The translations under genes and the position numbers were made by a program. The notes below the pieces were generated by a model, which searched no databases, was not told where the DNA came from, and worked only from the letters and a program-made list of their open reading frames with translations. Positions 1 to 64,000 of a stretch of 64,000 bases of DNA are shown one piece after another (position 1 is the stretch's first letter; each line of letters opens with the position of its first letter). The stretch lies in contig NZ_PPXX01000002.1 in the NCBI RefSeq assembly GCF_021655075.1, positions 1 through 64,000 on the forward strand, read 5' to 3'. This DNA is from Clostridium sp. Cult2 (GTDB lineage Bacteria > Bacillota > Clostridia > Tissierellales > Tepidimicrobiaceae).

Positions 1-1149
1 ATTACTACTACCTACTAAACCTACAAGTCTTGCAGATACTGTTGCAAAGAAGAATCCAAATACTGCGATTATCAATGCTCCAGGAATACCTACCGGTATG
101 AAATCTGTAGCTCCTATAAATATTACTATAACTGCTACTCCTATTAGGGCTAATTTAATGGATATATCTTCATCTGTTCTTAAAGTTGAAGATGTACCTG
201 CAGTACTCTTTAATCCTCCCATAGCTTCTTTGAAGGTTCTAACGATTAAAGGTAAGGATTTGACCAAGCTTAGGATACCACCAAAGGCAACTGCCCCTGC
301 ACCAATATACCTAATATAATTGTCCCAAATCTCCCAATAGCTTAATCCCATTAATGGGTCTGAGGCTGGATAGATTATATCTGGTATATATTGGCCTAGA
401 TGGGTTATAAGTGGTATAAGGACTAACCAACCTAGTACAGCTCCTGATAACATATAGGCAGATATTTGTGGACCTACTATAAATCCAACTCCTAATAGAG
501 CTGGTAAAGTGTCCATACCTATGGCTGCACCTTTATATCCTGGTAAAGCCCATTCTATTTCTGAAGGGAACAATTTAATCCCGTCGGTAATAAATTTAAA
601 TGCTGAACCAATTCCAAGGCCTGTGAATACGGTTTTAGCCTTAACTCCACCAGTTTCTCCTGCTATTAATACTTCAGCACAGGCAGTTCCTTCTGGATAA
701 GGAAGAACCCCATGTTCATTTACGATTAATGCTTTCCTAAGAGGAAGCATTAACAAGGCTCCTAGTATACCTCCTGCTAAGCCTATAATTACTATCCTTA
801 TTAAACTAGGCTCTGCCATACCAAGCTCTTGAGACCAGATGAATAAAGCTGGCAAAGTAAATATGGCTCCTGCTGCTAAGGATTCACCAGCTGAACCTAT
901 GGTTTGAACCATATTGTTTTCCAATATGGAGTCTCTTTTCATAATTCCACGGATAATACCCATTGAAATTACCGCTGCTGGTATTGATGCACTAATGGTC
1001 ATACCAACTCTAAGGCCAATATAAGCATTAGCAGCACCGAACACTATAGCCATAATAATACCTATAATAATTGCTGTGGGAGTAAATTCTGGCATTACCT
1101 TATCGGCTGGAATATAGGGCTTAAATTCCTGTTTCATTTGTTTTTCCAT
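1..1149 (-). CDS. OPT-family oligopeptide transporter, C-terminus beyond window edge
   Basis: The reverse strand is open from an ATG at 1149 to the window edge, giving 383 codons without a stop. The product is very hydrophobic, with many Gly/Ala-rich membrane segments, and starts MEKQMKQEFKPYIPADKVMP. Segments such as GAANAYIGLRVGMTISASIPA and EHGVLPYPEGTACAEVL (about residues 39-59 and 142-158) are typical of the OPT family (oligopeptide or metal-chelate symporters), which usually has 600 or more residues, so over a third is missing. AGAAAGGAG precedes the ATG, and the gene has its own promoter at 1193-1221. It lies downstream of the lysine operon on the same strand, so peptide import for amino-acid fermentation is a reasonable inference. 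Substrate unknown. Confidence 0.85.
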   Translation of the reverse strand, partial: MEKQMKQEFKPYIPADKVMPEFTPTAIIIGIIMAIVFGAANAYIGLRVGMTISASIPAAVISMGIIRGIMKRDSILENNMVQTIGSAGESLAAGAIFTLPALFIWSQELGMAEPSLIRIVIIGLAGGILGALLMLPLRKALIVNEHGVLPYPEGTACAEVLIAGETGGVKAKTVFTGLGIGSAFKFITDGIKLFPSEIEWALPGYKGAAIGMDTLPALLGVGFIVGPQISAYMLSGAVLGWLVLIPLITHLGQYIPDIIYPASDPLMGLSYWEIWDNYIRYIGAGAVAFGGILSLVKSLPLIVRTFKEAMGGLKSTAGTSSTLRTDEDISIKLALIGVAVIVIFIGATDFIPVGIPGALIIAVFGFFFATVSARLVGLVGSSN

Positions 1150-1192
1150 TCTAGTACTCCTTTCTATTTAGTAAAAATTTTTATACTATTCC

Positions 1193-1221
1193 ATTATAAA
1201 TAATTTTCTCCTATAAGTCAA
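1193..1221 (-). promoter_or_regulatory. Vegetative (sigma-A type) promoter of the OPT transporter
   Basis: On the minus strand TTGACT and TATAAT are separated by exactly 17 bases, about 44 bases before the ATG at 1149. This suggests the transporter can be transcribed independently of the lysine operon upstream. Confidence 0.7.
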
Positions 1222-1253
1222 CATATTCGTCAATTTTTGACAATAAAAGTATA

Positions 1254-1297
1254 ATAAGTTCCTTTTCTGGTGCCTGGCACCAAAAAAGGAACTTATT
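1254..1297. repeat. 44-bp palindromic repeat, family A, copy 1
   Basis: A near-perfect palindrome with outer arms ATAAGTTCC / GGAACTTAT and the core GGTGCCTGGCACC. Two further 44-bp copies lie at 8801-8844 and 45180-45223. This copy lies 26 bases past the kamE stop. There is no T-run, so it is not a standard intrinsic terminator, although it would fold strongly in RNA. Confidence 0.85.
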
Positions 1298-1323
1298 TAG
1301 AATCCTTCTATTTACTTGGGGTA

Positions 1324-2064
1324 TTATATCATCTTCCTATTTACCATCTCTGTAACGATAAAGCTAGCTACATCTTCAGCAAAGGTTCCTGTTCCAAAGC
1401 CTGCATCGTAGCCTAGTTCTTTGGCTAATTCGTGAGAAAGCCTTGGACCTCCGCAGGTTAGAATTACCTTATCCCTTATTCCTTCTGCTTCTAGTAGTTC
1501 TACCAGTTGAGTCATATTTGGAATATGGACATCCTTTTGGGTTACTACCTGGGATACTAATATGGCATCTGCATTTAATTCTATGGCTTTGGCTACTAAT
1601 TCTTCGTTGGGAACTTGACTGCCTAGATTATAAGCTTCAATACCTTCATACCTTTCTAGTCCAAAATGGCCTGCATAGCCTTTCATATTCATAATGGCGT
1701 CTATTCCTACTGTATGGGCATCGGTACCCGTACAAGCTCCTACAACGACTATATTCCTTTTAATATTATCCTTTATATATTGCTCTACTTCCTCTTTACT
1801 CATTACATCCAAATCCACCTTTGGAACTTCTATTTTAGTAAAGTCTACTGTATGAATTGATTTTCCATATAGTATAAAATAGCTATATCCTACTAAATCC
1901 TTTGAATATACAACGGAAGGTTCTTCTAATCCCATCTTTTTAGCTAATTGGCGAGCTGCTTCCTTGCCTTCATCTCCATAGGGCACTGGTAAAGTGAAAC
2001 TAAGTTGAACCATTCCATCGTTCAATGTATCCCCATAGGGTTTTACTCTTGTTAAGTCTAACAT
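1324..2064 (-). CDS. kamE: Lysine 5,6-aminomutase beta subunit
   Basis: Small, cobalamin-binding subunit of the adenosylcobalamin- and PLP-dependent lysine 5,6-aminomutase, which moves the terminal amino group of beta-lysine to C5 to give 3,5-diaminohexanoate. The 246-residue protein has the B12-binding DxHxxG motif as D115-A-H117-T-V-G120. Lys128, eleven residues after the cobalt-ligand His, matches the spacing of the PLP lysine (H133/K144) in characterised enzymes. A C-terminal Rossmann-like region (GACTGTDAH, then VILTCGGPRLSHELAKELG) fits the cobalamin domain. The ATG overlaps the kamD stop by one base (TAATG), which implies translational coupling. Last gene of the lysine operon. Confidence 0.95.
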   Translation of the reverse strand: MLDLTRVKPYGDTLNDGMVQLSFTLPVPYGDEGKEAARQLAKKMGLEEPSVVYSKDLVGYSYFILYGKSIHTVDFTKIEVPKVDLDVMSKEEVEQYIKDNIKRNIVVVGACTGTDAHTVGIDAIMNMKGYAGHFGLERYEGIEAYNLGSQVPNEELVAKAIELNADAILVSQVVTQKDVHIPNMTQLVELLEAEGIRDKVILTCGGPRLSHELAKELGYDAGFGTGTFAEDVASFIVTEMVNRKMI

Positions 2065-3617
2065 TATTTTCCACCTCCAACCATTAGTTGAATAAATGGA
2101 TTAAAGTATCCCGAATCCTTTTTAGCTACTCCGTCTAATCCTTTGCCACCAGTTCTTTGTCTTTTAACTCCTCCAAATTTCCCCTGTTCTATAGTTGAGA
2201 ATAGACTATTTTGGGCTATTTCATTCAACAATTCCTCAGCATCTTTTAAAACTTTAGCTGCTCTAGTTTGGATAATGCCTCCATGGACGAAACTAATCTC
2301 ATTGCCTAAATCCTTAGCATTGTTGAAGATATACTTAGCATTTTCAATGGATAGATATCTGTCCTGGAGATGGGGAGTATGGATAGCTTCTGTTAACATT
2401 CCTAGTAATTGGATTCCTTGGTTGGTCATTATGGATACTAAATTGAATAGAGCATCTTGAATATGGCCTTTGAAAATATTCCCTGTCATATATTTGGTTG
2501 GGGGCATATATTTCAATGGTGCATTAAGGAATATTTCTCTGGCCATTTGAGCTTGCGCTAATTCATATAAGAACCCATTTTCCAATTCTGGGTCCATTTC
2601 AAAGGCATGGCCTAATCCCATTTGTTCTTCTGGGATACCAGCCTTTAATGCAAATTGTTCGTTTATAAATTGAGAGGCCAATACGGTATGGGCAGCTTCT
2701 ACTGCATCATCTGTTGTAAGGTAGTTGTCTTCTCCCGTATTTATTATTATACCCGCATATCCATTGATTACTCTGGAGAAATATTGGTCTATTAAAGTTC
2801 TTTGCATATTTATATCCCTAAACAGTATTCCATAAAGGGCATCGTTTAACATCATATCCAACCTTTCCAAGGCACCCATAGCTGCTATTTCTGGCATACA
2901 TAATCCAGAACAATAGTTACAAAGTCTAATATAGCGGCCTACCTCTTCTCCTACTTCATCTAAGGCCCTTCTCATTAGTTTAAAGTTTTCTTGAGTGGCA
3001 TAAGTTCCACCAAATCCTTCAGTAGTAGGGCCATAGGGTACATAATCCAATAGACTTTGCCCTGTAGTTCTTATAACTGCAATTACATCTGCCCCTTGGC
3101 GAGCTGCTGATTTAGCTTGTTCTATGTCTTCATATATATTACCAGTAGCCACTATTACATATAGATAGGGCTTTTTCCCTTCTCCTAAGGTATTTATCAG
3201 TTCTTCCCTTTTATTTCTATTGGATTTGATTTTTTCTACTCTTTCCCTTGCTATTTCATATATGATATCCTTAATTTTTTCTTCATCAGCTGCTGGTAGG
3301 CGGGTAATATCCAATTCTCCCCTGGATATTTTTTCTGCTATTTGTTGAGGGCTATCTCCTGTTTGAATCATAGCATTGCCTAACCAATAGGCTATTCCTC
3401 TTTCTAGCCCACCACCTTCTTTAATATTGTCTATTAACACATTGGGTAGAGGTCTATCTATTTCATCCACTCCATCTACTCCCAATAATCTAGCAATGGT
3501 TCTTTCTGTGGAAGTAGTAGTATGTTCATCTATAAACTTTTGCACATCATCAGCTATTTGTTTTGCAGCATTTCTTGAACTGTCTATTAATTTTTGATCA
3601 AGATTTAATTTACTCAA
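2064..3617 (-). CDS. kamD: Lysine 5,6-aminomutase alpha subunit
   Basis: Large, TIM-barrel subunit of lysine 5,6-aminomutase that binds PLP and adenosylcobalamin together with KamE. I place the start at the TTG at 3617 (MSKLNLDQKLIDSSRNAAKQ) because AAGGAG lies at a normal distance before it; an ATG 18 bases upstream would put the ribosome site inside the coding region. This gives 517 residues, in line with the known subunits. Family segments visible include RQGADVIAVIRTTGQSLLDYV and YATQENFKLMRRALDE. It follows kamC by 14 bases and overlaps kamE by one base. No lesions seen. Confidence 0.95.
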   Translation of the reverse strand: MSKLNLDQKLIDSSRNAAKQIADDVQKFIDEHTTTSTERTIARLLGVDGVDEIDRPLPNVLIDNIKEGGGLERGIAYWLGNAMIQTGDSPQQIAEKISRGELDITRLPAADEEKIKDIIYEIARERVEKIKSNRNKREELINTLGEGKKPYLYVIVATGNIYEDIEQAKSAARQGADVIAVIRTTGQSLLDYVPYGPTTEGFGGTYATQENFKLMRRALDEVGEEVGRYIRLCNYCSGLCMPEIAAMGALERLDMMLNDALYGILFRDINMQRTLIDQYFSRVINGYAGIIINTGEDNYLTTDDAVEAAHTVLASQFINEQFALKAGIPEEQMGLGHAFEMDPELENGFLYELAQAQMAREIFLNAPLKYMPPTKYMTGNIFKGHIQDALFNLVSIMTNQGIQLLGMLTEAIHTPHLQDRYLSIENAKYIFNNAKDLGNEISFVHGGIIQTRAAKVLKDAEELLNEIAQNSLFSTIEQGKFGGVKRQRTGGKGLDGVAKKDSGYFNPFIQLMVGGGK

Positions 3618-3631
3618 ATATTTCACTCCTT

Positions 3632-5257
3632 TCATTTCAGCTCTTTTTCTGCTTTTCCAATTATCCTTTCGTCTAGTCCCATTATCCGTGCAATATTTAA
3701 GGCATCTTTAGGGACTGGTTTGGTTTTATCTACTGTTCTTAGTCGATAATCCATGAATTTATTTATTAAGTCCATCTTTTCCTGTTGAAGATTCTTTAAT
3801 TGGGATTTTAACTCCTCCAATTTCATATGGGATAATCCTATTACCTGTAAATGGACTACCTTATCTATATTCCCAATATTATCATAATGGGTTGTAAGTA
3901 AGGTTATGGAGTCTTTGTCCAATAGATATTCTACTACTGCCTTTGATATGGCATAGCCTTCTTCCGGGTTGGTACCACTGGCTAATTCGTCTATTAGTAT
4001 CAATCCTTTATTATCTGCAATTTCTATGGCTTCTTGGATTAGTTTGATTTCCCCTCCAAAGGTACTTAAGCCTTTGTCCACAGATTGAAGGTCTCCTATA
4101 GAGGCTTTGATGAAATTATTTAATCCTAAAATCATCTCCTTAGCAGGAACCAGTAATCCATATTGGGCCATGGCTGTTAAGAGACCTACTAATTTTAAAC
4201 TAACGGTCTTACCTCCCATATTAGCTCCTGTAATACAGGTAACCCCTTCCTTAAGTTCTAAGGTTATAGGAGTATATTCTAGCCCCATTTCCTTTAGGGT
4301 GTCTTCTACTTTTGGATGTCTTCCTCCTATTATGGTTATAGAATGGTCTTCAATAATATTTGGTTTAACTCCATTTATTTCTACTCCAAAACTGGCTTTT
4401 CCTAATATAAAATCCATCTTTCCAATGCTGGATATATTTTTATATAGAATTTTACTTTTTTTACCTATCTCCTTAGAAAGATTTTTCCTTATTCTCATTT
4501 CTTCTTTTTCTTCTTTATCCTTAAGGATTAAAACTTTTCTTTCCAATAGATTTATTGAATCCGTTGATTTTAAAGTATATTTAATATTCATATAGGTTTC
4601 AGATACATAGTTTAAATAGGGATAATTCTCCAGCTTTTCAATTAGTTCTGTTCTTTCTTTGGGTATGATTATGGACCCATCTGGATTTAAGTTTAGCCTT
4701 AATTCCTCTCGTACTTTTTCTTTTAAACTTTTTTTCTCTTTTTTAATTTTTCTTTCTATTTCCCTTTTATCTTCTCTAATGGACTTTAATTCTTTCGAAT
4801 AGGCTTCATATATATAGAAGGTGGAAATACCCGTAGCTTCTGGGTCCAATAGTTTTTCTAAACTCTCTATAGGTTCTATTGTCGTATCTTCCCACAGGGG
4901 TGCCTGATTCGTAGTCAATAACTCTTTTAAATCTCTAATTAAAAAGAGGAAGTTCTTAATTTCGAACAGTTCTACTTCTGAAAGAATTCCTCCATCTCTA
5001 CCTCTATCAATAGATGACCTTAAATCCTTTATATGGTGAAATATATTGTTTATCTCTCCTATGAACCTTTGATCCTTAACAAGAGCAATATAGTTTTCTA
5101 CCTTTCCCAATTCTTCTATTAGTTCTTCTTCTTCTCCTCTTAGAAAAGGCCTCATCTTGTCCTTATAGATTTTGCCATAAGGGGTTTTAATATTTATCCT
5201 GTTTAAAATATATTGAAAATCTAAGGATTCTTTTGTAAAATCATCCATTAATTCCAT
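3632..5257 (-). CDS. kamC: MutS-like ATPase of the lysine aminomutase operon (KamC-type)
   Basis: A 541-residue protein with a C-terminal MutS-family ABC-type ATPase domain: Walker A TGANMGGKTVSLK near residue 345 and Walker B LILIDELASGTNPEEG in the 420s-430s. A long charged coiled-coil region precedes it, and there is no MutS mismatch-recognition domain. MutS-like genes of this kind are known companions of kamD/kamE in lysine-fermenting anaerobes. Their position suggests a chaperone or reactivase for the B12 enzyme, but that role is inference. The start is the ATG at 5257, one base after the kamB stop, with GGGGGTG as ribosome site; a GTG nine bases earlier lies inside that site. Confidence 0.85.
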   Translation of the reverse strand: MELMDDFTKESLDFQYILNRINIKTPYGKIYKDKMRPFLRGEEEELIEELGKVENYIALVKDQRFIGEINNIFHHIKDLRSSIDRGRDGGILSEVELFEIKNFLFLIRDLKELLTTNQAPLWEDTTIEPIESLEKLLDPEATGISTFYIYEAYSKELKSIREDKREIERKIKKEKKSLKEKVREELRLNLNPDGSIIIPKERTELIEKLENYPYLNYVSETYMNIKYTLKSTDSINLLERKVLILKDKEEKEEMRIRKNLSKEIGKKSKILYKNISSIGKMDFILGKASFGVEINGVKPNIIEDHSITIIGGRHPKVEDTLKEMGLEYTPITLELKEGVTCITGANMGGKTVSLKLVGLLTAMAQYGLLVPAKEMILGLNNFIKASIGDLQSVDKGLSTFGGEIKLIQEAIEIADNKGLILIDELASGTNPEEGYAISKAVVEYLLDKDSITLLTTHYDNIGNIDKVVHLQVIGLSHMKLEELKSQLKNLQQEKMDLINKFMDYRLRTVDKTKPVPKDALNIARIMGLDERIIGKAEKELK

Positions 5258-5258
5258 C

Positions 5259-6290
5259 TCATTCACCCCCTAAGACTAAATCTACTACTGGAATATCCTT
5301 TATATAGTATTTCATCTTGTCTAATAATTCTCTAGCTTCAAAATAATATCCTTGAGGTGCATAAGGGTTCACGGTTATGGCCACTAGATTTATTGGATTC
5401 AATACCTTTACCTTAACCCCATACCTCATAAATTTTAACCAATCCTTTGGCGGTATAAATATTTTAGTTCCATCAGCTACTACTATATCCACTTTTTTAT
5501 ATCTATTTGTGGTTCTAATAATATCTTCTATGGTATTTTTTACCAAGGACCCGGGGATTAATATGTATTTAGAATTTTTCCCTATGTGATTTCCAATAAT
5601 ATGGCCACAATTTAAAGCAGTTTTTATCTCAATGGGATGGATGTTCAAATTCTCATCTATTGTGGCTATTCCTCCACTATTTAGAACCTTTTCCAATATT
5701 TCCTTTTCCATAGAATCTTCAATTTGGGGGAGATTGAAAAGGTTCACTATATGGATTGTTTCTTCCACAACCTTGTTTATATCCCTGCTTAAAACTGCTC
5801 CAGTAGATAAAATTGTAGCATCTGTTATAGAAGGGGCGGCAGAAGACCTTCGGTCTATGGCTCCATCTATAATGACCATTTCCGCCCCTAATTTTAACAT
5901 TAGATTTGCTAAATCCTTTATTTCTGCTGCAGTTTGAGGTCCTGAAATTTGAATATATCCGCCATCCTTTACTCTACCTATTAATATTTCTCCTAAAGGG
6001 GTTCTATATTCTGTTATATTCATTATTTCTATTGTAGCATCTCCTAAAGACAATAATTCTGTAGTGGTGGCAATTATGGTGCCTTCTTCTGCATATATTT
6101 TAGGCTTTTCCGTTTCTGTAACTAAATCTAAAGCTTCTCCATCCCTTCCAGTAGAAATAATGCCTAATTTTATGTCTTGGTCTATGGATTCATGGATTAA
6201 ATGGTTTAAGGCTACCGTCTTACCACTATTTTTAGCCATGCCCACTATGGATATTATTTTGTATTTGTTGTATATGTGTTTTAGTAACAA
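5259..6290 (-). CDS. kamB: P-loop protein of the lysine aminomutase operon (KamB-type)
   Basis: A 343-residue protein starting at a TTG (6290) placed seven bases after AAAGGGGG; an ATG 21 bases upstream lies before that site. The N-terminus carries a P-loop, GMAKNSGKT (about residues 16-24). The middle contains AEMVIIDGAIDRRSSAAPSI, which resembles a nucleotide-binding switch region. Similar P-loop genes occur with kamA/kamD in lysine-fermentation clusters; the molecular function is not established. With KamC it may form an ATP-driven reactivating system for the cobalamin enzyme (inference). Only one base separates it from kamC. Confidence 0.8.
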   Translation of the reverse strand: MLLKHIYNKYKIISIVGMAKNSGKTVALNHLIHESIDQDIKLGIISTGRDGEALDLVTETEKPKIYAEEGTIIATTTELLSLGDATIEIMNITEYRTPLGEILIGRVKDGGYIQISGPQTAAEIKDLANLMLKLGAEMVIIDGAIDRRSSAAPSITDATILSTGAVLSRDINKVVEETIHIVNLFNLPQIEDSMEKEILEKVLNSGGIATIDENLNIHPIEIKTALNCGHIIGNHIGKNSKYILIPGSLVKNTIEDIIRTTNRYKKVDIVVADGTKIFIPPKDWLKFMRYGVKVKVLNPINLVAITVNPYAPQGYYFEARELLDKMKYYIKDIPVVDLVLGGE

Positions 6291-6314
6291 TAGAAAACCC
6301 CCTTTATTCATCGG

Positions 6315-6348
6315 TTTTGGGACAGGGAGAACCGTCCCTACTGTCCCC
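6315..6348. repeat. GGGACGGTTCT-type palindromic repeat, family B, copy 1
   Basis: On the minus strand this reads GGGGACAGTAGGGACGGTTC then TCCCTGTCCCAAAA, a palindrome with GGGACAG/CTGTCCC arms. A second copy lies at 39002-39054. It occupies the kamA-kamB junction and contains the kamA stop codon and the codons just before it. Confidence 0.75.
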
Positions 6349-7588
6349 GCTGTTTTCTTTCTAAATTACTTGGTGCCATGGATTTTACTTCTGGGCCTTG
6401 GAGTAGTTCTGCTACCCCTGTTGCATGGCCTTCCCTTTCTCCCTTACATATGGGACAATTACATGGTTCTTCAAGAATTTGTGGTTCCGTATAAGTGGTA
6501 ATAACCCCCTCGTAATTTCTAAGGACTATTTTAGTTGGGGACTGGCTTATAACGTATTGAGGCATAACAGGAGTCTTGCCTCCACCTCCTGGTGCATCTA
6601 CTACAAAGGTTGGAACTGCAAAACCAGAAGTATGGCCTCTTAGTGCTTCTATTATCTCGATACCCTTAGATACTTTTGTTCTAAAGTGTTCAATTCCCAT
6701 GGACAAATCACATTGGTAAATATAGTAAGGTCTAATTCTCATCATTACCAATTTGTGAACTAATTCCTTCATTATATGAGGGCAGTCATTAACTCCTCTT
6801 AATAAAACTGATTGATTCCCCAATGGGATACCTGCATCTGCCATTTTATTGGCTGCTGCAATTGAGGTTTCTGTAATTTCTTTTGGATGATTAAAATGAG
6901 TATTTAACCAGATTGGATGATATTTTTTAAGCATATTGACTAGATTATCGGTGATTCTCATAGGCATAACTACAGGGGTTCTGGTACCAATTCGGATTAT
7001 TTCCACATGGGGAATTGCCCTTAATTCTTTTATAATGTACTCTAATCTTTCGTCAGATACCAATAATGCATCTCCACCGGATAATAGAACATCTCTTACT
7101 TGGGGAGTATTTCTGATGTATTCAATACATTTATCGATTCTATCCTTAGGAGCCCCCGAGTCTTGTTGCCCTGCGAATCTTCTTCTAGTACAATGTCTAC
7201 AATACATTGAACATTGGTCTGTTATTAGGAACAATACCCTATCAGGATACCTATGGGTAAGTCCTGGTACTGGAGAGTCTTCATCTTCTGCTAATGGGTC
7301 TTCCATATCTGCAATGCTTTCATGAGTTTCCATTATTGTTGGGACTGCCTGTTTTCGAATAGGACAATTTGGGTCATTTGGGTCCATCAGAGAAGCATAA
7401 TATGGAGTAATTCCCATTCTAAACTTATTCAATACCTCTCCTATTTCCTTCTCCTCTTTTTCAGTAATATTGATTATCTTCTTTAGTACTTCTACCTCTG
7501 TAATTCTATTTCTAACCTGCCATCGCCAGTCATGCCACTCTTCCTCAGTCACATCTTTCCATAATTCAATATCCTTATAAGATCTCAC
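6338..7588 (-). CDS. kamA: L-lysine 2,3-aminomutase
   Basis: Radical SAM, PLP-dependent enzyme that converts L-lysine to L-beta-lysine, the first step of this fermentation. The radical SAM motif is C126-SMY-C130-RH-C133, and the PLP lysine lies in the PGGGGKTPVMP segment near residue 338. I chose the GTG at 7588 (VRSYKDIELWKDVTEEEW) because GGGAGG precedes it by a normal distance. The resulting 416 residues equal the length of the well-studied clostridial enzyme. The last residues (KQRGQ) are encoded by a palindromic repeat that overlaps the stop. Second gene of the operon, 28 bases after kdd. Confidence 0.97.
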   Translation of the reverse strand: MRSYKDIELWKDVTEEEWHDWRWQVRNRITEVEVLKKIINITEKEEKEIGEVLNKFRMGITPYYASLMDPNDPNCPIRKQAVPTIMETHESIADMEDPLAEDEDSPVPGLTHRYPDRVLFLITDQCSMYCRHCTRRRFAGQQDSGAPKDRIDKCIEYIRNTPQVRDVLLSGGDALLVSDERLEYIIKELRAIPHVEIIRIGTRTPVVMPMRITDNLVNMLKKYHPIWLNTHFNHPKEITETSIAAANKMADAGIPLGNQSVLLRGVNDCPHIMKELVHKLVMMRIRPYYIYQCDLSMGIEHFRTKVSKGIEIIEALRGHTSGFAVPTFVVDAPGGGGKTPVMPQYVISQSPTKIVLRNYEGVITTYTEPQILEEPCNCPICKGEREGHATGVAELLQGPEVKSMAPSNLERKQRGQ

Positions 7589-7616
7589 AATGAAAACCTC
7601 CCTTTTTTTCAATGGA

Positions 7617-8654
7617 CTAAGCGTACAACTCCTCAAAAATCTTTCTTAATTCTTTAGATTCTCTCATCAGTTCTAGGGATATAGCTGCGTGATCTTTGGT
7701 GTATCCGTTTCCTACTATCATGGTTATGTCTTTTCCTACCCCTTCAGCTCCTAAAGCTGCTTTTGTGAAGCTAGTTGCCATACTAAAGAAATATACAATA
7801 CCTTTATCCTTTGTAAGCAGTATGCTAGACATTTCTGTATTTGGAATATTGACTGTATTTATAACTATATCTGCCATTTCTCCATTGGTTGCTTCACTAA
7901 CCTTTTCCAATAATTCTACTGCGTTGGTAGCGTTTGCCTTTATGTAGACATCTGCCAAGTTTGCATTTTTTACTCTAGCTATAGTTTTATCTCTAGATCC
8001 TATACATATGACCTTTCCTGTTACTCCAGCCCTCTTCTTTGCTTCGTATAAGCAGAGCATACCAGATTTACCCGTTCCACCTATTACTACTACTGTGTCC
8101 CCTGGTTTAACCAATTTGGCTGTTTGAGCTGGTGCCCCTGCCACATCTAATACGGATAATGCTAAGTTTTCTGGTAGGTCATCAGGTAGTACTGCATATA
8201 TGCCAGATTCAAATAATATAGCTTTCCCCTTAATATCTACCTGGTCTACTTCAGGTCTTATTTCTAAAAATTCATCTATTCTAAGTGGGGTTAAAGATAA
8301 GGATACTAAAGTGGCTATTTTATCTCCTACTTTTAATTCGGTTTTTCCTTCTAGTGCAGGACCAATCTTTTCCACAGTTCCGATTAACATACCACCAGAA
8401 CCAGTTACGGGATTTTGGTGTTTGCCTCTTTCAGCAACTATGCCCTTCATAATCTTTTTTATTTCTTCCTGGTCTCCCTTAGCCTGCTCTTTGATTTGAG
8501 TAAAGCTAGCAGAATCTACATTTAAAGTTTGCACATCGATTAATATTTCATTATCATATATTTCCATATCATTGTCTATTTTTAGCGCTGGTTGTGGCAA
8601 TACTCCCTTTGGTTCTATTACTCTATGAGTTCCATATGGACATCCTTTTCTCAT
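7617..8654 (-). CDS. kdd: L-erythro-3,5-diaminohexanoate dehydrogenase
   Basis: NAD(P)-dependent enzyme that oxidatively deaminates 3,5-diaminohexanoate to 3-keto-5-aminohexanoate in lysine fermentation. The 345-residue sequence begins MRKGCPYGTHRVIEPKGVLP and has a zinc-dehydrogenase-like fold with a Rossmann motif (VVVIGGTGKSGMLCLYEAKK). It starts at an ATG preceded by AAGGAGGG. It is the first gene of the operon, downstream of the sigma-54 promoter at 8697-8712. The next pathway enzymes, the keto-acid cleavage enzyme Kce and the ammonia lyase Kal, are not in the window. Confidence 0.93.
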   Translation of the reverse strand: MRKGCPYGTHRVIEPKGVLPQPALKIDNDMEIYDNEILIDVQTLNVDSASFTQIKEQAKGDQEEIKKIMKGIVAERGKHQNPVTGSGGMLIGTVEKIGPALEGKTELKVGDKIATLVSLSLTPLRIDEFLEIRPEVDQVDIKGKAILFESGIYAVLPDDLPENLALSVLDVAGAPAQTAKLVKPGDTVVVIGGTGKSGMLCLYEAKKRAGVTGKVICIGSRDKTIARVKNANLADVYIKANATNAVELLEKVSEATNGEMADIVINTVNIPNTEMSSILLTKDKGIVYFFSMATSFTKAALGAEGVGKDITMIVGNGYTKDHAAISLELMRESKELRKIFEELYA

Positions 8655-8696
8655 ACAAATCCCTCCTTAAAATTTTTATTACCATCTAATATATAA

Positions 8697-8712
8697 TGCA
8701 ATTTATATGCCA
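8697..8712 (-). promoter_or_regulatory. Sigma-54 (-24/-12) promoter of the lysine fermentation operon
   Basis: On the minus strand the bases read TGGCAT-ATAAA-TTGCA, against the sigma-54 consensus TGGCAC-N5-TTGCA. The spacing is exact and only one base of the -24 box differs. The predicted start site is about 30 bases before the kdd ATG. The next gene upstream encodes a sigma-54 enhancer-binding protein, which makes the assignment much stronger. Confidence 0.85.
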
Positions 8713-8731
8713 ATTTTTTCAAGTATTAAAA

Positions 8732-8807
8732 GGGCTAGACACAAAGGTTATAGCCCATTAAGTGGATAAATCTAAAACTTATTTGCCCAAATTTAGGCAA
8801 ATAAGTT
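8732..8807. promoter_or_regulatory. Inverted repeats upstream of the sigma-54 promoter
   Basis: Two dyads lie between the promoter and the activator gene. GGGCTA (8732-8737) pairs with TAGCCC (8751-8756). AACTTATTTGCC (8776-8787) pairs perfectly with GGCAAATAAGTT (8796-8807). Either may bind the activator; the second may instead be the 3' hairpin of the activator transcript, and it abuts the repeat at 8801-8844. Confidence 0.4.
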
Positions 8808-8844
8808 CTCTTATTGGTGCCTGGCACCAAAAAGGGAACTTATT
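8801..8844. repeat. 44-bp palindromic repeat, family A, copy 2
   Basis: Same length and design as the copies at 1254-1297 and 45180-45223, with core GGTGCCTGGCACC and arms ATAAGTTC / GGAACTTAT. It begins inside the 3' arm of the hairpin at 8776-8807 and ends five bases before the stop codon of the regulator gene on its right. Confidence 0.85.
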
Positions 8845-8848
8845 ATTG

Positions 8849-10225
8849 TTATTTTAGATTATATTTGGATATTTTGTATTGGAGAGTTTGTCGAGGGATG
8901 TTTAGTAGTTCTGCAGTATAGCTAATATTGTATTCTGCTTCTTCTAAGGCATCTTGTATCAATTGTTTTTCCATTTCTTCTAGGGTGTCTTTTAATGATA
9001 AGCTTTCTTCTTTTTGTTTGATTTTTTTGAATTTTGTTGGTAAATGTTCTACGTCTATTATTTCTATGTCGTAAATACTCATAATCCCTTCAATTAAATT
9101 TTCCAACTCTCTAACATTCCCTTCCCAGGGATTGGATATGAGTATATCCATTACCTCTTTGGATACTCCCTTAACGGATTTATCCAATTTTTTATTTAAT
9201 TTATCTATGAAGTACTGGGTTAGTATAGGGATATCGTCTTTTCTTTCCTTTAGAGGAGGGATGCTTAAGCTTATCACATTTAGTCTATAGTATAGGTCTT
9301 TTCTTAATAATTTGTGTTTTACCGCTTCTTCTGGCGGTATATTGGTGGCTGTAATTATCCTTACATCTACATTTATAGTATTAGTTTGGCCTACTGGTCT
9401 AAAGCTTCCATCTTGGAGGACTCTTAATAGTTTAGATTGTAATTCTAAAGGCATGGAGTTTATTTCATCTAGGAATAAAGTGCCTCCATGGGCTAATTCA
9501 AATAGGCCCTGTCTATCTTCTGCACCAGTGAAGCCTCCTTTTGCTGTTCCAAATAAAATTCCTTCTAAAAGGTTGGCTGGTAAGGCTGCACAGTTTTGAG
9601 TAATGAAGGGTTTGTTTTTCCTTTTGCTTGCATTATGTATGGCATGGACAAAAAGCTCCTTTCCTGTACCTGTATCTCCATATATTAAAACAGGTGCATA
9701 AGTGTCTGCCGCTTTTAGAGCCATCTGTTTAAGTTTTAGCATCTTCTTATTTTGTCCTATTATGTCTAGGAAGGTATATTTTGCTGTTTCTTCTTCTTTG
9801 ATTTTTCTCCTTGTGTTATTGTATAGTTTGCTTTGAAGGTCTACAATCTTTTCAGACATCTTCCTTACTTGAGTTATATCTTTGGATATTTCCAAAGCTC
9901 CTAATATTTTACCATTGCTTTTAATGGGTATGGAAGAATTGACAGTGGTTATCTTTTCACCTTTATAGTTTATGAAGGTTTGCTCTTTTTTCAGTATAGG
10001 CTTTCCAGTTTTAATTACGGTTAAAAGAGTTGAGGTTTCATAGCTTAAAGATGGATATACTTCCAAAAGATGGCGTCCTACAGCTTTTTCCCTATCTATG
10101 CCATCTATCTTTTGGGCAAATAGGTTATAATAAGCTATTCTACCATTACTATCTATTATGTGAATACCTTCCTCCATATAGTCTAATATCTCCAGTATAT
10201 TTTCCCTAAAAAATAAATCTTTCAT
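8849..10225 (-). CDS. PAS-domain sigma-54-dependent activator (RocR-like), likely lysine regulator
   Basis: Enhancer-binding protein of 458 residues. An N-terminal PAS domain (about 10-120) precedes the AAA+ domain with Walker A GDTGTGKE (183-190), a GGFTGA loop (230-235, a variant of GAFTGA) and Walker B GTLFLDE. A Fis-type helix-turn-helix closes the protein (NISYTAELLNIPRQTLQYKI). Such proteins open sigma-54 promoters by ATP hydrolysis; the PAS domain probably senses an amino acid or metabolite. The sequence resembles RocR-type regulators of amino-acid catabolism. Its place directly upstream of the -24/-12 promoter of kdd-kamABCDE makes it the probable activator (inference). Confidence 0.9.
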   Translation of the reverse strand: MKDLFFRENILEILDYMEEGIHIIDSNGRIAYYNLFAQKIDGIDREKAVGRHLLEVYPSLSYETSTLLTVIKTGKPILKKEQTFINYKGEKITTVNSSIPIKSNGKILGALEISKDITQVRKMSEKIVDLQSKLYNNTRRKIKEEETAKYTFLDIIGQNKKMLKLKQMALKAADTYAPVLIYGDTGTGKELFVHAIHNASKRKNKPFITQNCAALPANLLEGILFGTAKGGFTGAEDRQGLFELAHGGTLFLDEINSMPLELQSKLLRVLQDGSFRPVGQTNTINVDVRIITATNIPPEEAVKHKLLRKDLYYRLNVISLSIPPLKERKDDIPILTQYFIDKLNKKLDKSVKGVSKEVMDILISNPWEGNVRELENLIEGIMSIYDIEIIDVEHLPTKFKKIKQKEESLSLKDTLEEMEKQLIQDALEEAEYNISYTAELLNIPRQTLQYKISKYNLK

Positions 10226-10264
10226 AAGAACTCCTTTCCCGCTGAATTTTAGGCATCCAAGGCC

Positions 10265-10295
10265 AATTTATAGGCACTTTAGGTGCCTATAAATT
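10265..10295. repeat. Inverted repeat across the murI stop codon
   Basis: AATTTATAGGCAC (10265-10277) and GTGCCTATAAATT (10283-10295) form a perfect 13-bp dyad with a five-base loop. The murI stop codon lies in the stem. No T-run follows, so it is at best an atypical terminator or an mRNA 3'-end stabiliser. Confidence 0.7.
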
Positions 10296-11093
10296 CTCTA
10301 TATTTACTTTTTGAACGGAGGCGATTTCCCTTCTCATTATATTTCCCCCAATTCTTTTAAACTTCTCTGGGTCATCACTTACATAGTAGTCACATTTACC
10401 TCCATCTAATCTATTGGACAATAATCCTTTCTCCTTTAGCATTATCTTTCCAGCTTTAGCTGTTTCATAGGCTGGGTTTACCATTTTCACCTTGTCTCCT
10501 AATACCTTAGTGATAGTATAACGAAGAGCTGGATAATGGGTACAACCCAATACTAAGGAATCTATATTATGTTCCTTTAATTCTAGAAGATATTTTTTTG
10601 CTGTAATAAAAGCTACATCTGTACTTTCCCAGCCCTCTTCTACTATTGGCACGAATAGAGGACAGGATATACCTATTATCTCTGCTGAAGGTAGTATCTT
10701 TCTTATTTTCCTTTGATAGGATTCACTGTTTATTGTCCCTTCTGTGCCTATTACTCCAATTACTGAATTCTTAGTGGCAGAAGCTGCAGCATTAGCTCCT
10801 GGTTCAATAACTCCTAATATGGGTATATCAAAAACCTTTTTGGCTTCTTCCATAGCTAAGGCAGAGGCTGTATTACAAGCTATTATTATAGCTTTAATGT
10901 CCTTGGTAAGTAAAAATCTTACGGATTGAAAAAAATATTTTATTACCGTTTCTTTGGATCTGGTTCCATAGGGAATTCTAGCTGTATCTCCAAAATATAC
11001 TATATCTTCTCCTGGCAGTTGTTCCATTATTTCTTTTAATACTGTTAGACCACCAATTCCTGAATCAAATACTCCAATTGGCCTATTATCCAT
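10287..11093 (-). CDS. murI: Glutamate racemase
   Basis: Makes D-glutamate for peptidoglycan precursors in the cytoplasm. The 268-residue protein opens with the family motif PIGVFDSGIGGLTVLKEI. The two catalytic cysteines lie in IIIACNTASA (about residue 73) and LGCTHYP (about residue 184), and GDTARIPYG is the conserved third motif. An AGGGGGG site precedes the ATG. The next genes, ypeB and sleB, also act on peptidoglycan but in the spore; a functional link is not implied by the sequence. Confidence 0.95.
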   Translation of the reverse strand: MDNRPIGVFDSGIGGLTVLKEIMEQLPGEDIVYFGDTARIPYGTRSKETVIKYFFQSVRFLLTKDIKAIIIACNTASALAMEEAKKVFDIPILGVIEPGANAAASATKNSVIGVIGTEGTINSESYQRKIRKILPSAEIIGISCPLFVPIVEEGWESTDVAFITAKKYLLELKEHNIDSLVLGCTHYPALRYTITKVLGDKVKMVNPAYETAKAGKIMLKEKGLLSNRLDGGKCDYYVSDDPEKFKRIGGNIMRREIASVQKVNIENL

Positions 11094-11151
11094 AAAAAAA
11101 CCCCCCTTCTATTCTATTTTATTAATATTAGGGGGATTTTACAATCTTTTT

Positions 11152-12519
11152 TTAAAAAGTTAATGTACCATTTTCACTTTTAATTAATTGAAGTATCTGT
11201 TCTTCATTTCCAGTTTGGGCATTTATATAGACTATATATTCTCCTCCTCTATAATTGCCTTTGAACTCATAGCACAGTACTTCGTTCTTCCCTTTTGGTA
11301 TTAATGCTAATCTGGAGGAGTTTACTTCAAAATCTCCTCTCACCTCTTCTCTTGCTTCTTCTAAGGTTATCTTTGGTTCTTCAAAATTTCTATCATTATG
11401 ATTTAAATAATAGGTTGAAGCATCAAAACCTACTATTTCTCCATTGTCTAAGGCTATCTTTAGTTTTATTAAATCTGGATAGATGGTAATATCCTGTTCT
11501 TTATATACAAAGTTGAATAACACAGTTCCATCATATTTTAAATAATAATTAGGCTCCATACCTTCAAAACCTTTGCCTTTTAAATACTCAAGAGCCTTAT
11601 TCTGGGCTTCTTTTATAGATAAACTTCCTTTAGTTACTGGCCTTGGATTGGCCATCCATAGTACATGCCCACCTTTTTTGGATACTCCCATATATACTGC
11701 TAATTCCTTAGAGGTATTTTTGGGATATAGATTAAACGTATAGGAGGGTATTCTTACTTCTGATGAATCCTTTCCTTCTTCATAAGACTTAATATCCTGA
11801 ACCCTATTAGCACCGAAGAAATCTATGGCAATCTTTTCTGCCTCATTTTTAGATACATCCCTATTTTCCAACCCTAAGGGTTTCCTATTTATCATCTGAT
11901 CAGCAAAGGGACCATCATAAATTAATTCAGGGGTTTTAGCCACGTTTTTCTCTATATTGGTTAAAGAAGTTTGAAATATCTTCTCATTCCCCTCTCGAAC
12001 TTTTTTATTTTGTCTAGCATTAAGGGAACCGAATAAAAAGTTTTTATCTGCCAATTCAGATTGGAGCTTAGCCAATTCCTGGTTGAATGTGGCAGAATTC
12101 TGTTGAAGATTTGCTAAAGAAGCTTTTTGTTCATTAGTTATAGGTTGCCCTTGTAAATGGGTCTGTATTAAATAATAACTATAGTCAGCAACCTGGTTCA
12201 AAAATTTTTCAGTTTTAGCTGTCTCCGCATGGGTTATGGGCATTTGTCCTAGTTTATCTTGAGCAAAATAGGCTTCATTCATTATCTGGGACAATAATAA
12301 TACGTTTTGATCCCTGGATTTAGATAACATAGCTTTAGACAGATTTACCTGAACATTTTCCACATGTTTCTTTACGTCAAAGAATAACCTTTGATAGTGA
12401 TTTTCCAACGCCACACCTAGCTGGTTTTTGGTAGTATATTCATTATAACCCCAAACTAGTGCAATTATAAAAGCTAGACCTAATAAGCTTGGAGCTATCC
12501 ACCATCTTCTTCTCTCCAT
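11152..12519 (-). CDS. ypeB: Germination protein YpeB
   Basis: Spore inner-membrane protein needed for stable deposition of the cortex-lytic enzyme SleB and for holding it inactive until germination. The 455-residue product has one N-terminal membrane anchor (WIAPSLLGLAFIIALVWGY). A helical, Gln-rich region follows, then PepSY-like repeats in the C-terminal half (SKNEAEKIAIDFFG, SIKEAQNKALEYLK, TLEEAREEVRGDFE). It starts at an ATG after GGAGGTG, 11 bases after sleB, which gives the usual sleB-ypeB bicistron. Confidence 0.92.
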   Translation of the reverse strand: MERRRWWIAPSLLGLAFIIALVWGYNEYTTKNQLGVALENHYQRLFFDVKKHVENVQVNLSKAMLSKSRDQNVLLLSQIMNEAYFAQDKLGQMPITHAETAKTEKFLNQVADYSYYLIQTHLQGQPITNEQKASLANLQQNSATFNQELAKLQSELADKNFLFGSLNARQNKKVREGNEKIFQTSLTNIEKNVAKTPELIYDGPFADQMINRKPLGLENRDVSKNEAEKIAIDFFGANRVQDIKSYEEGKDSSEVRIPSYTFNLYPKNTSKELAVYMGVSKKGGHVLWMANPRPVTKGSLSIKEAQNKALEYLKGKGFEGMEPNYYLKYDGTVLFNFVYKEQDITIYPDLIKLKIALDNGEIVGFDASTYYLNHNDRNFEEPKITLEEAREEVRGDFEVNSSRLALIPKGKNEVLCYEFKGNYRGGEYIVYINAQTGNEEQILQLIKSENGTLTF

Positions 12520-12530
12520 TTTTTCACCTC

Positions 12531-13247
12531 CTATAGTCCAAACCAGTGTTTGCCAATTTTCAGTGTAACCTTCCTAGACCAAATCCATCTACTAGTAGCA
12601 GTGGCTGGGTTCCAATAATAAAGACAACCATAGGTCGGGTCCCAACCATTTAGAGCATCCCTTGCAGCTTTAATAGAATCCTTATTTGGAGTTAAATTAA
12701 TCTGCCCATCAGCTACTGCAGTAAAGGCTAGAGGTTGATATACTACTCCTGCTACGGTATTGGGGAATTTGGGACTTCTAACCCTATTTAATACTACTGC
12801 TGCAACTGCCACCTTCCCTATATATGGTTCCCCTCTAGCTTCCCCATGGATTGTTCTAGCCAACAGATATTCATCTCCCCGTCTATTTATACCTTGAGCA
12901 GAAGCAGGAGCTGCACCTGTTAAGGTTAATCCTAAAGCTACTGCTGTTTGAGGTCCTACTACTCCATCTACTCTGAGGCCATTTTTAGCCTGAAACCTTC
13001 GTACTGCCCTATAGGTTTCTGCTCCATATATACCATCTACTTTCCCAATTAGATATTTCCATTTCACCAATTGCCATTGAACATTTTTTACATCCTGCCC
13101 TTGAGTCCCCCAATAGAGTATTCTAGGGGCAAAAAACATATTGTTTTTAGTTGTTGCTTCTTGAAAAAAACTGCCTGGTTCGTAAAACATGAGTATGGAT
13201 AAGAATACTAACACTAGAATCATTGTTGTTATAGTAAATTTTCTCAA
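12531..13247 (-). CDS. sleB: Spore cortex-lytic enzyme SleB
   Basis: Lytic transglycosylase that degrades muramic-lactam cortex peptidoglycan during germination. The 238-residue protein has an N-terminal hydrophobic signal or anchor, a peptidoglycan-binding repeat (LYWGTQGQDVKNVQWQLVKW ... FQAKNGLRVDGVVGPQTAVALG), then the hydrolase-2 domain. That domain has the catalytic Glu in ARTIHGEARGEPYIGKVAVA and ends near TYGCLYYWNPATAT. A TTG start at 13247 is used, eight bases after AGGAGGT. First gene of the sleB-ypeB pair. Confidence 0.94.
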   Translation of the reverse strand: MRKFTITTMILVLVFLSILMFYEPGSFFQEATTKNNMFFAPRILYWGTQGQDVKNVQWQLVKWKYLIGKVDGIYGAETYRAVRRFQAKNGLRVDGVVGPQTAVALGLTLTGAAPASAQGINRRGDEYLLARTIHGEARGEPYIGKVAVAAVVLNRVRSPKFPNTVAGVVYQPLAFTAVADGQINLTPNKDSIKAARDALNGWDPTYGCLYYWNPATATSRWIWSRKVTLKIGKHWFGL

Positions 13248-13314
13248 ATAATTTACCTCCTTTCATATTTGCCAGGTTTATATATTTTTTGTAATAATAT
13301 AAAATTTATGCAGC

Positions 13315-13364
13315 GAAAACAAAAAAGCCATTATTGGCTTCATTTACCAATAATGGCTTTTTTG
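13315..13364 (-). terminator. Intrinsic terminator after the M20 peptidase
   Basis: GCCATTATTGG and CCAATAATGGC form a perfect 11-bp stem flanked by A-runs on one side and T-runs on the other. It can stop transcription of the leftward peptidase gene that ends at 13376. Confidence 0.9.
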
Positions 13365-13375
13365 TTTTTTAAAGA

Positions 13376-14566
13376 TTAAATTTTTAATAGTTTTACCAAT
13401 AAGCTATATATTACCTGAGCGGTTTTAACTAAACTATCAATTGAAACCCATTCGTCGGGAGAGTGATAGTTTTGTCCATAGGGACCAAATATGAATGTAG
13501 GAGCTCCAGTCCTAGTCCCTAGATAATTAAAATCTCCCATACTAGAAAAATAGGCTATGGTTCCATAGGTACCCGTTACTTCTTTGATGATTTCTTGAAG
13601 TAATTTTGTAAATTGGTTGTCCTCATCTACCGTATAGGGTTTAAACCCATCTATCCCTTTATGGGGTGCTTCTCTAAATTCTATTTCATATTTACTTTTA
13701 ATATTAGCCCTTTTCGCTGCTTCATCCACTTCCTTAATTAAATAATCTTTATCTTCTCCTCTGACTACATGTCTAAATACCATAAAACTAGATTCCTCCG
13801 CCACACTACAAGCTGCTCCCCCACCCGAAGTTTCAATGACTACTAAAGAACCTTTGCCTAGTTGTGGATCCTCTTTTAATTCCAATTCATTTAATTGGCA
13901 TATTAGTTTAGCCCCATCCCAAATAGCATCTATCCCTAATTCCGGAGAGGCAGCATGGCTAGCTTTACCATAAAGCTTTACATTATAATTGTAACCACCT
14001 CTAGCCCCTAAACATAGACAGGGGAATTCAATATCTGCAAATCCACTACTGGGTTCAGTTACTATTGAAAAGTCAATATCCTCTGTTATCCCATCTAAGA
14101 TAGTAGCATCAGTGCCTAGTCCATAGGGACCTTCTTCATCGGAGACTAGAGTATAGATTATTTCGCCTTTAAAGTCCTTAACATTCCGCAAGAAAGCTTC
14201 TAAAGCAACCATTATTGCTGCTGAACCACCCTTCATGTCTAATGCCCCTAGCCCGTATATCCTGTCACCTTCTATAGTTGGTTTTAAAGGATCTTTAGTC
14301 CAACCTTGGCTAATACTAACCGTATCCAAATGTCCATTTAATAATATTTTCAATCCTCCTTCCTGACCTTTAATATTACCAACCACATTTGTTCCATGAA
14401 ATTTTGTAACCTTATCTTCACTATACTTATGATACTTAACTGGAATGTTTCTTTCTTTTAGCCAATTGTAAGTGAATCTCATTATTTCATCTTCTTCAAA
14501 ATAAGGACTGTAGATTTTAATTAAATCCGATAATAATTTTATGATGTTTTCCCGAACATTTTTCAA
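13376..14566 (-). CDS. M20-family metallohydrolase (ArgE/DapE/YgeY-like)
   Basis: Cytoplasmic zinc amidohydrolase of 396 residues. Metal ligands and catalytic residues are visible in NGHLDTVS, YGLGALDMKGG, SDEEGPYGLG and the late NYHSPDEWV segment. Typical substrates are N-acyl amino acids or dipeptides. The sequence is closest in feel to the YgeY group, often found with selenium or purine catabolism genes, but no such genes adjoin it, so the substrate is open. A good GGGGGG ribosome site precedes the ATG. It is divergent from the symporter gene at 15004. Confidence 0.85.
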   Translation of the reverse strand: MKNVRENIIKLLSDLIKIYSPYFEEDEIMRFTYNWLKERNIPVKYHKYSEDKVTKFHGTNVVGNIKGQEGGLKILLNGHLDTVSISQGWTKDPLKPTIEGDRIYGLGALDMKGGSAAIMVALEAFLRNVKDFKGEIIYTLVSDEEGPYGLGTDATILDGITEDIDFSIVTEPSSGFADIEFPCLCLGARGGYNYNVKLYGKASHAASPELGIDAIWDGAKLICQLNELELKEDPQLGKGSLVVIETSGGGAACSVAEESSFMVFRHVVRGEDKDYLIKEVDEAAKRANIKSKYEIEFREAPHKGIDGFKPYTVDEDNQFTKLLQEIIKEVTGTYGTIAYFSSMGDFNYLGTRTGAPTFIFGPYGQNYHSPDEWVSIDSLVKTAQVIYSLLVKLLKI

Positions 14567-15003
14567 AATTATCCCCCCAGTAATAAGTTAGTACAAATTA
14601 TATCACAAATATTTAGTATTTTCATAATATTTTAATTATTCTTGATATATTCTATAAGTAATGATATTATAAGAATAAGTATATTTCTATATATTTTATT
14701 GAAAATCAAAAACAATTTTTCAGCATATTTAAATAATAAATAAAAATAAACAAATAAGTATTAAAACAAATTTCAAAGTATTAAGTGGATATTCATGGCA
14801 TTCAAATTTAAGAAGCCTAATATTCCAACTCGAAACAGGAAATGCAAACCATATTTGCTTTATCCTGTTTTTTGTTTATAAATCACTATTTAACTATTAA
14901 ATATTCAGATAATATTTAATATTACAAATATTATAGTAGGAGGTGAATTCAAGGATTATTTTACTAAGTTTAATGCTTTAATTTTAAAAAAAGGAGGGTT
15001 CTT
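14567..15003. other. 437-bp divergent intergenic region with a leader hairpin
   Basis: An AT-rich spacer between the divergent peptidase and symporter genes. The one strong element is a plus-strand hairpin, AACAGGA (14834-14840) with TCCTGTT (14863-14869) and an inner GCAAA/TTTGC stem, followed by six T. It lies about 130 bases before the symporter ATG and looks like an attenuator or short-transcript terminator. I found no glycine or lysine riboswitch core and no T-box sequence, and no small gene. Confidence 0.5.
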
Positions 15004-16374
15004 ATGGAAGGTTTTGTAAATGCTATTATTAATTTTTCCAACTGGCTTTGGGGGATACCTATGTTGCTTATATTAGTTGGTGGGAGTCTTATTTTAACTA
15101 TTAAACTAGGATTTTTTCAATTCAAATATTTTACCTTTGCAATGAGAGAAACTTTTGGAAAGATGTTCAAAAAACCCGAAGGAGAAGGTACTGTTACTCC
15201 TTTCCAAGCTGCAACAGCAGCTTTAGCTTCAACTATTGGGGCTTCTAATATAGTTGGAGTACCTGTAGCCATTGCCTTTGGTGGTCCAGGAGCTGTGTTC
15301 TGGATGTGGGTTGTAGCTTTAATTGCTAGTGCAGCTAAGTTTTCAGAAATAGTTTTAGGTATTAGATACAGGGAAAAGAATGAAGAAGGCGATTATGTAG
15401 GAGGCCCAATGTATTTCTTGAGTAAGGGTATTAAGTCTGGTTTAGGTAAAGCTTTGGGTATTATATTCTCTTTCTTCTTAATGATTGAATTAATTCCTTC
15501 TATTGCAACTCAAGCTGTTTCTGCAGTTCAAACAGCTAGTACTATTAATATCCCTAATTGGGTAACAGGTGGAATACTTGTGGTACTAGTTGGCTTAGTA
15601 GTATTTGGTGGTATAAAGAGGATTGCAACTGTTACTGAAAAATTAGTTCCATTTATGGCTTTGCTGTATATTATTGGTGGTCTAATAATTATTATTGCAA
15701 ATATAACAGAATTACCGCGAGCTTTAGGACTTATATTCAAACATGCTTTTACTCCAATTGCTGCTACAGGTGGAATAGCTGGAGCAGGAATAGCTCAAGC
15801 TATTAGATGGGGTACTGCAAGAGGGGTTTATTCAAATGAAGCTGGTATGGGAACTGCACCTATAGCTCATGCAGCAGCAGTCACTGACCATCCTGTACGT
15901 CAAGCTATGTGGGGTATATTTGAAATAGTAATTGATACTCTAATAGTTTGTACTATAACTGCTTTAGTTGTATTAGTTTCTGGAGTATACAATATAGTTC
16001 CTATTGATCAAGCAGCAAGTATGCCAGCAGTAGCTTTTCAACAGTTATTGGGAGATAGTATAGGTGGAGGAATTGTAACCATTAGTATATTATTATTTGT
16101 ATTATCTACAATTATAGTCATTACCTATTACGGGAAAACACAAGCAGAATTCTTATTTGGTAGTAAATTTTCAAATATAATGGTTGTTGTATATTTAATT
16201 TCTATAGTTTTAGGGGTTTATGGTGGAATTGAATTTCTATATAATTTCTTAGATATATTATTAGCTACAATAATAATTCCAAATATGATAGGATTATTAA
16301 TGTTATCCAATGAAGTTAAAGATTTGAAAGAGGAATTTTTTAGGAATCCAGAGTATTATACTTCTGCAAAATAA
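15004..16374 (+). CDS. Sodium:alanine/glycine symporter (AGCS family)
   Basis: Inner-membrane Na+-coupled amino-acid importer of 456 residues with about ten hydrophobic segments. Family signatures include ATAALASTIGASNIVGVPVAIAFGGPGAVFWMW (about 62-94) and GTARGVYSNEAGMGTAPIAHA (about 275-295), the classic AGCS substrate and sodium site region. AAAGGAGGG precedes the ATG. It runs directly into a RocB-like deacylase gene 41 bases on, suggesting uptake coupled to processing of an amino acid or its N-acyl form (inference). Confidence 0.92.
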   Translation: MEGFVNAIINFSNWLWGIPMLLILVGGSLILTIKLGFFQFKYFTFAMRETFGKMFKKPEGEGTVTPFQAATAALASTIGASNIVGVPVAIAFGGPGAVFWMWVVALIASAAKFSEIVLGIRYREKNEEGDYVGGPMYFLSKGIKSGLGKALGIIFSFFLMIELIPSIATQAVSAVQTASTINIPNWVTGGILVVLVGLVVFGGIKRIATVTEKLVPFMALLYIIGGLIIIIANITELPRALGLIFKHAFTPIAATGGIAGAGIAQAIRWGTARGVYSNEAGMGTAPIAHAAAVTDHPVRQAMWGIFEIVIDTLIVCTITALVVLVSGVYNIVPIDQAASMPAVAFQQLLGDSIGGGIVTISILLFVLSTIIVITYYGKTQAEFLFGSKFSNIMVVVYLISIVLGVYGGIEFLYNFLDILLATIIIPNMIGLLMLSNEVKDLKEEFFRNPEYYTSAK

Positions 16375-16415
16375 TAGGGACTTGAGAATTTGAGCTCAGC
16401 TTGGGAGGTAAAGAT

Positions 16416-18062
16416 ATGAACAAAAATTGGGGTAAAAAAATTGAAAACCTTACACTGGAATTAGCAGAAATTCGTGGTGTAGTAGGAACAAAAGAAGAAA
16501 ATAATGTAGTAGAAAAAGTCTACGAAAAATTTAAAGAGATGGATTATTTTAAAAAACATCCTGAAAGGGTAAAGTATGTCCCAATAAAAGATGATTTTTT
16601 AGGAAGAAAATCTGTAATGGCTGTGGTAAAAGGCGAAAAGGGAAATAGTAAAAAATCTTTAGTATTAATAGGCCATACGGATACAGTAGGCGTTTCCGAT
16701 TATGGAGTATTAAAAGATTATGCAACAAAACCTTTAGAATTAACAGAAAAGTTCAAGGAAGTATCCCTTCCGCCAGAGGCTTTAAAGGATTTAGAATCGG
16801 GAGAATATCTATTTGGCAGGGGAGTATTCGACATGAAATGCGGAGTAGCCACCTTGATGACTATAGTAGAGTCCATTTCAGATAATGTGGAAAACTTTGA
16901 AGGCAATATAGTTTTCGCTGCTGTATGTGATGAAGAAGGTAATTCAGGGGGTATGCTTTCAGTAGTTCCTGAGCTAATCAATCTTCAAGAAACCGAAGGT
17001 TTTGAATACTTGGCAGTCATCGATATGGATTATAGTGCTCCTAGATATGATGGTGATAATACAAGATATATATATGTAGGAACTGTAGGGAAATTAATGC
17101 CCAGTTTCTATATAGTTGGATCTGAGGCTCACGGTGGAGATCCATTTAAAGGACTAGACCCTAACCATATATCTTCGGCTATTGTGGAAGAAATTGATTT
17201 TAACACTAAATATTGTGATGAAGCAGAAGGAGAAGTTACTGTTCCCCCTATTTCATTAAGGCAACAGGATTTAAAACCTGAATATTCAGTTCAAACAGCC
17301 AAAACCAGTTACTTATACTTTAATTTTGGAACCCATAGTAGTACTCCAGATCAAATGATGGATAAGGTAATAGATGGAGCCACTCTTGCATTTCAAAAGG
17401 TTATAGATAGTCTAAATGTGGAATATAAAAAGTATTGTGAGTTCAATGGATTCCATTATGAAAAACTTCCTTGGAATTCAAGAGTTATTTCCTATGAAGA
17501 ACTATATGAAAAGGTGAAGGAAGAAAAGGGCCAAGAAGTAGATAAAGTAATGGAAGAGCTAAATGAAAAACTACTAGTAGATAAGAATATAGACGAAAGA
17601 GTATTTGCATTAAAAATGGTGGAAGCCCTTCATAATATGTGGTCTGACAAAGATCCAGTGGTAGTAGTATATTTCTCACCACCTTATTATCCACATATAT
17701 ATGTCAAGGATGAAACCCCATTGGAGAAAAAGCTACTAAATGCAGTTAAGCAGGTTTTAGAAGAAATAGATTCTGATTATGATATCGAAATGAAAAAATT
17801 CTATCCTTATATTTCCGATTTAAGCTATGCAGCAGCTCCTAGGGAAGAAAATGCAATAGATTCTTTGAAGAACAATATGCCTGGATTTGGAACAAAGTAT
17901 AGCTTACCTATTGAAGAAATGCAAAAATTAAATCTTCCTGTAGTAAACATTGGTCCCTTTGGAAAGGACGCTCATAAGTTTACAGAAAGATTAGAGAAGG
18001 ATTATTCTTTTAATGTTGCACCAAAGCTAGTTTATCAAACTATAACAAATTTATTAAAATAA
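16416..18062 (+). CDS. M20-family peptidase, RocB-like
   Basis: A 548-residue zinc hydrolase of the RocB branch of the M20 family, longer than ordinary M20 enzymes. Motifs are LIGHTDTVGVSDYG, YLFGRGVFDMKCGVATL and FAAVCDEEGNSGG. In Bacillus RocB lies in arginine-utilisation genes, but its reaction is not firmly established. The start is the ATG at 16416 after GGGAGGTAAAGAT; an in-frame TTG 15 bases earlier overlaps that site. Probably cotranscribed with the symporter gene, with a terminator after the stop. Confidence 0.85.
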   Translation: MNKNWGKKIENLTLELAEIRGVVGTKEENNVVEKVYEKFKEMDYFKKHPERVKYVPIKDDFLGRKSVMAVVKGEKGNSKKSLVLIGHTDTVGVSDYGVLKDYATKPLELTEKFKEVSLPPEALKDLESGEYLFGRGVFDMKCGVATLMTIVESISDNVENFEGNIVFAAVCDEEGNSGGMLSVVPELINLQETEGFEYLAVIDMDYSAPRYDGDNTRYIYVGTVGKLMPSFYIVGSEAHGGDPFKGLDPNHISSAIVEEIDFNTKYCDEAEGEVTVPPISLRQQDLKPEYSVQTAKTSYLYFNFGTHSSTPDQMMDKVIDGATLAFQKVIDSLNVEYKKYCEFNGFHYEKLPWNSRVISYEELYEKVKEEKGQEVDKVMEELNEKLLVDKNIDERVFALKMVEALHNMWSDKDPVVVVYFSPPYYPHIYVKDETPLEKKLLNAVKQVLEEIDSDYDIEMKKFYPYISDLSYAAAPREENAIDSLKNNMPGFGTKYSLPIEEMQKLNLPVVNIGPFGKDAHKFTERLEKDYSFNVAPKLVYQTITNLLK

Positions 18063-18076
18063 TACGGGTAAAGAAT

Positions 18077-18116
18077 AAAAGTTGCCACTGAGTAATTCCA
18101 GTGGCAACTTTTATTC
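18077..18116. terminator. Bidirectional terminator between rocB-like gene and spoIIR
   Basis: AAAAGTTGCCACTG and CAGTGGCAACTTTT make a 14-bp perfect stem with an 8-base loop, flanked by A- and T-rich tracts on both sides. It serves both convergent genes and overlaps the spoIIR stop codon. Confidence 0.9.
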
Positions 18117-18767
18117 TTTCTGTGCTAATAAATTTGCTAAATATGTTTTTGTTTTTTCTAATACTTCCTTTATCTTAGACTTTAATATTATAGGGGGTTC
18201 TTTATCTGCTAAGATAAGGTCTATTTCTTCTTCTGAAAGTACTTCTTTTAATTCTTCTTCCACTTTGATCCCATTGCTGTGGCTAATATCTACAAAGCAT
18301 AATGGAGGAAACATTACACACCACCAATTCTTGCCTTTACCTTCTCCTAAAACTACTTCCAATGTTTCATATTCTCCTGCTGGAAATATGATATTTCCAT
18401 ATTTCCTTGTAGGGAAACTTTTTATCCCTAAGGATACTTCTACGGGAAAATCCTTCCCTTCCCTTTCTATTACTTCTTCAGCCATAGATTTAATGCTATT
18501 TAAATTATCTTCAACTAATATTCTCGTTTCATCTAAAGATTTACTATTTTCAAATTGATTTCTTGTTTCCCTTAATATTGCATCTCTTATCTTTAATTTT
18601 AAAGCCTGATCTTCCTGTTTATCGCTATTAGCTTTAATATGAAAACGGATTATTTCATCTTTAAACCCATCTACAGAAGCTTCTCTACCAATAATATAGG
18701 GATGAATAATATATGCAATAGAAATAATTAATAATGCCAAACTAAGGATTGTCTTTTTATATTTCAT
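18111..18767 (-). CDS. spoIIR: Stage II sporulation protein R
   Basis: Forespore-made secreted signal that activates the SpoIIGA protease, which in turn processes pro-sigma-E in the mother cell. The 218-residue protein has an N-terminal signal segment (ILSLALLIISIAYIIHPYII) and the family core IRFHIKANSDKQEDQALKLK. The segment CVMFPPLCFVDIS is also typical. GGAGG precedes the ATG. A good sigma-F promoter candidate lies at 18805-18833, which fits the known control of spoIIR. Confidence 0.94.
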   Translation of the reverse strand: MKYKKTILSLALLIISIAYIIHPYIIGREASVDGFKDEIIRFHIKANSDKQEDQALKLKIRDAILRETRNQFENSKSLDETRILVEDNLNSIKSMAEEVIEREGKDFPVEVSLGIKSFPTRKYGNIIFPAGEYETLEVVLGEGKGKNWWCVMFPPLCFVDISHSNGIKVEEELKEVLSEEEIDLILADKEPPIILKSKIKEVLEKTKTYLANLLAQKE

Positions 18768-18804
18768 TTTAATTCCTCCTAAGTTCTTTTTTACTTCTAG
18801 TTTT

Positions 18805-18833
18805 AATTATTTCCTATATCTGTTTTTTTATAC
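18805..18833 (-). promoter_or_regulatory. Candidate sigma-F promoter of spoIIR
   Basis: On the minus strand GTATA and GGAAATAATT are 14 bases apart. The second box matches every defined position of the sigma-F -10 consensus (GGNRANANTW); the spacer is one base shorter than the usual 15. The site lies about 40 bases before the spoIIR ATG. Confidence 0.6.
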
Positions 18834-18838
18834 CAATA

Positions 18839-19957
18839 TTATTTTATCAGTCCTGTTCTTCTAATTTTTACATCTAACATAATGTTTATTTCTACATCTG
18901 GAAATATTTCATCCCAATTGTCTTTTATTTTTTTCCATTCCTTAGGTTCAAATTTGCTTAAATGTTCTCCAATCCCTATTATATCTGCCCTATATGTTTC
19001 TTGGAGTTTTTTTATGGTTCTTTCGGTTTCCCTTTTAATATCCCTTTTGATAGCCTCTTCCATCTCCTTTAAAACTTGATTATCAAAGGCAGTTTTGTTC
19101 TCAGCTATAATATATCCTTGTAAATATCCTTCAATTTTTATTGAAAAATCTGCTTTTATCCCTTCATCTATTTTTACCTTTTTACTGGATTTGGCATTGG
19201 TAACCGTATAGGATATTAAATCCCCTTTATATACAACATCTATGGTTTCATTTTTAATTTTATTATTTAATAGGCTAATTGCTCTATTCTCCTTTTCATC
19301 CACCCAAGCCAAATGCTTGTAATCTTTCATAATACATCCCCCTGATATTACATATCTATTTTCTTTCATAGTAATTCTAGGAATAAGGGTTACTCTAGAA
19401 TAATCAAAATCAGAAATCAATCCCGTTAAAGTTTGAGCTGTAAATCTACTAGAAGATTTATTATCCTTTACTGTTGTATATATAACTCCATCTACTGTTT
19501 GTTTCCTAGTCACATTTGCATCTAAAATGTCTTTTGCCATTCCTTCTGCTGCTAGAATCTGTAGCTTTTTATTAATCTTTGTATCCCTATTTAACTCATC
19601 TATGACTTCACGAATCAAATTTTCCTCATCTAATAGCTTTTGTCCTAATATTAGAACCTTTACATGTTTATAGTAGAAGGGAAAAGCCTCCCGGGTGCTA
19701 AACTCCCTTGCAGCTTGAAATATACTGCTGCAAGGGGTAGAAATTACAAAGGATTTGTTCTCTTCCGTGGCGTTTTTCCCTATGGCATTTATATTTGGAT
19801 ATTGGTAGGTGATTATATATCTGTTCATTCCTCCTTTTTCATTTAAATCAACACCTAAGTCGGATACAAATGTTCTTTGTTCTATTTCCACCTTGTCCCA
19901 ACAGCTGGATATAAATATTAAGGAAATTATACTCAGGATTAAAATTTTATTCTTCAT
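18839..19957 (-). CDS. gerAC: Spore germination receptor subunit C, lipoprotein
   Basis: Ger(x)C-family lipoprotein of 372 residues that forms the nutrient germinant receptor with the A and B subunits in the spore inner membrane. A type II signal peptide ends at the lipobox ISSC (lipidated Cys near residue 19), followed by WDKVEIEQRTFVSDLGVDL. The C-terminal half ends in the typical basic helix region (EEAIKRDIKRETERTIKKLQ). The ATG overlaps the gerAB stop by four bases. Confidence 0.93.
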   Translation of the reverse strand: MKNKILILSIISLIFISSCWDKVEIEQRTFVSDLGVDLNEKGGMNRYIITYQYPNINAIGKNATEENKSFVISTPCSSIFQAAREFSTREAFPFYYKHVKVLILGQKLLDEENLIREVIDELNRDTKINKKLQILAAEGMAKDILDANVTRKQTVDGVIYTTVKDNKSSSRFTAQTLTGLISDFDYSRVTLIPRITMKENRYVISGGCIMKDYKHLAWVDEKENRAISLLNNKIKNETIDVVYKGDLISYTVTNAKSSKKVKIDEGIKADFSIKIEGYLQGYIIAENKTAFDNQVLKEMEEAIKRDIKRETERTIKKLQETYRADIIGIGEHLSKFEPKEWKKIKDNWDEIFPDVEINIMLDVKIRRTGLIK

Positions 19958-21048
19958 ATTTTATTTTTCCCCCTCTTAATATAGGAAAGTATAAATATAA
20001 TAGTCGGTATAACCATTATTGAAGCTAAAGCAAAATAATTTAAAATTCTACCCATAACCTTATTTACCTCTATTAAGTTATCAGGTAATAAGGATATAGA
20101 ATATATGATAGGGACTAAAGGGGGTACAAAAAATTTATTGTCCCTTACATTGAAAACACTTCCTAGGATAACTCCAGAGGCATATAGAAAAGGGCCCATG
20201 GTGCCATATACTACCATAACCCAAGCGGCCATAACAATGCCATCTAAATTTTCTAAAAAATAACCTGGTAAATCTATTTCCTTTATAACTGCAATTGAAG
20301 GCCATATCTCCCTTTGCAACTGATGGATTCCATATTGGGATAAAGTTATGAAAAATACTATCAAATATACTCCAATGACGATAAACATCCCCTTTGTGCA
20401 ATATTTCAGTGAGTCTTTGTTATTCTCCGAGAAGGGAAGGGCTAAAAGCAATATTTCATATCCAGCATAGGAAAATATTACAGCCATAATTCCTCTGGGA
20501 ATTGCCTTATAGTCCACATCCAATAAAGGATATATATTAGTATAGTCAGCATTAGGTAAATTAACTATTACTAAAAAAATTATAAACCCTAGTATAATAG
20601 GGTATATCATAACAGCTACCCTAGCTACAACTTCTAATTTAGACCTAGCCACATAGGTTATAGCAATTAACATTGTTAAAATAATAATCTCCGTAGGGGT
20701 AGTCTCAAGTAAATAAGCCTTTATTACCTCTGCAAAAATTCTACAGGCATAGGACAGTAATAGTAGAGAGTAGGATAACATGATTATTAGAAATATATTG
20801 AATATTATTGGATTCATAACTTTTCTACCGATTTGAAAAAAAGACATTCCTGGATATATCCTAAATAATCTATTAATTATAATTACAAAGGGTAGAATGA
20901 TTAACCCCCCTAGTATTATAGCTATCCAGCCGCTAGTATTGAGTATCATGGCCAAATCGCTAGGTAGGGACAATATACCTACTCCAATGACGGTGGTAAT
21001 CAGTAATGCCTTTATCTGTTGATTAGATATAGTCTTTTTATTTTGCAT
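19954..21048 (-). CDS. gerAB: Spore germination receptor subunit B, GerAB/ArcD/ProY permease
   Basis: Amino-acid-permease-like integral membrane subunit of 364 residues with about ten hydrophobic segments; in known receptors this subunit binds the germinant. It begins MQNKKTISNQQIKALLITTVIGVGILSLPSDLA (about 1-33), as is typical. It lies between gerAA and gerAC with a four-base overlap to gerAC. The germinant cannot be deduced from the sequence. Confidence 0.93.
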   Translation of the reverse strand: MQNKKTISNQQIKALLITTVIGVGILSLPSDLAMILNTSGWIAIILGGLIILPFVIIINRLFRIYPGMSFFQIGRKVMNPIIFNIFLIIMLSYSLLLLSYACRIFAEVIKAYLLETTPTEIIILTMLIAITYVARSKLEVVARVAVMIYPIILGFIIFLVIVNLPNADYTNIYPLLDVDYKAIPRGIMAVIFSYAGYEILLLALPFSENNKDSLKYCTKGMFIVIGVYLIVFFITLSQYGIHQLQREIWPSIAVIKEIDLPGYFLENLDGIVMAAWVMVVYGTMGPFLYASGVILGSVFNVRDNKFFVPPLVPIIYSISLLPDNLIEVNKVMGRILNYFALASIMVIPTIIFILSYIKRGKNKI

Positions 21049-21052
21049 ATTT

Positions 21053-22546
21053 TCACCTTTTTCCCATTCTTCTTCTGTCTTTCGGAAATGTAAATATGGG
21101 TCTAAACTGAAACTTTTGTATGGGAGCCTTTACCAAAGTATCCTTCAAATCTCCTTCTTTTATACCTAGTCCAGAGTAGGGAGAAGAAAAGGGAATCCCA
21201 AAGCTTTCTAATCTTGCAAAATGAGTTGTTAGCACTACTATTCCTAACATAATGCCATATAACCCTAATATACCTGCTAAAGCCATAAATATAAATCTAC
21301 AAAATCTAAATCCAGAAGCCCATTCATAGCTAGGAAGGGAAAAGGAGGATATTGTAGTAATAGCTACTATGATAATCATTAGTGGACTAACAATCCCCGC
21401 TTCTACTGCTGCCTGACCAATTATAAGGCCTCCTACTATTCCAATGGTAGTTCCTATAGGCCCTGCTATCCTAGTTCCCGACTCCCTTAATAATTCAATA
21501 GTTAACTCCATTAAATAAGCTTCTATCACTGCTGGAAAAGGTACATTAACTCTACTAGCCCCTAAATAATAGGTTAATATAGTAGGTATCAATCCAGGAT
21601 GAAAAGATGTTATTGCTATATATAAAGCAGGTGCTAATAGGGATAAAAAAGCAGCTATTAGTCTTACCAATCTAATGACCGTAGTAATAGTCCATCGACT
21701 GTAGTAGTCCTCTGCTGATTGAGATAAGGTGCCAATAGTAGCAGGAACTACTAATGCAAAAGGAGTATTATCCACTAAAATGCCAATCCTTCCTTCATAT
21801 AAAGAAGCAGCTAAAGTATCTGGCCTTTCCGTATTTTCTATTTGAGGAAAAGGGGATAGATAATTGTCTTCTATCAGAAATTCCAACATAGAACTATCCA
21901 ATATTCCATCTATGTCAATTTCATCTATTCTCCTATTTACCTCCTTTAATATCTCTTCACTAGCGATGTCTTCAATATACATTATTGCAATATCTGTTTT
22001 AGATCTTCTTCCTACTTTAGTATTTTTAATTTTTAACTTAGGATCTTTTATACGTCTTCGAACCAAAGTTGTATTTATCTTTAATGTCTCGCTAAATCCA
22101 TCTCTAGGACCTCTTACTACGGTTTCCGTTTCAGGTTCACCTACTCCCCTTGTAGGCCAGCCCCTTGAAGAAAGTATTAAAGCTTTATTTGCCTTGTGGA
22201 CAAAAAAAGCTGTTTCCCCAGATAATATAGCATCTACTATTTTATCTAAATCATCTTCTTCCCTTACTTCTGGGATAGCAATGGATTCCTTGGCTAATTT
22301 GTCTAATTCATTTGATTTGAATATGAACTCAGAATTACAATCCTCATTTCCAGTCATTAAAAATTGGATGGCATATTCACTTATAGAAACCTTATCTATA
22401 AGTCCATCGGAAAAAACCAAACAAGCTTCCCTTTCCATATCCTTTCCTATATCGATGAATCTATAGCTAATGTCGCCACAATCCTTTAATATAATCTTTA
22501 ACTTATCAATGTTCTTATTTAAATCCCTAGAAATTATTTCTCCCAT
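21053..22546 (-). CDS. gerAA: Spore germination receptor subunit A
   Basis: GerA-family subunit of 497 residues. The N-terminal half is hydrophilic, and the C-terminal half carries several membrane segments. Family signatures are RGPRDGFSETLKINTTLVRRRIKDP (about 143-167), EGRIGILVDNTPFALVVPA and YYLGASRVNVPFPAVIEAYLMEL. The ATG follows CTAGGAGGT. First of the three receptor genes, downstream of a small membrane-protein gene. Confidence 0.95.
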   Translation of the reverse strand: MGEIISRDLNKNIDKLKIILKDCGDISYRFIDIGKDMEREACLVFSDGLIDKVSISEYAIQFLMTGNEDCNSEFIFKSNELDKLAKESIAIPEVREEDDLDKIVDAILSGETAFFVHKANKALILSSRGWPTRGVGEPETETVVRGPRDGFSETLKINTTLVRRRIKDPKLKIKNTKVGRRSKTDIAIMYIEDIASEEILKEVNRRIDEIDIDGILDSSMLEFLIEDNYLSPFPQIENTERPDTLAASLYEGRIGILVDNTPFALVVPATIGTLSQSAEDYYSRWTITTVIRLVRLIAAFLSLLAPALYIAITSFHPGLIPTILTYYLGASRVNVPFPAVIEAYLMELTIELLRESGTRIAGPIGTTIGIVGGLIIGQAAVEAGIVSPLMIIIVAITTISSFSLPSYEWASGFRFCRFIFMALAGILGLYGIMLGIVVLTTHFARLESFGIPFSSPYSGLGIKEGDLKDTLVKAPIQKFQFRPIFTFPKDRRRMGKR

Positions 22547-22555
22547 TTTTACCTC

Positions 22556-22762
22556 CTAGGCAATTCTTAAAAAAATAAATAAAATTATTCCAAGAACTAT
22601 ATAGGAATAAGAGATAATCTGTACTATTCTATATTCTTTAGTAAAACCTCTGTTTTTATAATTAGGTCCATCTATAAATAGTAAGAACAATGCTACTAGT
22701 ATAATCATAACTATGGTTAAATTATCGAATATATCTTTTAGAAGGCCAACAATTTTATACAA
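22556..22762 (-). CDS. Small two-helix membrane protein (CLC_0170-like)
   Basis: A 68-residue protein with two hydrophobic helices joined by a charged loop containing FIDGPNYKNRGFTKEYRIVQ. This matches my recollection of the CLC_0170 family of small clostridial membrane proteins found near germination genes. Function unknown. I prefer the TTG at 22762 because AGGAGG lies eight bases before it; the GTG nine bases upstream nearly touches that site. It is 9 bases before gerAA and likely in the same transcript. Confidence 0.7.
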   Translation of the reverse strand: MYKIVGLLKDIFDNLTIVMIILVALFLLFIDGPNYKNRGFTKEYRIVQIISYSYIVLGIILFIFLRIA

Positions 22763-22785
22763 AAAACCCACCTCCTGCTAATATA

Positions 22786-22816
22786 TATAATTAACAGAAA
22801 GTGGGTTAATTATTCA
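22786..22816 (-). promoter_or_regulatory. Candidate sigma-G promoter of the germination operon
   Basis: On the minus strand TGAATA and AATTATA are 18 bases apart, against the sigma-G pattern TGMATA-N17/18-CATAMTA. The -35 box is exact; two of seven -10 positions differ. Germinant-receptor operons are normally forespore genes under sigma-G, so the position fits. Confidence 0.45.
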
Positions 22817-22835
22817 CCATTTGAGACCCTTATAT

Positions 22836-23687
22836 TTAAAGGGTCCTCGTTATATATACCTTATCAATTTTCTTTTCTAATTCATGTTTACACCTAATTA
22901 ATTTTTCTTCATCGTCAAACAATCCAAATACGGTAGGACCACTACCGCTCATTATACTGCCTAAGGCTCCCCAATTAATCATTTCCCTTTTTAGTTTCCC
23001 TACTATAGGGTATTTTTCTATAACTACCCCTTCCATAATATTTGCCATGTTTTCTGCCAGTTTAGGTAGGTTGTCTTCTTCCATATGTTTGACTATTCCT
23101 TCTATATCAATTCTAGTATTAACACTATTTAGATTTAATCTATTATATACATGGGCTGTAGATATAGGTATTCCTACATTGGCTAAAAGAATCATCTTAT
23201 TGGAGAAGCTTTTTAGTCTAGTTAGCTTTTCTCCAACACCTTTTCCCCATGCAGTCCCACCCATTATACAAAAGGGGATATCAGCTCCAATTTCCAAGCC
23301 TATTTCCATCAGTTCCTTTTCTGATAGGTTTAATTCCCACAACTGGTTTAACCCTTTAAGTACTGTTGCACCATTAGAACTACCTCCAGCTAATCCTGCT
23401 GCTACGGGAATTTTTTTGTCTATAATTATATGAACCCCTTTGTTTATACCAGTTCTTTCTATTATCTTCTCCCAAGCCCTATAAGCTAAATTAGTACTAT
23501 CTAAAGGAACATCTTTATCATTACACTCAATTTCAATCCCTTTTTCCCTATTCCTTAAAATAATATTGTCTCCCAGGTCTATTTGTTGCATTAAAGTGTT
23601 TATTTCGTGATATCCGTCATCTCTTTTATATAGTACATCTAAGGCTAAGTTTATTTTGCCAAAGGATTTTAAGGCTATTTCATTCAT
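22836..23687 (-). CDS. ispE: 4-diphosphocytidyl-2-C-methyl-D-erythritol kinase
   Basis: GHMP-family kinase of the MEP isoprenoid pathway that phosphorylates CDP-methylerythritol. The 283-residue protein shows the ATP-binding PVAAGLAGGSSNGATVLKGL motif and the C-terminal SGSGPTVFGLF motif. The stop codon lies in a GACCCTT/AAGGGTC hairpin. ispE marks the far end of the conserved veg-ispE chromosomal block, here separated from veg by spermidine, AraC and dehydrogenase genes. Confidence 0.95.
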   Translation of the reverse strand: MNEIALKSFGKINLALDVLYKRDDGYHEINTLMQQIDLGDNIILRNREKGIEIECNDKDVPLDSTNLAYRAWEKIIERTGINKGVHIIIDKKIPVAAGLAGGSSNGATVLKGLNQLWELNLSEKELMEIGLEIGADIPFCIMGGTAWGKGVGEKLTRLKSFSNKMILLANVGIPISTAHVYNRLNLNSVNTRIDIEGIVKHMEEDNLPKLAENMANIMEGVVIEKYPIVGKLKREMINWGALGSIMSGSGPTVFGLFDDEEKLIRCKHELEKKIDKVYITRTL

Positions 23688-23745
23688 ATATATTCTCCTT
23701 TTAGTAAACTGACGGATACATTATATCATAAAACCATGTTTTCTA

Positions 23746-25287
23746 CTAGAATTCCACATCAACTTTCTTTTCGATGATGATTTTTTCTCCTGGCATTAAA
23801 TTTGATGGTGAAATAATATTGTTTGATTCTATTATCTCATCAACAGTAGTATTATAACGTTTAGCTATGTCCCAGAGGATGTCATCTCTTTGAACCATGT
23901 AAATGATTATGCTAGGCCTATTCTTCTTGTCTATTAAAACTTCTGTTTCTTCTATTTCACTTACTATATTAATCTTTCTCTCTCTATTGATAAATATATG
24001 ATTTTTTAGGGTTCCATTTATGGAAAGGGTATCACCCCTAAGATTATAATTTAAATCTTCTAAATTGGTTTCCGTATTGATAATAATATCTTTGTTTAAC
24101 CCTTCAGTTGTAATATAGGATTTAAAGGGCACCTCTTCTTTTAGAGTCATTATTTCATCCTTTATATCATCCAAATAATAGATATTTAATGTAAGTATGC
24201 CTTCTACCATTATCTTATCTTCTACATATTGATTATCGATTATAACAGGATTGGCTTCTATGGTATATATTTCTTTAAATCCTTTGCCTGTCAAATCCTT
24301 TGAAATGTTTTCCCTATCGATAATATCCTTAATATTTTCTATTACCCTTATTTCTTCAGTTTCTAGATTAATCTTTCTGTTAGTAGAATAAGCATCGATT
24401 ATTACTTCTTTTTCTTTTTGGTTATATATTTTAGAGCCAATCTTAACTTTTATCTCCAAATCTACAATTTTTAAATCCCCTTGAAGATTCTCCCTTATTT
24501 CATATTCGCCACTTACCACTTCCATATTTAACTGACATTTGGAATCATATTCTAGGTTGGTTAATTCTATGAAATGGGTAAAGGGAATTTCCTTTTTTAT
24601 AGAGTTAAGTTTGTTCCCTCCAAAATAGATTATGGAGGCTTCAACTATACCAGATAATATTATTCTGTCAGCAGAAATACTGTATTCTTTCTCATAAGGA
24701 TGTAAGTCTACTTTGAGGATTTCTTCTATAGTAGGCTGATTTTCTCCTATCTCAAAGGCTTCCTGTATTAAAGCGTAGGATTCTTCTCTTCCTAATACAT
24801 CGTTGTATTTAACTTTTTCTTTTAACACTTGAAGGCTTTCATCTTTTGTAACCCCTTGTATTATCTCAACCAAATTGGTTTCCTCAACCTTTCCCATCAA
24901 TTTAATAAACGCCTTTAGAGAAATCTTTCTTTCATCTTCTTGTTCATACTCTATATATTCTAGGCTTGATTTTACTTCTCCTGCCATTACTTCTGTTACT
25001 CCACCAATCTCTATTTCTTCCCTAAAATCCCTATTGGTTTCTACGGTGTATATATTTAATTCTTCTTCATTGGATTTATAGATTACCTTAAATTTTATTA
25101 AGCCGTTTACCAATATTTTATCCGTAATAATCTTTGTGCTTAAAATTTCAATTTTCCCATCAGCCCAAAGAATATTTCCTACCTCAGCCTTCGTTTGGTC
25201 TAAGTATATTTCCGTTTCAACTAAAGATTCAATCTCTTCATAACCTTTCTGTTCTTCCACCTTTAGGATGTCCTTGATTATTTCCAT
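23746..25287 (-). CDS. sipL: Spore coat/cortex morphogenesis protein SipL-like (DUF3794 plus LysM)
   Basis: A 513-residue protein with repeated beta-rich DUF3794 (SPOCS) modules and a C-terminal LysM domain (MVQRDDILWDIAKRYNTTVD ... NLMPGEKIII). This architecture matches clostridial SipL, which binds the coat ATPase SpoIVA through its LysM domain and is needed for coat localisation. There is no signal peptide, consistent with mother-cell action. It starts at an ATG after GAGGTTGG. Monocistronic by spacing. Confidence 0.88.
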   Translation of the reverse strand: MEIIKDILKVEEQKGYEEIESLVETEIYLDQTKAEVGNILWADGKIEILSTKIITDKILVNGLIKFKVIYKSNEEELNIYTVETNRDFREEIEIGGVTEVMAGEVKSSLEYIEYEQEDERKISLKAFIKLMGKVEETNLVEIIQGVTKDESLQVLKEKVKYNDVLGREESYALIQEAFEIGENQPTIEEILKVDLHPYEKEYSISADRIILSGIVEASIIYFGGNKLNSIKKEIPFTHFIELTNLEYDSKCQLNMEVVSGEYEIRENLQGDLKIVDLEIKVKIGSKIYNQKEKEVIIDAYSTNRKINLETEEIRVIENIKDIIDRENISKDLTGKGFKEIYTIEANPVIIDNQYVEDKIMVEGILTLNIYYLDDIKDEIMTLKEEVPFKSYITTEGLNKDIIINTETNLEDLNYNLRGDTLSINGTLKNHIFINRERKINIVSEIEETEVLIDKKNRPSIIIYMVQRDDILWDIAKRYNTTVDEIIESNNIISPSNLMPGEKIIIEKKVDVEF

Positions 25288-25392
25288 GTTCCAACCTCCT
25301 CTATTTATCTACTTTATATATCCTATGAAAAAGTATATGTGTTAATGTCCAAAAAAATGAATAAAATTTTAAAGCAAATTTTTAAAAAAATA

Positions 25393-25421
25393 TTGACACT
25401 GGACATTATTATTAGTACTAT
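25393..25421 (+). promoter_or_regulatory. Sigma-A type promoter of speH-speE
   Basis: TTGACA (25393-25398) and TACTAT (25416-25421) are 17 bases apart. An overlapping TATAAT at 25419-25424 would need a 20-base spacer. The -10 lies inside a 21-bp palindrome, which suggests repression at this site. Confidence 0.65.
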
Positions 25422-25513
25422 AATAGTACTAAAATTGTTTATCTATTCTAAACTAAAAGTTTATTGTTAGTAAATATTATTTTTTTATCTTTAAGTTTAG
25501 TAATACTAAACTT
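25412..25513. promoter_or_regulatory. Palindromic operator-like sites before speH
   Basis: A 21-bp palindrome at 25412-25432 (TTAGTACTAT, A, ATAGTACTAA) covers the -10. A second 21-bp palindrome at 25493-25513 (AAGTTTAGTA, A, TACTAAACTT) lies about 45 bases before the speH ATG. A shorter one, TAAACT-AAA-AGTTTA, is at 25449-25463. The first two share TTAGTA...TACTAA half-sites, as expected for one dimeric regulator. Confidence 0.5.
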
Positions 25514-25559
25514 ATTAGTCACTATTACTACGCAAATTATTAAGAAAGGGGTTACTTAA

Positions 25560-25988
25560 ATGGAGGATAGAAGACTAGGAAGGCATATTTTAGTCGAATT
25601 CTACAATTGCGATAATCAACTGCTAAATGATGCTCAATTAATAGAAAAATATATGGTAGAAGCTGCTAATAAAGCAAAGGCTACCGTAGTAAAATCAGTT
25701 TTCCACACCTTTAATCCTTGGGGTGTAAGTGGAGTTGTAGTCATTCAAGAATCCCATTTAACCATACACACTTGGCCTGAATATGGATATGCTGCCATAG
25801 ATTTATTTACCTGCGGTGAAGAAGTGGACCCTTGGATTGCTTTCCAATATTTAAATGACAAATTAAAGGCAGAAAAGACAGAAACCTTTGAAATAGATAG
25901 AGGGGAAGTAAATAAAATCTATTACTACTCTAATGGTAAATATAATAATATAGTGTATAAACCACAAACTAAAGGATTGGGGGGATAA
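25560..25988 (+). CDS. speH: S-adenosylmethionine decarboxylase proenzyme (SpeH type)
   Basis: Makes decarboxylated SAM, the aminopropyl donor for spermidine. The 142-residue proenzyme contains the self-cleavage site in [20 protein letters not shown]; cleavage between Glu and Ser creates the pyruvoyl cofactor. [10 protein letters not shown] carries the catalytic Cys. AAAGGGGT precedes the ATG. One base separates it from speE, so both form an operon driven from 25393-25421. Confidence 0.95.
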
Positions 25989-25989
25989 A

Positions 25990-26838
25990 ATGGAACTTTG
26001 GTTTAGTGAATTGCACAATAAAAATAGTAAATTTTCTATAAAAGTAAAAGAACATATATATTCTATCCAAAGTGCTTTTCAAAAAATAGATATATTAGAT
26101 ACCTATGAATATGGCAAAGTATTGATTATTGATGGATATATCATGCTAACAGAAAAGGATGAATTTGTATATCACGAGATGATAGTCCATGTTCCCTTGG
26201 CTATAAATCCCAATATTAAAAATGTATTGGTCATAGGTGCTGGTGACGGTGGAACTTTAAGGGAATTGATAAGATATAAAACTGTGGACACAATTGATTT
26301 TGTGGAAATAGATAAAGAAGTAGTAAAGGCATCTAAAAAGTATTTGCCTTTTCTCAATAGTGGATTTAATGATAACAGGATTAACACCTTTTATGAAGAT
26401 GGAGTTGAATTTGTTAAAGATAAAGAAAATATTTATGATTTGATTATAATTGATTCTACAGACCCTATAGGCCCAGGAGAAGGCCTTTTTACAACTGAAT
26501 TTTACAATAATTGCTTCAAATCCTTAAAAGATGACGGGATTCTAGTTAATCAAAGTGAATCCGCTTATTTTCAAGAAGACAGGCTAGAATTCCAGAGGGC
26601 TATAGAAAAACTTAAAAGTATTTTTCCTATAACTACAGCTTATCAAGCTAATATTCCTACCTATCCATCAGGGAATTGGCTCTTTGGATTTGCCTCCAAA
26701 AAATATCATCCCCTTAAAGACCAGAAAACTATGGAATGGCAAAAGCTAGGATTAAAAACTAAATATTATAATGAAAACCTTCATAGGGGAGCCTTTTACC
26801 TGCCAAATTATATTCTTGATATAATCAATAATAGCTAA
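25990..26838 (+). CDS. speE: Spermidine synthase
   Basis: Aminopropyltransferase joining decarboxylated SAM to putrescine. The 282-residue protein has the Rossmann-type core VLVIGAGDGGTLRELIRYK, the acidic DFVEIDKEVV strand, and the catalytic region LIIIDSTDPIGPGEGLFTTE. GGGGGGA precedes the ATG. With speH it gives local spermidine synthesis; the Orn/Lys/Arg decarboxylase-like gene at 52797 could supply the diamine (inference). Confidence 0.95.
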   Translation: MELWFSELHNKNSKFSIKVKEHIYSIQSAFQKIDILDTYEYGKVLIIDGYIMLTEKDEFVYHEMIVHVPLAINPNIKNVLVIGAGDGGTLRELIRYKTVDTIDFVEIDKEVVKASKKYLPFLNSGFNDNRINTFYEDGVEFVKDKENIYDLIIIDSTDPIGPGEGLFTTEFYNNCFKSLKDDGILVNQSESAYFQEDRLEFQRAIEKLKSIFPITTAYQANIPTYPSGNWLFGFASKKYHPLKDQKTMEWQKLGLKTKYYNENLHRGAFYLPNYILDIINNS

Positions 26839-27161
26839 ACGAATCTAAATTTTAACCAAAATAGACATAAACTGTATAATATCTCCATCCTTAGTCCTAT
26901 TTACTTTTAGGTAAATTTCGACATATAATTATAAATGAAGACTTCCAAAAAATCTTTCTTCCCCGTATGGGCAAAGGAAACTTGCTCATTTCCCTATTTA
27001 TGTTAAGGTCAGGGATAAAATTATTCCTGACCTTAATACGATATTTTTGACATTTTGTCGATTTTTTTGATTTTTGTCATTATGCCCTTATGTTGTGTAT
27101 TTAACTAGTAGAATGCTCTAATATCTGATATAATTGAATTATAATTATCAGGAGGTATTCT
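26839..27161. other. 323-bp intergenic region after speE with an inverted repeat
   Basis: Contains TTAAGGTCAGG (27003-27013) paired with CCTGACCTTAA (27026-27036), an 11-bp perfect stem without a clear T-run. Nearer the AraC gene are TGACATTTTGTCG and TTTTTGTCA, partial repeats that could bind a regulator, and a TATAAT at about 27127. No small gene was found. Confidence 0.4.
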
Positions 27162-28571
27162 ATGCATGTAGAAAAAGTTAAGTTTAAAAAAAACCTGCCT
27201 TTTTCCATTAGGATACAATCCATAAATAGATATCCTATTCATTGGCATGAAAATATTACAGAGATTCTTCTCCCTATAAAGGGCTCCATTGAAGTCATTG
27301 CCAATTTTGAATATATTTTAGTTAAAGAAGGTGATTTTTGGTTTGTCAACAATAAAGCCATTCACTCTATTAATAGCTCATCAGGGGCAATAGTGGCAGT
27401 TTTTCACATTGATTTAGATTATTTTGAAAAACAATTTGAATACATAAAATACATGTTCTTTAGGAATAATGGTTTTGCTAATACTCCTGTAGAAATAGAA
27501 GAGGATAATTTTGATGATAAAACGAGAAAAGAGTATAAAATTCGATTTAAAAATTTGCTGATAAATTTCCTTGATAAAATTGTCAATAACAATCATTTAT
27601 CGGAGAAGATCCTAGATAATTTTGAATTCCAATTAATATACTCAATGATATATGAATTTCATTGGCTTCAATTTCTAAAAAAGAAGGATAGTTTTATTAG
27701 TCCTTTCCAATTAGATAGATATCATAGAGTTGTCAAGTTTATCGAAAAAAATTATACAAGAAAAATAACTTTAGAAGATGTAGCCTCCAGGGAGTTTATT
27801 ACCAAAAATTACTTTTCTCATTTCTGGAAGAATATTAGTTACTTCAGTTTCCAAGAACGAATTAGTTATGAAAGAGTATTAAAATCTCAGTTTTTCTTAC
27901 TTACTACTGATATGAGTATCTCTTTAATTTCAGAAAAATGTGGATTTTCAGATGTTAAATACTATTATAGCCATTTTAAGCGATGGTTTGGTTGTATGCC
28001 TTTAGAATATAAAGAAAAATGTTTTACATATCAAAAAATAGCAACGGATTACAATAATTTAGAATTAAATAGTATAGGACAAGTCCTTATAGAATATGTT
28101 GATAAATATTTAACACCTTATAATGTCAATAGCCAAAATTCTGAATTTTCACTATTTGTTGAAAATTATCCCAAAATAAAATATCTATATAAAATGGATA
28201 AAAAAATGATTCCTCATGCTTCTAAAAATATTGTATTGGATATTTTAAATCATAGTAATTTTTGTATAAAAAATAACCACGTTATATTTAATTGGTATAT
28301 TATTGATCAAATAGTCAAACTAACTAATTCTCTCTCCTTTAACCTCAGCATTAGATTGAGGGCTGATTATATGGAAGAGGCATGGTTTATTTATACTATT
28401 GAAAAATTTCTGGATTCTTGCATTTTCCGTTATGGTATCCAGACTGTTAGTAAGTGGGTATTTTATTTAGATTATAAGGGTAACGAATTATTCAATATGA
28501 CAAATGCCATTAGGAAAATAATACATAAAAGAATAAAAAATGCTAAGATTAGCTATTATTTTGAAATATAA
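27162..28571 (+). CDS. AraC-family regulator with degenerate GH39-like C-terminal domain
   Basis: A 469-residue protein. Residues 1-95 form an AraC-type cupin (PIHWHENITEILLPIKGSIE). About 190-290 form the two-helix-turn-helix DNA-binding domain (ITLEDVASREFITKNYFSHFWK, then CGFSDVKYYYSHFKRWFGCMP). The remaining 180 residues resemble the end of a GH39 xylosidase domain, e.g. FLDSCIFRYGIQTVSKWVFY, but the NEP-type catalytic motif is absent. AraC-GH39 fusions are known; this one looks shortened and non-catalytic. It precedes the alcohol dehydrogenase gene by 125 bases and may control it (inference). Confidence 0.8.
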   Translation: MHVEKVKFKKNLPFSIRIQSINRYPIHWHENITEILLPIKGSIEVIANFEYILVKEGDFWFVNNKAIHSINSSSGAIVAVFHIDLDYFEKQFEYIKYMFFRNNGFANTPVEIEEDNFDDKTRKEYKIRFKNLLINFLDKIVNNNHLSEKILDNFEFQLIYSMIYEFHWLQFLKKKDSFISPFQLDRYHRVVKFIEKNYTRKITLEDVASREFITKNYFSHFWKNISYFSFQERISYERVLKSQFFLLTTDMSISLISEKCGFSDVKYYYSHFKRWFGCMPLEYKEKCFTYQKIATDYNNLELNSIGQVLIEYVDKYLTPYNVNSQNSEFSLFVENYPKIKYLYKMDKKMIPHASKNIVLDILNHSNFCIKNNHVIFNWYIIDQIVKLTNSLSFNLSIRLRADYMEEAWFIYTIEKFLDSCIFRYGIQTVSKWVFYLDYKGNELFNMTNAIRKIIHKRIKNAKISYYFEI

Positions 28572-28696
28572 TCGACAAATATGTTTATTGTTTTCTTAAC
28601 AATCTCACATTTCTGTCAATAGTATTAAATCTTAGTTAATTATATAATAAACAGTGTAAAGATATATCATTATTATATATTAATGGGGGGATTCTT

Positions 28697-29755
28697 ATGA
28701 AAGGTTTTGCAATGTTAGGTATTAACAAAGTTGGTTGGATTGAAAAAGATAAGCCTGTAGCAGCACCTTATGATGCAATCGTTAAACCAATAGCTGTTTC
28801 ACCATGTACTTCAGATATTCACACTGTATTTGAAGGGGCTCTAGGAGATAGAGAAGACATGATTTTAGGCCATGAAGCAGTTGGAGAGATTGTAGAAGTA
28901 GGTAGCGAAGTTAAAGAATTCAAACCAGGTGATAAAGTTATTGTACCAGCCATAACACCAGACTGGAGAAGCATACCAAGTCAACAAGGATATCCACAAC
29001 ACTCAGTAGGTATGTTATCAGGCTGGAAATTCTCAAACTTTAAAGACGGAGTATTTTCAGAATTTTTCCACGTAAATGATGCAGATATGAACTTAGCTCT
29101 TCTTCCAGATGATGTTTCAATTGATGCAGCAGTTATGCTAACAGATATGGTTACTACAGGATTCCACGGAGCAGAATTAGCAAATATTGAACTAGGTGAC
29201 GTAGTTGCAGTAATAGGTATAGGCCCAGTTGGATTAATGTCTGTAGCAGGTGCAAAAATATTAGGTGCAAGTAGAATATTTGGAGTAGGAAGTAGAAAAG
29301 CATTAGTTGAAGCTGCAAAATTCTATGGCGCTACTGATATTGTAAATTATAAGAATGGACCTGTTGATGATCAAATAATGGAACTTACAAATGGAAAAGG
29401 AGTAGACAGGGTAATAATAGCTGGAGCTACTTCTGACATAATGAAAACAGCAGTTAAAATAGTTAAACCTGGTGGAACAGTTTCAAACGTAAACTACTAT
29501 GGAGAAGGAGACATAATTCCAGTACCTAGACTTGATTGGGGAAGCGGAATGGCTCACAAGACCTTAATTGGTGGTCTAACTCCAGGTGGAAGAGATAGAA
29601 TGGAAAGATTAATTAAACTAGTACAACATAATAGAGTTGATCCATCTAAATTAGTTACACATAAATTCCACGGTTTTGAACATGTAGAAGAAGCTTTATA
29701 CTTAATGAAAAACAAACAAGATGATTTAATTAAACCTATAGTATATATTGATTAA
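28697..29755 (+). CDS. adh: NADP-type secondary alcohol (isopropanol) dehydrogenase
   Basis: Zinc medium-chain dehydrogenase of 352 residues, very close along its length to the Thermoanaerobacter/Clostridium beijerinckii secondary alcohol dehydrogenases. Catalytic zinc ligands Cys37, His59 and an Asp near 150 (MLTDMVTTGFHG) are present. The coenzyme site has GIGPVGLMSVAGAK and the GSRK stretch that recognises the NADP phosphate. It probably interconverts ketones and secondary alcohols. A strong GGGGGG site precedes the ATG, and a terminator follows directly. Confidence 0.93.
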   Translation: MKGFAMLGINKVGWIEKDKPVAAPYDAIVKPIAVSPCTSDIHTVFEGALGDREDMILGHEAVGEIVEVGSEVKEFKPGDKVIVPAITPDWRSIPSQQGYPQHSVGMLSGWKFSNFKDGVFSEFFHVNDADMNLALLPDDVSIDAAVMLTDMVTTGFHGAELANIELGDVVAVIGIGPVGLMSVAGAKILGASRIFGVGSRKALVEAAKFYGATDIVNYKNGPVDDQIMELTNGKGVDRVIIAGATSDIMKTAVKIVKPGGTVSNVNYYGEGDIIPVPRLDWGSGMAHKTLIGGLTPGGRDRMERLIKLVQHNRVDPSKLVTHKFHGFEHVEEALYLMKNKQDDLIKPIVYID

Positions 29756-29795
29756 TTCTATTACCTTTCACTAACAAGTTAATAGCAATTTAAAT

Positions 29796-29829
29796 AAAAA
29801 AAACAAGACTTATAGGTCTTGTTTTTTTT
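29796..29829. terminator. Bidirectional terminator between adh and veg
   Basis: AAACAAGAC and GTCTTGTTT flank a short loop, with an A-run before and a T-run after, so both convergent genes can end here. Confidence 0.9.
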
Positions 29830-30097
29830 AACTTATTTTAGTTTGTCTTTCTTCATCATCGCAAATAGTCACTTCAACAGTCTCTGTCAATATATCTGAG
29901 TAAGTGTAAGAAACTCTCCGTACTGAATCGAATTGGTTGCAAATCCTTACTACAAACAAGCTAGGATAAGCCTCTTCAAGTATGCCTTCTCTAATTGTTG
30001 TTTTCTTTCTTCCCTTGTTCGCCTTAAGAATTACTTTTTTACCAACGCAATCTTCTACGTTTTTGCGAATTTTGGTTAAGTTATTCTTTTCTAACAA
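29828..30097 (-). CDS. veg: Veg protein
   Basis: Small conserved Firmicute protein of about 89 residues; in Bacillus it is linked to biofilm matrix expression and spore outgrowth. Family features are GKKVILKANKGRKKTTIREG, YPSLFVVRI and RRVSYTYSDILTETVEV. I prefer the TTG at 30097, since GGAAGGTGG precedes it by five bases; a GTG at 30106 lies inside that site. It has two tandem consensus promoters. Confidence 0.92.
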   Translation of the reverse strand: MLEKNNLTKIRKNVEDCVGKKVILKANKGRKKTTIREGILEEAYPSLFVVRICNQFDSVRRVSYTYSDILTETVEVTICDDEERQTKIS

Positions 30098-30170
30098 AGT
30101 AACCACCTTCCATCAATTTTTCCCCTAATACTAGGGGGTAGAAGGAGTGTAAAGGGACACTCATGCTAAA

Positions 30171-30238
30171 ATTATATCATAATTCGTCTATTATGTCAAG
30201 TAAACAAATATTATACTATGAATAGGTTTCTTTGTCAA
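30171..30238 (-). promoter_or_regulatory. Twin consensus sigma-A promoters of veg
   Basis: The minus strand has two perfect TTGACA-N17-TATAAT promoters: proximal at 30199-30171 and distal at 30238-30210. The leader that follows has GAGTGT/ACACTC and CCCCTA/TAGGGG dyads before the ribosome site. The distal -35 lies in an AATTGACA segment shared with repeat-like sequence at other gene ends. Confidence 0.85.
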
Positions 30239-30242
30239 TTGT

Positions 30243-31595
30243 TTATTGGTAATATTCTAAAATTCCTTTAACTATCCCTTCTGTTAAATCTTCTAGATAG
30301 TTTTCATCTAGAAATTTTATTTCTTCTTGGGGATTTGATAGATACCCAATTTCTATTAATAAAGAACTGGTACTTACTCCTCTAAAAATATAAAAATTGC
30401 CTTCCTTTACCCCTCTCGTAACAATTTGTTTGGCATTTAAATTTTTTAATATATATGAACCCAGTTTTTTACTATTATAATCCTTTCTAAAATGGAACAT
30501 TTCACAACCTTTCATCTTGGAATTGTAAAAATAATCCATATGAAGGCTTATATAAAAATCAGGTTGAATATTATTAGCTTGTTCTATTCTTTTTGTGATA
30601 AGAACTTTTTCGTCTCCTTCTCTAGTTAAATGGATTCTAACTCCCAAACTCTCTAATTTTGATTTCAATTTAAAGGATAATTTAAGAACTATGTTCTTCT
30701 CTATTAATCCCAATAAATCCCCTTTATGTCCTTCATCATCTCCTCCATGTCCTGGGTCTATTACTATTACTTTCCCATAAAGGGGTTTTTTTATACAAGG
30801 AAGCCGAGATTCTTTTATTTCCACCCCTGTATAATAATATTTCAATATATCTACATAGGAATAACCTTCTTGTGCCATCTTTTCTGCTCCATATTGACAG
30901 AGGCCTATTCCATGCCCCTTACCTCTGGTAACAAATTTAACCCCTGTTGGTAATATGGCAAACCTTGTAGAATTTAGGTTTAAAAGTTCCATTAATTTTT
31001 TACCAGAAAATCTTTCATTTCCTACCTTTATGGATAATACTCTGCCCTGTTGATCTCTTTCAACATCCTCTATAAAACCTGATATTTCTGATTCTAAATC
31101 AACATCTGCTTTTGGAAAATTAACTTTCAATAGCTCTTCTACTTCCTCTATACTAAAGTTTTTTTCATTCCTCCAAAAAATAGAATCCTTACAATAATGG
31201 CATAGAACCCTACGCAAATATATGATTTGATTTTCTATTACATTTTCCGAATTTTCCGTACTTCCTCCACAAGCTAAATGATATTTTGCATCTATAAGCT
31301 TATCGTTATATAGAATTACCATACCTTTAGTCTCGTTTACAGATTTAATTATCTTTTTTGTATTTTGATTATCATTGTAATTATCCCATATATTTTCAAA
31401 ACTTCCCAATTCTATAAGATTAGAAGATTTTAATAGATTAGTCCTTAAAACTATTGCCTGTGCTTTTAAAGCTTCTATATGAAAATTAAAACCCATCTCT
31501 AAATTCAACAATATGCCAACCATTTTTTCTAGGGGCATTTCCGCTTCTTGGTTTTTTTCTTTATTAAAATACTTAATATTGAAACAGCTATCCAC
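30243..31595 (-). CDS. SpoIID/LytB domain fused to N-acetylmuramoyl-L-alanine amidase
   Basis: A 450-residue two-domain protein. Residues about 1-262 form a SpoIID-type lytic transglycosylase: E41 in HIEALKAQAIVLRTN matches the catalytic Glu, with YHLACGGSTENSEN and RGKGHGIGLCQYGAEKMAQEG also present. Residues about 274-450 form an Amidase_3 domain with zinc ligands H283 (DPGHGG), E299 and H352 and catalytic E415 (LLIEIGYLSN). Both cutting activities are normally separate proteins (SpoIID with SpoIIP, or LytB with LytC). No signal peptide or membrane anchor is visible after the GTG start, which has a good GGGGGT site. Likely sporulation or cortex remodelling. Confidence 0.85.
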   Translation of the reverse strand: MDSCFNIKYFNKEKNQEAEMPLEKMVGILLNLEMGFNFHIEALKAQAIVLRTNLLKSSNLIELGSFENIWDNYNDNQNTKKIIKSVNETKGMVILYNDKLIDAKYHLACGGSTENSENVIENQIIYLRRVLCHYCKDSIFWRNEKNFSIEEVEELLKVNFPKADVDLESEISGFIEDVERDQQGRVLSIKVGNERFSGKKLMELLNLNSTRFAILPTGVKFVTRGKGHGIGLCQYGAEKMAQEGYSYVDILKYYYTGVEIKESRLPCIKKPLYGKVIVIDPGHGGDDEGHKGDLLGLIEKNIVLKLSFKLKSKLESLGVRIHLTREGDEKVLITKRIEQANNIQPDFYISLHMDYFYNSKMKGCEMFHFRKDYNSKKLGSYILKNLNAKQIVTRGVKEGNFYIFRGVSTSSLLIEIGYLSNPQEEIKFLDENYLEDLTEGIVKGILEYYQ

Positions 31596-31695
31596 TTTAT
31601 TACCCCCTAACCCTTATTAATACATATTATGAAATAAAGTTTAATAAGTGATAAATAAGGTGTAATTATTGTATGTGGAATAAGGGGTAATCTGT

Positions 31696-32631
31696 TTATA
31701 AGACTGGATTATCCAATATAGTCAATTCCTTTAATTCAGCATCCAACTTTACCTTTATACCTAAAGGAAGGGTTACCATTGGTTCACAGTGGCCTGCTTT
31801 TAAATTAGACAAAGTAGGTATTCCTATGGGTTTTATTATATCCTCTATAACCTGCTCTAAAGTAAGGGATTGATTGTATTCTGAATTTTTAGCTATGCAA
31901 TTATTGAAATCCCCTAATATAATACCTGCTACTTCATTTAGTTTTCCTGACAGTCTTAATTGGGTAAGCATTCGATCTATACGATAAGGTTCTTCTCCTA
32001 CTTCTTCAATAAACAATATCTTATCCTTTAAACAGATTTCATAAGGAGTACCTAAGGTAGCTACTATTAGAGATAGATTTCCTCCTATAATAGTACCCTC
32101 TACTACCCCTCCATTAATCCTTTCCAATTCTTCTCCAGAAGGATTTTTAATAACTCCATCACCATTTTTGTAAAGAATAAAATTATATAAACTTCTTTTC
32201 GAAAAGTAGCTAAAATTTTCAATCATATCTGAGGCTACCATAGGGCCATGGAAAGTTACTAAATTTGATAATTGATTGATTCCAATATGAATAGCGGTTA
32301 TATCGCTATAACCTATGAATACCTTTGGATTATCTTTTATCAATTCATAATCTATTAAATCCAAGATTCGTGGTGTTCCATAACCACCCCTTAAACATAT
32401 TATTCCATCCACTTCCTTATCTCTAAACATATGGTTTAAATCCTCAGCTCTTAGATTATCATTTCCCGCTAGATATCCATAGTTTGCATAACAACTTTTC
32501 CCCATCTTCACTCTAAAGCCCATATCCATCAATATATTATAGGACTTTTCCACATTTTCTTCACTAGTGGGACTAGCAGGAGCAACTACCCCAATGGTAT
32601 CCCCAAACTTTAAAGCTATTGGCTTTATCAC
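31696..32631 (-). CDS. ldcA: LD-carboxypeptidase (peptidase family S66)
   Basis: Serine peptidase of about 311 residues, related to LdcA and MccF, that usually trims the terminal D-Ala from muropeptide tetrapeptides in the cytoplasm during wall recycling. Motifs are KFGDTIGVVAPASP, ICLRGGYGTPRILDLIDY and the nucleophile GYSDITAIH. I place the start at the GTG at 32631, five bases after GGGGTGG. It follows mgtE and precedes the SpoIID-amidase gene; all three run the same way, but the gaps leave operon status open. Confidence 0.88.
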   Translation of the reverse strand: MIKPIALKFGDTIGVVAPASPTSEENVEKSYNILMDMGFRVKMGKSCYANYGYLAGNDNLRAEDLNHMFRDKEVDGIICLRGGYGTPRILDLIDYELIKDNPKVFIGYSDITAIHIGINQLSNLVTFHGPMVASDMIENFSYFSKRSLYNFILYKNGDGVIKNPSGEELERINGGVVEGTIIGGNLSLIVATLGTPYEICLKDKILFIEEVGEEPYRIDRMLTQLRLSGKLNEVAGIILGDFNNCIAKNSEYNQSLTLEQVIEDIIKPIGIPTLSNLKAGHCEPMVTLPLGIKVKLDAELKELTILDNPVL

Positions 32632-32708
32632 TCTAACCACCCCAATCCTTTTCTATTATATTATAAATAAGTTGGTTTCTACATGTTTTGTAAAAACCAA
32701 CTTATTGT

Positions 32709-34046
32709 CTATATGTTTAATAGTCTAGATGCTATTGAAAAATAGACTACTAAACTTAAAGCATCTACAATTGTTGTAATAAGAGGACCTGCCATTATGG
32801 CTGGATCTATATTTAGCTTTTTAGCTACCATAGGCAATATACCACCTATTACTTTGGATATGACCACTGTAATAAACAGAGTGATAGACACTGTAAAAGA
32901 TACCAATAAACCTACATCATCGAATAAATAAATCCTAAAAAAGTTAACTACACCTAGGGCTATTCCCACTACTATACTAATTCTAAATTCTTTCCATATA
33001 ACCTTTCCTATATCTTTTAAATCTATTTCTTCTAATGCCAGACCCCTGATTATCAAAGTTGAGGATTGGCTACCTGAATTACCTCCAGTGTCCATTAACA
33101 TTGGTATGAAGGCGGTTAATACTACTACAGTCTGGAGTATATCCTCAAATTTTCTTATTATACCCCCAGTAAAAGTAGCAGAAACCATAAGAACTAATAG
33201 CCATATAATCCTATGCTTAGCAAGACTAAAAATACTAGCATCAAGATATTTTTCCTCTGTTGGGGACATAGCTGCCATCCTTTGAAAGTCCTCTGTCGTT
33301 TCCTGGTCGATTACATCTATAATATCGTCAACAGTTATTATTCCTGTTAATCTATTTTCTTTATCTACTACAGGTAATGCTAAAAATCCATATCTTTTAA
33401 ATATTCCTGCTACAGTTTCTTGATCATCGTGGGTATGGACGAATATAACATCCCTATCCATAATATCTTCAATGGTTTCTTCCCCATTACTTATGACCAA
33501 TTTCCGCAAAGAGACTATACCTTCCAACTTTCTATTCTTATCCGTTACATAACATGTATATACCGTCTCTTTATCAAGACCTGTTTCTTTAATATGGCTT
33601 AGGGCTTCTTCTACTGTCATTCCTTTTTTTAGGTCTACATATTCTATGGTCATTATACTGCCTGCTGAATCTGGTGGATATCTTAAAAACTGATTAATTA
33701 AATTTCTTTCCTCTTCTTTTGCATGTAATAAAATTTTCTTAACCACATTGGCAGGCATTTCCTCTATAATATCTACCATATCATCAAAAAACAGTTCTTC
33801 CACAATATGTTTTAGCTCTTTATCCGTTACCAACCCAATAATGTCTCTCTGTTGTTCTAAGGAAAAATGAGCAAATACGTCTACAGCTAAATCTTTAGAT
33901 AACATCCTAAATATCAATAAGGCAGTATGAATATCAAGATCTTCTAACAGTTCAGCTATATCAACCTCATTCAATTCTTCCAATTCTCTTTTTAATGTAA
34001 CATATTTCTTTTCTGCAATTAATTGTTTTAATCTTCTTTCATCCAT
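32709..34046 (-). CDS. mgtE: Magnesium transporter MgtE
   Basis: Magnesium channel of 445 residues: an N-terminal domain of acidic helices (EEMPANVVKKILLHAKEEER), two CBS domains (about 130-255) and a C-terminal five-helix pore with MLMDTGGNSGSQSSTLIIRG and PAIMAGPLITTIVDA. Mg2+ binding to the N and CBS domains gates the pore in the known protein. The ATG follows AAGGGGGG. The 5' leader has a hairpin and a possible leader peptide, but no recognisable M-box. Confidence 0.95.
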   Translation of the reverse strand: MDERRLKQLIAEKKYVTLKRELEELNEVDIAELLEDLDIHTALLIFRMLSKDLAVDVFAHFSLEQQRDIIGLVTDKELKHIVEELFFDDMVDIIEEMPANVVKKILLHAKEEERNLINQFLRYPPDSAGSIMTIEYVDLKKGMTVEEALSHIKETGLDKETVYTCYVTDKNRKLEGIVSLRKLVISNGEETIEDIMDRDVIFVHTHDDQETVAGIFKRYGFLALPVVDKENRLTGIITVDDIIDVIDQETTEDFQRMAAMSPTEEKYLDASIFSLAKHRIIWLLVLMVSATFTGGIIRKFEDILQTVVVLTAFIPMLMDTGGNSGSQSSTLIIRGLALEEIDLKDIGKVIWKEFRISIVVGIALGVVNFFRIYLFDDVGLLVSFTVSITLFITVVISKVIGGILPMVAKKLNIDPAIMAGPLITTIVDALSLVVYFSIASRLLNI

Positions 34047-34059
34047 ATTAACCCCCCTT

Positions 34060-34160
34060 GGAAGAACTCTAGTTTATGGTAATGACTAGGGTTCTCCCTA
34101 TTAAATTTTTGTCTAATAATATTTACACTAAACCTAGGCAAAGGACCAGAATCCACTAAT
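34060..34160 (-). promoter_or_regulatory. mgtE 5' leader: hairpin and possible leader peptide
   Basis: GGAAGAACTCTAGT and ACTAGGGTTCTCC (34060-34097) form a strong stem just upstream of the mgtE ribosome site. About 60 bases further upstream, after AGGAGG and GGGGGTG, lies a nine-codon reading frame MISGFWSFA. The order leader frame, hairpin, RBS suggests attenuation or translational control. I could not match it to the M-box or another known Mg2+ element. Confidence 0.35.
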
Positions 34161-34302
34161 CATCACCCCCACATTCCTCCTAGGGAAATTTATTTTTTGA
34201 TACAACTATAGATTATTAAATTTCTATAGGATTTTCAAGAATAATTTTTCATCTTCTATTATTGTAGCACATAATCTATCTTTTATTAAATATTATGCAA
34301 AT

Positions 34303-34346
34303 AAAAAAAATTGGGAACAGGCAATTAAATCTTTGCCTATTCCCAA
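34303..34346 (-). terminator. Intrinsic terminator after the HesB-like selenoprotein gene
   Basis: On the minus strand GGGAATAGGCAA and TTGCCTGTTCCC form a stem followed by a T-run. It lies just past the TAA at 34358. Outside the mgtE leader and this terminator, the region 34047-34357 shows nothing else. Confidence 0.9.
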
Positions 34347-34357
34347 ATGAAATATTG

Positions 34358-34654
34358 TTAACAGGATGAAACTCCTCTATCTGGTATTATTGTAAATCCT
34401 TTTCTTAACCAATTATCACTATAATCTATAGTGAAAGCTCCAAAACTCTCTGTTAAATAATCTTCTATTAAAAATGTATATTCGCCTACATCTATTGAGG
34501 CATCTCCTTCTTTAAGCTCATCCAGAGCCAATCCAAATGATGGACCACCTCAACCATAGCCTGCGATATAAATTCTTAAAGGTTTTTTATCCTTTCTTGA
34601 ATCCAATACTTTTTTAAGCTCTTTTTGAGCTGTTTCAGTTAATTCAATCTTCAT
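34358..34654 (-). CDS. HesB/IscA-like selenoprotein (in-frame UGA read as selenocysteine)
   Basis: Reading from the ATG at 34654 (RBS GGGAGGAAAG) gives 98 codons ending in TAA, with one in-frame TGA at codon 35 (34550-34552). The product reads MKIELTETAQKELKKVL ..., then RIYIAGYG-U-GGPSFGLALDE. In IscA/HesB-like homologues the UGA position is Cys (GYGCGGPSFG), the usual hallmark of selenocysteine, and HesB-like is an established bacterial selenoprotein family. Homology continues unbroken past the TGA, which argues against a pseudogene. A small stem with a GG-containing loop lies downstream of the UGA. Likely role: iron-sulfur or redox chemistry; unproven for this family. Its own terminator follows. 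Confidence 0.85.
34515..34529 (-). promoter_or_regulatory. Candidate bacterial SECIS stem-loop
   Basis: On the minus strand GGCTC-TGGAT-GAGCT folds into a five-pair stem (one G-U) with a GG in the loop. The loop begins about 28 bases after the U of the UGA, inside the coding region, as bacterial SECIS elements do. Bacterial SECIS elements vary greatly, so this is tentative. Confidence 0.45.
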
Positions 34655-34732
34655 TATACTTTCCTCCCACTATTATTTTACTATATTCTATATACCCCAC
34701 CATGGTATCCTTAATCATTGTATATCATAAAT

Positions 34733-34774
34733 AAAAAAATTTCAACCCCCTAACTAAAGTTAGAGGGTTTTTTT
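34733..34774 (-). terminator. Intrinsic terminator after the YvlD-like membrane protein gene
   Basis: On the minus strand AACCCTCTAAC and GTTAGGGGGTT form a stem followed by a T-run. It lies directly after the stop at 34776. Confidence 0.9.
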
Positions 34775-34775
34775 A

Positions 34776-35159
34776 TTACATTGCTCTTCCTGGGATTATT
34801 ACATCTATTATACCTATTACTAAGGCTCCAATTATTGCTCCCCATACGGATATATTAAATCCTGGTACTATAAATTTGGTAGCATAAAGAATAATTGCGG
34901 CTACAATAAAACCAGTAATGCCTCTACCAAAAGGTGTTGCATTTACTCCAGTAAATTTCTGTATTAGATAGTCTAATAATGCTATGACTACCGCCGCTAA
35001 AATTAAGCTCCATAAATTATTTATTGAAAATCCGGGTGTTAGGAATGCTGCAATTCCAACTACTATTGCAGTAACCAAAATTCTTATTAAAATCTCACCT
35101 ATATCCCAATCTCTAGTTCTATTGTCTGTCCTCTCTCTATTTTTGTCATTATTATCCAT
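34776..35159 (-). CDS. Four-helix membrane protein, phage-holin-IV/YvlD family
   Basis: A 127-residue protein with a charged N-terminus (MDNNDKNRERTDNRTRDWD) and four hydrophobic helices. Features are FLTPGFSINNLWSLILAAVVIALLDYLI (about 39-66) and a second similar unit, KFIVPGFNISVWGAIIGALVIGIIDVII. The internal duplication around PGF is typical of the superfamily called phage holin IV, which includes the non-phage envelope protein YvlD. There are no phage genes around it, so an envelope role is likelier than lysis. The start is the ATG after AGGAGGTGAAGAA. Confidence 0.75.
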   Translation of the reverse strand: MDNNDKNRERTDNRTRDWDIGEILIRILVTAIVVGIAAFLTPGFSINNLWSLILAAVVIALLDYLIQKFTGVNATPFGRGITGFIVAAIILYATKFIVPGFNISVWGAIIGALVIGIIDVIIPGRAM

Positions 35160-35316
35160 TTCTTCACCTCCTGATATAAGAATAACCATTTTAAAGTTTT
35201 TTATACATTTTAAAATAAATATTTAATTTATTCTGAACATATGATATATTTATTATGTAAAAGGTATATAATTTATGGTAAGATATAAATTAAATCATAT
35301 ATAAGGAGGCAACAAA

Positions 35317-35502
35317 ATGGAAATCACTAAAGATATGTTGGTAGGAGAAATAATTCGTAATAAACCAGAATCAGTAGATACCCTATTAAGATTTGGATTA
35401 GGATGTATTGGATGTCCTGCCAGCCAAATGGAAAGTATAGAAGAAGCCGCAATGGTTCATGGTATAGATTTGTCTCAACTGTTAAAAGCTTTAAATGAAT
35501 AA
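35317..35502 (+). CDS. DUF1858-domain protein with CxxC
   Basis: A 61-residue protein of the DUF1858 family, also found as a domain in hybrid-cluster-associated redox proteins. It has ITKDMLVGEIIRNKPESVDTL and a Cys pair in GLGCIGCPASQMESIEEAA, which could bind a metal or act as a redox disulfide. AAGGAGG precedes the ATG and a terminator follows. Function unknown. It faces the glutaredoxin-like gene. Confidence 0.8.
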   Translation: MEITKDMLVGEIIRNKPESVDTLLRFGLGCIGCPASQMESIEEAAMVHGIDLSQLLKALNE

Positions 35503-35504
35503 AA

Positions 35505-35545
35505 AATAATCTCCCCTTTTAATTAAAAGGGGAGATTATTTTTAC
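35505..35545. terminator. Bidirectional terminator between DUF1858 and glutaredoxin-like genes
   Basis: AATAATCTCCCCTTTT and AAAAGGGGAGATTATT form a perfect 16-bp stem with a four-base loop and a trailing T-run. Confidence 0.93.
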
Positions 35546-35558
35546 TTACCTAATTACT

Positions 35559-35789
35559 CTATTTGTCTAGCATTTGATCTATTCTTGCTTTGTCAAAACC
35601 AACTATTTCTTCTCCATCAATTAATAGCACTGGAACACCCATATGTCCCATACTCATTAACTCTTTTCTTGCATCTTTATCTGTTTGAATATTTTTTTCT
35701 GTATAAGATACTCCTTTTTCATCTAAATAGTCTTTTGCTGCTATACAATATGGACAAGTATTGCTTGTGAAAATTACTACATTTGACAT
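35559..35789 (-). CDS. Glutaredoxin-like protein (CPYC)
   Basis: A 76-residue thioredoxin-fold protein with the active site NTCPYCIAAKDYL near residue 12, the cis-Pro motif GVPVLLIDGEEIVGFDKARI, and no extra domains. Such small glutaredoxin/NrdH-like proteins reduce disulfides, with thioredoxin reductase or glutathione-like thiols as donor. AAGGAGGAA precedes the ATG. Partner not evident. Confidence 0.9.
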   Translation of the reverse strand: MSNVVIFTSNTCPYCIAAKDYLDEKGVSYTEKNIQTDKDARKELMSMGHMGVPVLLIDGEEIVGFDKARIDQMLDK

Positions 35790-35976
35790 TTGAATTCCTC
35801 CTTAAATATACTAATTATATTTACAATACATATTATACCCCCACAGGGTATCTTGTGTCAAGTTGTTTATTGTACTTCATGCTTATATGCTACCCTTAAA
35901 TCCAATCATTAATCATATTAATTATTTGAACCTCTTTTAAGTGGATTTACATGTTATTAATAAAGTACTATAATAT

Positions 35977-36008
35977 AAAAAAATGAGGGAAATATTATGG
36001 CCCTCATC
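35977..36008 (-). terminator. Intrinsic terminator after the ArsR-family gene
   Basis: ATGAGGG (35984-35990) and CCCTCAT (36001-36007) form the stem; on the minus strand a run of T follows. It lies immediately past the regulator's stop at 36016. Confidence 0.85.
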
Positions 36009-36015
36009 TTTTTTA

Positions 36016-36333
36016 TTAATTATGTTTAACATGATCCAACCCTTGTTTAAATAACTGAAGAACATGGTCATCGTCTAGAGAATAGATTACAGTTTTCCCT
36101 TCCTTTTTAAATTTTACAAGTCTTAAATTTCTAAGGAGCCTTAAGTGGTGAGATATTGCTGACTGAGTCATGTCCAATAAGTTTGCAATATCACATACAC
36201 AAAGAGAAGATTTTGATAAAACATAGATAATCTTAAGTCTGGTAGGGTCTGCTAAGGCTTTAAAGGTTTGAGCTAATTGATTCATAACATCTTCTTTGTA
36301 TAGGCTTTCCTTTATTTTTTTTAATGTTGCCAC
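36016..36333 (-). CDS. ArsR/SmtB-family metal-type repressor
   Basis: Winged-helix regulator of up to 105 residues. FKALADPTRLKIIYVLSKSSLCVCDIAN shows the CVC metal-site motif of CadC/ArsR-like sensors, and MTQSAISHHLRLLRNLRLV is the recognition helix. The C-terminal DDDHVLQLFKQGLDHVKHN could give the alpha-5 His/Asp site of zinc sensors. The start is uncertain: a GTG at 36333 sits very near its AGGT, while an ATG at codon 17 lacks a good site. No transporter adjoins it, so the target is unknown. Confidence 0.85.
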   Translation of the reverse strand: MATLKKIKESLYKEDVMNQLAQTFKALADPTRLKIIYVLSKSSLCVCDIANLLDMTQSAISHHLRLLRNLRLVKFKKEGKTVIYSLDDDHVLQLFKQGLDHVKHN

Positions 36334-36404
36334 ACCTGCAATAGGTTCATGGCATATTTTCTTTTGGTTTATGGTGATTTACCTCCCTTCTTAGGGTTTA
36401 TGGC

Positions 36405-37553
36405 TTAACGAGATGGTACCATTGGATTTATTGGATGGATTACTTTACCAGTTATAGGATCAATGTATAACACCCAATAACCTACTCCATCCACTGAATC
36501 ATACCAAGTATTAAACCCTGTAATACCTCTAAAGGGATGTTCCTCTAGGGTAAATTTTCCAGGTACTCCGTAAACATAGTATTTAGTTTCCTGCTTTTCT
36601 TTATATAATCCAAATAGATAATGACCATATTTTTTTATTTGATTCATACAGGTAGCTGAATTGTACAGGAAAGGATATTTATAATCAGCGCTCATCAAAT
36701 AATTGTAATAGGGTAAAAATCCTCTATAAGGTTCTGTACCGTCATCTTCTATTCTCCACCAACTATAATTATGGAGATATATTTTTAAAGGCTGTACCTG
36801 TGGGAAAAATCTTAATATGCTCAATATATAATTAGTCATTTGATTTTTATGGTTTAATCTTCTAGCATATTCTATAGACTCATAGCTTTCCCTATGTGAT
36901 TCTTCTTCCTGGAAGTCAGAGACTTCCTCTACTACTTCTTCTATAGTTTCTGGCTCTTCTTTCGGTAGGTCAAAGACTTCCTCTACGGCTTCTTCTATGG
37001 CCTCTGGTTCTTCTTCATGAAGGTCAATGACTTCTTCTACTGCTTCTTCTATAGCTTCTGATTCTTCTTCATGGAGGTCAATGACTTCCTCTACGGCTTC
37101 ATCTACTGCTTCTGGCTCTTCATAATGTACTTCTTGCTTATCCCCTGATAAAAGTTCTTTTATTAACCTATCTATAGTTCCATTGTCTTTTTCAACATAT
37201 CCACCTAGTAATACATTTATACCCTTTCTTATAAGGATAGCATCTATTTTGTTTATTGAAAAGCCCTTTGATTCTAATTCTTTTAGATTTAGGTTTATAT
37301 TGGCTCTAAATTTTCCCCTTTCATCTGTAAATATTCTGCCTAAATCTTCTTCATAGATTTTACCATTTCTTTCTTTTAATAGATATGCTCGGTAGTATTC
37401 CTCATTCTCACAATTCTCTAGATTGAAGCTTATAATCCCTTTGTTGCCCCTTACTTCTAATTTTGCATGTCCTTTTGGGTTTATATTGCTAATATTTGTA
37501 TAATCGTTCTTTAATATAATATACTTTCTAAAGTATGTATATTCCATTGACAT
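36405..37553 (-). CDS. Unrecognised protein with four acidic 18-residue repeats
   Basis: A 382-residue protein I cannot assign. Residues about 10-125 look like a beta-rich domain (YRAYLLKERNGKIYEEDLGRI, ILIRKGINVLLGGYVEK). Residues 145-216 are four tandem 18-residue acidic repeats with the pattern EEPEAIEEAVEEVIDLHE. The C-terminal 150 residues are rich in Trp and Tyr (YLHNYSWWRIEDDGTEPYRG, GITGFNTWYDSVDGVGYWVL). No signal peptide or membrane segment. AGGAGGG precedes the ATG. It lies beyond rsmA where Bacillus has yabG, but it does not look like YabG. A spore-associated role is only a guess from position. Confidence 0.7.
   Translation of the reverse strand: MSMEYTYFRKYIILKNDYTNISNINPKGHAKLEVRGNKGIISFNLENCENEEYYRAYLLKERNGKIYEEDLGRIFTDERGKFRANINLNLKELESKGFSINKIDAILIRKGINVLLGGYVEKDNGTIDRLIKELLSGDKQEVHYEEPEAVDEAVEEVIDLHEEESEAIEEAVEEVIDLHEEEPEAIEEAVEEVFDLPKEEPETIEEVVEEVSDFQEEESHRESYESIEYARRLNHKNQMTNYILSILRFFPQVQPLKIYLHNYSWWRIEDDGTEPYRGFLPYYNYLMSADYKYPFLYNSATCMNQIKKYGHYLFGLYKEKQETKYYVYGVPGKFTLEEHPFRGITGFNTWYDSVDGVGYWVLYIDPITGKVIHPINPMVPSR
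36906..37121. repeat. Four tandem 54-bp coding repeats
   Basis: The DNA encoding residues 145-216 of the preceding protein consists of four 54-bp units in frame. The units are closely similar, and the two nearest the N-terminus are most alike. Copy number could vary between strains. Confidence 0.85.
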
Positions 37554-37580
37554 AAATAACCCTCCTTTTTAATCTTTATA

Positions 37581-38450
37581 CTAATATATGTCTAAGGAGG
37601 GTAATGTTTTACTAATCTTAACAAAATCTTCAATTTTTAAATTTTCTGCCCTTATTTCTAGAGGTATATTGGCCTTGATTAATGTTTCCCTAATCTGTTC
37701 TTTATCCAATCCCCATGGATTAGAAGATAGGGAGTTTAATAGGGTCTTTCTTCTTTTACTGAAAGCAGTCTTTACTACTTGAAAAAATACTTTCCTATCT
37801 ACCTCAGGTAATTCTTCTTTCAACTCCAGTTTGATTACTGCCGAATCCACTTTAGGTTGAGGCATAAATACGGTCTTAGGTACTGTAATCAATATTTCTG
37901 GATAGGTGTAAAAATTTACAAATACTGAAAGAGAACCATATTGTTTGTTTCCAGGAGAAGCTATTATTCTATGAGCTACTTCTTTTTGTATCATTATTAT
38001 TATGGATTCAATATTTAAATCTTCTTCTATTAGTTTTGCAATAATAGGGGTGGTCACATAATAAGGCAGATTGGCTACCACTTTAATTGGACCTCCTCCT
38101 AATTTCTCTTCTATTAATCCTTTAATATCTACCTTTAGTATATCTCCATGAATTATTTCTACATTATCATAATCTTTCAGAGTTTCCTCTAATATGGGAA
38201 GCAAGCTCTTATCCAATTCTACTCCAACTACTTTTTTTGCATTTAAAGCTAACTCTTCTGTTAAAGTGCCAATACCCGGGCCTATTTCCAATACATAATC
38301 CTCTTTTGTAATATTCCCTTCTTGGGCAATTTTTCGAACAATATTTCCATCTATGAGAAAATTTTGTCCTAAGCTCTTTGAAAATCTAAACCCATATTTA
38401 TCCAATATTTCTCTAATATATTTAGGAGAATATAATCTTTCGTTATTCAT
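37581..38450 (-). CDS. rsmA: 16S rRNA (adenine1518/1519-N6)-dimethyltransferase
   Basis: KsgA-family enzyme that dimethylates two adjacent adenines near the 3' end of 16S rRNA. The 289-residue protein shows FSKSLGQNFLIDGNIVRKI, the SAM motif VLEIGPGIGTLTEELA and the catalytic NLPYYVTTPI. It overlaps rnmV by eight bases, the conserved rnmV-rsmA pair. Confidence 0.96.
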   Translation of the reverse strand: MNNERLYSPKYIREILDKYGFRFSKSLGQNFLIDGNIVRKIAQEGNITKEDYVLEIGPGIGTLTEELALNAKKVVGVELDKSLLPILEETLKDYDNVEIIHGDILKVDIKGLIEEKLGGGPIKVVANLPYYVTTPIIAKLIEEDLNIESIIIMIQKEVAHRIIASPGNKQYGSLSVFVNFYTYPEILITVPKTVFMPQPKVDSAVIKLELKEELPEVDRKVFFQVVKTAFSKRRKTLLNSLSSNPWGLDKEQIRETLIKANIPLEIRAENLKIEDFVKISKTLPSLDIY

Positions 38451-38985
38451 ATTCTTCCATCATCTCCAAAGCTTTAATAAATTCTTCTCTAGTTATACCG
38501 AAATTGTTTAACCTATTAAGAAACTGTTTAGAATTTGCATAACCTATTCCTAAAATGTTTCCTAATATCTCCCTTTTCTGTTGACTATTTAAACCACCTA
38601 TTAATCCCAATTCCATTAAATCCTCTTTGGTAAACTCTTCTCTTTTTTCTGTGATTATAGGTCTAGCTTTATTAATAGCCTCAATAATATCCTCTTTTGT
38701 AGCATTTTCTATTCCAATATCCCCTTTTTTTAAGGCCTTCCCTTGGGGCAAGAAGGCATGTTTACAGTTTTTGATATACTTACATAGGTTTTTTCTTATT
38801 TTCTCTCCTGCATGGTCTGGGTCCGTTAGAATTATTATGCCTCTTTTATTAGCAATTACTTTTAAATTTTCTATAAATTCTCTATCATAACCGAAACCAC
38901 CAGTGGCGATTACCTCAGCTTCAACTGCATTTTTCACTGCTGTAATATCGTCTTTTCCTTCTACTATTATTATTTCCTTTATCAA
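38443..38985 (-). CDS. rnmV: Ribonuclease M5
   Basis: Toprim-domain RNase that matures 5S rRNA. The protein begins (M)IKEIIIVEGKDDITAVKNAV with the Toprim Glu; ILTDPDHAGEKIRKNL carries the DxD motif. I use the TTG at 38985, after GAGGGGTG, rather than a GTG nine bases earlier that overlaps the site. About 180 residues. A palindromic repeat lies directly upstream, at 39002-39054. Confidence 0.95.
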   Translation of the reverse strand: MIKEIIIVEGKDDITAVKNAVEAEVIATGGFGYDREFIENLKVIANKRGIIILTDPDHAGEKIRKNLCKYIKNCKHAFLPQGKALKKGDIGIENATKEDIIEAINKARPIITEKREEFTKEDLMELGLIGGLNSQQKREILGNILGIGYANSKQFLNRLNNFGITREEFIKALEMMEEYE

Positions 38986-39001
38986 AAGAAACACACCCCT
39001 C

Positions 39002-39054
39002 TTTTTGGGACAACAGGTGGGACAACAGGGACGGTTCTCGCTGTCCCAAAATTT
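39002..39054. repeat. GGGACGGTTCT-type palindromic repeat, family B, copy 2
   Basis: TTTTTGGGACA and TGTCCCAAAAT bound a palindrome with an internal GGGACAACAGGGACGGTTCT. It shares AGGGACGGTTCTC and CTGTCCCAAAA with the copy at 6315-6348 in the opposite orientation. It sits in the rnmV-tatD gap, next to an AATTGTTTATTG segment that precedes the tatD stop. Confidence 0.75.
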
Positions 39055-39115
39055 TCATTCTATATACATTAAATGTATCCAATATTTAAAAGGACAATTG
39101 TTTATTGTTCATTCC

Positions 39116-39880
39116 CTAAATATTAAATAATTGCCTTGCATTTTCCGATGTTTTTGTTGCTACTTCTTCAAAAGTTATTCCTCTTAGTTCAGCTATCATT
39201 CCTGCTACGTATCTTACGTAGAAGGGTTCATTTCTTTTACCTCTGTAGGGTTCTGGCGTTAAATAGGGAGCGTCTGTTTCTATCATTAGCTTATCTAATG
39301 GTATAGCTTTTGCCACTTCCTTTGATACCCTAGCATTTTTAAAGGTTACAGGACCTCCCAAGGATATATAGAACCCTAATTTAATATATTCCATGGCCAT
39401 TTCTACACTGCCTGAAAAACAATGCATAACTCCTTCTAAACTACCATCTTGGGCTTCTTTTATTATATCGAAGGTATCCTTTGCTGCTTCCCTAGTATGG
39501 ATTATAACGGGTAAGTCTACTTCTTTTGCTAAATTGAGTTGTTCTATAAACTTTTTTTGCTGAATATCTCTAGGAGAATTATCATAATAATAATCTAATC
39601 CAATTTCTCCAATGGCTACTACTTTTTCCCTATTGGTAAAGGATTTTAATATCTCTATAGTAGAATCATCCATTTCTTTAGCTGAGTGAGGGTGTACCCC
39701 CACTGCAGCATATATATTATCATATTGTTCTGATAGGGATACGGCTTTTATACTGGAATTCAAGTCTGCACCAGGGTTTATCACTAAATCTACCCCTAAT
39801 TCCTTTAAGGATTTAATTAGCCTATCCCTATCCCTATCAAATCTTTCATCATCTAAATGTGCATGGCTATCTATTAACAT
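39116..39880 (-). CDS. tatD: TatD-family metal-dependent hydrolase/DNase
   Basis: A 254-residue TIM-barrel hydrolase. The HxH start motif is in LIDSHAHLDDERFD, AIGEIGLDYYYDNSPRDIQQ supplies the metal Glu, and PVIIHTREA, GVMHCFSGS and MIETDAPYLTPEPYRGKRN the other ligands. Family members show 3'-5' DNase activity. It is in the conserved metG-tatD-(yabE)-rnmV-rsmA order and starts 12 bases past metG, so it is likely read through from metG. Confidence 0.93.
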   Translation of the reverse strand: MLIDSHAHLDDERFDRDRDRLIKSLKELGVDLVINPGADLNSSIKAVSLSEQYDNIYAAVGVHPHSAKEMDDSTIEILKSFTNREKVVAIGEIGLDYYYDNSPRDIQQKKFIEQLNLAKEVDLPVIIHTREAAKDTFDIIKEAQDGSLEGVMHCFSGSVEMAMEYIKLGFYISLGGPVTFKNARVSKEVAKAIPLDKLMIETDAPYLTPEPYRGKRNEPFYVRYVAGMIAELRGITFEEVATKTSENARQLFNI

Positions 39881-39891
39881 CTTTTCACTCC

Positions 39892-41841
39892 TTATGATAT
39901 GGTAGCACCCGATTCTATATCTTCTAGAGTAGATACAAGGGTTAATTTGCCATCTTTTTCTGCTGCTAAGATCATACCTTTTGATTCTTCTCCTCTAAGC
40001 TTAATTGGTTTTAAATTAGCTACTATTACTACTTTTTTCCCTGATAAATCTTCTGGTGAATAGAATTTTTTAATACCTGATACTACCTGTCTTTCTTCTT
40101 CTCCAACTTTTAATTTTAATATCAATAGTTTATCTGCTTTTGGATGGTCTTTAGCTTCTATTATTTCTGCTACTTTTAATTGAATTTTATCAAAATCCTC
40201 TATGGTTATAAATTCTTCCTCTTTTGATTCAGTTTCAATCTTTTTATCTTCCATTTTTTTATTAATCCTCTCCTCAATTAATTTTTGATTGGCTTCATTT
40301 AACCTATCTAATTCTTTTTCAATATCCAATCTTGGGAATAAAACTTGGCCTTTTTCTACCTTAGTTCCTGGTTTTATTTTACCCCATTCTTTTGTATCTT
40401 CCCAGTTAATATTATGGTTAAATCCAATTTGCTTTAATATCTCATTAGAAGTCCTTTCCATAAATGGATTGAGAAGTAAACCTATAATCCTTATACTCTC
40501 AGTTAAATTATACAATACTGTGTCAAGTCTTTCCTTATTCTCTTCTTTTGCTAGTATCCATGGAGTGGTTTCATCTATATATTTATTTGTCCTTCTAACC
40601 ACTTTCCAAATTTCTTCTAAAGCTTGACTGTAATTTAATTCATCCATATTATATTCTACCTTATCTGAGGCCTTTATGGCTAATTCTATTAAGGAATTAT
40701 CTATATCTTCCTCTTTTGTTGGATTGGGAACTATTCCCCCATTATATTTTTCTACCATGGTGATGGTTCTACTTACTAAATTTCCTAAATCATTAGCTAA
40801 ATCCGAGTTCAACCTCTGTATAAACTTTTCTCTTGAGAAAGATCCATCTTGACCAAAGGAAAATTCTCGTAGTAGGAAGTATCTAAAGGCATCTATCCCA
40901 TAAAGTTCTATTAATGGTTCTGGGTAGATTACATTCCCTTTAGATTTTGACATCTTATCGTCTTCAAATAATATCCAACCATGACCAAATACCTTGTGAG
41001 GTAATTCTAAATCTAATGCCATTAACAAGGCAGGCCATATGATAGTATGGAATCTTACTATTTCTTTTCCTACTAAATGGACATCTGCTGGCCAGTATTT
41101 CCTAAATTTTTCATCCTTTTCTGTACTATAACCTAAGGCAGTTATATAGCATGATAAAGCATCTATCCATACATATACCACATGTTTAGGGTCAAAAGGT
41201 ACCTTTATCCCCCAATCAAAACTAGTTCTAGATACACATAGGTCTTCTAGTCCTTCTTTTAAGAAATTGTTTAACATTTCATTTTTTCTGGATTCTGGCT
41301 GCAAAAATTGTGGATTTTCCTTATAAAGTTCAATTATTCTATCCTTATACTTGGATAGTTTGAAAAAGTAAGCTTCCTCCTTTGCTAGATGAACTTCTCT
41401 ACCACAATCTGGACATTTCCCATCTACCAATTGACTTTCAGCCCAAAAGGATTCGCAAGGAGTACAGTATAATCCTTCATAATTGGATTTGTAAATATCT
41501 CCTTTTTCATATAATTTTTTAAATATCTTTTTAACTGCTTTTTCATGTTCCTTGTCAGTAGTCCTTATGAATTCATCATAAGACACTTCTAACATATTCC
41601 AAAGTTTTTTGATATCCTTTACTATTCCGTCTACATATTCCTTTGGCTCCATATTGTTTTCCTTAGCTTTCTCTTGAATTTTTTGGCCATGTTCGTCAGA
41701 GCCAGTTACAAGATAGGCATCATAACCTTGGGCTATTTTAAATTTTTTTAATGTGTCTGCTGCTACCGTTGTATAGGTATGACCTATATGAAGATTATCA
41801 CTTGGATAATATATAGGTGTAGTAATATAAAACTTTTTCAT
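39892..41841 (-). CDS. metG: Methionyl-tRNA synthetase
   Basis: Class I synthetase of 649 residues. The HIGH signature is in TTPIYYPSDNLHIGHTYTTV, KMSKS in DDKMSKSKGNV, and the zinc-binding Cys pairs in YCTPCESFWAESQLVDGKCPDCGR. The C-terminal tRNA-binding domain (about 545-649) has FDKIQLKVAEIIEAKDHPKA. GAAGGAGG precedes the ATG. Expression should depend on uncharged tRNA-Met through the T-box at 41874-42131. Confidence 0.97.
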   Translation of the reverse strand: MKKFYITTPIYYPSDNLHIGHTYTTVAADTLKKFKIAQGYDAYLVTGSDEHGQKIQEKAKENNMEPKEYVDGIVKDIKKLWNMLEVSYDEFIRTTDKEHEKAVKKIFKKLYEKGDIYKSNYEGLYCTPCESFWAESQLVDGKCPDCGREVHLAKEEAYFFKLSKYKDRIIELYKENPQFLQPESRKNEMLNNFLKEGLEDLCVSRTSFDWGIKVPFDPKHVVYVWIDALSCYITALGYSTEKDEKFRKYWPADVHLVGKEIVRFHTIIWPALLMALDLELPHKVFGHGWILFEDDKMSKSKGNVIYPEPLIELYGIDAFRYFLLREFSFGQDGSFSREKFIQRLNSDLANDLGNLVSRTITMVEKYNGGIVPNPTKEEDIDNSLIELAIKASDKVEYNMDELNYSQALEEIWKVVRRTNKYIDETTPWILAKEENKERLDTVLYNLTESIRIIGLLLNPFMERTSNEILKQIGFNHNINWEDTKEWGKIKPGTKVEKGQVLFPRLDIEKELDRLNEANQKLIEERINKKMEDKKIETESKEEEFITIEDFDKIQLKVAEIIEAKDHPKADKLLILKLKVGEEERQVVSGIKKFYSPEDLSGKKVVIVANLKPIKLRGEESKGMILAAEKDGKLTLVSTLEDIESGATIS

Positions 41842-41873
41842 ATTTTTACCTCCTTCTTTAACCTTTAATAATT

Positions 41874-42131
41874 AAAAAAGCCTCCATCTCTTTATATAGA
41901 GACGAAGGCTTGAAATTCGTGTTACCACTCTAATTCGTTTAAACTTCGCAGTTTAAACCTCCATAGGTTACATATTATAACCTGGCACATGGTAACGGGT
42001 GCAACCGTCACAATCTACTTGATTTCGACTGTAAAGTTAAGGGGCCATGTTCAGATTAACCTTCAACGCTGGATTTCACCTGCCCCAGCTCTCTAAAGTA
42101 TCAGATTAAACTTACTCTTCCCTTCATTACC
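41874..42131 (-). ncRNA. T-box leader (methionine) upstream of metG
   Basis: The minus strand has the full T-box layout: a 5' stem I region, then GAGTGGTAACACGAA (T-box, 41916-41930), then a terminator with stem AAGCCTTCGTCTCT / AGAGATGGAGGCTT and six T ending at 41874. The specifier candidate is AUG at 42048-42046 in GAACATGGCC. The UGGU in the T-box would pair with an ACCA tRNA end. Uncharged tRNA-Met should favour the antiterminator and turn metG on. Confidence 0.93.
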
Positions 42132-42263
42132 TTTATTATATACTGGTTTATTTACTTAATCAATATACAGGAAAATTTTAGTTTTGTCAAGATAATTTAA
42201 TTATTGTGACCAGCCTATTCTTAATACATATAATGATATTAGCTATATAAAAGGAGTGATTTT

Positions 42264-42590
42264 ATGTATCCACAAGATTATAATCAAAGGCATCCTGCAG
42301 TACCACCTTTATACCCTATGGATCCATGTAGACCAAGGCCAATGCCTTATAATGAAGAGCCTATGCCAATGGAACCCTATATGCCCAATATGCCATATAT
42401 GCATTGTCCTATGATGGACCCTAGGTTTAGAGATTGTATAATGGTATGTATGATGCAATGTGGTAATTATCCAATGTATCCTGAATACCCAATGAACATG
42501 GATTATGGAGCTGCTAATTACAATTATCCACCTGCTCATCCTATTAATATGGATGAATCGGTTATCTATTACCCAGAAGAAATGAAATAG
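42264..42590 (+). CDS. Pro/Tyr/Met-rich small protein, possible spore coat component
   Basis: A 108-residue low-complexity protein with many Pro, Tyr, Met and several Cys: PMPYNEEPMPMEPYMPN, YMHCPMMDPRFRDCIMVCMMQCG, YPMYPEYPMNMDYGAANYNY. No enzyme motif, signal or membrane segment. Composition resembles clostridial spore-coat proteins, whose Tyr and Cys can cross-link; this is inference from composition only. GGAG precedes the ATG and a strong terminator follows. Confidence 0.65.
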   Translation: MYPQDYNQRHPAVPPLYPMDPCRPRPMPYNEEPMPMEPYMPNMPYMHCPMMDPRFRDCIMVCMMQCGNYPMYPEYPMNMDYGAANYNYPPAHPINMDESVIYYPEEMK

Positions 42591-42591
42591 T

Positions 42592-42627
42592 AGAAATGTC
42601 CTCAAATTGAGGACATTTCTTAATTAT
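42592..42627 (+). terminator. Intrinsic terminator after the coat-like gene
   Basis: AGAAATGTCCTC and GAGGACATTTCT form a perfect 12-bp stem with a five-base loop, with a short T-rich tail. Confidence 0.85.
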
Positions 42628-42706
42628 TACAAAAACTTAATATTTCTTTGAGGATTAATATTATTAAACCTATTAAAAGGTAATTTATACCATTTCAATA
42701 TTCCAT

Positions 42707-42728
42707 AATGCTGATTTAAATCAGCATT
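42707..42728. repeat. 22-bp perfect palindrome upstream of the G5/3D gene
   Basis: AATGCTGATTT joins AAATCAGCATT with no spacer. It could bind a dimeric regulator of the gene starting at 42890 or fold as a short hairpin. The rest of 42628-42889 shows nothing I can name. Confidence 0.5.
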
Positions 42729-42889
42729 TAAAAAATTTCAGAATATATTGAATAATATGGGAAATAATAAGTTTGAATCAGAATTTTACCTATTTTTGGA
42801 CGTTTTTATGGTAAAATTTGGATAAAAAGTTGACAGCAAAATCCTTTTTGAATAGAATACTATCTAGTCAAAATATGGGAGGTAAAAAA

Positions 42890-43915
42890 ATGGAAGAATT
42901 TTCAACAAAAAAGGCTAACCATTTTAAAATGTTGACTGTTTTAGCTATAACTGCAAGTTTATCTTTAGGAGTATATATGCATACAGCAAAGGATGTTACC
43001 ATCACTATAGACGATGAGCAAAAAAAGGTTATTACCTATGCTGATACAGTAGAAGAACTTCTTAGACTAGAAGACATTGTTCTAGATAAAGATGCATATA
43101 TTAATATTCCGTTGGACACTAAATTGGAAAACGACATGAATATAATTATAAAGACACCTAAACCTTATATGTTAACTTTAGGGGATAAAAAGGGTGAAAT
43201 TAAATCCGTTCATATTAAAGTCCGGGATATATTAAAGGATTTAAATATTGAATTGGGAGAAAAGGATTATACTTATCCTAATCTTGATGAGGAAATTAAC
43301 CCTGAGACAGAGATTGAAATCATCAAAGTTGAAGAAATCATAGAGGAATTTGAAGAGCCCATTCCTTATGAAAATATAGTTAGAAAATCTGATAGACTGG
43401 ACTTAGGTGTAGAGAAAATCATCCAAGAAGGAAAAGATGGATTGAAAAATATAAAGATAAAAAAAGTATTCGAAAATGGTAAACTTGTTTCAGAAAACAT
43501 TATAGGAGAAGAAACTATTCTGGAACCTATTCCTAAAATAATGGAAAAGGGAACAAAAAATACGATAGCTTCTTCGAGAGGTAATATAAGGTATAGAAAA
43601 GCTATTACCATGACAGCAACTGCTTATGATTTATCCTATCAAAGTACTGGTAAAAGACCTGGAGATAAATATTATGGTATTACAGCCTCCGGTACTAAAG
43701 CCAGACCTGGTGTTGTAGCAGTTGACCCACGAGTAATACCTTTAGGTACTAGATTGTATGTGGAAAGCCTTGATGGTAGTAAAGATTATGGCCTTTGTGT
43801 AGCAGAAGATACAGGTGGAGCTATCAAAGGAAATAAAATAGACTTATTTTTCAATACATCTGGGGAAGTAAGACGTTTTGGTAGAAGAAAAGTAAAAGTT
43901 TATATATTGGAGTAA
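42890..43915 (+). CDS. yabE: G5 and 3D domain cell-wall protein (YabE-like)
   Basis: A 341-residue exported protein with an N-terminal membrane segment (MLTVLAITASLSLGVYMH), two DUF348 modules (VTITIDDEQKKVITYADTVEE and YMLTLGDKKGEIKSVHIKV), a G5 domain (EPIPYENIVRKSDRLDLGVEK) and a C-terminal 3D domain (ITMTATAYDL ... VAVDPRVIPLGTRLYV ... AEDTGGAIKGNKIDLFF). The 3D domain is a double-psi barrel like that of resuscitation-type lytic transglycosylases. The start is the ATG after GGGAGGTAAAAAA. YabE normally sits between tatD and rnmV; here it lies on the far side of metG on the opposite strand. Confidence 0.88.
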   Translation: MEEFSTKKANHFKMLTVLAITASLSLGVYMHTAKDVTITIDDEQKKVITYADTVEELLRLEDIVLDKDAYINIPLDTKLENDMNIIIKTPKPYMLTLGDKKGEIKSVHIKVRDILKDLNIELGEKDYTYPNLDEEINPETEIEIIKVEEIIEEFEEPIPYENIVRKSDRLDLGVEKIIQEGKDGLKNIKIKKVFENGKLVSENIIGEETILEPIPKIMEKGTKNTIASSRGNIRYRKAITMTATAYDLSYQSTGKRPGDKYYGITASGTKARPGVVAVDPRVIPLGTRLYVESLDGSKDYGLCVAEDTGGAIKGNKIDLFFNTSGEVRRFGRRKVKVYILE

Positions 43916-43918
43916 ATC

Positions 43919-43995
43919 AATGGACAATTAAGAAATGTCATCCTAAACGTCAGCGAAGGATCTTGGGCGACCTATGGTCGCCTTAATTGTCTATT
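43919..43995. repeat. 77-bp MITE-like element with terminal inverted repeats
   Basis: Terminal repeats AATGGACAATTAAG and CTTAATTGTCTATT match as inverted repeats in 13 of 14 positions. Inside are ATCCT...AGGAT arms, like the widespread GTCATCCT...GAAGGATCT bacterial repeat, and a GGCGACC/GGTCGCC dyad. The AATTG-rich segment at its right end runs into the spmB stop codon. Confidence 0.65.
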
Positions 43996-43996
43996 G

Positions 43997-44521
43997 TCAA
44001 TTGTAAAAGATTCCACATATGAATATAGTTATAAATATGGATATTATGTAGGATATTAGGGCTGCTTTTAGGGTGTGTCTGTGGTCCTTTACACCGATGG
44101 AGCCAAAATATAAGGCTATGGTATAGAATATGGTTTCTGAGGAACCCATCATAACGGAAGCCACTACTCCTGGAAAGGAATCTGGTCCATAATGACTTAT
44201 AATATCCTTTACTACCCCTAATGCTCCAGAACCAGATATAGGTCTTATTAAAATTAGAGGCAAGAGTTCTTTTGGAATGCCTAGTAATTTGGTAATAGGG
44301 CTTAAAAGGTCAGTAATCATATCCAAAGCACTAGAACCCCTAAATATACCTATAGCTATAAATATGGCAATTAAATAGGGCATTATCTTAATGGCAGTTT
44401 TAAATCCTTCTACTGCCCCTTCTATAAAAGTAGTATAAATATCTATTCCCTTTATATATCCATGACCAAGAATTATCAATATCATAAAGGGTACTATTCC
44501 TAAAGAGATAATCTCTAACAT
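43997..44521 (-). CDS. spmB: Spore maturation protein B
   Basis: A 174-residue integral membrane protein of the Gate/nucleoside-recognition family, needed with SpmA for full spore core dehydration in Bacillus. Features are FIEGAVEGFKTAIKIMPYLIAIFIAIG (about 33-59) and LPLILIRPISGSGALGVVKD. It overlaps spmA by seven bases. Its stop codon lies in the AATTG-type segment next to the MITE-like element. Confidence 0.94.
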   Translation of the reverse strand: MLEIISLGIVPFMILIILGHGYIKGIDIYTTFIEGAVEGFKTAIKIMPYLIAIFIAIGIFRGSSALDMITDLLSPITKLLGIPKELLPLILIRPISGSGALGVVKDIISHYGPDSFPGVVASVMMGSSETIFYTIALYFGSIGVKDHRHTLKAALISYIISIFITIFICGIFYN

Positions 44522-45096
44522 TTTTTTCTCCCCTCTAATATTTTCCCAACAATTACAGCCACAAAGGTGGACAAAAAAGTAGCTAATATGGTTATTCCTA
44601 TTATTCCTGTAGGATTTTTTGAGCCATAATCGTATCGAAGTTTTACTATGGTTAATGGCACTAATTGTAAAGAAGACATGTTTATAATCAAAAACATGGC
44701 CATAGCATTGGTGGCTCTTTTTTTATTGGTATTTAAACTATCTAATTCTTTTATGGCTTTAAGCCCAAAGGCAGTGGCTCCATTCCCTACTCCAAACATA
44801 TTGGCTATGAAATTCATTAGTATCCATCTTTCTGCTGGGTGGTTTTTTGGGATATCAGGAAATAGCATCCTTATTATAGGTCTAAATCCTTTAGATATAC
44901 TTTTTATAAGGCCAGACTTTTCTGCAATATTCATTATGCCTAACCAAAAAGACATTATACCAATGAGGCTTATAGCAAAGGTAACTCCTTCTTGAGTCTC
45001 CCTTAGGATGATATTATTTATCTCCCCTAAATTTCCTGTAAAAATTCCATATAATATACCAACGAAAATCATTAAAAACCATATAGTATTAACCAT
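44515..45096 (-). CDS. spmA: Spore maturation protein A
   Basis: A 193-residue membrane protein, partner of SpmB. Typical segments are VNTIWFLMIFVGILYGIFTG and NFIANMFGVGNGATAFGLKAIKELD. In known spores the SpmA/SpmB pair lowers core water content and raises heat resistance. The ribosome site is inside a hairpin directly before the ATG (45104-45131). Confidence 0.94.
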   Translation of the reverse strand: MVNTIWFLMIFVGILYGIFTGNLGEINNIILRETQEGVTFAISLIGIMSFWLGIMNIAEKSGLIKSISKGFRPIIRMLFPDIPKNHPAERWILMNFIANMFGVGNGATAFGLKAIKELDSLNTNKKRATNAMAMFLIINMSSLQLVPLTIVKLRYDYGSKNPTGIIGITILATFLSTFVAVIVGKILEGRKKC

Positions 45097-45103
45097 AAAA
45101 AAA

Positions 45104-45131
45104 CTCCTTTCATAGAAATATATGAAAGGGG
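45104..45131 (-). promoter_or_regulatory. RBS-sequestering hairpin or attenuator before spmA
   Basis: On the minus strand CCTTTCATA-TATTTC-TATGAAAGG forms a 9-bp stem whose 3' arm contains the AAAGGAG ribosome site. Seven T follow, then the ATG. The shape fits both an intrinsic terminator and a translational lock. Confidence 0.55.
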
Positions 45132-45179
45132 CTAGAATAATATTTATTTTATTTTAAGCATTAATTTTCAGAATATTCC

Positions 45180-45223
45180 ATAAGTTCTCTTTTTGGTGCC
45201 TGGCACCGAAAAGAGAACTTATT
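45180..45223. repeat. 44-bp palindromic repeat, family A, copy 3
   Basis: ATAAGTTCTC...GAGAACTTAT arms around GGTGCCTGGCACC, the same 44-bp length as copies 1 and 2. One end contains the stop codon of the HerA-like gene. Confidence 0.85.
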
Positions 45224-47057
45224 TTCTATATATGTTGAAGAATGGCGTTTTTTCTTTTTTTAAGAGGCCCTTTTCTACTAGATTGTTTAGCTTTTCCTCA
45301 AATAGGCTTAAAGGATAGGTAAGGCCTGTTTCTGATTCTATTTCTTTTATTACATTTATAAAGTCGTTGCCATTGATAGGTAGTTTGCCTTCTATAATAT
45401 TTAAAAATTTATTATCGTCTTCTACGGTTTTGTTTTTTAATTCATCAAAGGGGTTCTCCCTATGAGGGCTGGTAGTATTTGCTGCTCTAATCCTAGCAAA
45501 TATAGTCCTCCCCATGGAAGCTTCTGATATAAATACATCTCCTGTTCTCAAATAGGGTAACCTTCTTGCTTCTTCCTCTGTTATATCCGTCTCCTCTTTT
45601 ATGGTCTGTATATCTGAAGCCCTTACAGTCCTAAATATGAATTTGGTATTTAATTGGGCAGTTATGGTCTCATCTAATAAGGTTGGTCTTTGGGTGGCTA
45701 ATATTAAAAAAGCTCCATATTTTCTTCCTTCTTGGGATATTTCCTTTAGTATGGATTTTGATGGAGAATCATATCCTTTTGGCGCAAAATTATGGGCTTC
45801 ATCTGTAACTATTAAAAAAGGTGGAAAATAATCTGCAGTAGTCTTTTTATATAAGGCGTCTTTATAATCCCTTCTCTTATGGTATATATTATTTAATAGA
45901 TAAGTGCTAAATACCTGAAGTATCCTAGTACTACCTTGGATTACTATTAATTTCCCCATATGTAATCCTTCTTCAATCTCCTTAATATCCTTGCTAAATA
46001 TTCCTTCATTGTCCAATCTATTCAATCTCCATATAATTCCTCTTACAGAACTATAAGGACATGTTTTATCATAATTTAAATATATTTCCTTCCTCTTTTG
46101 CCAACCTTCCTTTTCTAATCCAGGATTACTTTCTTCTATCCTTCTTACTATTCTGTCTAAGGAACCTTCTTCTTGGGCTTCTGCCAACATTTTAAGTCTG
46201 TTGTGAAAACTGTTGTAAGAATCATTCCTCTTAAATAGTATATCTACTACATTGTTCATAGCGTCTGTCAATGGGCTGGAAGCATCTAATAGATTTTTTA
46301 TATCCTGATGGGATAAATCTTCAAAACGGACTCCTACATGGAATCCTACTTGTAGACATTTGAATCTGTCCTTATAATTATCTACCTTTTCTTTAGGCAT
46401 ATAGTCCCCTATTTCACTAAAATCCATTTCAAAATGAGGATCTAATACTATGGTAGGAATATTTAAATCCATCAATTCTTCTAAAACTACCCTAAGTCCA
46501 AAGGATTTACCTGAACCAGAACCGCCAAACACTCCAATATGAGGATATTGGTGCATAGATTTTATATCGAATATATAGGGAATATCTTTTTGTTCTTTGA
46601 GTTCACCTTCTTCAAAAGTATACAATAAATCCTTGTACTGTTCATCCATATTGTCAGCCATCTGATCTGTATTCTTTATTATTCCTAATACTAAACCTTC
46701 CTCTGGAGAAGATTTAATCATCAAATCCTTAACTTCATCAAATACGGGAACTCTTACACTAGAACCTGTTTCTACTGGATATAAGGCTTCGTTTAATAGT
46801 CTTACCTTTCCAATATATATGGTATCCTCTTCTATATTGTATCCAATAGCCTTTAAGGACTCTATTACAGAACTATCAGCTAGTTCCCCATGCATACTTA
46901 AGGGTATATATCTATTGTAGGTCTTAGCTTCTACTACTTCCCCCATTAAATCCCCTTGATAGGAGTCTACAATGATTAAAAATTCATTTATCCTAAAATT
47001 TCTATCTTTAGAGCCTATATATACTTCCTGTTGAGTAGTAATACCAACTACTTTCAT
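45219..47057 (-). CDS. herA: HerA-like DNA translocase/helicase
   Basis: FtsK/VirB4-type ATPase of 612 residues. An N-terminal HAS-barrel-like region (about 1-95) precedes the motor with Walker A GVFGGSGSGKSFGLRVVLEE, Walker B FLIVTDEAHNFAPKG, and the HerA-type LILATQRPTLLDETITAQLN sensor region. A C-terminal winged-helix-like tail follows. It lies directly after a NurA-like nuclease gene (11-base gap). HerA and NurA form a DNA end-resection machine in archaea; bacterial versions are less studied, and some HerA pairs act against phages. No other defence gene adjoins it. Confidence 0.88.
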   Translation of the reverse strand: MKVVGITTQQEVYIGSKDRNFRINEFLIIVDSYQGDLMGEVVEAKTYNRYIPLSMHGELADSSVIESLKAIGYNIEEDTIYIGKVRLLNEALYPVETGSSVRVPVFDEVKDLMIKSSPEEGLVLGIIKNTDQMADNMDEQYKDLLYTFEEGELKEQKDIPYIFDIKSMHQYPHIGVFGGSGSGKSFGLRVVLEELMDLNIPTIVLDPHFEMDFSEIGDYMPKEKVDNYKDRFKCLQVGFHVGVRFEDLSHQDIKNLLDASSPLTDAMNNVVDILFKRNDSYNSFHNRLKMLAEAQEEGSLDRIVRRIEESNPGLEKEGWQKRKEIYLNYDKTCPYSSVRGIIWRLNRLDNEGIFSKDIKEIEEGLHMGKLIVIQGSTRILQVFSTYLLNNIYHKRRDYKDALYKKTTADYFPPFLIVTDEAHNFAPKGYDSPSKSILKEISQEGRKYGAFLILATQRPTLLDETITAQLNTKFIFRTVRASDIQTIKEETDITEEEARRLPYLRTGDVFISEASMGRTIFARIRAANTTSPHRENPFDELKNKTVEDDNKFLNIIEGKLPINGNDFINVIKEIESETGLTYPLSLFEEKLNNLVEKGLLKKEKTPFFNIYRK

Positions 47058-47068
47058 TTCTATCCCTC

Positions 47069-48064
47069 CTACATTGTTCTCTTATCCCTTTCAGAAATAA
47101 AGAATTTCTCTAATATTTCCCTATCTAAATAGGATTCAAGTAATCCCCTTATCATCTTATCAGGTATTTTAACTTCACTATCTACTATGTCAATCCATAG
47201 GGGTACCCCCCTACCATCCTTAGGAGTTAAAGTAAATACAAGTTTTGCCATCTCTTCTAAGTAATTTCTTTGATTATCTAATATATCCATACCTATTACG
47301 TTTGGAGCTTCTGAACTCCTCATAAACAAGGATGAAAAGCCCTCTTGAGCTTTCTTTGTAACTTCTGCTTGGATCGGAACCATTTCTCCATATTCCAATA
47401 GCCCGTATAATAGCTCCCTATCGTGGAAGGATTCCTTTATGGATAAGGATTTATCCTTCATGAGTAAATCGCCTATTATAGAGGTTTTTATATCCTTTAT
47501 TACCCCTATTAAAATAATATCATTTTCTTCACATTCCTTCCTTAATTCCATCCATCTATTAAAACTTTCTATATAGTATCGGATAAGGGAACCATCCATT
47601 ATTACTGCATAGGGTTTAAATTTGCGAACTCCTTCTAATGCTACTTCCACTTCTATGGTAGAAAGTTTTTCACTTCTAATGGATTGATCCTTCTCTAAAG
47701 GGTTTTCTAAAGGATTAGTTTCTTCCCCTTCGGAATATAAGGGGGTATAAAAGTCGGTTTTATAGATGGGTTTATCCTTATGGATGGTGGATTTAGCTAA
47801 ACCTTGATAGATTTCAACAAAATGAGGATAAGCTCCTCCCATACGATTGTTAGAACCATCTACCCCTAATATCCCTCCTTCCTGCGAATAGTAGGTCAAT
47901 TGATCTTTGGTTAATTTTTCAAGCTTTACTATTGGGCCTACATTTTTTTCTATGAACTGTCTGATTAAATTTTTATCCAAGGATAATACATCTTTGTATT
48001 TATCTAATAAAATTTTATTTAAATAAACAATCTTTTCCTTTAACTGGTCATTAATATTATACAC
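47069..48064 (-). CDS. nurA: NurA-domain nuclease
   Basis: A 331-residue protein with the NurA 5'-3' nuclease signature: GILGVDGSNNRMGG holds the first metal Asp and YAVIMDGSLIRYYIES the second motif. VIGMDILDNQRNYLEEMAKL and RGVPLWIDIVDSEV look like later family motifs. I use the GTG at 48064, after GAGGTGGATAAG, instead of an ATG 36 bases upstream without a site. It precedes herA by 11 bases, so the two are probably cotranslated and form a complex. Confidence 0.85.
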   Translation of the reverse strand: MYNINDQLKEKIVYLNKILLDKYKDVLSLDKNLIRQFIEKNVGPIVKLEKLTKDQLTYYSQEGGILGVDGSNNRMGGAYPHFVEIYQGLAKSTIHKDKPIYKTDFYTPLYSEGEETNPLENPLEKDQSIRSEKLSTIEVEVALEGVRKFKPYAVIMDGSLIRYYIESFNRWMELRKECEENDIILIGVIKDIKTSIIGDLLMKDKSLSIKESFHDRELLYGLLEYGEMVPIQAEVTKKAQEGFSSLFMRSSEAPNVIGMDILDNQRNYLEEMAKLVFTLTPKDGRGVPLWIDIVDSEVKIPDKMIRGLLESYLDREILEKFFISERDKRTM

Positions 48065-48129
48065 CTTATCCACCTCACCAAATATAATAAAAATTATCAA
48101 TTTATTTGTAGATTTTTTAACAAAACCTG

Positions 48130-48158
48130 TTGACTGATTTTGGTAGTTATGGTATTGT
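48130..48158 (+). promoter_or_regulatory. Sigma-A type promoter of abrB
   Basis: TTGACT and TATTGT are 17 bases apart, about 50 bases before the abrB ATG. A palindrome, GTCGAA-TT-TTCGAC (48171-48184), lies in the leader and could be an autoregulatory site. Confidence 0.6.
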
Positions 48159-48208
48159 TTTTGTAGAAAGCAGTCGAATTTTCGACCATCAAAATAGGAG
48201 GAATGATT

Positions 48209-48448
48209 ATGAAATCAACTGGAATAGTAAGAAAAGTAGACGAACTAGGTAGAGTTGTTATACCTATCGAACTAAGGAGGAACCTAGATATTGAAGTAAA
48301 AGATGCACTGGAAATATTTGTTGATGGAGAACATATTGTATTAAAAAAATATGCTCCTGCTTGTATTTTCTGTGGACAAGCCAAAGATGTAGTTACCTAT
48401 AAAGGTAAAAATATCTGTCCAGCTTGTATGGAAGATTTAAGAAAATAA
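48209..48448 (+). CDS. abrB: AbrB-family transition-state regulator with four-Cys C-terminus
   Basis: A 79-residue regulator. The N-terminus is nearly identical to Bacillus AbrB (STGIVRKVDELGRVVIPIEL), a swapped-hairpin DNA-binding domain. The C-terminal part differs from Bacillus AbrB: CIFCGQAKDV...ICPACMEDLRK has two CxxC pairs, probably a zinc ribbon. I chose the second ATG, six bases after AGGAGGA. It is transcribed opposite to its neighbours, at the conserved rsmI-abrB-metG junction. Confidence 0.93.
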   Translation: MKSTGIVRKVDELGRVVIPIELRRNLDIEVKDALEIFVDGEHIVLKKYAPACIFCGQAKDVVTYKGKNICPACMEDLRK

Positions 48449-48454
48449 ATACTA

Positions 48455-48485
48455 ATGCCCGCCTTTATGACGGGTATTTTTATTT
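48455..48485. terminator. Terminator between abrB and rsmI
   Basis: ATGCCCG and CGGGTAT form the stem with TATTTTTATTTT after it. It ends abrB and could also serve the convergent rsmI, whose stop is at 48480. Confidence 0.8.
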
Positions 48486-49313
48486 TATTTTTATGCTCTC
48501 CTTATAGACTAAATTCTTGGATATCCCCCTATCTTCAGCTACCTTTTTAACAGCATCTTTTTTGGTTAAACCTTCTTCAATGTATAATTCTAAATGTTCT
48601 TTTATACTAATATTTTCAAATATATCCTTCTTTTCTATTTCTGCTCCTTTTACTATTAAAACAAACTCTCCTTTAGGATTTTGAATTTCAAACTTTTTTA
48701 TTCCATCAGATATATACCCTCTAAAAGTTTCCTCATGTATCTTAGTCAATTCTCTAGATATGGATATCTGCCTATTGCCTAGGACCTTTTCCATATCTTT
48801 TAAAAGGTTTAATACTCTATGGGGAGCTTCATAGAAGATTATAGTCCTTTTTTCGTCTTTTAATCTTTCTAATTCCTTTATTCTATCCTTCTTTTTGGAA
48901 GGTAAAAAGCCTTCAAATGCAAATTTATTAGTTGGAAAACCAGAGGCTACTAAAGCAGTTATAGAAGCAGTTGGTCCTGGTAAAACTATAACCTCTATTC
49001 CATTTTCTATACTCAAATGGATTATATCCTCTCCTGGATCTGATATGCCTGGCATACCTGCATCAGTTACTAGGCCTATATTTATACCTGATTTTAGTTT
49101 TTCTATCAATAAATGCCCTTTTGATTTTTTATTATGTTCATGATAGGATATTAAAGGTTTTTTTATATTATAATGATTTAATAGCTTTATAGTATGCCTA
49201 GTATCCTCTGCTGCAATTAAATCTACTTCCCTTAAAGTCCTAATGGTTCTAAAGGTAATATCCTCTAAATTTCCTATAGGGGTAGGGCATATATAAAGTA
49301 TTCCTTCACTCAT
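48480..49313 (-). CDS. rsmI: 16S rRNA (cytidine1402-2'-O)-methyltransferase
   Basis: SAM-dependent methyltransferase of 277 residues. Signatures are ILYICPTPIGNLEDITFRTI, AAEDTRHTIKLLNHY, GLVTDAGMPGISDPGE and VLPGPTASITALVASG. The ATG follows AGAGGAG. Position next to abrB matches the Bacillus order. Confidence 0.96.
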   Translation of the reverse strand: MSEGILYICPTPIGNLEDITFRTIRTLREVDLIAAEDTRHTIKLLNHYNIKKPLISYHEHNKKSKGHLLIEKLKSGINIGLVTDAGMPGISDPGEDIIHLSIENGIEVIVLPGPTASITALVASGFPTNKFAFEGFLPSKKKDRIKELERLKDEKRTIIFYEAPHRVLNLLKDMEKVLGNRQISISRELTKIHEETFRGYISDGIKKFEIQNPKGEFVLIVKGAEIEKKDIFENISIKEHLELYIEEGLTKKDAVKKVAEDRGISKNLVYKESIKIK

Positions 49314-49333
49314 TTCAATTCTCCTCTTTTACT

Positions 49334-49360
49334 AAAAAAGACCCTTCTATAGGGTCTTTT
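49334..49360 (-). terminator. Intrinsic terminator after the ferredoxin gene
   Basis: AAGACCCT and AGGGTCTT form the stem; the minus strand continues with a T-run. It lies between the ferredoxin stop and rsmI. Confidence 0.85.
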
Positions 49361-49373
49361 CTATATTGGCTTA

Positions 49374-49571
<198 letters not shown>

Positions 49572-49638
49572 CTACGATATAATTTTATCAGATTATCTTA
49601 AATAATAAAAGGGTAAATATGAAAATTTAGAACTATTT

Positions 49639-50523
49639 TTATTTATAATCATTTATTTCATCTTCCACTTCTTCTACTTCTTCTCCTCCACTAATATATT
49701 GAGGATTCTTCTCATTTGTCATTATTATTTCATCTACTTTATAATTAAATAATTCCTCTGTATCATCTTCAAGTGTTACTTTAACCTTCACCATTTCTAA
49801 TAATGTATAGGTTTCGATGATGGTTCCTCTGCCTTCAGGTGTTATTACTATTGTACCTACCGTTGGCATTCTTTCCAATAATTCCTCATATACCTCCTGT
49901 TCATATTTTAGACAACACATAAGTCTTCCACACAATCCAGATATTTTGGTAGGATTTAAGGATAAGCTTTGCTCCTTTGCCATCTTAATGGAAACAGGTT
50001 CAAACTCTCCCAAAAATGTAGTACAACAAACAGGCTTCCCACAGGGGCCTAATCCTCCTATCATTTTAGCTTCGTCTCTCACACCTATTTGTCTTAATTC
50101 TATTCTGGTCCTAAAAATAGCTGCTAAATCTTTTACCAATTCCCTGAAATCCACTCTACCATCGGCTGTGAAATAAAAAATGACTTTATTATTATCAAAA
50201 GTATATTCTACATCTACTAATTTCATCTCTAGACCATGTTCAACTATTTTTTGCTCACAGATTCCGAAGGCTTCTTGAGCTTTATCTCTATTGCTTTGGT
50301 GGGTTATAAAATCCTCCTCTCCAGCTACACGGAGTACCCTTTTCAAGGGTGGAACTATTTCTGCCTCCGTAACCTCTTTTGGTCCTACTATTACATGGCC
50401 AAATTCTATCCCTCTTGCTGTCTCTACTACCACATAGTCGTCTTTACTTATATCCAAATCTTCAGGATCAAAATAATATATCTTTCCTGCCTTTTTAAAT
50501 CTTACACCTACTACTGTTATCAT
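49639..50523 (-). CDS. ricT: PSP1-domain protein YaaT/RicT
   Basis: A 294-residue PSP1-domain protein. In Bacillus, YaaT (RicT) works with RicA and RicF in sporulation phosphorelay control and mRNA processing by RNase Y. Typical are GIEFGHVIVGPKEV, GGLGPCGKPVCCTTFL and ISGLCGRLMCCLKYEQE, whose cysteines bind an iron-sulfur cluster in the Ric complex. The C-terminal tail is acidic. It follows holB by four bases. Confidence 0.93.
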   Translation of the reverse strand: MITVVGVRFKKAGKIYYFDPEDLDISKDDYVVVETARGIEFGHVIVGPKEVTEAEIVPPLKRVLRVAGEEDFITHQSNRDKAQEAFGICEQKIVEHGLEMKLVDVEYTFDNNKVIFYFTADGRVDFRELVKDLAAIFRTRIELRQIGVRDEAKMIGGLGPCGKPVCCTTFLGEFEPVSIKMAKEQSLSLNPTKISGLCGRLMCCLKYEQEVYEELLERMPTVGTIVITPEGRGTIIETYTLLEMVKVKVTLEDDTEELFNYKVDEIIMTNEKNPQYISGGEEVEEVEDEINDYK

Positions 50524-50527
50524 ATAT

Positions 50528-51505
50528 TTAAACCTCCTGCATTCCTAAAAGCATTGTTTCCATAGCTAGTTGGTAATTGACATTTCTATCAATATTTTGT
50601 TTTGTCTCCACTATATTGTCTATTATATCATTAATCCTATCTATATTTAAATAGGATTGATTAGATAATATAGAAATTTTATCCTTATTTATTATAAGGT
50701 CTGAATCTTCAACCTGCTGATAAATGATTATATCCCTAAACCAATAGAGAATAATATCCAATATCTCTTCATAATCCTCCTTGTTTTTCAGAAAAAAATC
50801 TATGGAATTAAATATTTTAATCTTATCTCCATTTATTATACTTTGAATTATTTCAATAATTTCTTCTCTTTTTTTGAAAAAATCATCTGACTGGGAAAGC
50901 ATTATGGATTTACCTATACTTCCCTTTGTAAAATCTGCAATAAAACTAGCTTCTTCTAAGGTTTTATCATACTCTTTTCTTAATAATTGAACTATTTTGG
51001 AGTTTTCTACGGGACAAAATTTAATTATTTGACACCTAGATAATATTGTAGGTATAAGATTATTACTATTAGAAGTTATTAAAATAATATTAATATAGGA
51101 TGGAGGTTCTTCTAATGTTTTTAATAATGCATTTTGTCCCTCCATCCTCATTTCATGGCTATCATCTATAATTATTATCCTTCTCTTACTCTCAAAAGGA
51201 GCTATATTAATATCCTTAATCAAATCATCAATTACCCTCTTCTTAATTAAACCTTTTTCTGGTTCTATTAGTTTCAAATCCGGGTGATTCCAATTATTGA
51301 ATTTTAAGCAAGAATTACATCTATTACAAGGTTCCAGACCTTGTTCCTTACAGAGTAGAGTTTTTGCAAAAGTTAATGCTACCTTTTTCTTCCCTAAAGA
51401 CTCCTCCCCTTCAAACAAATAACAATGAGATATTTGTTCTTTCTCAATAGCCTTTTTTAAATTCCCTATTATTCTTTCGTGTCCGATTATATTGTTAAAA
51501 TCCAT
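50528..51505 (-). CDS. holB: DNA polymerase III delta' subunit
   Basis: Clamp-loader subunit of 325 residues. It has a zinc module CKEQGLEPCNRCNSCLKF (about residues 53-70), an SRC motif in LIPTILSRCQIIKF, and no standard Walker A, as expected for delta'. GGAGG precedes the ATG. It lies between the darA pair and ricT, the Bacillus order apart from the missing yaaR. Confidence 0.94.
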   Translation of the reverse strand: MDFNNIIGHERIIGNLKKAIEKEQISHCYLFEGEESLGKKKVALTFAKTLLCKEQGLEPCNRCNSCLKFNNWNHPDLKLIEPEKGLIKKRVIDDLIKDINIAPFESKRRIIIIDDSHEMRMEGQNALLKTLEEPPSYINIILITSNSNNLIPTILSRCQIIKFCPVENSKIVQLLRKEYDKTLEEASFIADFTKGSIGKSIMLSQSDDFFKKREEIIEIIQSIINGDKIKIFNSIDFFLKNKEDYEEILDIILYWFRDIIIYQQVEDSDLIINKDKISILSNQSYLNIDRINDIIDNIVETKQNIDRNVNYQLAMETMLLGMQEV

Positions 51506-51520
51506 GAAATTCCTCCAAAA

Positions 51521-51805
51521 CTAAATCTTCTTAAAATCTTCCATATTCAATATAAATATATGAACGCCACCTATAGCTATATGATCCTTCCCTCTGCTAG
51601 TTTTTTTATCTTTACATTCTTCTTCTATTGTCTTTACAACATCATCAACCTTTTCATCATCTACTCCTATTAAAAGGGTAGTGTTTCCAGATTTTAAAAA
51701 CCCACCAGTAGAAGATAGCTTAGTAGTCCTATATTTTTTTGTCATAAGACTTTTTATAACCTTTGTTGAATAATCGTCTTGAACTATGGCAATTATAAGT
51801 TTCAT
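51521..51805 (-). CDS. Cyclic-di-AMP receptor DarA paralogue with shortened loop
   Basis: A 94-residue PII-like protein of the DarA/PstA (YaaQ) family. It keeps the nucleotide-site region KLSSTGGFLKSGNTTLLIGV. Compared with its neighbour it lacks 14 residues between the third helix region and the last strand, so the large B-loop is cut down to about KTSRGKDHIAIG. Start at the ATG after GGGAGGAGTTAGA, the same leader as the other copy. Probably the product of a tandem duplication with later change; ligand binding may differ. Confidence 0.88.
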   Translation of the reverse strand: MKLIIAIVQDDYSTKVIKSLMTKKYRTTKLSSTGGFLKSGNTTLLIGVDDEKVDDVVKTIEEECKDKKTSRGKDHIAIGGVHIFILNMEDFKKI

Positions 51806-51820
51806 TCTAACTCCTCCCAA

Positions 51821-52147
51821 TTATATCTTAATATGCTTTTCCACATCTAAAATAAATAAGGTGGCCCCTCCAACTTTTACCTCTAGTGGATAAGGTATAT
51901 AGGTATCCCCTGGCATAGATACGGTTAACAAGGAAGTGGTAATATCTCTAGTCTTACAATTATCTTCTATTATCCTTATTACCTCATGAACTGAATCATC
52001 CTCAACCCCCATCAATAAAGTGGTGTTCCCAGATTTTAAAAATCCACCAGTAGAGGCTAATTTTGTTACCCTATATTCCTTTTCTGTAAGTTCATCTATT
52101 AGGCTTGGAGCATCTTGATCTTGAACTATGGCAATTATCAGTTTCAT
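51821..52147 (-). CDS. darA: Cyclic-di-AMP receptor DarA (PstA, YaaQ family)
   Basis: A 108-residue PII-like trimeric protein that binds c-di-AMP in known members. The binding region KEYRVTKLASTGGFLKSGNT and the full B-loop (about residues 70-92, with MPGDTYIPYPLEV) are present. It follows tmk directly, the expected tmk-yaaQ order. GGAGGAGTTAGA precedes the ATG, as it does in the second copy. Confidence 0.92.
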   Translation of the reverse strand: MKLIIAIVQDQDAPSLIDELTEKEYRVTKLASTGGFLKSGNTTLLMGVEDDSVHEVIRIIEDNCKTRDITTSLLTVSMPGDTYIPYPLEVKVGGATLFILDVEKHIKI

Positions 52148-52148
52148 T

Positions 52149-52778
52149 CTAACTCCTCCTTTTAAGTATATTTTCTATATAATATATACTTTGCTTGAAT
52201 ACTTCTTCTATAGATTTTGTTGCATCAATTATTTGGATATTTTCAGGATACATCTTAATAAGCTTCATATATCCCTCATATACTTCCTTATGAAAATCTA
52301 TTCCTTCTCTTTCTAACCTATCCCCTCCTTTTTGTTCTGTTTTTCTATTTAAAGTAGTTACAGGATCTACATAAAAAAACAATGTAAGATTTGGTCTAAT
52401 GCCTTTAATAGCAAAATCGTTAATCATCTTTACTTCTTCTATACCTAATTTTCTACCTACTCCTTGATAGGCTAAACTTGAAAGGATAAACCTTTCACAG
52501 AGTACAATCTTGCCTTCCTTTAACGCTGGTAAAATCTTCTCGTGGACATGCTGCCCTCTTGAGGCGGCGTAAAGAAGTGCTTCCGTCTCAGGAGCCATAT
52601 TTTTATTGTTTTTATCTAAAATAATATTTCTAATCTTTTCACTTATTTCGGTGCCTCCAGGTTCCCTAGTAGAGATAAAATCCATATTGTTATTTATAAA
52701 ATAGGTTACTATCTTCTCCATAATAGTGCTTTTTCCTGATCCATCTGGGCCTTCTAATGTAATAAATATTCCCTTCAA
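52149..52778 (-). CDS. tmk: Thymidylate kinase
   Basis: dTMP kinase of 209 residues with P-loop LEGPDGSGKSTIMEK, DRX-like ILCERFILSSLAYQGVGR lid region, and TREPGGTEISEKIRN. A TTG at 52778 is used after GGAATG at a long spacing. One base separates it from darA. Second gene after the yaaO-like decarboxylase. Confidence 0.95.
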   Translation of the reverse strand: MKGIFITLEGPDGSGKSTIMEKIVTYFINNNMDFISTREPGGTEISEKIRNIILDKNNKNMAPETEALLYAASRGQHVHEKILPALKEGKIVLCERFILSSLAYQGVGRKLGIEEVKMINDFAIKGIRPNLTLFFYVDPVTTLNRKTEQKGGDRLEREGIDFHKEVYEGYMKLIKMYPENIQIIDATKSIEEVFKQSIYYIENILKRRS

Positions 52779-52796
52779 TACTAAGTCATTCCTTTC

Positions 52797-54209
52797 TTAA
52801 TCTACTGCTTCCATCTTTTCTCTATTATAGCCTATTAACCCCATTATTTCTATACCTTTATCCATTAAAAACCGCATATATTCTACCAGTTCTTCCGTAA
52901 TCCGTTCTCCTGGGCACAGAAGGGGTATTCCTGGTGGATATGGCGTTATGAAGGAGGCAGATATTTTCCCTAAAGCTTCCTTTAAATCTAATACCTTTCT
53001 GTTTTTATAAAAGGCTTCATATATTGGTAATACTATATTAGGTCTTAACATATTAGGTATTATAGTGTTTATTTCTTCATAGGGTATTTTATTAGCTATT
53101 TCTTCTATGGCTCTGCTTAACAAATTAAAATCTCTTTCTTCATTCATTAGACTAGTTAAGGCTAAACAATAATTAATATCTTCCATCTCCAGATAGATAT
53201 TGTAGTCCTCTCTTAATATATTACTTACTTTTGTCCCAGTTATGCCATCTATTCTAAATAGCACTTTGGTAGTATCCTTATCAAAGATGGTATTGTCTTC
53301 TTCATCTCCTGTAAACAGATAAGCCCTAGGGATTTTCTCCAATTCCTTTGTCAATTCATGAATCCTCATTATATTTTCTTCTAATCTTATTATTCCTTTC
53401 CCTTCCATATATGCCCTTGCCATTTCCAAGGATGCCATGAACAAATAGGAGGGACTGGTGGTCTGATAGAGGGATGACATGGTTTTTAATTTTTTTATAT
53501 CTACCCGATTTGTTCCTAAATGAATCATTGAGGTTTGAGTAAAACTAGGTAAAGTTTTATGAATGCTTTGAACTGTTATATCTGCTCCTGCCTTCAGTGC
53601 AGATATTGGCAATTTATCGGAAAAAATAAAATGGCTGCCATGAGCTTCATCTACTAATAATATTCTATCATATTTATGAACTATTTCTGCTATTCTTTTT
53701 ATATTAGAACAGATTCCATAGTAATCTGGATATGTTAATACTACTGCTTTAATTTCTAAATCTTCCTTTAATTTTTCTTCTATTATATATGGGTCTACTC
53801 CTGTGAATATTCCATAGTTTTCATTGTAATTAGGATAGACATATTCTATATTTAATCTATTTAAGATGGCTCCATTATATATGGATTTATGGGAATTCCT
53901 TTGTATCAATATCTTGTCTCCTGGATTGGTTATTGCCCCTAAAGCTATGTAGATACCTCCTGTAGTACCATTAACAGAATATAGGGTATCCTTGGCACCA
54001 AAGGTTTTAGCTGCTAAAGATTGGCTTTCTTTAATAATCCCCCTAGGATCATGAAGATTGTCCATGCCAGGTATTTCCGTAATATCTATTTCAGGTATAA
54101 GCTCTTTCCAATTTAATAAAGTACTCTTTCCCTTATGCCCTGGAGTATGGAAGGAAATAGGGTTTTTATCTTTCATTTTTTTTAGTTTATTAATAATAGG
54201 TGTATCCAA
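52797..54209 (-). CDS. Orn/Lys/Arg decarboxylase-family PLP enzyme (YaaO-like)
   Basis: Fold-type I PLP enzyme of 470 residues. The PLP lysine lies in ADITVQSIHKTLPSFTQTSM, and the acidic cofactor residue in ILLVDEAHGSHFIFSDKL. FHTPGHKGK at the N-terminus and SASFITPYPPGIPLLCPGE near the end are typical. It is the short form without the wing domain, as in Bacillus YaaO/SpeA. Substrate (Arg, Lys or Orn) not decidable here; a diamine or agmatine product would feed SpeE. It starts at a TTG after GAAGGA. Confidence 0.9.
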   Translation of the reverse strand: MDTPIINKLKKMKDKNPISFHTPGHKGKSTLLNWKELIPEIDITEIPGMDNLHDPRGIIKESQSLAAKTFGAKDTLYSVNGTTGGIYIALGAITNPGDKILIQRNSHKSIYNGAILNRLNIEYVYPNYNENYGIFTGVDPYIIEEKLKEDLEIKAVVLTYPDYYGICSNIKRIAEIVHKYDRILLVDEAHGSHFIFSDKLPISALKAGADITVQSIHKTLPSFTQTSMIHLGTNRVDIKKLKTMSSLYQTTSPSYLFMASLEMARAYMEGKGIIRLEENIMRIHELTKELEKIPRAYLFTGDEEDNTIFDKDTTKVLFRIDGITGTKVSNILREDYNIYLEMEDINYCLALTSLMNEERDFNLLSRAIEEIANKIPYEEINTIIPNMLRPNIVLPIYEAFYKNRKVLDLKEALGKISASFITPYPPGIPLLCPGERITEELVEYMRFLMDKGIEIMGLIGYNREKMEAVD

Positions 54210-54260
54210 TAATCCTTCACCTGCCTATTCAATATTTATATTAATTATATATTATTTGTG

Positions 54261-54296
54261 AAAAAATTTAACCCCGTAATTTATTCTACGGGGTTT
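54261..54296 (-). terminator. Intrinsic terminator overlapping the gin 3' end
   Basis: AACCCCGTA and TACGGGGTT form a 9-bp stem with a T-run on the minus strand. The stem encodes the last residues of Gin, whose stop is at 54281. Confidence 0.85.
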
Positions 54297-54475
54297 AAGA
54301 TTGTCTTATTGTATATATATTTTTTTAAGATTGATTTTATTATCTCTTTATAATAATCGTACTTTTTATTGGATATGGAAGTAGTTGCTATGGCATTATA
54401 ACAGTCCTTACACAGATTTGTCCCTAGTAAATCTACATTATCCTTTGCCTTTTCATTACATAGTTCACAATTCAT
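54281..54475 (-). CDS. csfB: Anti-sigma-G factor Gin (CsfB) family protein
   Basis: A 64-residue zinc-finger-like protein: CELCNEKAKDN, then LCKDCYN, then IATTSISNKKYDYYKEIIKSIL. The CxxC...CxxC core with the S-S-x-x-x-x-YxxY tail matches Gin/CsfB, which binds and inhibits sigma-G (and sigma-E) to keep forespore and mother-cell programmes in order. It lies beside the yaaO-like gene, as in Bacillus, which supports the call. Confidence 0.85.
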   Translation of the reverse strand: MNCELCNEKAKDNVDLLGTNLCKDCYNAIATTSISNKKYDYYKEIIKSILKKYIYNKTILNPVE

Positions 54476-54570
54476 ATAATCAACCCCTTACTAACTTATT
54501 TACTAGGATTTTTGCCTTATTATTATATCCTATTCATGCAAAATCCATTTTGTGCTTGGCAATGGAAAAT

Positions 54571-55545
54571 TTAAAATAAAATATTTATCTTCTCCCCACA
54601 TTTAGTACATTTTTTATCCTCTATTCCCTTTACTTCCCCTCTATCATATCTGCTAATAAGTTGATTTGAACAATTAGGGCAATAGGTGTTATTATCAATA
54701 CCCCATACATTTCCTATATATACATAGTCTAAATATCTTTTAGAAATTTCCTTTAATCTCACAAGGGTATCATAGGTAGTCTCTGGTAATTTCATCTTGT
54801 AAGCGGGAAAATATTTGGATAGATGGAGAGGTATACTTCTATCTATGCTAGCAATCCATTGAGCTAATCTATTTATCTCCTCATCGGAACTATTTTCTCC
54901 TTCAACAACTAAAGTGGTTATTTCCACATGGGTAGCTTTAGCTGCCAATTCAATAGTCCTTTTTACAGGCTCTAACCTACCTTTGCATATTTTCCTATAA
55001 TAATCATCTGTAATGGACTTTAAATCTATATTCATAGCATCTATATGGGGTAACAGTTGTTTTAAAGGTTCTTCATTAATATATCCATTGGTAACCAATA
55101 CATTTTTTAGCCCCTGCCTTTTAGCCAGTTTAGCCATATGGTATACATACTCATAGAATATACTAGGCTCATTATAAGTATAGGCAATGCCAATGGACCC
55201 TCTAGATTTTCCTAATAATATGATATCCTCATCTTCTATTTCCATAGTAAGGGAATCTTCATGGGCAATTTCCCAATTCTGACAAAAATCACAAGCCAAG
55301 TTACAACCAAAACTTCCTACAGAAAGAATATTTGAACCAGGATAGAAATGATATAAGGGTTTTTTCTCTATAGGGTCATAGGCATAGGAAGTAATCTTTC
55401 CATAGTTCAATGATATAAGTGTTCCATCAATATTTTTTCTAGCTTTACAAATCCCAATGCTTCCATCTTGGATAGTACAATTGTGAGGACAAAGATGACA
55501 TTTTACTATATTATTTTCCTTTTTTTCATAATACATGCATTCCAT
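54571..55545 (-). CDS. AmmeMemoRadiSam-system radical SAM enzyme
   Basis: A 324-residue radical SAM protein related to pyruvate-formate-lyase activators. The cluster motif is CNLACDFCQNWEIAHE. N-terminal Cys residues (CHLCPHNCTI) and a C-terminal zinc-ribbon (CPNCSNQLISRY ... CTKCGEKI) flank the core. The family occurs with MEMO and AMMECR1 proteins in a widespread set of unknown function. Here the neighbouring upstream gene is a MEMO-AMMECR1 fusion 12 bases away. Confidence 0.9.
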   Translation of the reverse strand: MECMYYEKKENNIVKCHLCPHNCTIQDGSIGICKARKNIDGTLISLNYGKITSYAYDPIEKKPLYHFYPGSNILSVGSFGCNLACDFCQNWEIAHEDSLTMEIEDEDIILLGKSRGSIGIAYTYNEPSIFYEYVYHMAKLAKRQGLKNVLVTNGYINEEPLKQLLPHIDAMNIDLKSITDDYYRKICKGRLEPVKRTIELAAKATHVEITTLVVEGENSSDEEINRLAQWIASIDRSIPLHLSKYFPAYKMKLPETTYDTLVRLKEISKRYLDYVYIGNVWGIDNNTYCPNCSNQLISRYDRGEVKGIEDKKCTKCGEKINILF

Positions 55546-55557
55546 AATATAACCCCC

Positions 55558-56967
55558 TTAAAAATGCCTTATTACCTCAAAACGTTCTAATTTGTAATCC
55601 TCATACTCTCCTATACCTGCCTTATTTAAAGCAATTCTAATCTGTTCTTCAGGTGTATCTACTCCTTCTAAATTAGGTAATAATAATCCTTTTGTAAATC
55701 CCTTAGAAACTATAACTCCATACTTTTCTACATCTAGTTCTTCTATGGAGGAAATAGGCTCTGGTTCCTTTAATACATCCACTGAATATACTAACTCAGG
55801 TAATTCCTCTTCTCTAACAGGGTCAAACCTCGGGTCCCTTAATCCTGCACTAATGGCATTTTCTATTATCTCCATTGCAAGATTTTTTTGTGTAGGTTTT
55901 ATAGTACCGATACAACCTCTTAACAATCCGTCCTTCTTCAAGGTTACAAAGGCTCCATGTGGATCATTTAATAGTTCTTCACTTAAACCTTCAGGAATTT
56001 TTATCTTTTCATTATGTTTAACATAATGTTCTAAGCTAGCTCTAGCTAACCTTACATATTCATCTTCACTTTCTCTAGCTTCAGCAATCCTTTCCTTTTC
56101 TATATGGATTAAATCTTCGAATATGTTATTTCTATTTTCCTTGTCCAATACGGAAAATTTAGCATTACAATATCCTATTCCAAAAGGTCCTTCATAGGAT
56201 AAAACATCTGGTTCCACATTAAATCCATCTAAAAAACCAGAAAGTATCATAAGGGAACGAAGTCCACATTCCCCTGCCCTCTCGCTTAAACTTAAGTCAA
56301 AAGAAACTATGGATTTAAAATCTCCCTCTTTCAAAATATTCACTATTTTCTTATCAAATTTTTCCCCATAGGGAGAATAGGAATAGGGTCCTTCATCAGA
56401 TAGTTTGTGGGATAAATCCCCACTAGCTATTAATACTACATTTTTCTCAGATTCCAATACTGAATCCTGGATTATCTGTCCAAATCTGTATAAATCCTTA
56501 GGTGGCAATAATCCATAGGTTATGTGGACAAGCTTATAATCATTATACTCTTTCCCCACAAAGTATAGAGGTACTAAAGCTCCATGGTCTAATTTTAAAC
56601 TAATATTAAAATCCTCAGCCAAATTTTCATCTACTCTTGCAATAGATATATTTTGCTGATTGCTTTTTTCAATAATATTGTTTACCAATTCTAAATCGTT
56701 TTCAAATTCATAGTGCAAGCTTCTCTCTCCGAAATTTTTAAAATCTCCTTTTAAAATTTTCTTTGTAGATATGGATATGGCATCTCTAAATAAAGGGCCA
56801 TGGGGAGTTATGGTAATAATAGTACTAGGTTTTTTATCCTTTATATCCTTGGCTAACTTTTTAGAACCTTCTATAGTTTCCTTAGCCCTTTTCTCTTCAC
56901 CTCTCCCTATTTCCTCAACTATAATAGGAGGATGAGGAAATAGATATGCAGATAATATTTTACCCAT
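55558..56967 (-). CDS. MEMO-AMMECR1 fusion protein (AmmeMemoRadiSam systems A and B)
   Basis: A 469-residue protein with two domains. Residues about 1-270 are the MEMO/LigB-dioxygenase-like part (SAYLFPHPPIIVEEIGRGEE, ITITPHGPLF, LIASGDLSHKL, GPFGIGYCNAKF). Residues about 295-469 are AMMECR1, with the invariant LRGCIGTIKP and SVDVLKEPEPIS. Start at the ATG after AAGGAG; a GTG nine bases upstream is inside that site. Human MEMO1 has been linked to copper/iron redox; the bacterial reaction is unknown. A joint product with the radical SAM enzyme is inferred from gene order and fusion. Confidence 0.9.
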   Translation of the reverse strand: MGKILSAYLFPHPPIIVEEIGRGEEKRAKETIEGSKKLAKDIKDKKPSTIITITPHGPLFRDAISISTKKILKGDFKNFGERSLHYEFENDLELVNNIIEKSNQQNISIARVDENLAEDFNISLKLDHGALVPLYFVGKEYNDYKLVHITYGLLPPKDLYRFGQIIQDSVLESEKNVVLIASGDLSHKLSDEGPYSYSPYGEKFDKKIVNILKEGDFKSIVSFDLSLSERAGECGLRSLMILSGFLDGFNVEPDVLSYEGPFGIGYCNAKFSVLDKENRNNIFEDLIHIEKERIAEARESEDEYVRLARASLEHYVKHNEKIKIPEGLSEELLNDPHGAFVTLKKDGLLRGCIGTIKPTQKNLAMEIIENAISAGLRDPRFDPVREEELPELVYSVDVLKEPEPISSIEELDVEKYGVIVSKGFTKGLLLPNLEGVDTPEEQIRIALNKAGIGEYEDYKLERFEVIRHF

Positions 56968-56972
56968 TTTTT

Positions 56973-57449
56973 TCACTCCTTGTTTTTTAACATTCTTTTT
57001 AATCTTTTTAAAATCTCTTCGTTGGGAGTAAATAAAAAGCTTATCCTTCTATTATTGTCTATAAATTGTCCAATATATACATCTTCTCCTTCTTTATCGA
57101 AGGTAAAATTATATGTATATTTTTCATCTTCCTCTCTATAGGGAAAAATACCTATTAAATCAAAATAATCTATTCTAAGGATTTGAAATCTTCTTTTCCC
57201 TATAACTCGATGGAATGTCAAATGTTCTTTTTCCAAAGTATAGGAATATTTGGAAAAATACTTGATCAATATAAAACTACAACTTATTACAACCAAAAAA
57301 ATAACTGATATATTAGCAACATAAGGAGAAAGTTCTTCTATATATCTGTTCATAATATATATAATAAAATCTATTAAGATAACAAATCCTATTATTACCG
57401 AAAATATTTTAATAAATGATTTTTTCTTACCTTCTACTATCTGTTCCAT
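56973..57449 (-). CDS. Unrecognised membrane protein, two helices plus a beta-rich domain
   Basis: A 158-residue protein with two membrane helices (about 17-70) and a soluble C-terminal part (YSYTLEKEHLTFHRVIGKRR, LRIDYFDLIGIFPYREED). That pattern resembles bacterial PH-like membrane proteins, but I do not recognise the family. Start at the ATG after AAGGAGG. Its stop lies five bases before the MEMO-AMMECR1 start, so it is probably in the same operon. Confidence 0.7.
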   Translation of the reverse strand: MEQIVEGKKKSFIKIFSVIIGFVILIDFIIYIMNRYIEELSPYVANISVIFLVVISCSFILIKYFSKYSYTLEKEHLTFHRVIGKRRFQILRIDYFDLIGIFPYREEDEKYTYNFTFDKEGEDVYIGQFIDNNRRISFLFTPNEEILKRLKRMLKNKE

Positions 57450-57504
57450 GGACAATCCTCCTTAATCATATTCTAAAGGAACAAAGGTATAATGGCAATC
57501 AAAA

Positions 57505-57537
57505 AAACAGATAAGCCTAGGCCTATCTGTTTTTATC
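57505..57537 (-). terminator. Intrinsic terminator after the L25/Ctc gene
   Basis: AAACAGATAGGCCTAGGCTT on the minus strand, then ATCTGTTT and a T-run: a 9-bp stem around a palindromic core. It lies just past the stop at 57544. Confidence 0.9.
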
Positions 57538-57543
57538 TTTCCA

Positions 57544-58203
57544 TTACTCTTCTTCTGAATTTTCTTCTGATTCTTCTCCTATTACTGGAACTTCGTCTGC
57601 ATCTATTTCTTCTACGTCTTCTTCTAATTCTTCTAATTCTTCTTCTGATGTAGGCTCTACTAGACTTGCTATTACATCATCTGCTTCTCTGAATACAACG
57701 ATGTCTTCGTTGGTAAATATGTCCAGGTCTGATACAAAAACAGGAGTATTGAAATCTATATTGGATACATCAACTTCAATTGATTGAGGAATGTCCATTG
57801 GTAAACATTCTATTTCAATTTCGTCTAATTGCTGCATCAATATACCTTCTTTTTCTTTAATATTATCCCTACCTGTTAATATGATAGGAATAGTTAATTT
57901 AACAGTCTCATCCATGTTAAGTTTTTGAAAATCTACATGTAGGTATTGTTTTTTAAAGGGATGAACTTGCACTTCTTTAATCAATACAGGTGCAATTTTT
58001 CCATCTAACTCTAAGTCTATTAAAGTACTCATTCCAGCACTTCTATATACCTTATCAAAAATGCGTGTATCAACTTGGATATGTTCTGTTTCTTCACCTT
58101 TACCATATAAAACTCCTGGAACAAAGTCACCTTGGCGAATTTTGCTAACTTTGTTTTTCCCAAGCCCTGTTCTTTTTTCTACTTGTATTTTAATTGCTGC
58201 CAT
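57544..58203 (-). CDS. rplY: 50S ribosomal protein L25/general stress protein Ctc
   Basis: A 219-residue two-domain L25 (TL5/Ctc) protein that binds 5S rRNA. The N-terminal part (LGKNKVSKIRQGDFVPGVLYG) is the 5S-binding domain. The C-terminal beta domain (LHVDFQKLNMDETVKLTIPI) ends in an acidic tail of about 35 residues. AAGGAGG precedes the ATG. Near rnmV-type 5S genes in function but not adjacent. Confidence 0.94.
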   Translation of the reverse strand: MAAIKIQVEKRTGLGKNKVSKIRQGDFVPGVLYGKGEETEHIQVDTRIFDKVYRSAGMSTLIDLELDGKIAPVLIKEVQVHPFKKQYLHVDFQKLNMDETVKLTIPIILTGRDNIKEKEGILMQQLDEIEIECLPMDIPQSIEVDVSNIDFNTPVFVSDLDIFTNEDIVVFREADDVIASLVEPTSEEELEELEEDVEEIDADEVPVIGEESEENSEEE

Positions 58204-58282
58204 GGGAATGCCTCCTTACTAAATATATTATCTATTATATTTATATCAGATATGGACAATATTTGCAAACAAAAGGACTAAA

Positions 58283-58543
58283 TTACAAAATATTTTGTAC
58301 TATTAATAGTAAAATGATACCTGGTATACCCAAAACACCAGCAATTATAGCAGTTAACGGATTGATTACTATACTTATTCCTATAAGACCACCTATCAAA
58401 TTAACTATCAATAATAGAATCCCTCCTAAAACCCCATTTACTATTAATTTAATAATAATTTTTATGGGAATTACCAACAATATGCCTATAATATATAGTA
58501 AAAATAATCCGAAAACAAAAGCCAACACAGAACCAATCTCCAT
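58283..58543 (-). CDS. bofA: Pro-sigma-K processing regulator BofA
   Basis: An 86-residue membrane protein with two or three hydrophobic helices; the C-terminal helix carries INPLTAIIAGVLGIPGIILL, the BofA signature. In Bacillus BofA holds SpoIVFB inactive until SpoIVB signals from the forespore. GGGGGGG precedes the ATG. It sits with yaaL and gin, as in the Bacillus yaaL-bofA-csfB order. Confidence 0.93.
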   Translation of the reverse strand: MEIGSVLAFVFGLFLLYIIGILLVIPIKIIIKLIVNGVLGGILLLIVNLIGGLIGISIVINPLTAIIAGVLGIPGIILLLIVQNIL

Positions 58544-58598
58544 AATATCCCCCCCATTATACTTTCTATTATATAATAGGGGACAGGTGGTGTAAATA

Positions 58599-58874
58599 TT
58601 ACCTAATATTTCTTTCCTTTACCTTTTTTAATAGATAAATATATTTAATCTTTGATGCTTTCAATTCATATATGGCATGGTCTACCAAATCTGGATCTGT
58701 TACAGACTCAAAATATACTTCCTTGTTTTTCCACTCCTCATGAGCCTTTTTTAAATTTTCTAGTATTTTTTCTTCTTCTGTCTTTTCTTTTGTTTTGAAC
58801 TTTTTGGACAATATATTAGCATATTCTATTACCCTTTGAGCTTTATCTTTATAATAATTCTTAGATTTATCCAT
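58599..58874 (-). CDS. yaaL: YaaL-like DUF2508 protein
   Basis: A 91-residue charged helical protein with EEKILENLKKAHEEWKNKEV and DLVDHAIYELKASKIKYIYL, the DUF2508 pattern of Bacillus YaaL. Function unknown. The start is the ATG at 58874 in TTGATG after GGGGGT. It lies upstream of bofA with a 55-base gap. Confidence 0.85.
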   Translation of the reverse strand: MDKSKNYYKDKAQRVIEYANILSKKFKTKEKTEEEKILENLKKAHEEWKNKEVYFESVTDPDLVDHAIYELKASKIKYIYLLKKVKERNIR

Positions 58875-58931
58875 CAAAATACCCCCATGTTTTTAATATT
58901 CTTATTTTTTCCAAAAACATAGGGGTTTATA

Positions 58932-59366
58932 CTATCTACTACACCATCTACTACATCTTCTATTCTTTTTCTTGCAGACTACCTCTTCAGAATTACAAGA
59001 AGGACATAGGTTTTTATCCTTTATATAATTAATTTCATAGGTTTTATTACACTTATTACATTTTAGCTCACAAAAGCTAAAAGCAAAATTTCCCCCTTTA
59101 ATATTTATAGCCAATCCTTGAGTTAAAGCTATTGCTATTTTCTTTCTAGCACTATCTATTATATTTTGGAAGGTTTGCCTAGATACCTCCATTATATCAG
59201 CACATTCCTGTTGAGTTAACCCTTCCATATCTTTTAGTCTTATAGCTTCTAATTCTTCTAGCTTTAATCTTACCTCTTCAATCTCTTGGTTTTCCTTACC
59301 TGAAGGCATAAAATACGTGGTATCAGGGAAAAATTCTATTTTCCTACATTTAATTGGTCTTGCCAT
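58932..59366 (-). CDS. DUF134-family DNA-binding protein
   Basis: A 144-residue protein of the DUF134 family with a sigma-70-region-4-like helix-turn-helix (KDMEGLTQQECADIMEVSRQ). The C-terminal part has Cys pairs (CNKCNKTYEI, CPSCNSEEVVCKKKNRRC) likely to bind zinc or a cluster. It is often found with Mrp/NBP35 genes, as here. GGGGGAA precedes the ATG. It may regulate iron-sulfur or redox genes; this is inference from context. Confidence 0.85.
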   Translation of the reverse strand: MARPIKCRKIEFFPDTTYFMPSGKENQEIEEVRLKLEELEAIRLKDMEGLTQQECADIMEVSRQTFQNIIDSARKKIAIALTQGLAINIKGGNFAFSFCELKCNKCNKTYEINYIKDKNLCPSCNSEEVVCKKKNRRCSRWCSR

Positions 59367-59387
59367 ATGAATTCCCCCAAATACATT

Positions 59388-60218
59388 TTAAGTTAAGGAA
59401 CTTACTATTTTACTACCAATTTCCTCAAAGGTTTTCTTTACTTCTTCCGTTAATTTTGAATTCCCATTTATAGAAATATTAGCTATATCCTTAGCCATAG
59501 GAAGTTCTCCCAATAGTTCTAAATTATTATTTCTTAAGAATTCAAAAGTATTTTCACTTTCGAATATTCTAATCTTCTTGCCACAATCAGGACATTTTAC
59601 ATAACTCATGTTTTCTACTACGCCAAGTACAGGTGTATTCATCTTCTTAGCCATATTTATAGCCTTTGAAACTATCATGGAGACCAAATCTTGAGGTACC
59701 GATACCATGACTAATCCTGATATAGGTATAGACTGCATAACCGTTAAGGCCACATCTCCTGTTCCCGGAGGCATGTCTATGATGAGATAATCTAAATCTC
59801 CCCATAGAACATCGGTCCAAAACTGTTGCACCACTCCCGCAATTAATGGACCTCTCCATATAACTGGTTGGTCTTCGTCTTCCATTAGGAGATTAAGGCT
59901 TATTACCTCTATTCCATTAAAAGTAGTAACAGGTATAATGCCTAATTCATTTGCAGTAGCCTTATCTTTGTTGATATTTAAAAGCCTTGGAATACTTGGA
60001 CCTGTAATATCTGCATCCATTATCCCAACTTTAAATCCCTTTTTATTCAATTCTTCTGCAATCATTACAGAAACTGTAGATTTGCCAACTCCACCCTTAC
60101 CGCTCATTACCCCAATAATCTTTTTGACTTGATTAAAAGGATTGTTTTTCACGGTACATGTATTTTGTTGTTCGGTACTACAACTATTCTTTGATGGACA
60201 GTTATTGCAATCAGCCAT
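59388..60218 (-). CDS. mrp: Mrp/NBP35-family iron-sulfur carrier ATPase
   Basis: A 276-residue P-loop ATPase with deviant Walker A VMSGKGGVGKSTVSV and LIIDMPPGTGDVALTVMQS. Cys pairs occur at the N-terminus (CNNCPSKNSC) and near the C-terminus (VKCPDCGKKI). Family members carry and transfer [4Fe-4S] clusters. I use the ATG at 60218 (MADCNNCPSK), after AAAGGG, over an ATG-like start 96 bases upstream. Operon with the DUF134 gene 21 bases on. Confidence 0.93.
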   Translation of the reverse strand: MADCNNCPSKNSCSTEQQNTCTVKNNPFNQVKKIIGVMSGKGGVGKSTVSVMIAEELNKKGFKVGIMDADITGPSIPRLLNINKDKATANELGIIPVTTFNGIEVISLNLLMEDEDQPVIWRGPLIAGVVQQFWTDVLWGDLDYLIIDMPPGTGDVALTVMQSIPISGLVMVSVPQDLVSMIVSKAINMAKKMNTPVLGVVENMSYVKCPDCGKKIRIFESENTFEFLRNNNLELLGELPMAKDIANISINGNSKLTEEVKKTFEEIGSKIVSSLT

Positions 60219-60328
60219 GTTTTTCATCCCTTTCTTGAACTTATTGGCATATGCCAATATAATTGTACCCTTATTTAAATTCTCTGTCAATAAGGAAGTA
60301 TTTTTCACTACCAATTTTTTATTACTCT

Positions 60329-61036
60329 CTAATCCTGTTTAGAAATATATAATTTTTCTGAACTATCTATAGTTGCTAAATAAACATCTTCGATATGATT
60401 AATATGTTGAATTGATAGATTGTTTAAGAGCCATTCTTTATCTACTCCTGATTTGATTAAATTTTCTTCGAAAAGTTTACCATCATTGATAATAACTAAT
60501 GGCAAATCTACAGGTTTGGCATACAATTTTAAATCTAAAGGGGTTACTGGTCTGTTGACTTCATTTTTAATAATACTGAATTGCCCATTGGGCTCTAAAA
60601 TAGTATATTTTACCTCAGAAATATCAAATATATTCTTCAAACGTAATTGGGCTAAAAGTAAGTCTACATTTATATAATGTTTTTTTAAATTATTTCTTAA
60701 AATTTTGCCATTTTCTATTAGGATTACCGGTTTCCCATTAAAAAAGAAGGAAAACTTTCTACTTTTAAGTGATATGAGACTGAAAAAATAATGCCAAAAT
60801 ATTAGTGTCACTAGAGGAACTATCATATAGGTAAAAGATATTTCCCCATCCAATAGAGGAGATACGGTAATAGCTCCTAATATCCATATTAACACAAAGT
60901 CATAATGGGTCAGTTGATTTACAGCCCTTTTAAACATAAATCTTCCTACTATAAAAGCTATAACTCCTACTATTATAGTCCTAATTAAATATGATAATAA
61001 TGAAATGTCTTTTACTACTCCAAATACTTTTAACAT
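60329..61036 (-). CDS. YetF-like DUF421 membrane protein
   Basis: A 235-residue protein with three N-terminal membrane helices and a soluble DUF421 part (PVILIENGKILRNNLKKHYI, NGQFSIIKNEVNRPVTPLDL). It follows its paralogue by 10 bases. YetF-type proteins occur in Bacillus spoVA2mob operons, where they affect spore heat resistance and germination; the nearby DUF1657 gene strengthens this link. AGGAGAG precedes the ATG. Confidence 0.88.
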   Translation of the reverse strand: MLKVFGVVKDISLLSYLIRTIIVGVIAFIVGRFMFKRAVNQLTHYDFVLIWILGAITVSPLLDGEISFTYMIVPLVTLIFWHYFFSLISLKSRKFSFFFNGKPVILIENGKILRNNLKKHYINVDLLLAQLRLKNIFDISEVKYTILEPNGQFSIIKNEVNRPVTPLDLKLYAKPVDLPLVIINDGKLFEENLIKSGVDKEWLLNNLSIQHINHIEDVYLATIDSSEKLYISKQD

Positions 61037-61046
61037 ATAAACTCTC

Positions 61047-61745
61047 CTACCTAATAATATATAAATCTTTTCTAGGAGTTAAAATTCCTATATAGATGCT
61101 ATCAATTTTATCAATATTGTTTAATTTAAGCTGGTGGTCAATCCATTCATAATTCAATCCATTTTTTTTAAGAGTGATTTCGTCTACTTTACCTTTATAA
61201 ATTATGATTTGTGATAAAACTTCCTCTGGTGTTTCTATAGCCATCATCTTTCTTGTTATAGGAAGACTGTTATTATTAATAGCCACACTAAACTTTCCCG
61301 TAGATTCAGCTATTAAATATTCTACGTCTTGGATACTATGGACACCATTTTGTCTTAATATTGAAAACATATTATCTATGGTTAGTTTTGCTTTGGATAA
61401 ATTTTCTTTTATAGGTTTACCTTTTTTTATTAAAATAATAGGTTTTTGCGAGACAATAGTAGGTGCCTTAGTATATAGATATGAAATAAATAGATTTATC
61501 AATGTATATAATATAATTATGCCTGCAGCATCTACAAGCCTTCCTTTAGGACTAACCATCCTAGCTGCAGCAATATGACTCACACCTGCTGCCATCAAAA
61601 AATTATATGGAGTCAATATTCCAGGTTGTCGAAAGCCCATTATTTTTGATGAGCCAAATAAAAAGAAATATAGAATTGAGGCTCTAATGAACAATTCTAA
61701 TATACTTAAAGTTTTTGCTTCTAAAAATATATTTTTTAGATGCAC
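61047..61745 (-). CDS. YetF-like DUF421 membrane protein, paralogue
   Basis: A 232-residue paralogue with the same layout: membrane helices (about 15-95, including FGSSKIMGFRQPGILTPYNF) then DUF421 (PIILIKKGKPIKENLSKAKL, TGKFSVAINNNSLPITRKMM). A GTG start after GGTGGTGAT. It is first of the pair and divergent from the DUF1657 gene, so a shared control region lies at 61746-61890. Confidence 0.88.
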   Translation of the reverse strand: MHLKNIFLEAKTLSILELFIRASILYFFLFGSSKIMGFRQPGILTPYNFLMAAGVSHIAAARMVSPKGRLVDAAGIIILYTLINLFISYLYTKAPTIVSQKPIILIKKGKPIKENLSKAKLTIDNMFSILRQNGVHSIQDVEYLIAESTGKFSVAINNNSLPITRKMMAIETPEEVLSQIIIYKGKVDEITLKKNGLNYEWIDHQLKLNNIDKIDSIYIGILTPRKDLYIIR

Positions 61746-61890
61746 TTGCTTATCACCACCTTATTAAAAAAGATTATCGTTAATATTTATTTACAATAAT
61801 CAACATCTTTATGTATAGATTACTGATAAAATATAAATTTTTACACATACTAAGTTAAGAAAATTATATTTGTAATTGGAGGAGAACTAT

Positions 61891-62100
61891 ATGACGGTAG
61901 TAAATAAAATTCAACAGGCCTTAGTTAGTGCTCAGGGGCTTTCTGCCCAATTAAAGACATTTTCTATGGATACAGAGGATCAGCAAGCAAAACAAAGTTT
62001 TAGTCAATTAGCACAATCAGCTGAAAATATAATGCATGAACTACAAAGTAGGCTTGATTATTTACAGTCTCAAGAGCCTCAGTATAGGCAACAACAATAG
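61891..62100 (+). CDS. DUF1657 protein
   Basis: A 69-residue soluble helical protein: MTVVNKIQQALVSAQGLSAQ, then LKTFSMDTEDQQAKQSFSQL and a Gln-rich end. DUF1657 proteins are sporulation-linked and recur with yetF and spoVA genes; no spoVA genes are in the window. The start is the ATG after GGAGGAGAACTAT. A terminator follows. Confidence 0.88.
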   Translation: MTVVNKIQQALVSAQGLSAQLKTFSMDTEDQQAKQSFSQLAQSAENIMHELQSRLDYLQSQEPQYRQQQ

Positions 62101-62111
62101 CATGTTTAATG

Positions 62112-62164
62112 CACAAAATCCTTTCCTGCAATATTGGTACTTCTGGAAAGGATTTTGTGTTTTC
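62112..62164 (+). terminator. Terminator after the DUF1657 gene
   Basis: CACAAAATCCTTTCC and GGAAAGGATTTTGTG form a 15-bp perfect stem with an 18-base loop, then GTTTT. It may also end the convergent thioredoxin-like gene. Confidence 0.85.
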
Positions 62165-62174
62165 CATTATTTTA

Positions 62175-62408
62175 TTATTTTTGTAACATCTTCTTCAATT
62201 CCTTCACCTTAGGTACCTTGCCAACGGATTTAACTTCTCCATCTATTACTAGACCTGGGGTACTCATTACTCCGTAGCTGACTATTACTGCTAGATTATC
62301 TATCTTTTCTATTGTACCCTCTATCTTTAGTTCCTTTAATGCAATTTCTAAATTTTTCTCTAATTTTTCACATTTAGAACAACCAGTGCCTAATACCTTA
62401 ATTTCCAT
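62175..62408 (-). CDS. Small thioredoxin-like protein (CxxC)
   Basis: A 77-residue thioredoxin-fold protein of the MTH895/TM0996 type with GTGCSKCEKLEKNLE as active site and GVMSTPGLVIDGEVKSVG as the cis-Pro region. GGAAGGG precedes the ATG. It follows the permease gene, and arsR-permease-thioredoxin sets recur in anaerobes; it may handle thiols or metal(loid)s for the permease (inference). Confidence 0.88.
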   Translation of the reverse strand: MEIKVLGTGCSKCEKLEKNLEIALKELKIEGTIEKIDNLAVIVSYGVMSTPGLVIDGEVKSVGKVPKVKELKKMLQK

Positions 62409-62424
62409 ACTGTATTCACCCTTC

Positions 62425-63429
62425 CTATATTAATAGTGATGAAAAGCCATTAAGTCCATATCCTACGATTATTATTCCAAAAGTTACAATTGCTACAAAG
62501 GTGGCTAATAGCCTTGGTTTTACTACTTTGCTTAGCATAACCAAAGATGGAATTGATAAAGTTGTAACTCCCATCATAAAGGAGATCACGGTACCAATGC
62601 CTACTCCTTTGGCAATTAGAGCTTCTGCTATGGGGATGGTGCCAAATATATCTGCATAAATTGGTATACCAATAAAAGTTGCAATTAATACTGAGAAGGG
62701 ATTTCCTTCTCCTAATATTCTTTCTATAATGGATCGGGGAACCCAGTTATGGATTCCTGCTCCTATAGCTACTCCTGCTAATATATAAGGCCATACTCTA
62801 CCCACTATATCCCTTACTTGAGATTTGGCAAATTCTATTCTATCTTTACGGGTCATAGTGTCTATTTCAATATCTACATTCTCCACACCCCATACATAAG
62901 ATTCCACATACTTTTCCATTTTTAATCTATTGATTAAAACCCCACCAATAACTGCTACTACTAGCCCTACAGCTACATAAACTATTGCAATCTTAGTGCC
63001 AAAGAAGGACATTAATAGCATAAGGGAGGCTAAATCTATCATGGGGGATGATATTAAGAAGGAAAAGGTAGCTCCTAAAGGTAATCCTGCTGACACAAAA
63101 CCTATAAAAATGGGTATGCTGGAGCAAGAACAAAAAGGAGTTACAGTTCCCAACAATGCTCCAAATATATTCCCCTTTAGTCCTTCAAACCTGCCGATAA
63201 TCTTTTTGGTTCTCTCTGGTGGAAAATAACTTTGTATGAAGGATATGATGAATATCATCACTGACAATAATATGAAAATCTTTATGGTATCATATATGAA
63301 AAAGTGAACACTTCCACCTATTCTAGTTTCCATTGATAGTCTAAACACCTTTTCAACTAATAGCTCAACTAAATTCCACAGCCATTTCATCTTCAATAGC
63401 TGATTGTTGAGCCAAGAGAATATACTCAT
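62425..63429 (-). CDS. ArsP/DUF318-type permease
   Basis: A 334-residue membrane protein with about eight helices. The hallmark is TPFCSCSSIPIFIGFVSAGL with its CSCS motif, repeated later as the GIPIYADIFGTIPIAEALIA half. Such permeases export methylarsenicals or other metal(loid)s. Start at the ATG after GGCGGTGATTTTG; a GTG nine bases earlier overlaps that site. It lies between arsR-like and thioredoxin genes. Confidence 0.88.
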   Translation of the reverse strand: MSIFSWLNNQLLKMKWLWNLVELLVEKVFRLSMETRIGGSVHFFIYDTIKIFILLSVMIFIISFIQSYFPPERTKKIIGRFEGLKGNIFGALLGTVTPFCSCSSIPIFIGFVSAGLPLGATFSFLISSPMIDLASLMLLMSFFGTKIAIVYVAVGLVVAVIGGVLINRLKMEKYVESYVWGVENVDIEIDTMTRKDRIEFAKSQVRDIVGRVWPYILAGVAIGAGIHNWVPRSIIERILGEGNPFSVLIATFIGIPIYADIFGTIPIAEALIAKGVGIGTVISFMMGVTTLSIPSLVMLSKVVKPRLLATFVAIVTFGIIIVGYGLNGFSSLLI

Positions 63430-63446
63430 CAAAATCACCGCCTATT

Positions 63447-63794
63447 TTATTTACATATATTTGCCAATTCAATATATTTGGCCGCTGCCTTACTCTTTTC
63501 TAAATCCAACTTCAATACTGGATAATTTGCTACATTGTTAACTATTTTTGTTAGTATATCTTCAAACAGTTTATCCTCTAAATTTAATGAATAGAAAGTA
63601 TATTGCTCCTTTTTTTCATCCTTTACCAATCCCATATCCCTAAGTCTAGCTAAATGTTTGGATATATTAGGCTGAGATATGCCAGTAATTCCAGTAATTT
63701 GACATACGCAAAATTCATTGTGATATAAAAGCACCATTATTCTAAGTCGAGTTTCGTCAGAAAGCAATTTAAAATAATTTAGTAATTTATCCAT
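63447..63794 (-). CDS. ArsR-family regulator of the permease operon
   Basis: A 115-residue winged-helix repressor. HNEFCVCQITGITGISQPNI includes a CVC motif, the ArsR/CadC metal(loid) site, and KHLARLRDMGLVKDEKKEQY the recognition helix. It precedes the permease by 17 bases and very probably represses this operon until its metal(loid) binds. GGGGGAGAG precedes the ATG. Confidence 0.9.
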   Translation of the reverse strand: MDKLLNYFKLLSDETRLRIMVLLYHNEFCVCQITGITGISQPNISKHLARLRDMGLVKDEKKEQYTFYSLNLEDKLFEDILTKIVNNVANYPVLKLDLEKSKAAAKYIELANICK

Positions 63795-63806
63795 TTAACT
63801 CTCCCC

Positions 63807-64000
63807 CTATCTTAATATCATCTTTTCCCCTATTATTTCTTCCCAAGTGTTAAATATAGGTCTTATTATCTGAGGTCCTACTTTAGATATAATAACCAAT
63901 TGAGAGCTTTCTTCTCCTTTATCCGTTGGTCTATAATCTATCCTTTTACCTACTACATCTACTTGATTCCAACCATCTTCCAATTGGAAAAATCCTTTTA
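63807..64000 (-). CDS. Unrecognised CDS, C-terminal end only
   Basis: The reverse strand is open from the window edge to a TAG at 63807, 64 codons. The visible end reads KGFFQLEDGWNQVDVVGKRI, then RPTDKGEESSQLVIISKVGP, then NTWEEIIGEKMILR. It ends 13 bases before the arsR ATG, so it may belong to the same operon. Too little is present to name it. Confidence 0.6.
   Translation of the reverse strand, partial: KGFFQLEDGWNQVDVVGKRIDYRPTDKGEESSQLVIISKVGPQIIRPIFNTWEEIIGEKMILR

Follow-up and report, generated by a model that had tools for sequence, protein, structure and literature searches.

On the minus strand of the window, the whole 64,000-nucleotide stretch of Clostridium sp. Cult2 DNA analyzed here, a reading frame extends from an ATG (34654-34652) to a TAA (34360-34358) and contains one in-frame TGA. 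Does this codon mark the end of a damaged gene, or is it decoded as selenocysteine (Sec), and if so, what might the product do? A reading made from the sequence alone (the “sequence-only reading”) had described an ATG-to-TAA frame with a good ribosome-binding site (RBS) and a terminator, and had placed the single TGA at the cysteine of a GYGCGGPSFG motif. Both descriptions hold, and the strand, left unstated at that time, is minus (Table 1). With the TGA translated as Sec, the motif around residue 35 is GYGUGGPSFG. RBS-like sites also precede every homologue of this gene, designated hesB(U), in the bacterial family of the host. Terminator-like sites in the region are more frequent than expected (3 found versus 0.2 expected). 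Promoter-like sites occur there at chance level (5 found versus 4.8 expected) and were left unused.

Table 1. Coordinates of hesB(U) and associated features in the window.
Feature	Position	Strand	Basis or description
hesB/iscA-like gene, predicted selenoprotein	34358..34654	-	98 residues, U35; translation with TGA read through
UGA codon 35, predicted to be read as selenocysteine	34550..34552	-	TGA/Cys-codon column of 122 aligned homologues
Ribosome-binding site GGGAGGA	34662..34668	-	Sequence reading; graded good
Intrinsic terminator	34311..34346	-	14-pair stem, 8-base loop, T tract
SECIS apical hairpin GCUC-UGGAU-GAGC	34516..34528	-	Frozen synonymous sites, compensatory pairs, absent from Cys forms

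When open reading frames were scanned with translation table 11, the gene appeared only as a 57-amino-acid fragment with a TTG start, corresponding to its downstream part. Plain gene calling thus splits hesB(U), and the prediction that ordinary callers would miss it proved correct. Note that TGA is still a true stop codon in this DNA, where it terminates 4 of the 45 long open reading frames in the window. This use of TGA, together with the shorter TTG start downstream, is what might be expected if the gene were broken, either because UGA acts as a stop followed by a remnant or because the TGA is a sequencing error. Comparison with relatives makes such a reading exceedingly improbable. The gene was found in 18 of 20 genomes of the family, and every copy has a single TGA, always in the same codon; close relatives that carry names are [Clostridium] ultunense, at 90% identity, and Clostridium sp. 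Cult1, at 89%. The same TGA is shared by 18 independent family genomes, and it is present in 94 sequences from the order. Values of dN were lower than dS on either side of the TGA for all computable family pairs, mostly by several-fold, which indicates purifying selection on both parts of the frame. A match to PF01521 spans the TGA (34.9 bits, cut-off 26.3), in line with the earlier statement that coding similarity continues to the true stop, and the invariant Cys98 lies on the far side of this codon.

For the order-wide sample, 249 genomes were searched with NF038090 and 122 distinct homologous frames were aligned. At the column of codon 35, 94 frames carry TGA, 28 carry a Cys codon (TGC or TGT) and 0 carry any other; homologue frames were read through TGA but not through TAA or TAG, so that TAA or TAG at this column would escape detection, while sense codons would be seen. 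The in-frame UGA occupies the U of the UxGP position, and the alignment with homologues that the sequence-only reading had proposed gives only Sec or Cys at residue 35. selA is present in 87 of the 88 sampled genomes that have the Sec form, the exception (G025) being 71% complete. Twenty-four genomes have the Cys form only, and selA is absent from 2 of them. A tree of the 122 sequences needs 7 Sec/Cys changes, and its starred branches force at least 4. Because this tree was built from few columns and has long branches, no direction is claimed for these changes.

Several loci carry more than one copy of the HesB-like gene. Tandem pairs consisting of a Sec and a Cys form were seen at L049, L056 and L065 (genomes G032-G034) and at L120 (G244), and the Cys copies in these pairs have no SECIS hairpin. 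At L088 (G226:C41:13985-15129) three copies lie in tandem; each has TGA at the Sec position, and two are strongly diverged.

A SECIS element had been anticipated in the stretch 34490-34552, and a hairpin was found inside it by pairing and conservation. The sequence GCTCTGGATGAGC (window 34528-34516) begins at nucleotide 25, counting from the T of the TGA. In the bacterial SECIS model, a loop of 3-9 nt tops an upper stem of 4-16 bp at a distance of 16-37 nt from the UGA, with a G in the first two loop positions and a folding energy of -7.5 kcal/mol or lower (PMC13188914). Here the hairpin conforms to this model in its loop (UGGAU), its stem (GCUC/GAGC) and its spacing, with 25 nt separating the UGA from the loop. 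The small hairpin folded alone gave -6.4 kcal/mol, which is above the -7.5 limit, and inclusion of flanking stems gave -11.9 and -19.8 kcal/mol, both within it. The stability of the SECIS region showed no excess over shuffled sequence (z about -0.25). Since folding energy provided no support, conservation was used instead.

The codons GCT CTG GAT GAG are identical in all 18 family sequences, and adjacent synonymous sites vary. Among Sec forms of the order, CTG is used at the SECIS Leu site in 83 of 88 sequences, compared to 5% of the other Leu codons of the same genes, and GAG is used at the SECIS Glu site in 78 of 90, compared to 22% elsewhere. In 13 sequences one stem pair shows a compensatory change, U-A replacing C-G. 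Complete pairing of the four-pair stem is possible in 83 of the 90 Sec forms and in none of the 28 Cys forms. Standard pairs account for 96% of cells in Sec forms and 40% in Cys forms; 2000 shuffles gave 92%, with a maximum of 94%. Of the 90 Sec forms, 76 have UGGAU or UGGAC as the loop. In the diverged Sec forms L132, L146, L150 and L121 the usual hairpin sequence is altered, and by eye a stem seems to be restored through different bases or a shift in register, as in GUUUC-GGA-GAAAC.

The genome of the host (2.63 Mb, 99.7% complete) encodes a tRNA-Sec (selC; 73.8 bits, anticodon TCA), and selA, selB and selD share one contig. All four genes named as a check by the sequence-only reading are therefore in the same genome as hesB(U), and the suggestion that the organism makes selenocysteine is supported. 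selD, immediately 5' of selA and selB, also codes for a selenoprotein, its in-frame TGA falling in SSGUAAK (locus L018, 1399-2439, minus strand, contig 65), and the tRNA-Sec is located ∼6 kb further on. Homologues with Cys at residue 35 could be taken to mean that the UGA is read as ordinary Cys, or as Trp, through a suppressor tRNA or an altered code, with no involvement of selenium. We consider this very unlikely, given that long open reading frames still end in TGA, that the whole Sec machinery is encoded in the genome, that TGA forms accompany selA, and that TGA forms, unlike Cys forms, retain the hairpin. Pseudogene formation, sequencing error and a changed genetic code were each rejected on the comparative evidence. 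From these sequence comparisons, hesB(U) is almost certainly a genuine HesB/IscA-like selenoprotein gene, in which UGA codon 35 would be read as selenocysteine by means of SelB, tRNA-Sec and the downstream SECIS hairpin.

The product is predicted to be a single IscA-fold domain. An AlphaFold2 model had a mean pLDDT of 86, with low confidence for the C-terminal residues 96-98, and its best Foldseek matches were IscA with a [2Fe-2S] cluster (1x0g) and SufA (2d2a). Together with the PF01521 match, these place it in the Fe-S_biosyn/IscA fold of HesB-like selenoproteins, and the fold is shared with the A-type Fe-S carriers IscA, SufA and ErpA (1x0g, 2d2a, 2apn). In sequence alignments with 2apn and 1nwb, Sec35 lines up with the conserved central Cys and Cys98 with a C-terminal Cys, which we take to be the first Cys of the C-terminal CxC pair of the carriers. 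Sec35 and Cys98, the latter being the last residue, are both invariant in the 18 family sequences. Unlike the A-type carriers, the protein has Sec in place of Cys and has no second C-terminal Cys. In place of three Cys ligands there are one Sec and one Cys, and the third ligand is absent because the protein ends at Cys98. Scores for the carrier equivalogs were far below their cut-offs (ErpA, 36.9 versus 117; SufA, 23 versus 136; IscA, 16.6 versus 150).

A simplified A-type carrier could be built from these parts. Sec35 would substitute for the central cluster-binding Cys, Cys98 would occupy the position of the first Cys of the CxC pair, a dimer might bind iron or an Fe-S cluster through both residues, and the bound iron or cluster might then be passed on. 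Computation shows the reading frame, Sec/Cys exchange among homologues, conservation of the SECIS element, genes for the Sec machinery, a match to the fold and, as described below, presence as a single copy. Given that hesB(U) encodes a selenoprotein, we rate the chance that it has an A-type-like carrier role as about even; the absence of the third ligand and the low confidence with which residues 96-98 were modelled weaken this role.

Gene order around hesB(U) in the family is glutaredoxin, a DUF1858 protein, a holin-like membrane protein, hesB(U) and an MgtE transporter; one locus ends short of the glutaredoxin gene and another has MgtE further off. In the window, positions 34776-35789 encode a glutaredoxin, a holin-like protein (PF04020) with four transmembrane segments and, on the opposite strand, a DUF1858 protein. 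At some distance, a T-box leader (41895-42136, minus strand; 126 bits, gathering threshold 93) lies just upstream of a gene at 39892-41841, presumably that for methionyl-tRNA synthetase.

The main rival to a carrier role is a selenoprotein whose selenol performs redox chemistry (reduction of thiol-disulfides or peroxide) instead of serving as a metal or cluster ligand, possibly with the neighboring glutaredoxin and DUF1858 protein. This may be so, but we hold it to be doubtful. The majority of functionally unassigned selenoproteins are similar to thiol oxidoreductases (reviewed in PMC13188914), the glutaredoxin and a two-Cys DUF1858 protein adjoin the gene in the family, and one of the three Cys residues of the carriers is absent. 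Set against these points, Sec sits exactly at the cluster-ligand position of the IscA fold and there is no adjacent CxxU or UxxC motif. Elsewhere in the order, certain families share this arrangement wholly or in part, and others have hesB(U) without it. Since several families that keep hesB(U) have no linkage to glutaredoxin and DUF1858, this linkage was dropped as a functional clue and treated as gene order only.

As stated in the sequence-only reading, HesB-like proteins are an established selenoprotein family. They were described by 2005-2006 (PMC1088965, PMC1794560) from anaerobes, including Alkaliphilus among Clostridia (PMC1794560), and UxGP is given as their motif in a 2026 review (PMC13188914). 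Mutagenesis and 75Se labelling identified a HesB-like protein of M. maripaludis as a selenoprotein, its function being unclear (PMC11097638). It is of the same kind by description but archaeal, archaeal SECIS elements being of another type than bacterial ones (PMC13188914). With its IscA/HesB domain and Sec in a UxGP motif (here UGGP), hesB(U) joins the HesB-like selenoproteins already known. Its scores are nevertheless below the curated cut-offs of NF038090 (IscA_HesB_Se; 77.2 versus 85, E-value 1e-21) and TIGR01911 (HesB_rel_seleno; 56.2 versus 66.35, E-value 4e-15), and in a six-frame search of the genomes of the order no sequence passed the NF038090 cut-off. The protein should thus be considered HesB-like in kind but outside both models as their limits are set, and its branch is one that they fail to cover. 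In the genome paper of C. ultunense, selA, selB and selD were reported and tRNA-Sec was not found, and the only selenoproteins named are those of glycine/betaine reductase (PMC5924567), so hesB(U) seems to have been missed there. What appears to be new amounts to two minor points, the score of the gene below both NCBI cut-offs and its apparent omission from that paper, and hesB(U) represents a well-supported, conserved HesB-like branch beneath the present cut-offs.

The main interest of hesB(U) is that its genome appears to encode no other member of this protein family. By family searches, on which genome-wide statements about the host rest, its product was the sole PF01521 protein found, and exactly one PF01521 protein, that with the TGA, is present in every one of the 18 genomes of the bacterial family that gave a match. 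A survey of A-type carriers reported many Firmicutes without any (PMC2682760). We tentatively suggest, as a possibility we would not favor, that a whole family of anaerobic Firmicutes has a selenoprotein as its sole A-type-carrier-like protein, and that iron or Fe-S transfer through a Sec-Cys pair might there depend on selenium. Organisms that have the Sec form alone offer a good setting for testing what HesB-like selenoproteins do, as no Cys paralogue is available as a substitute.
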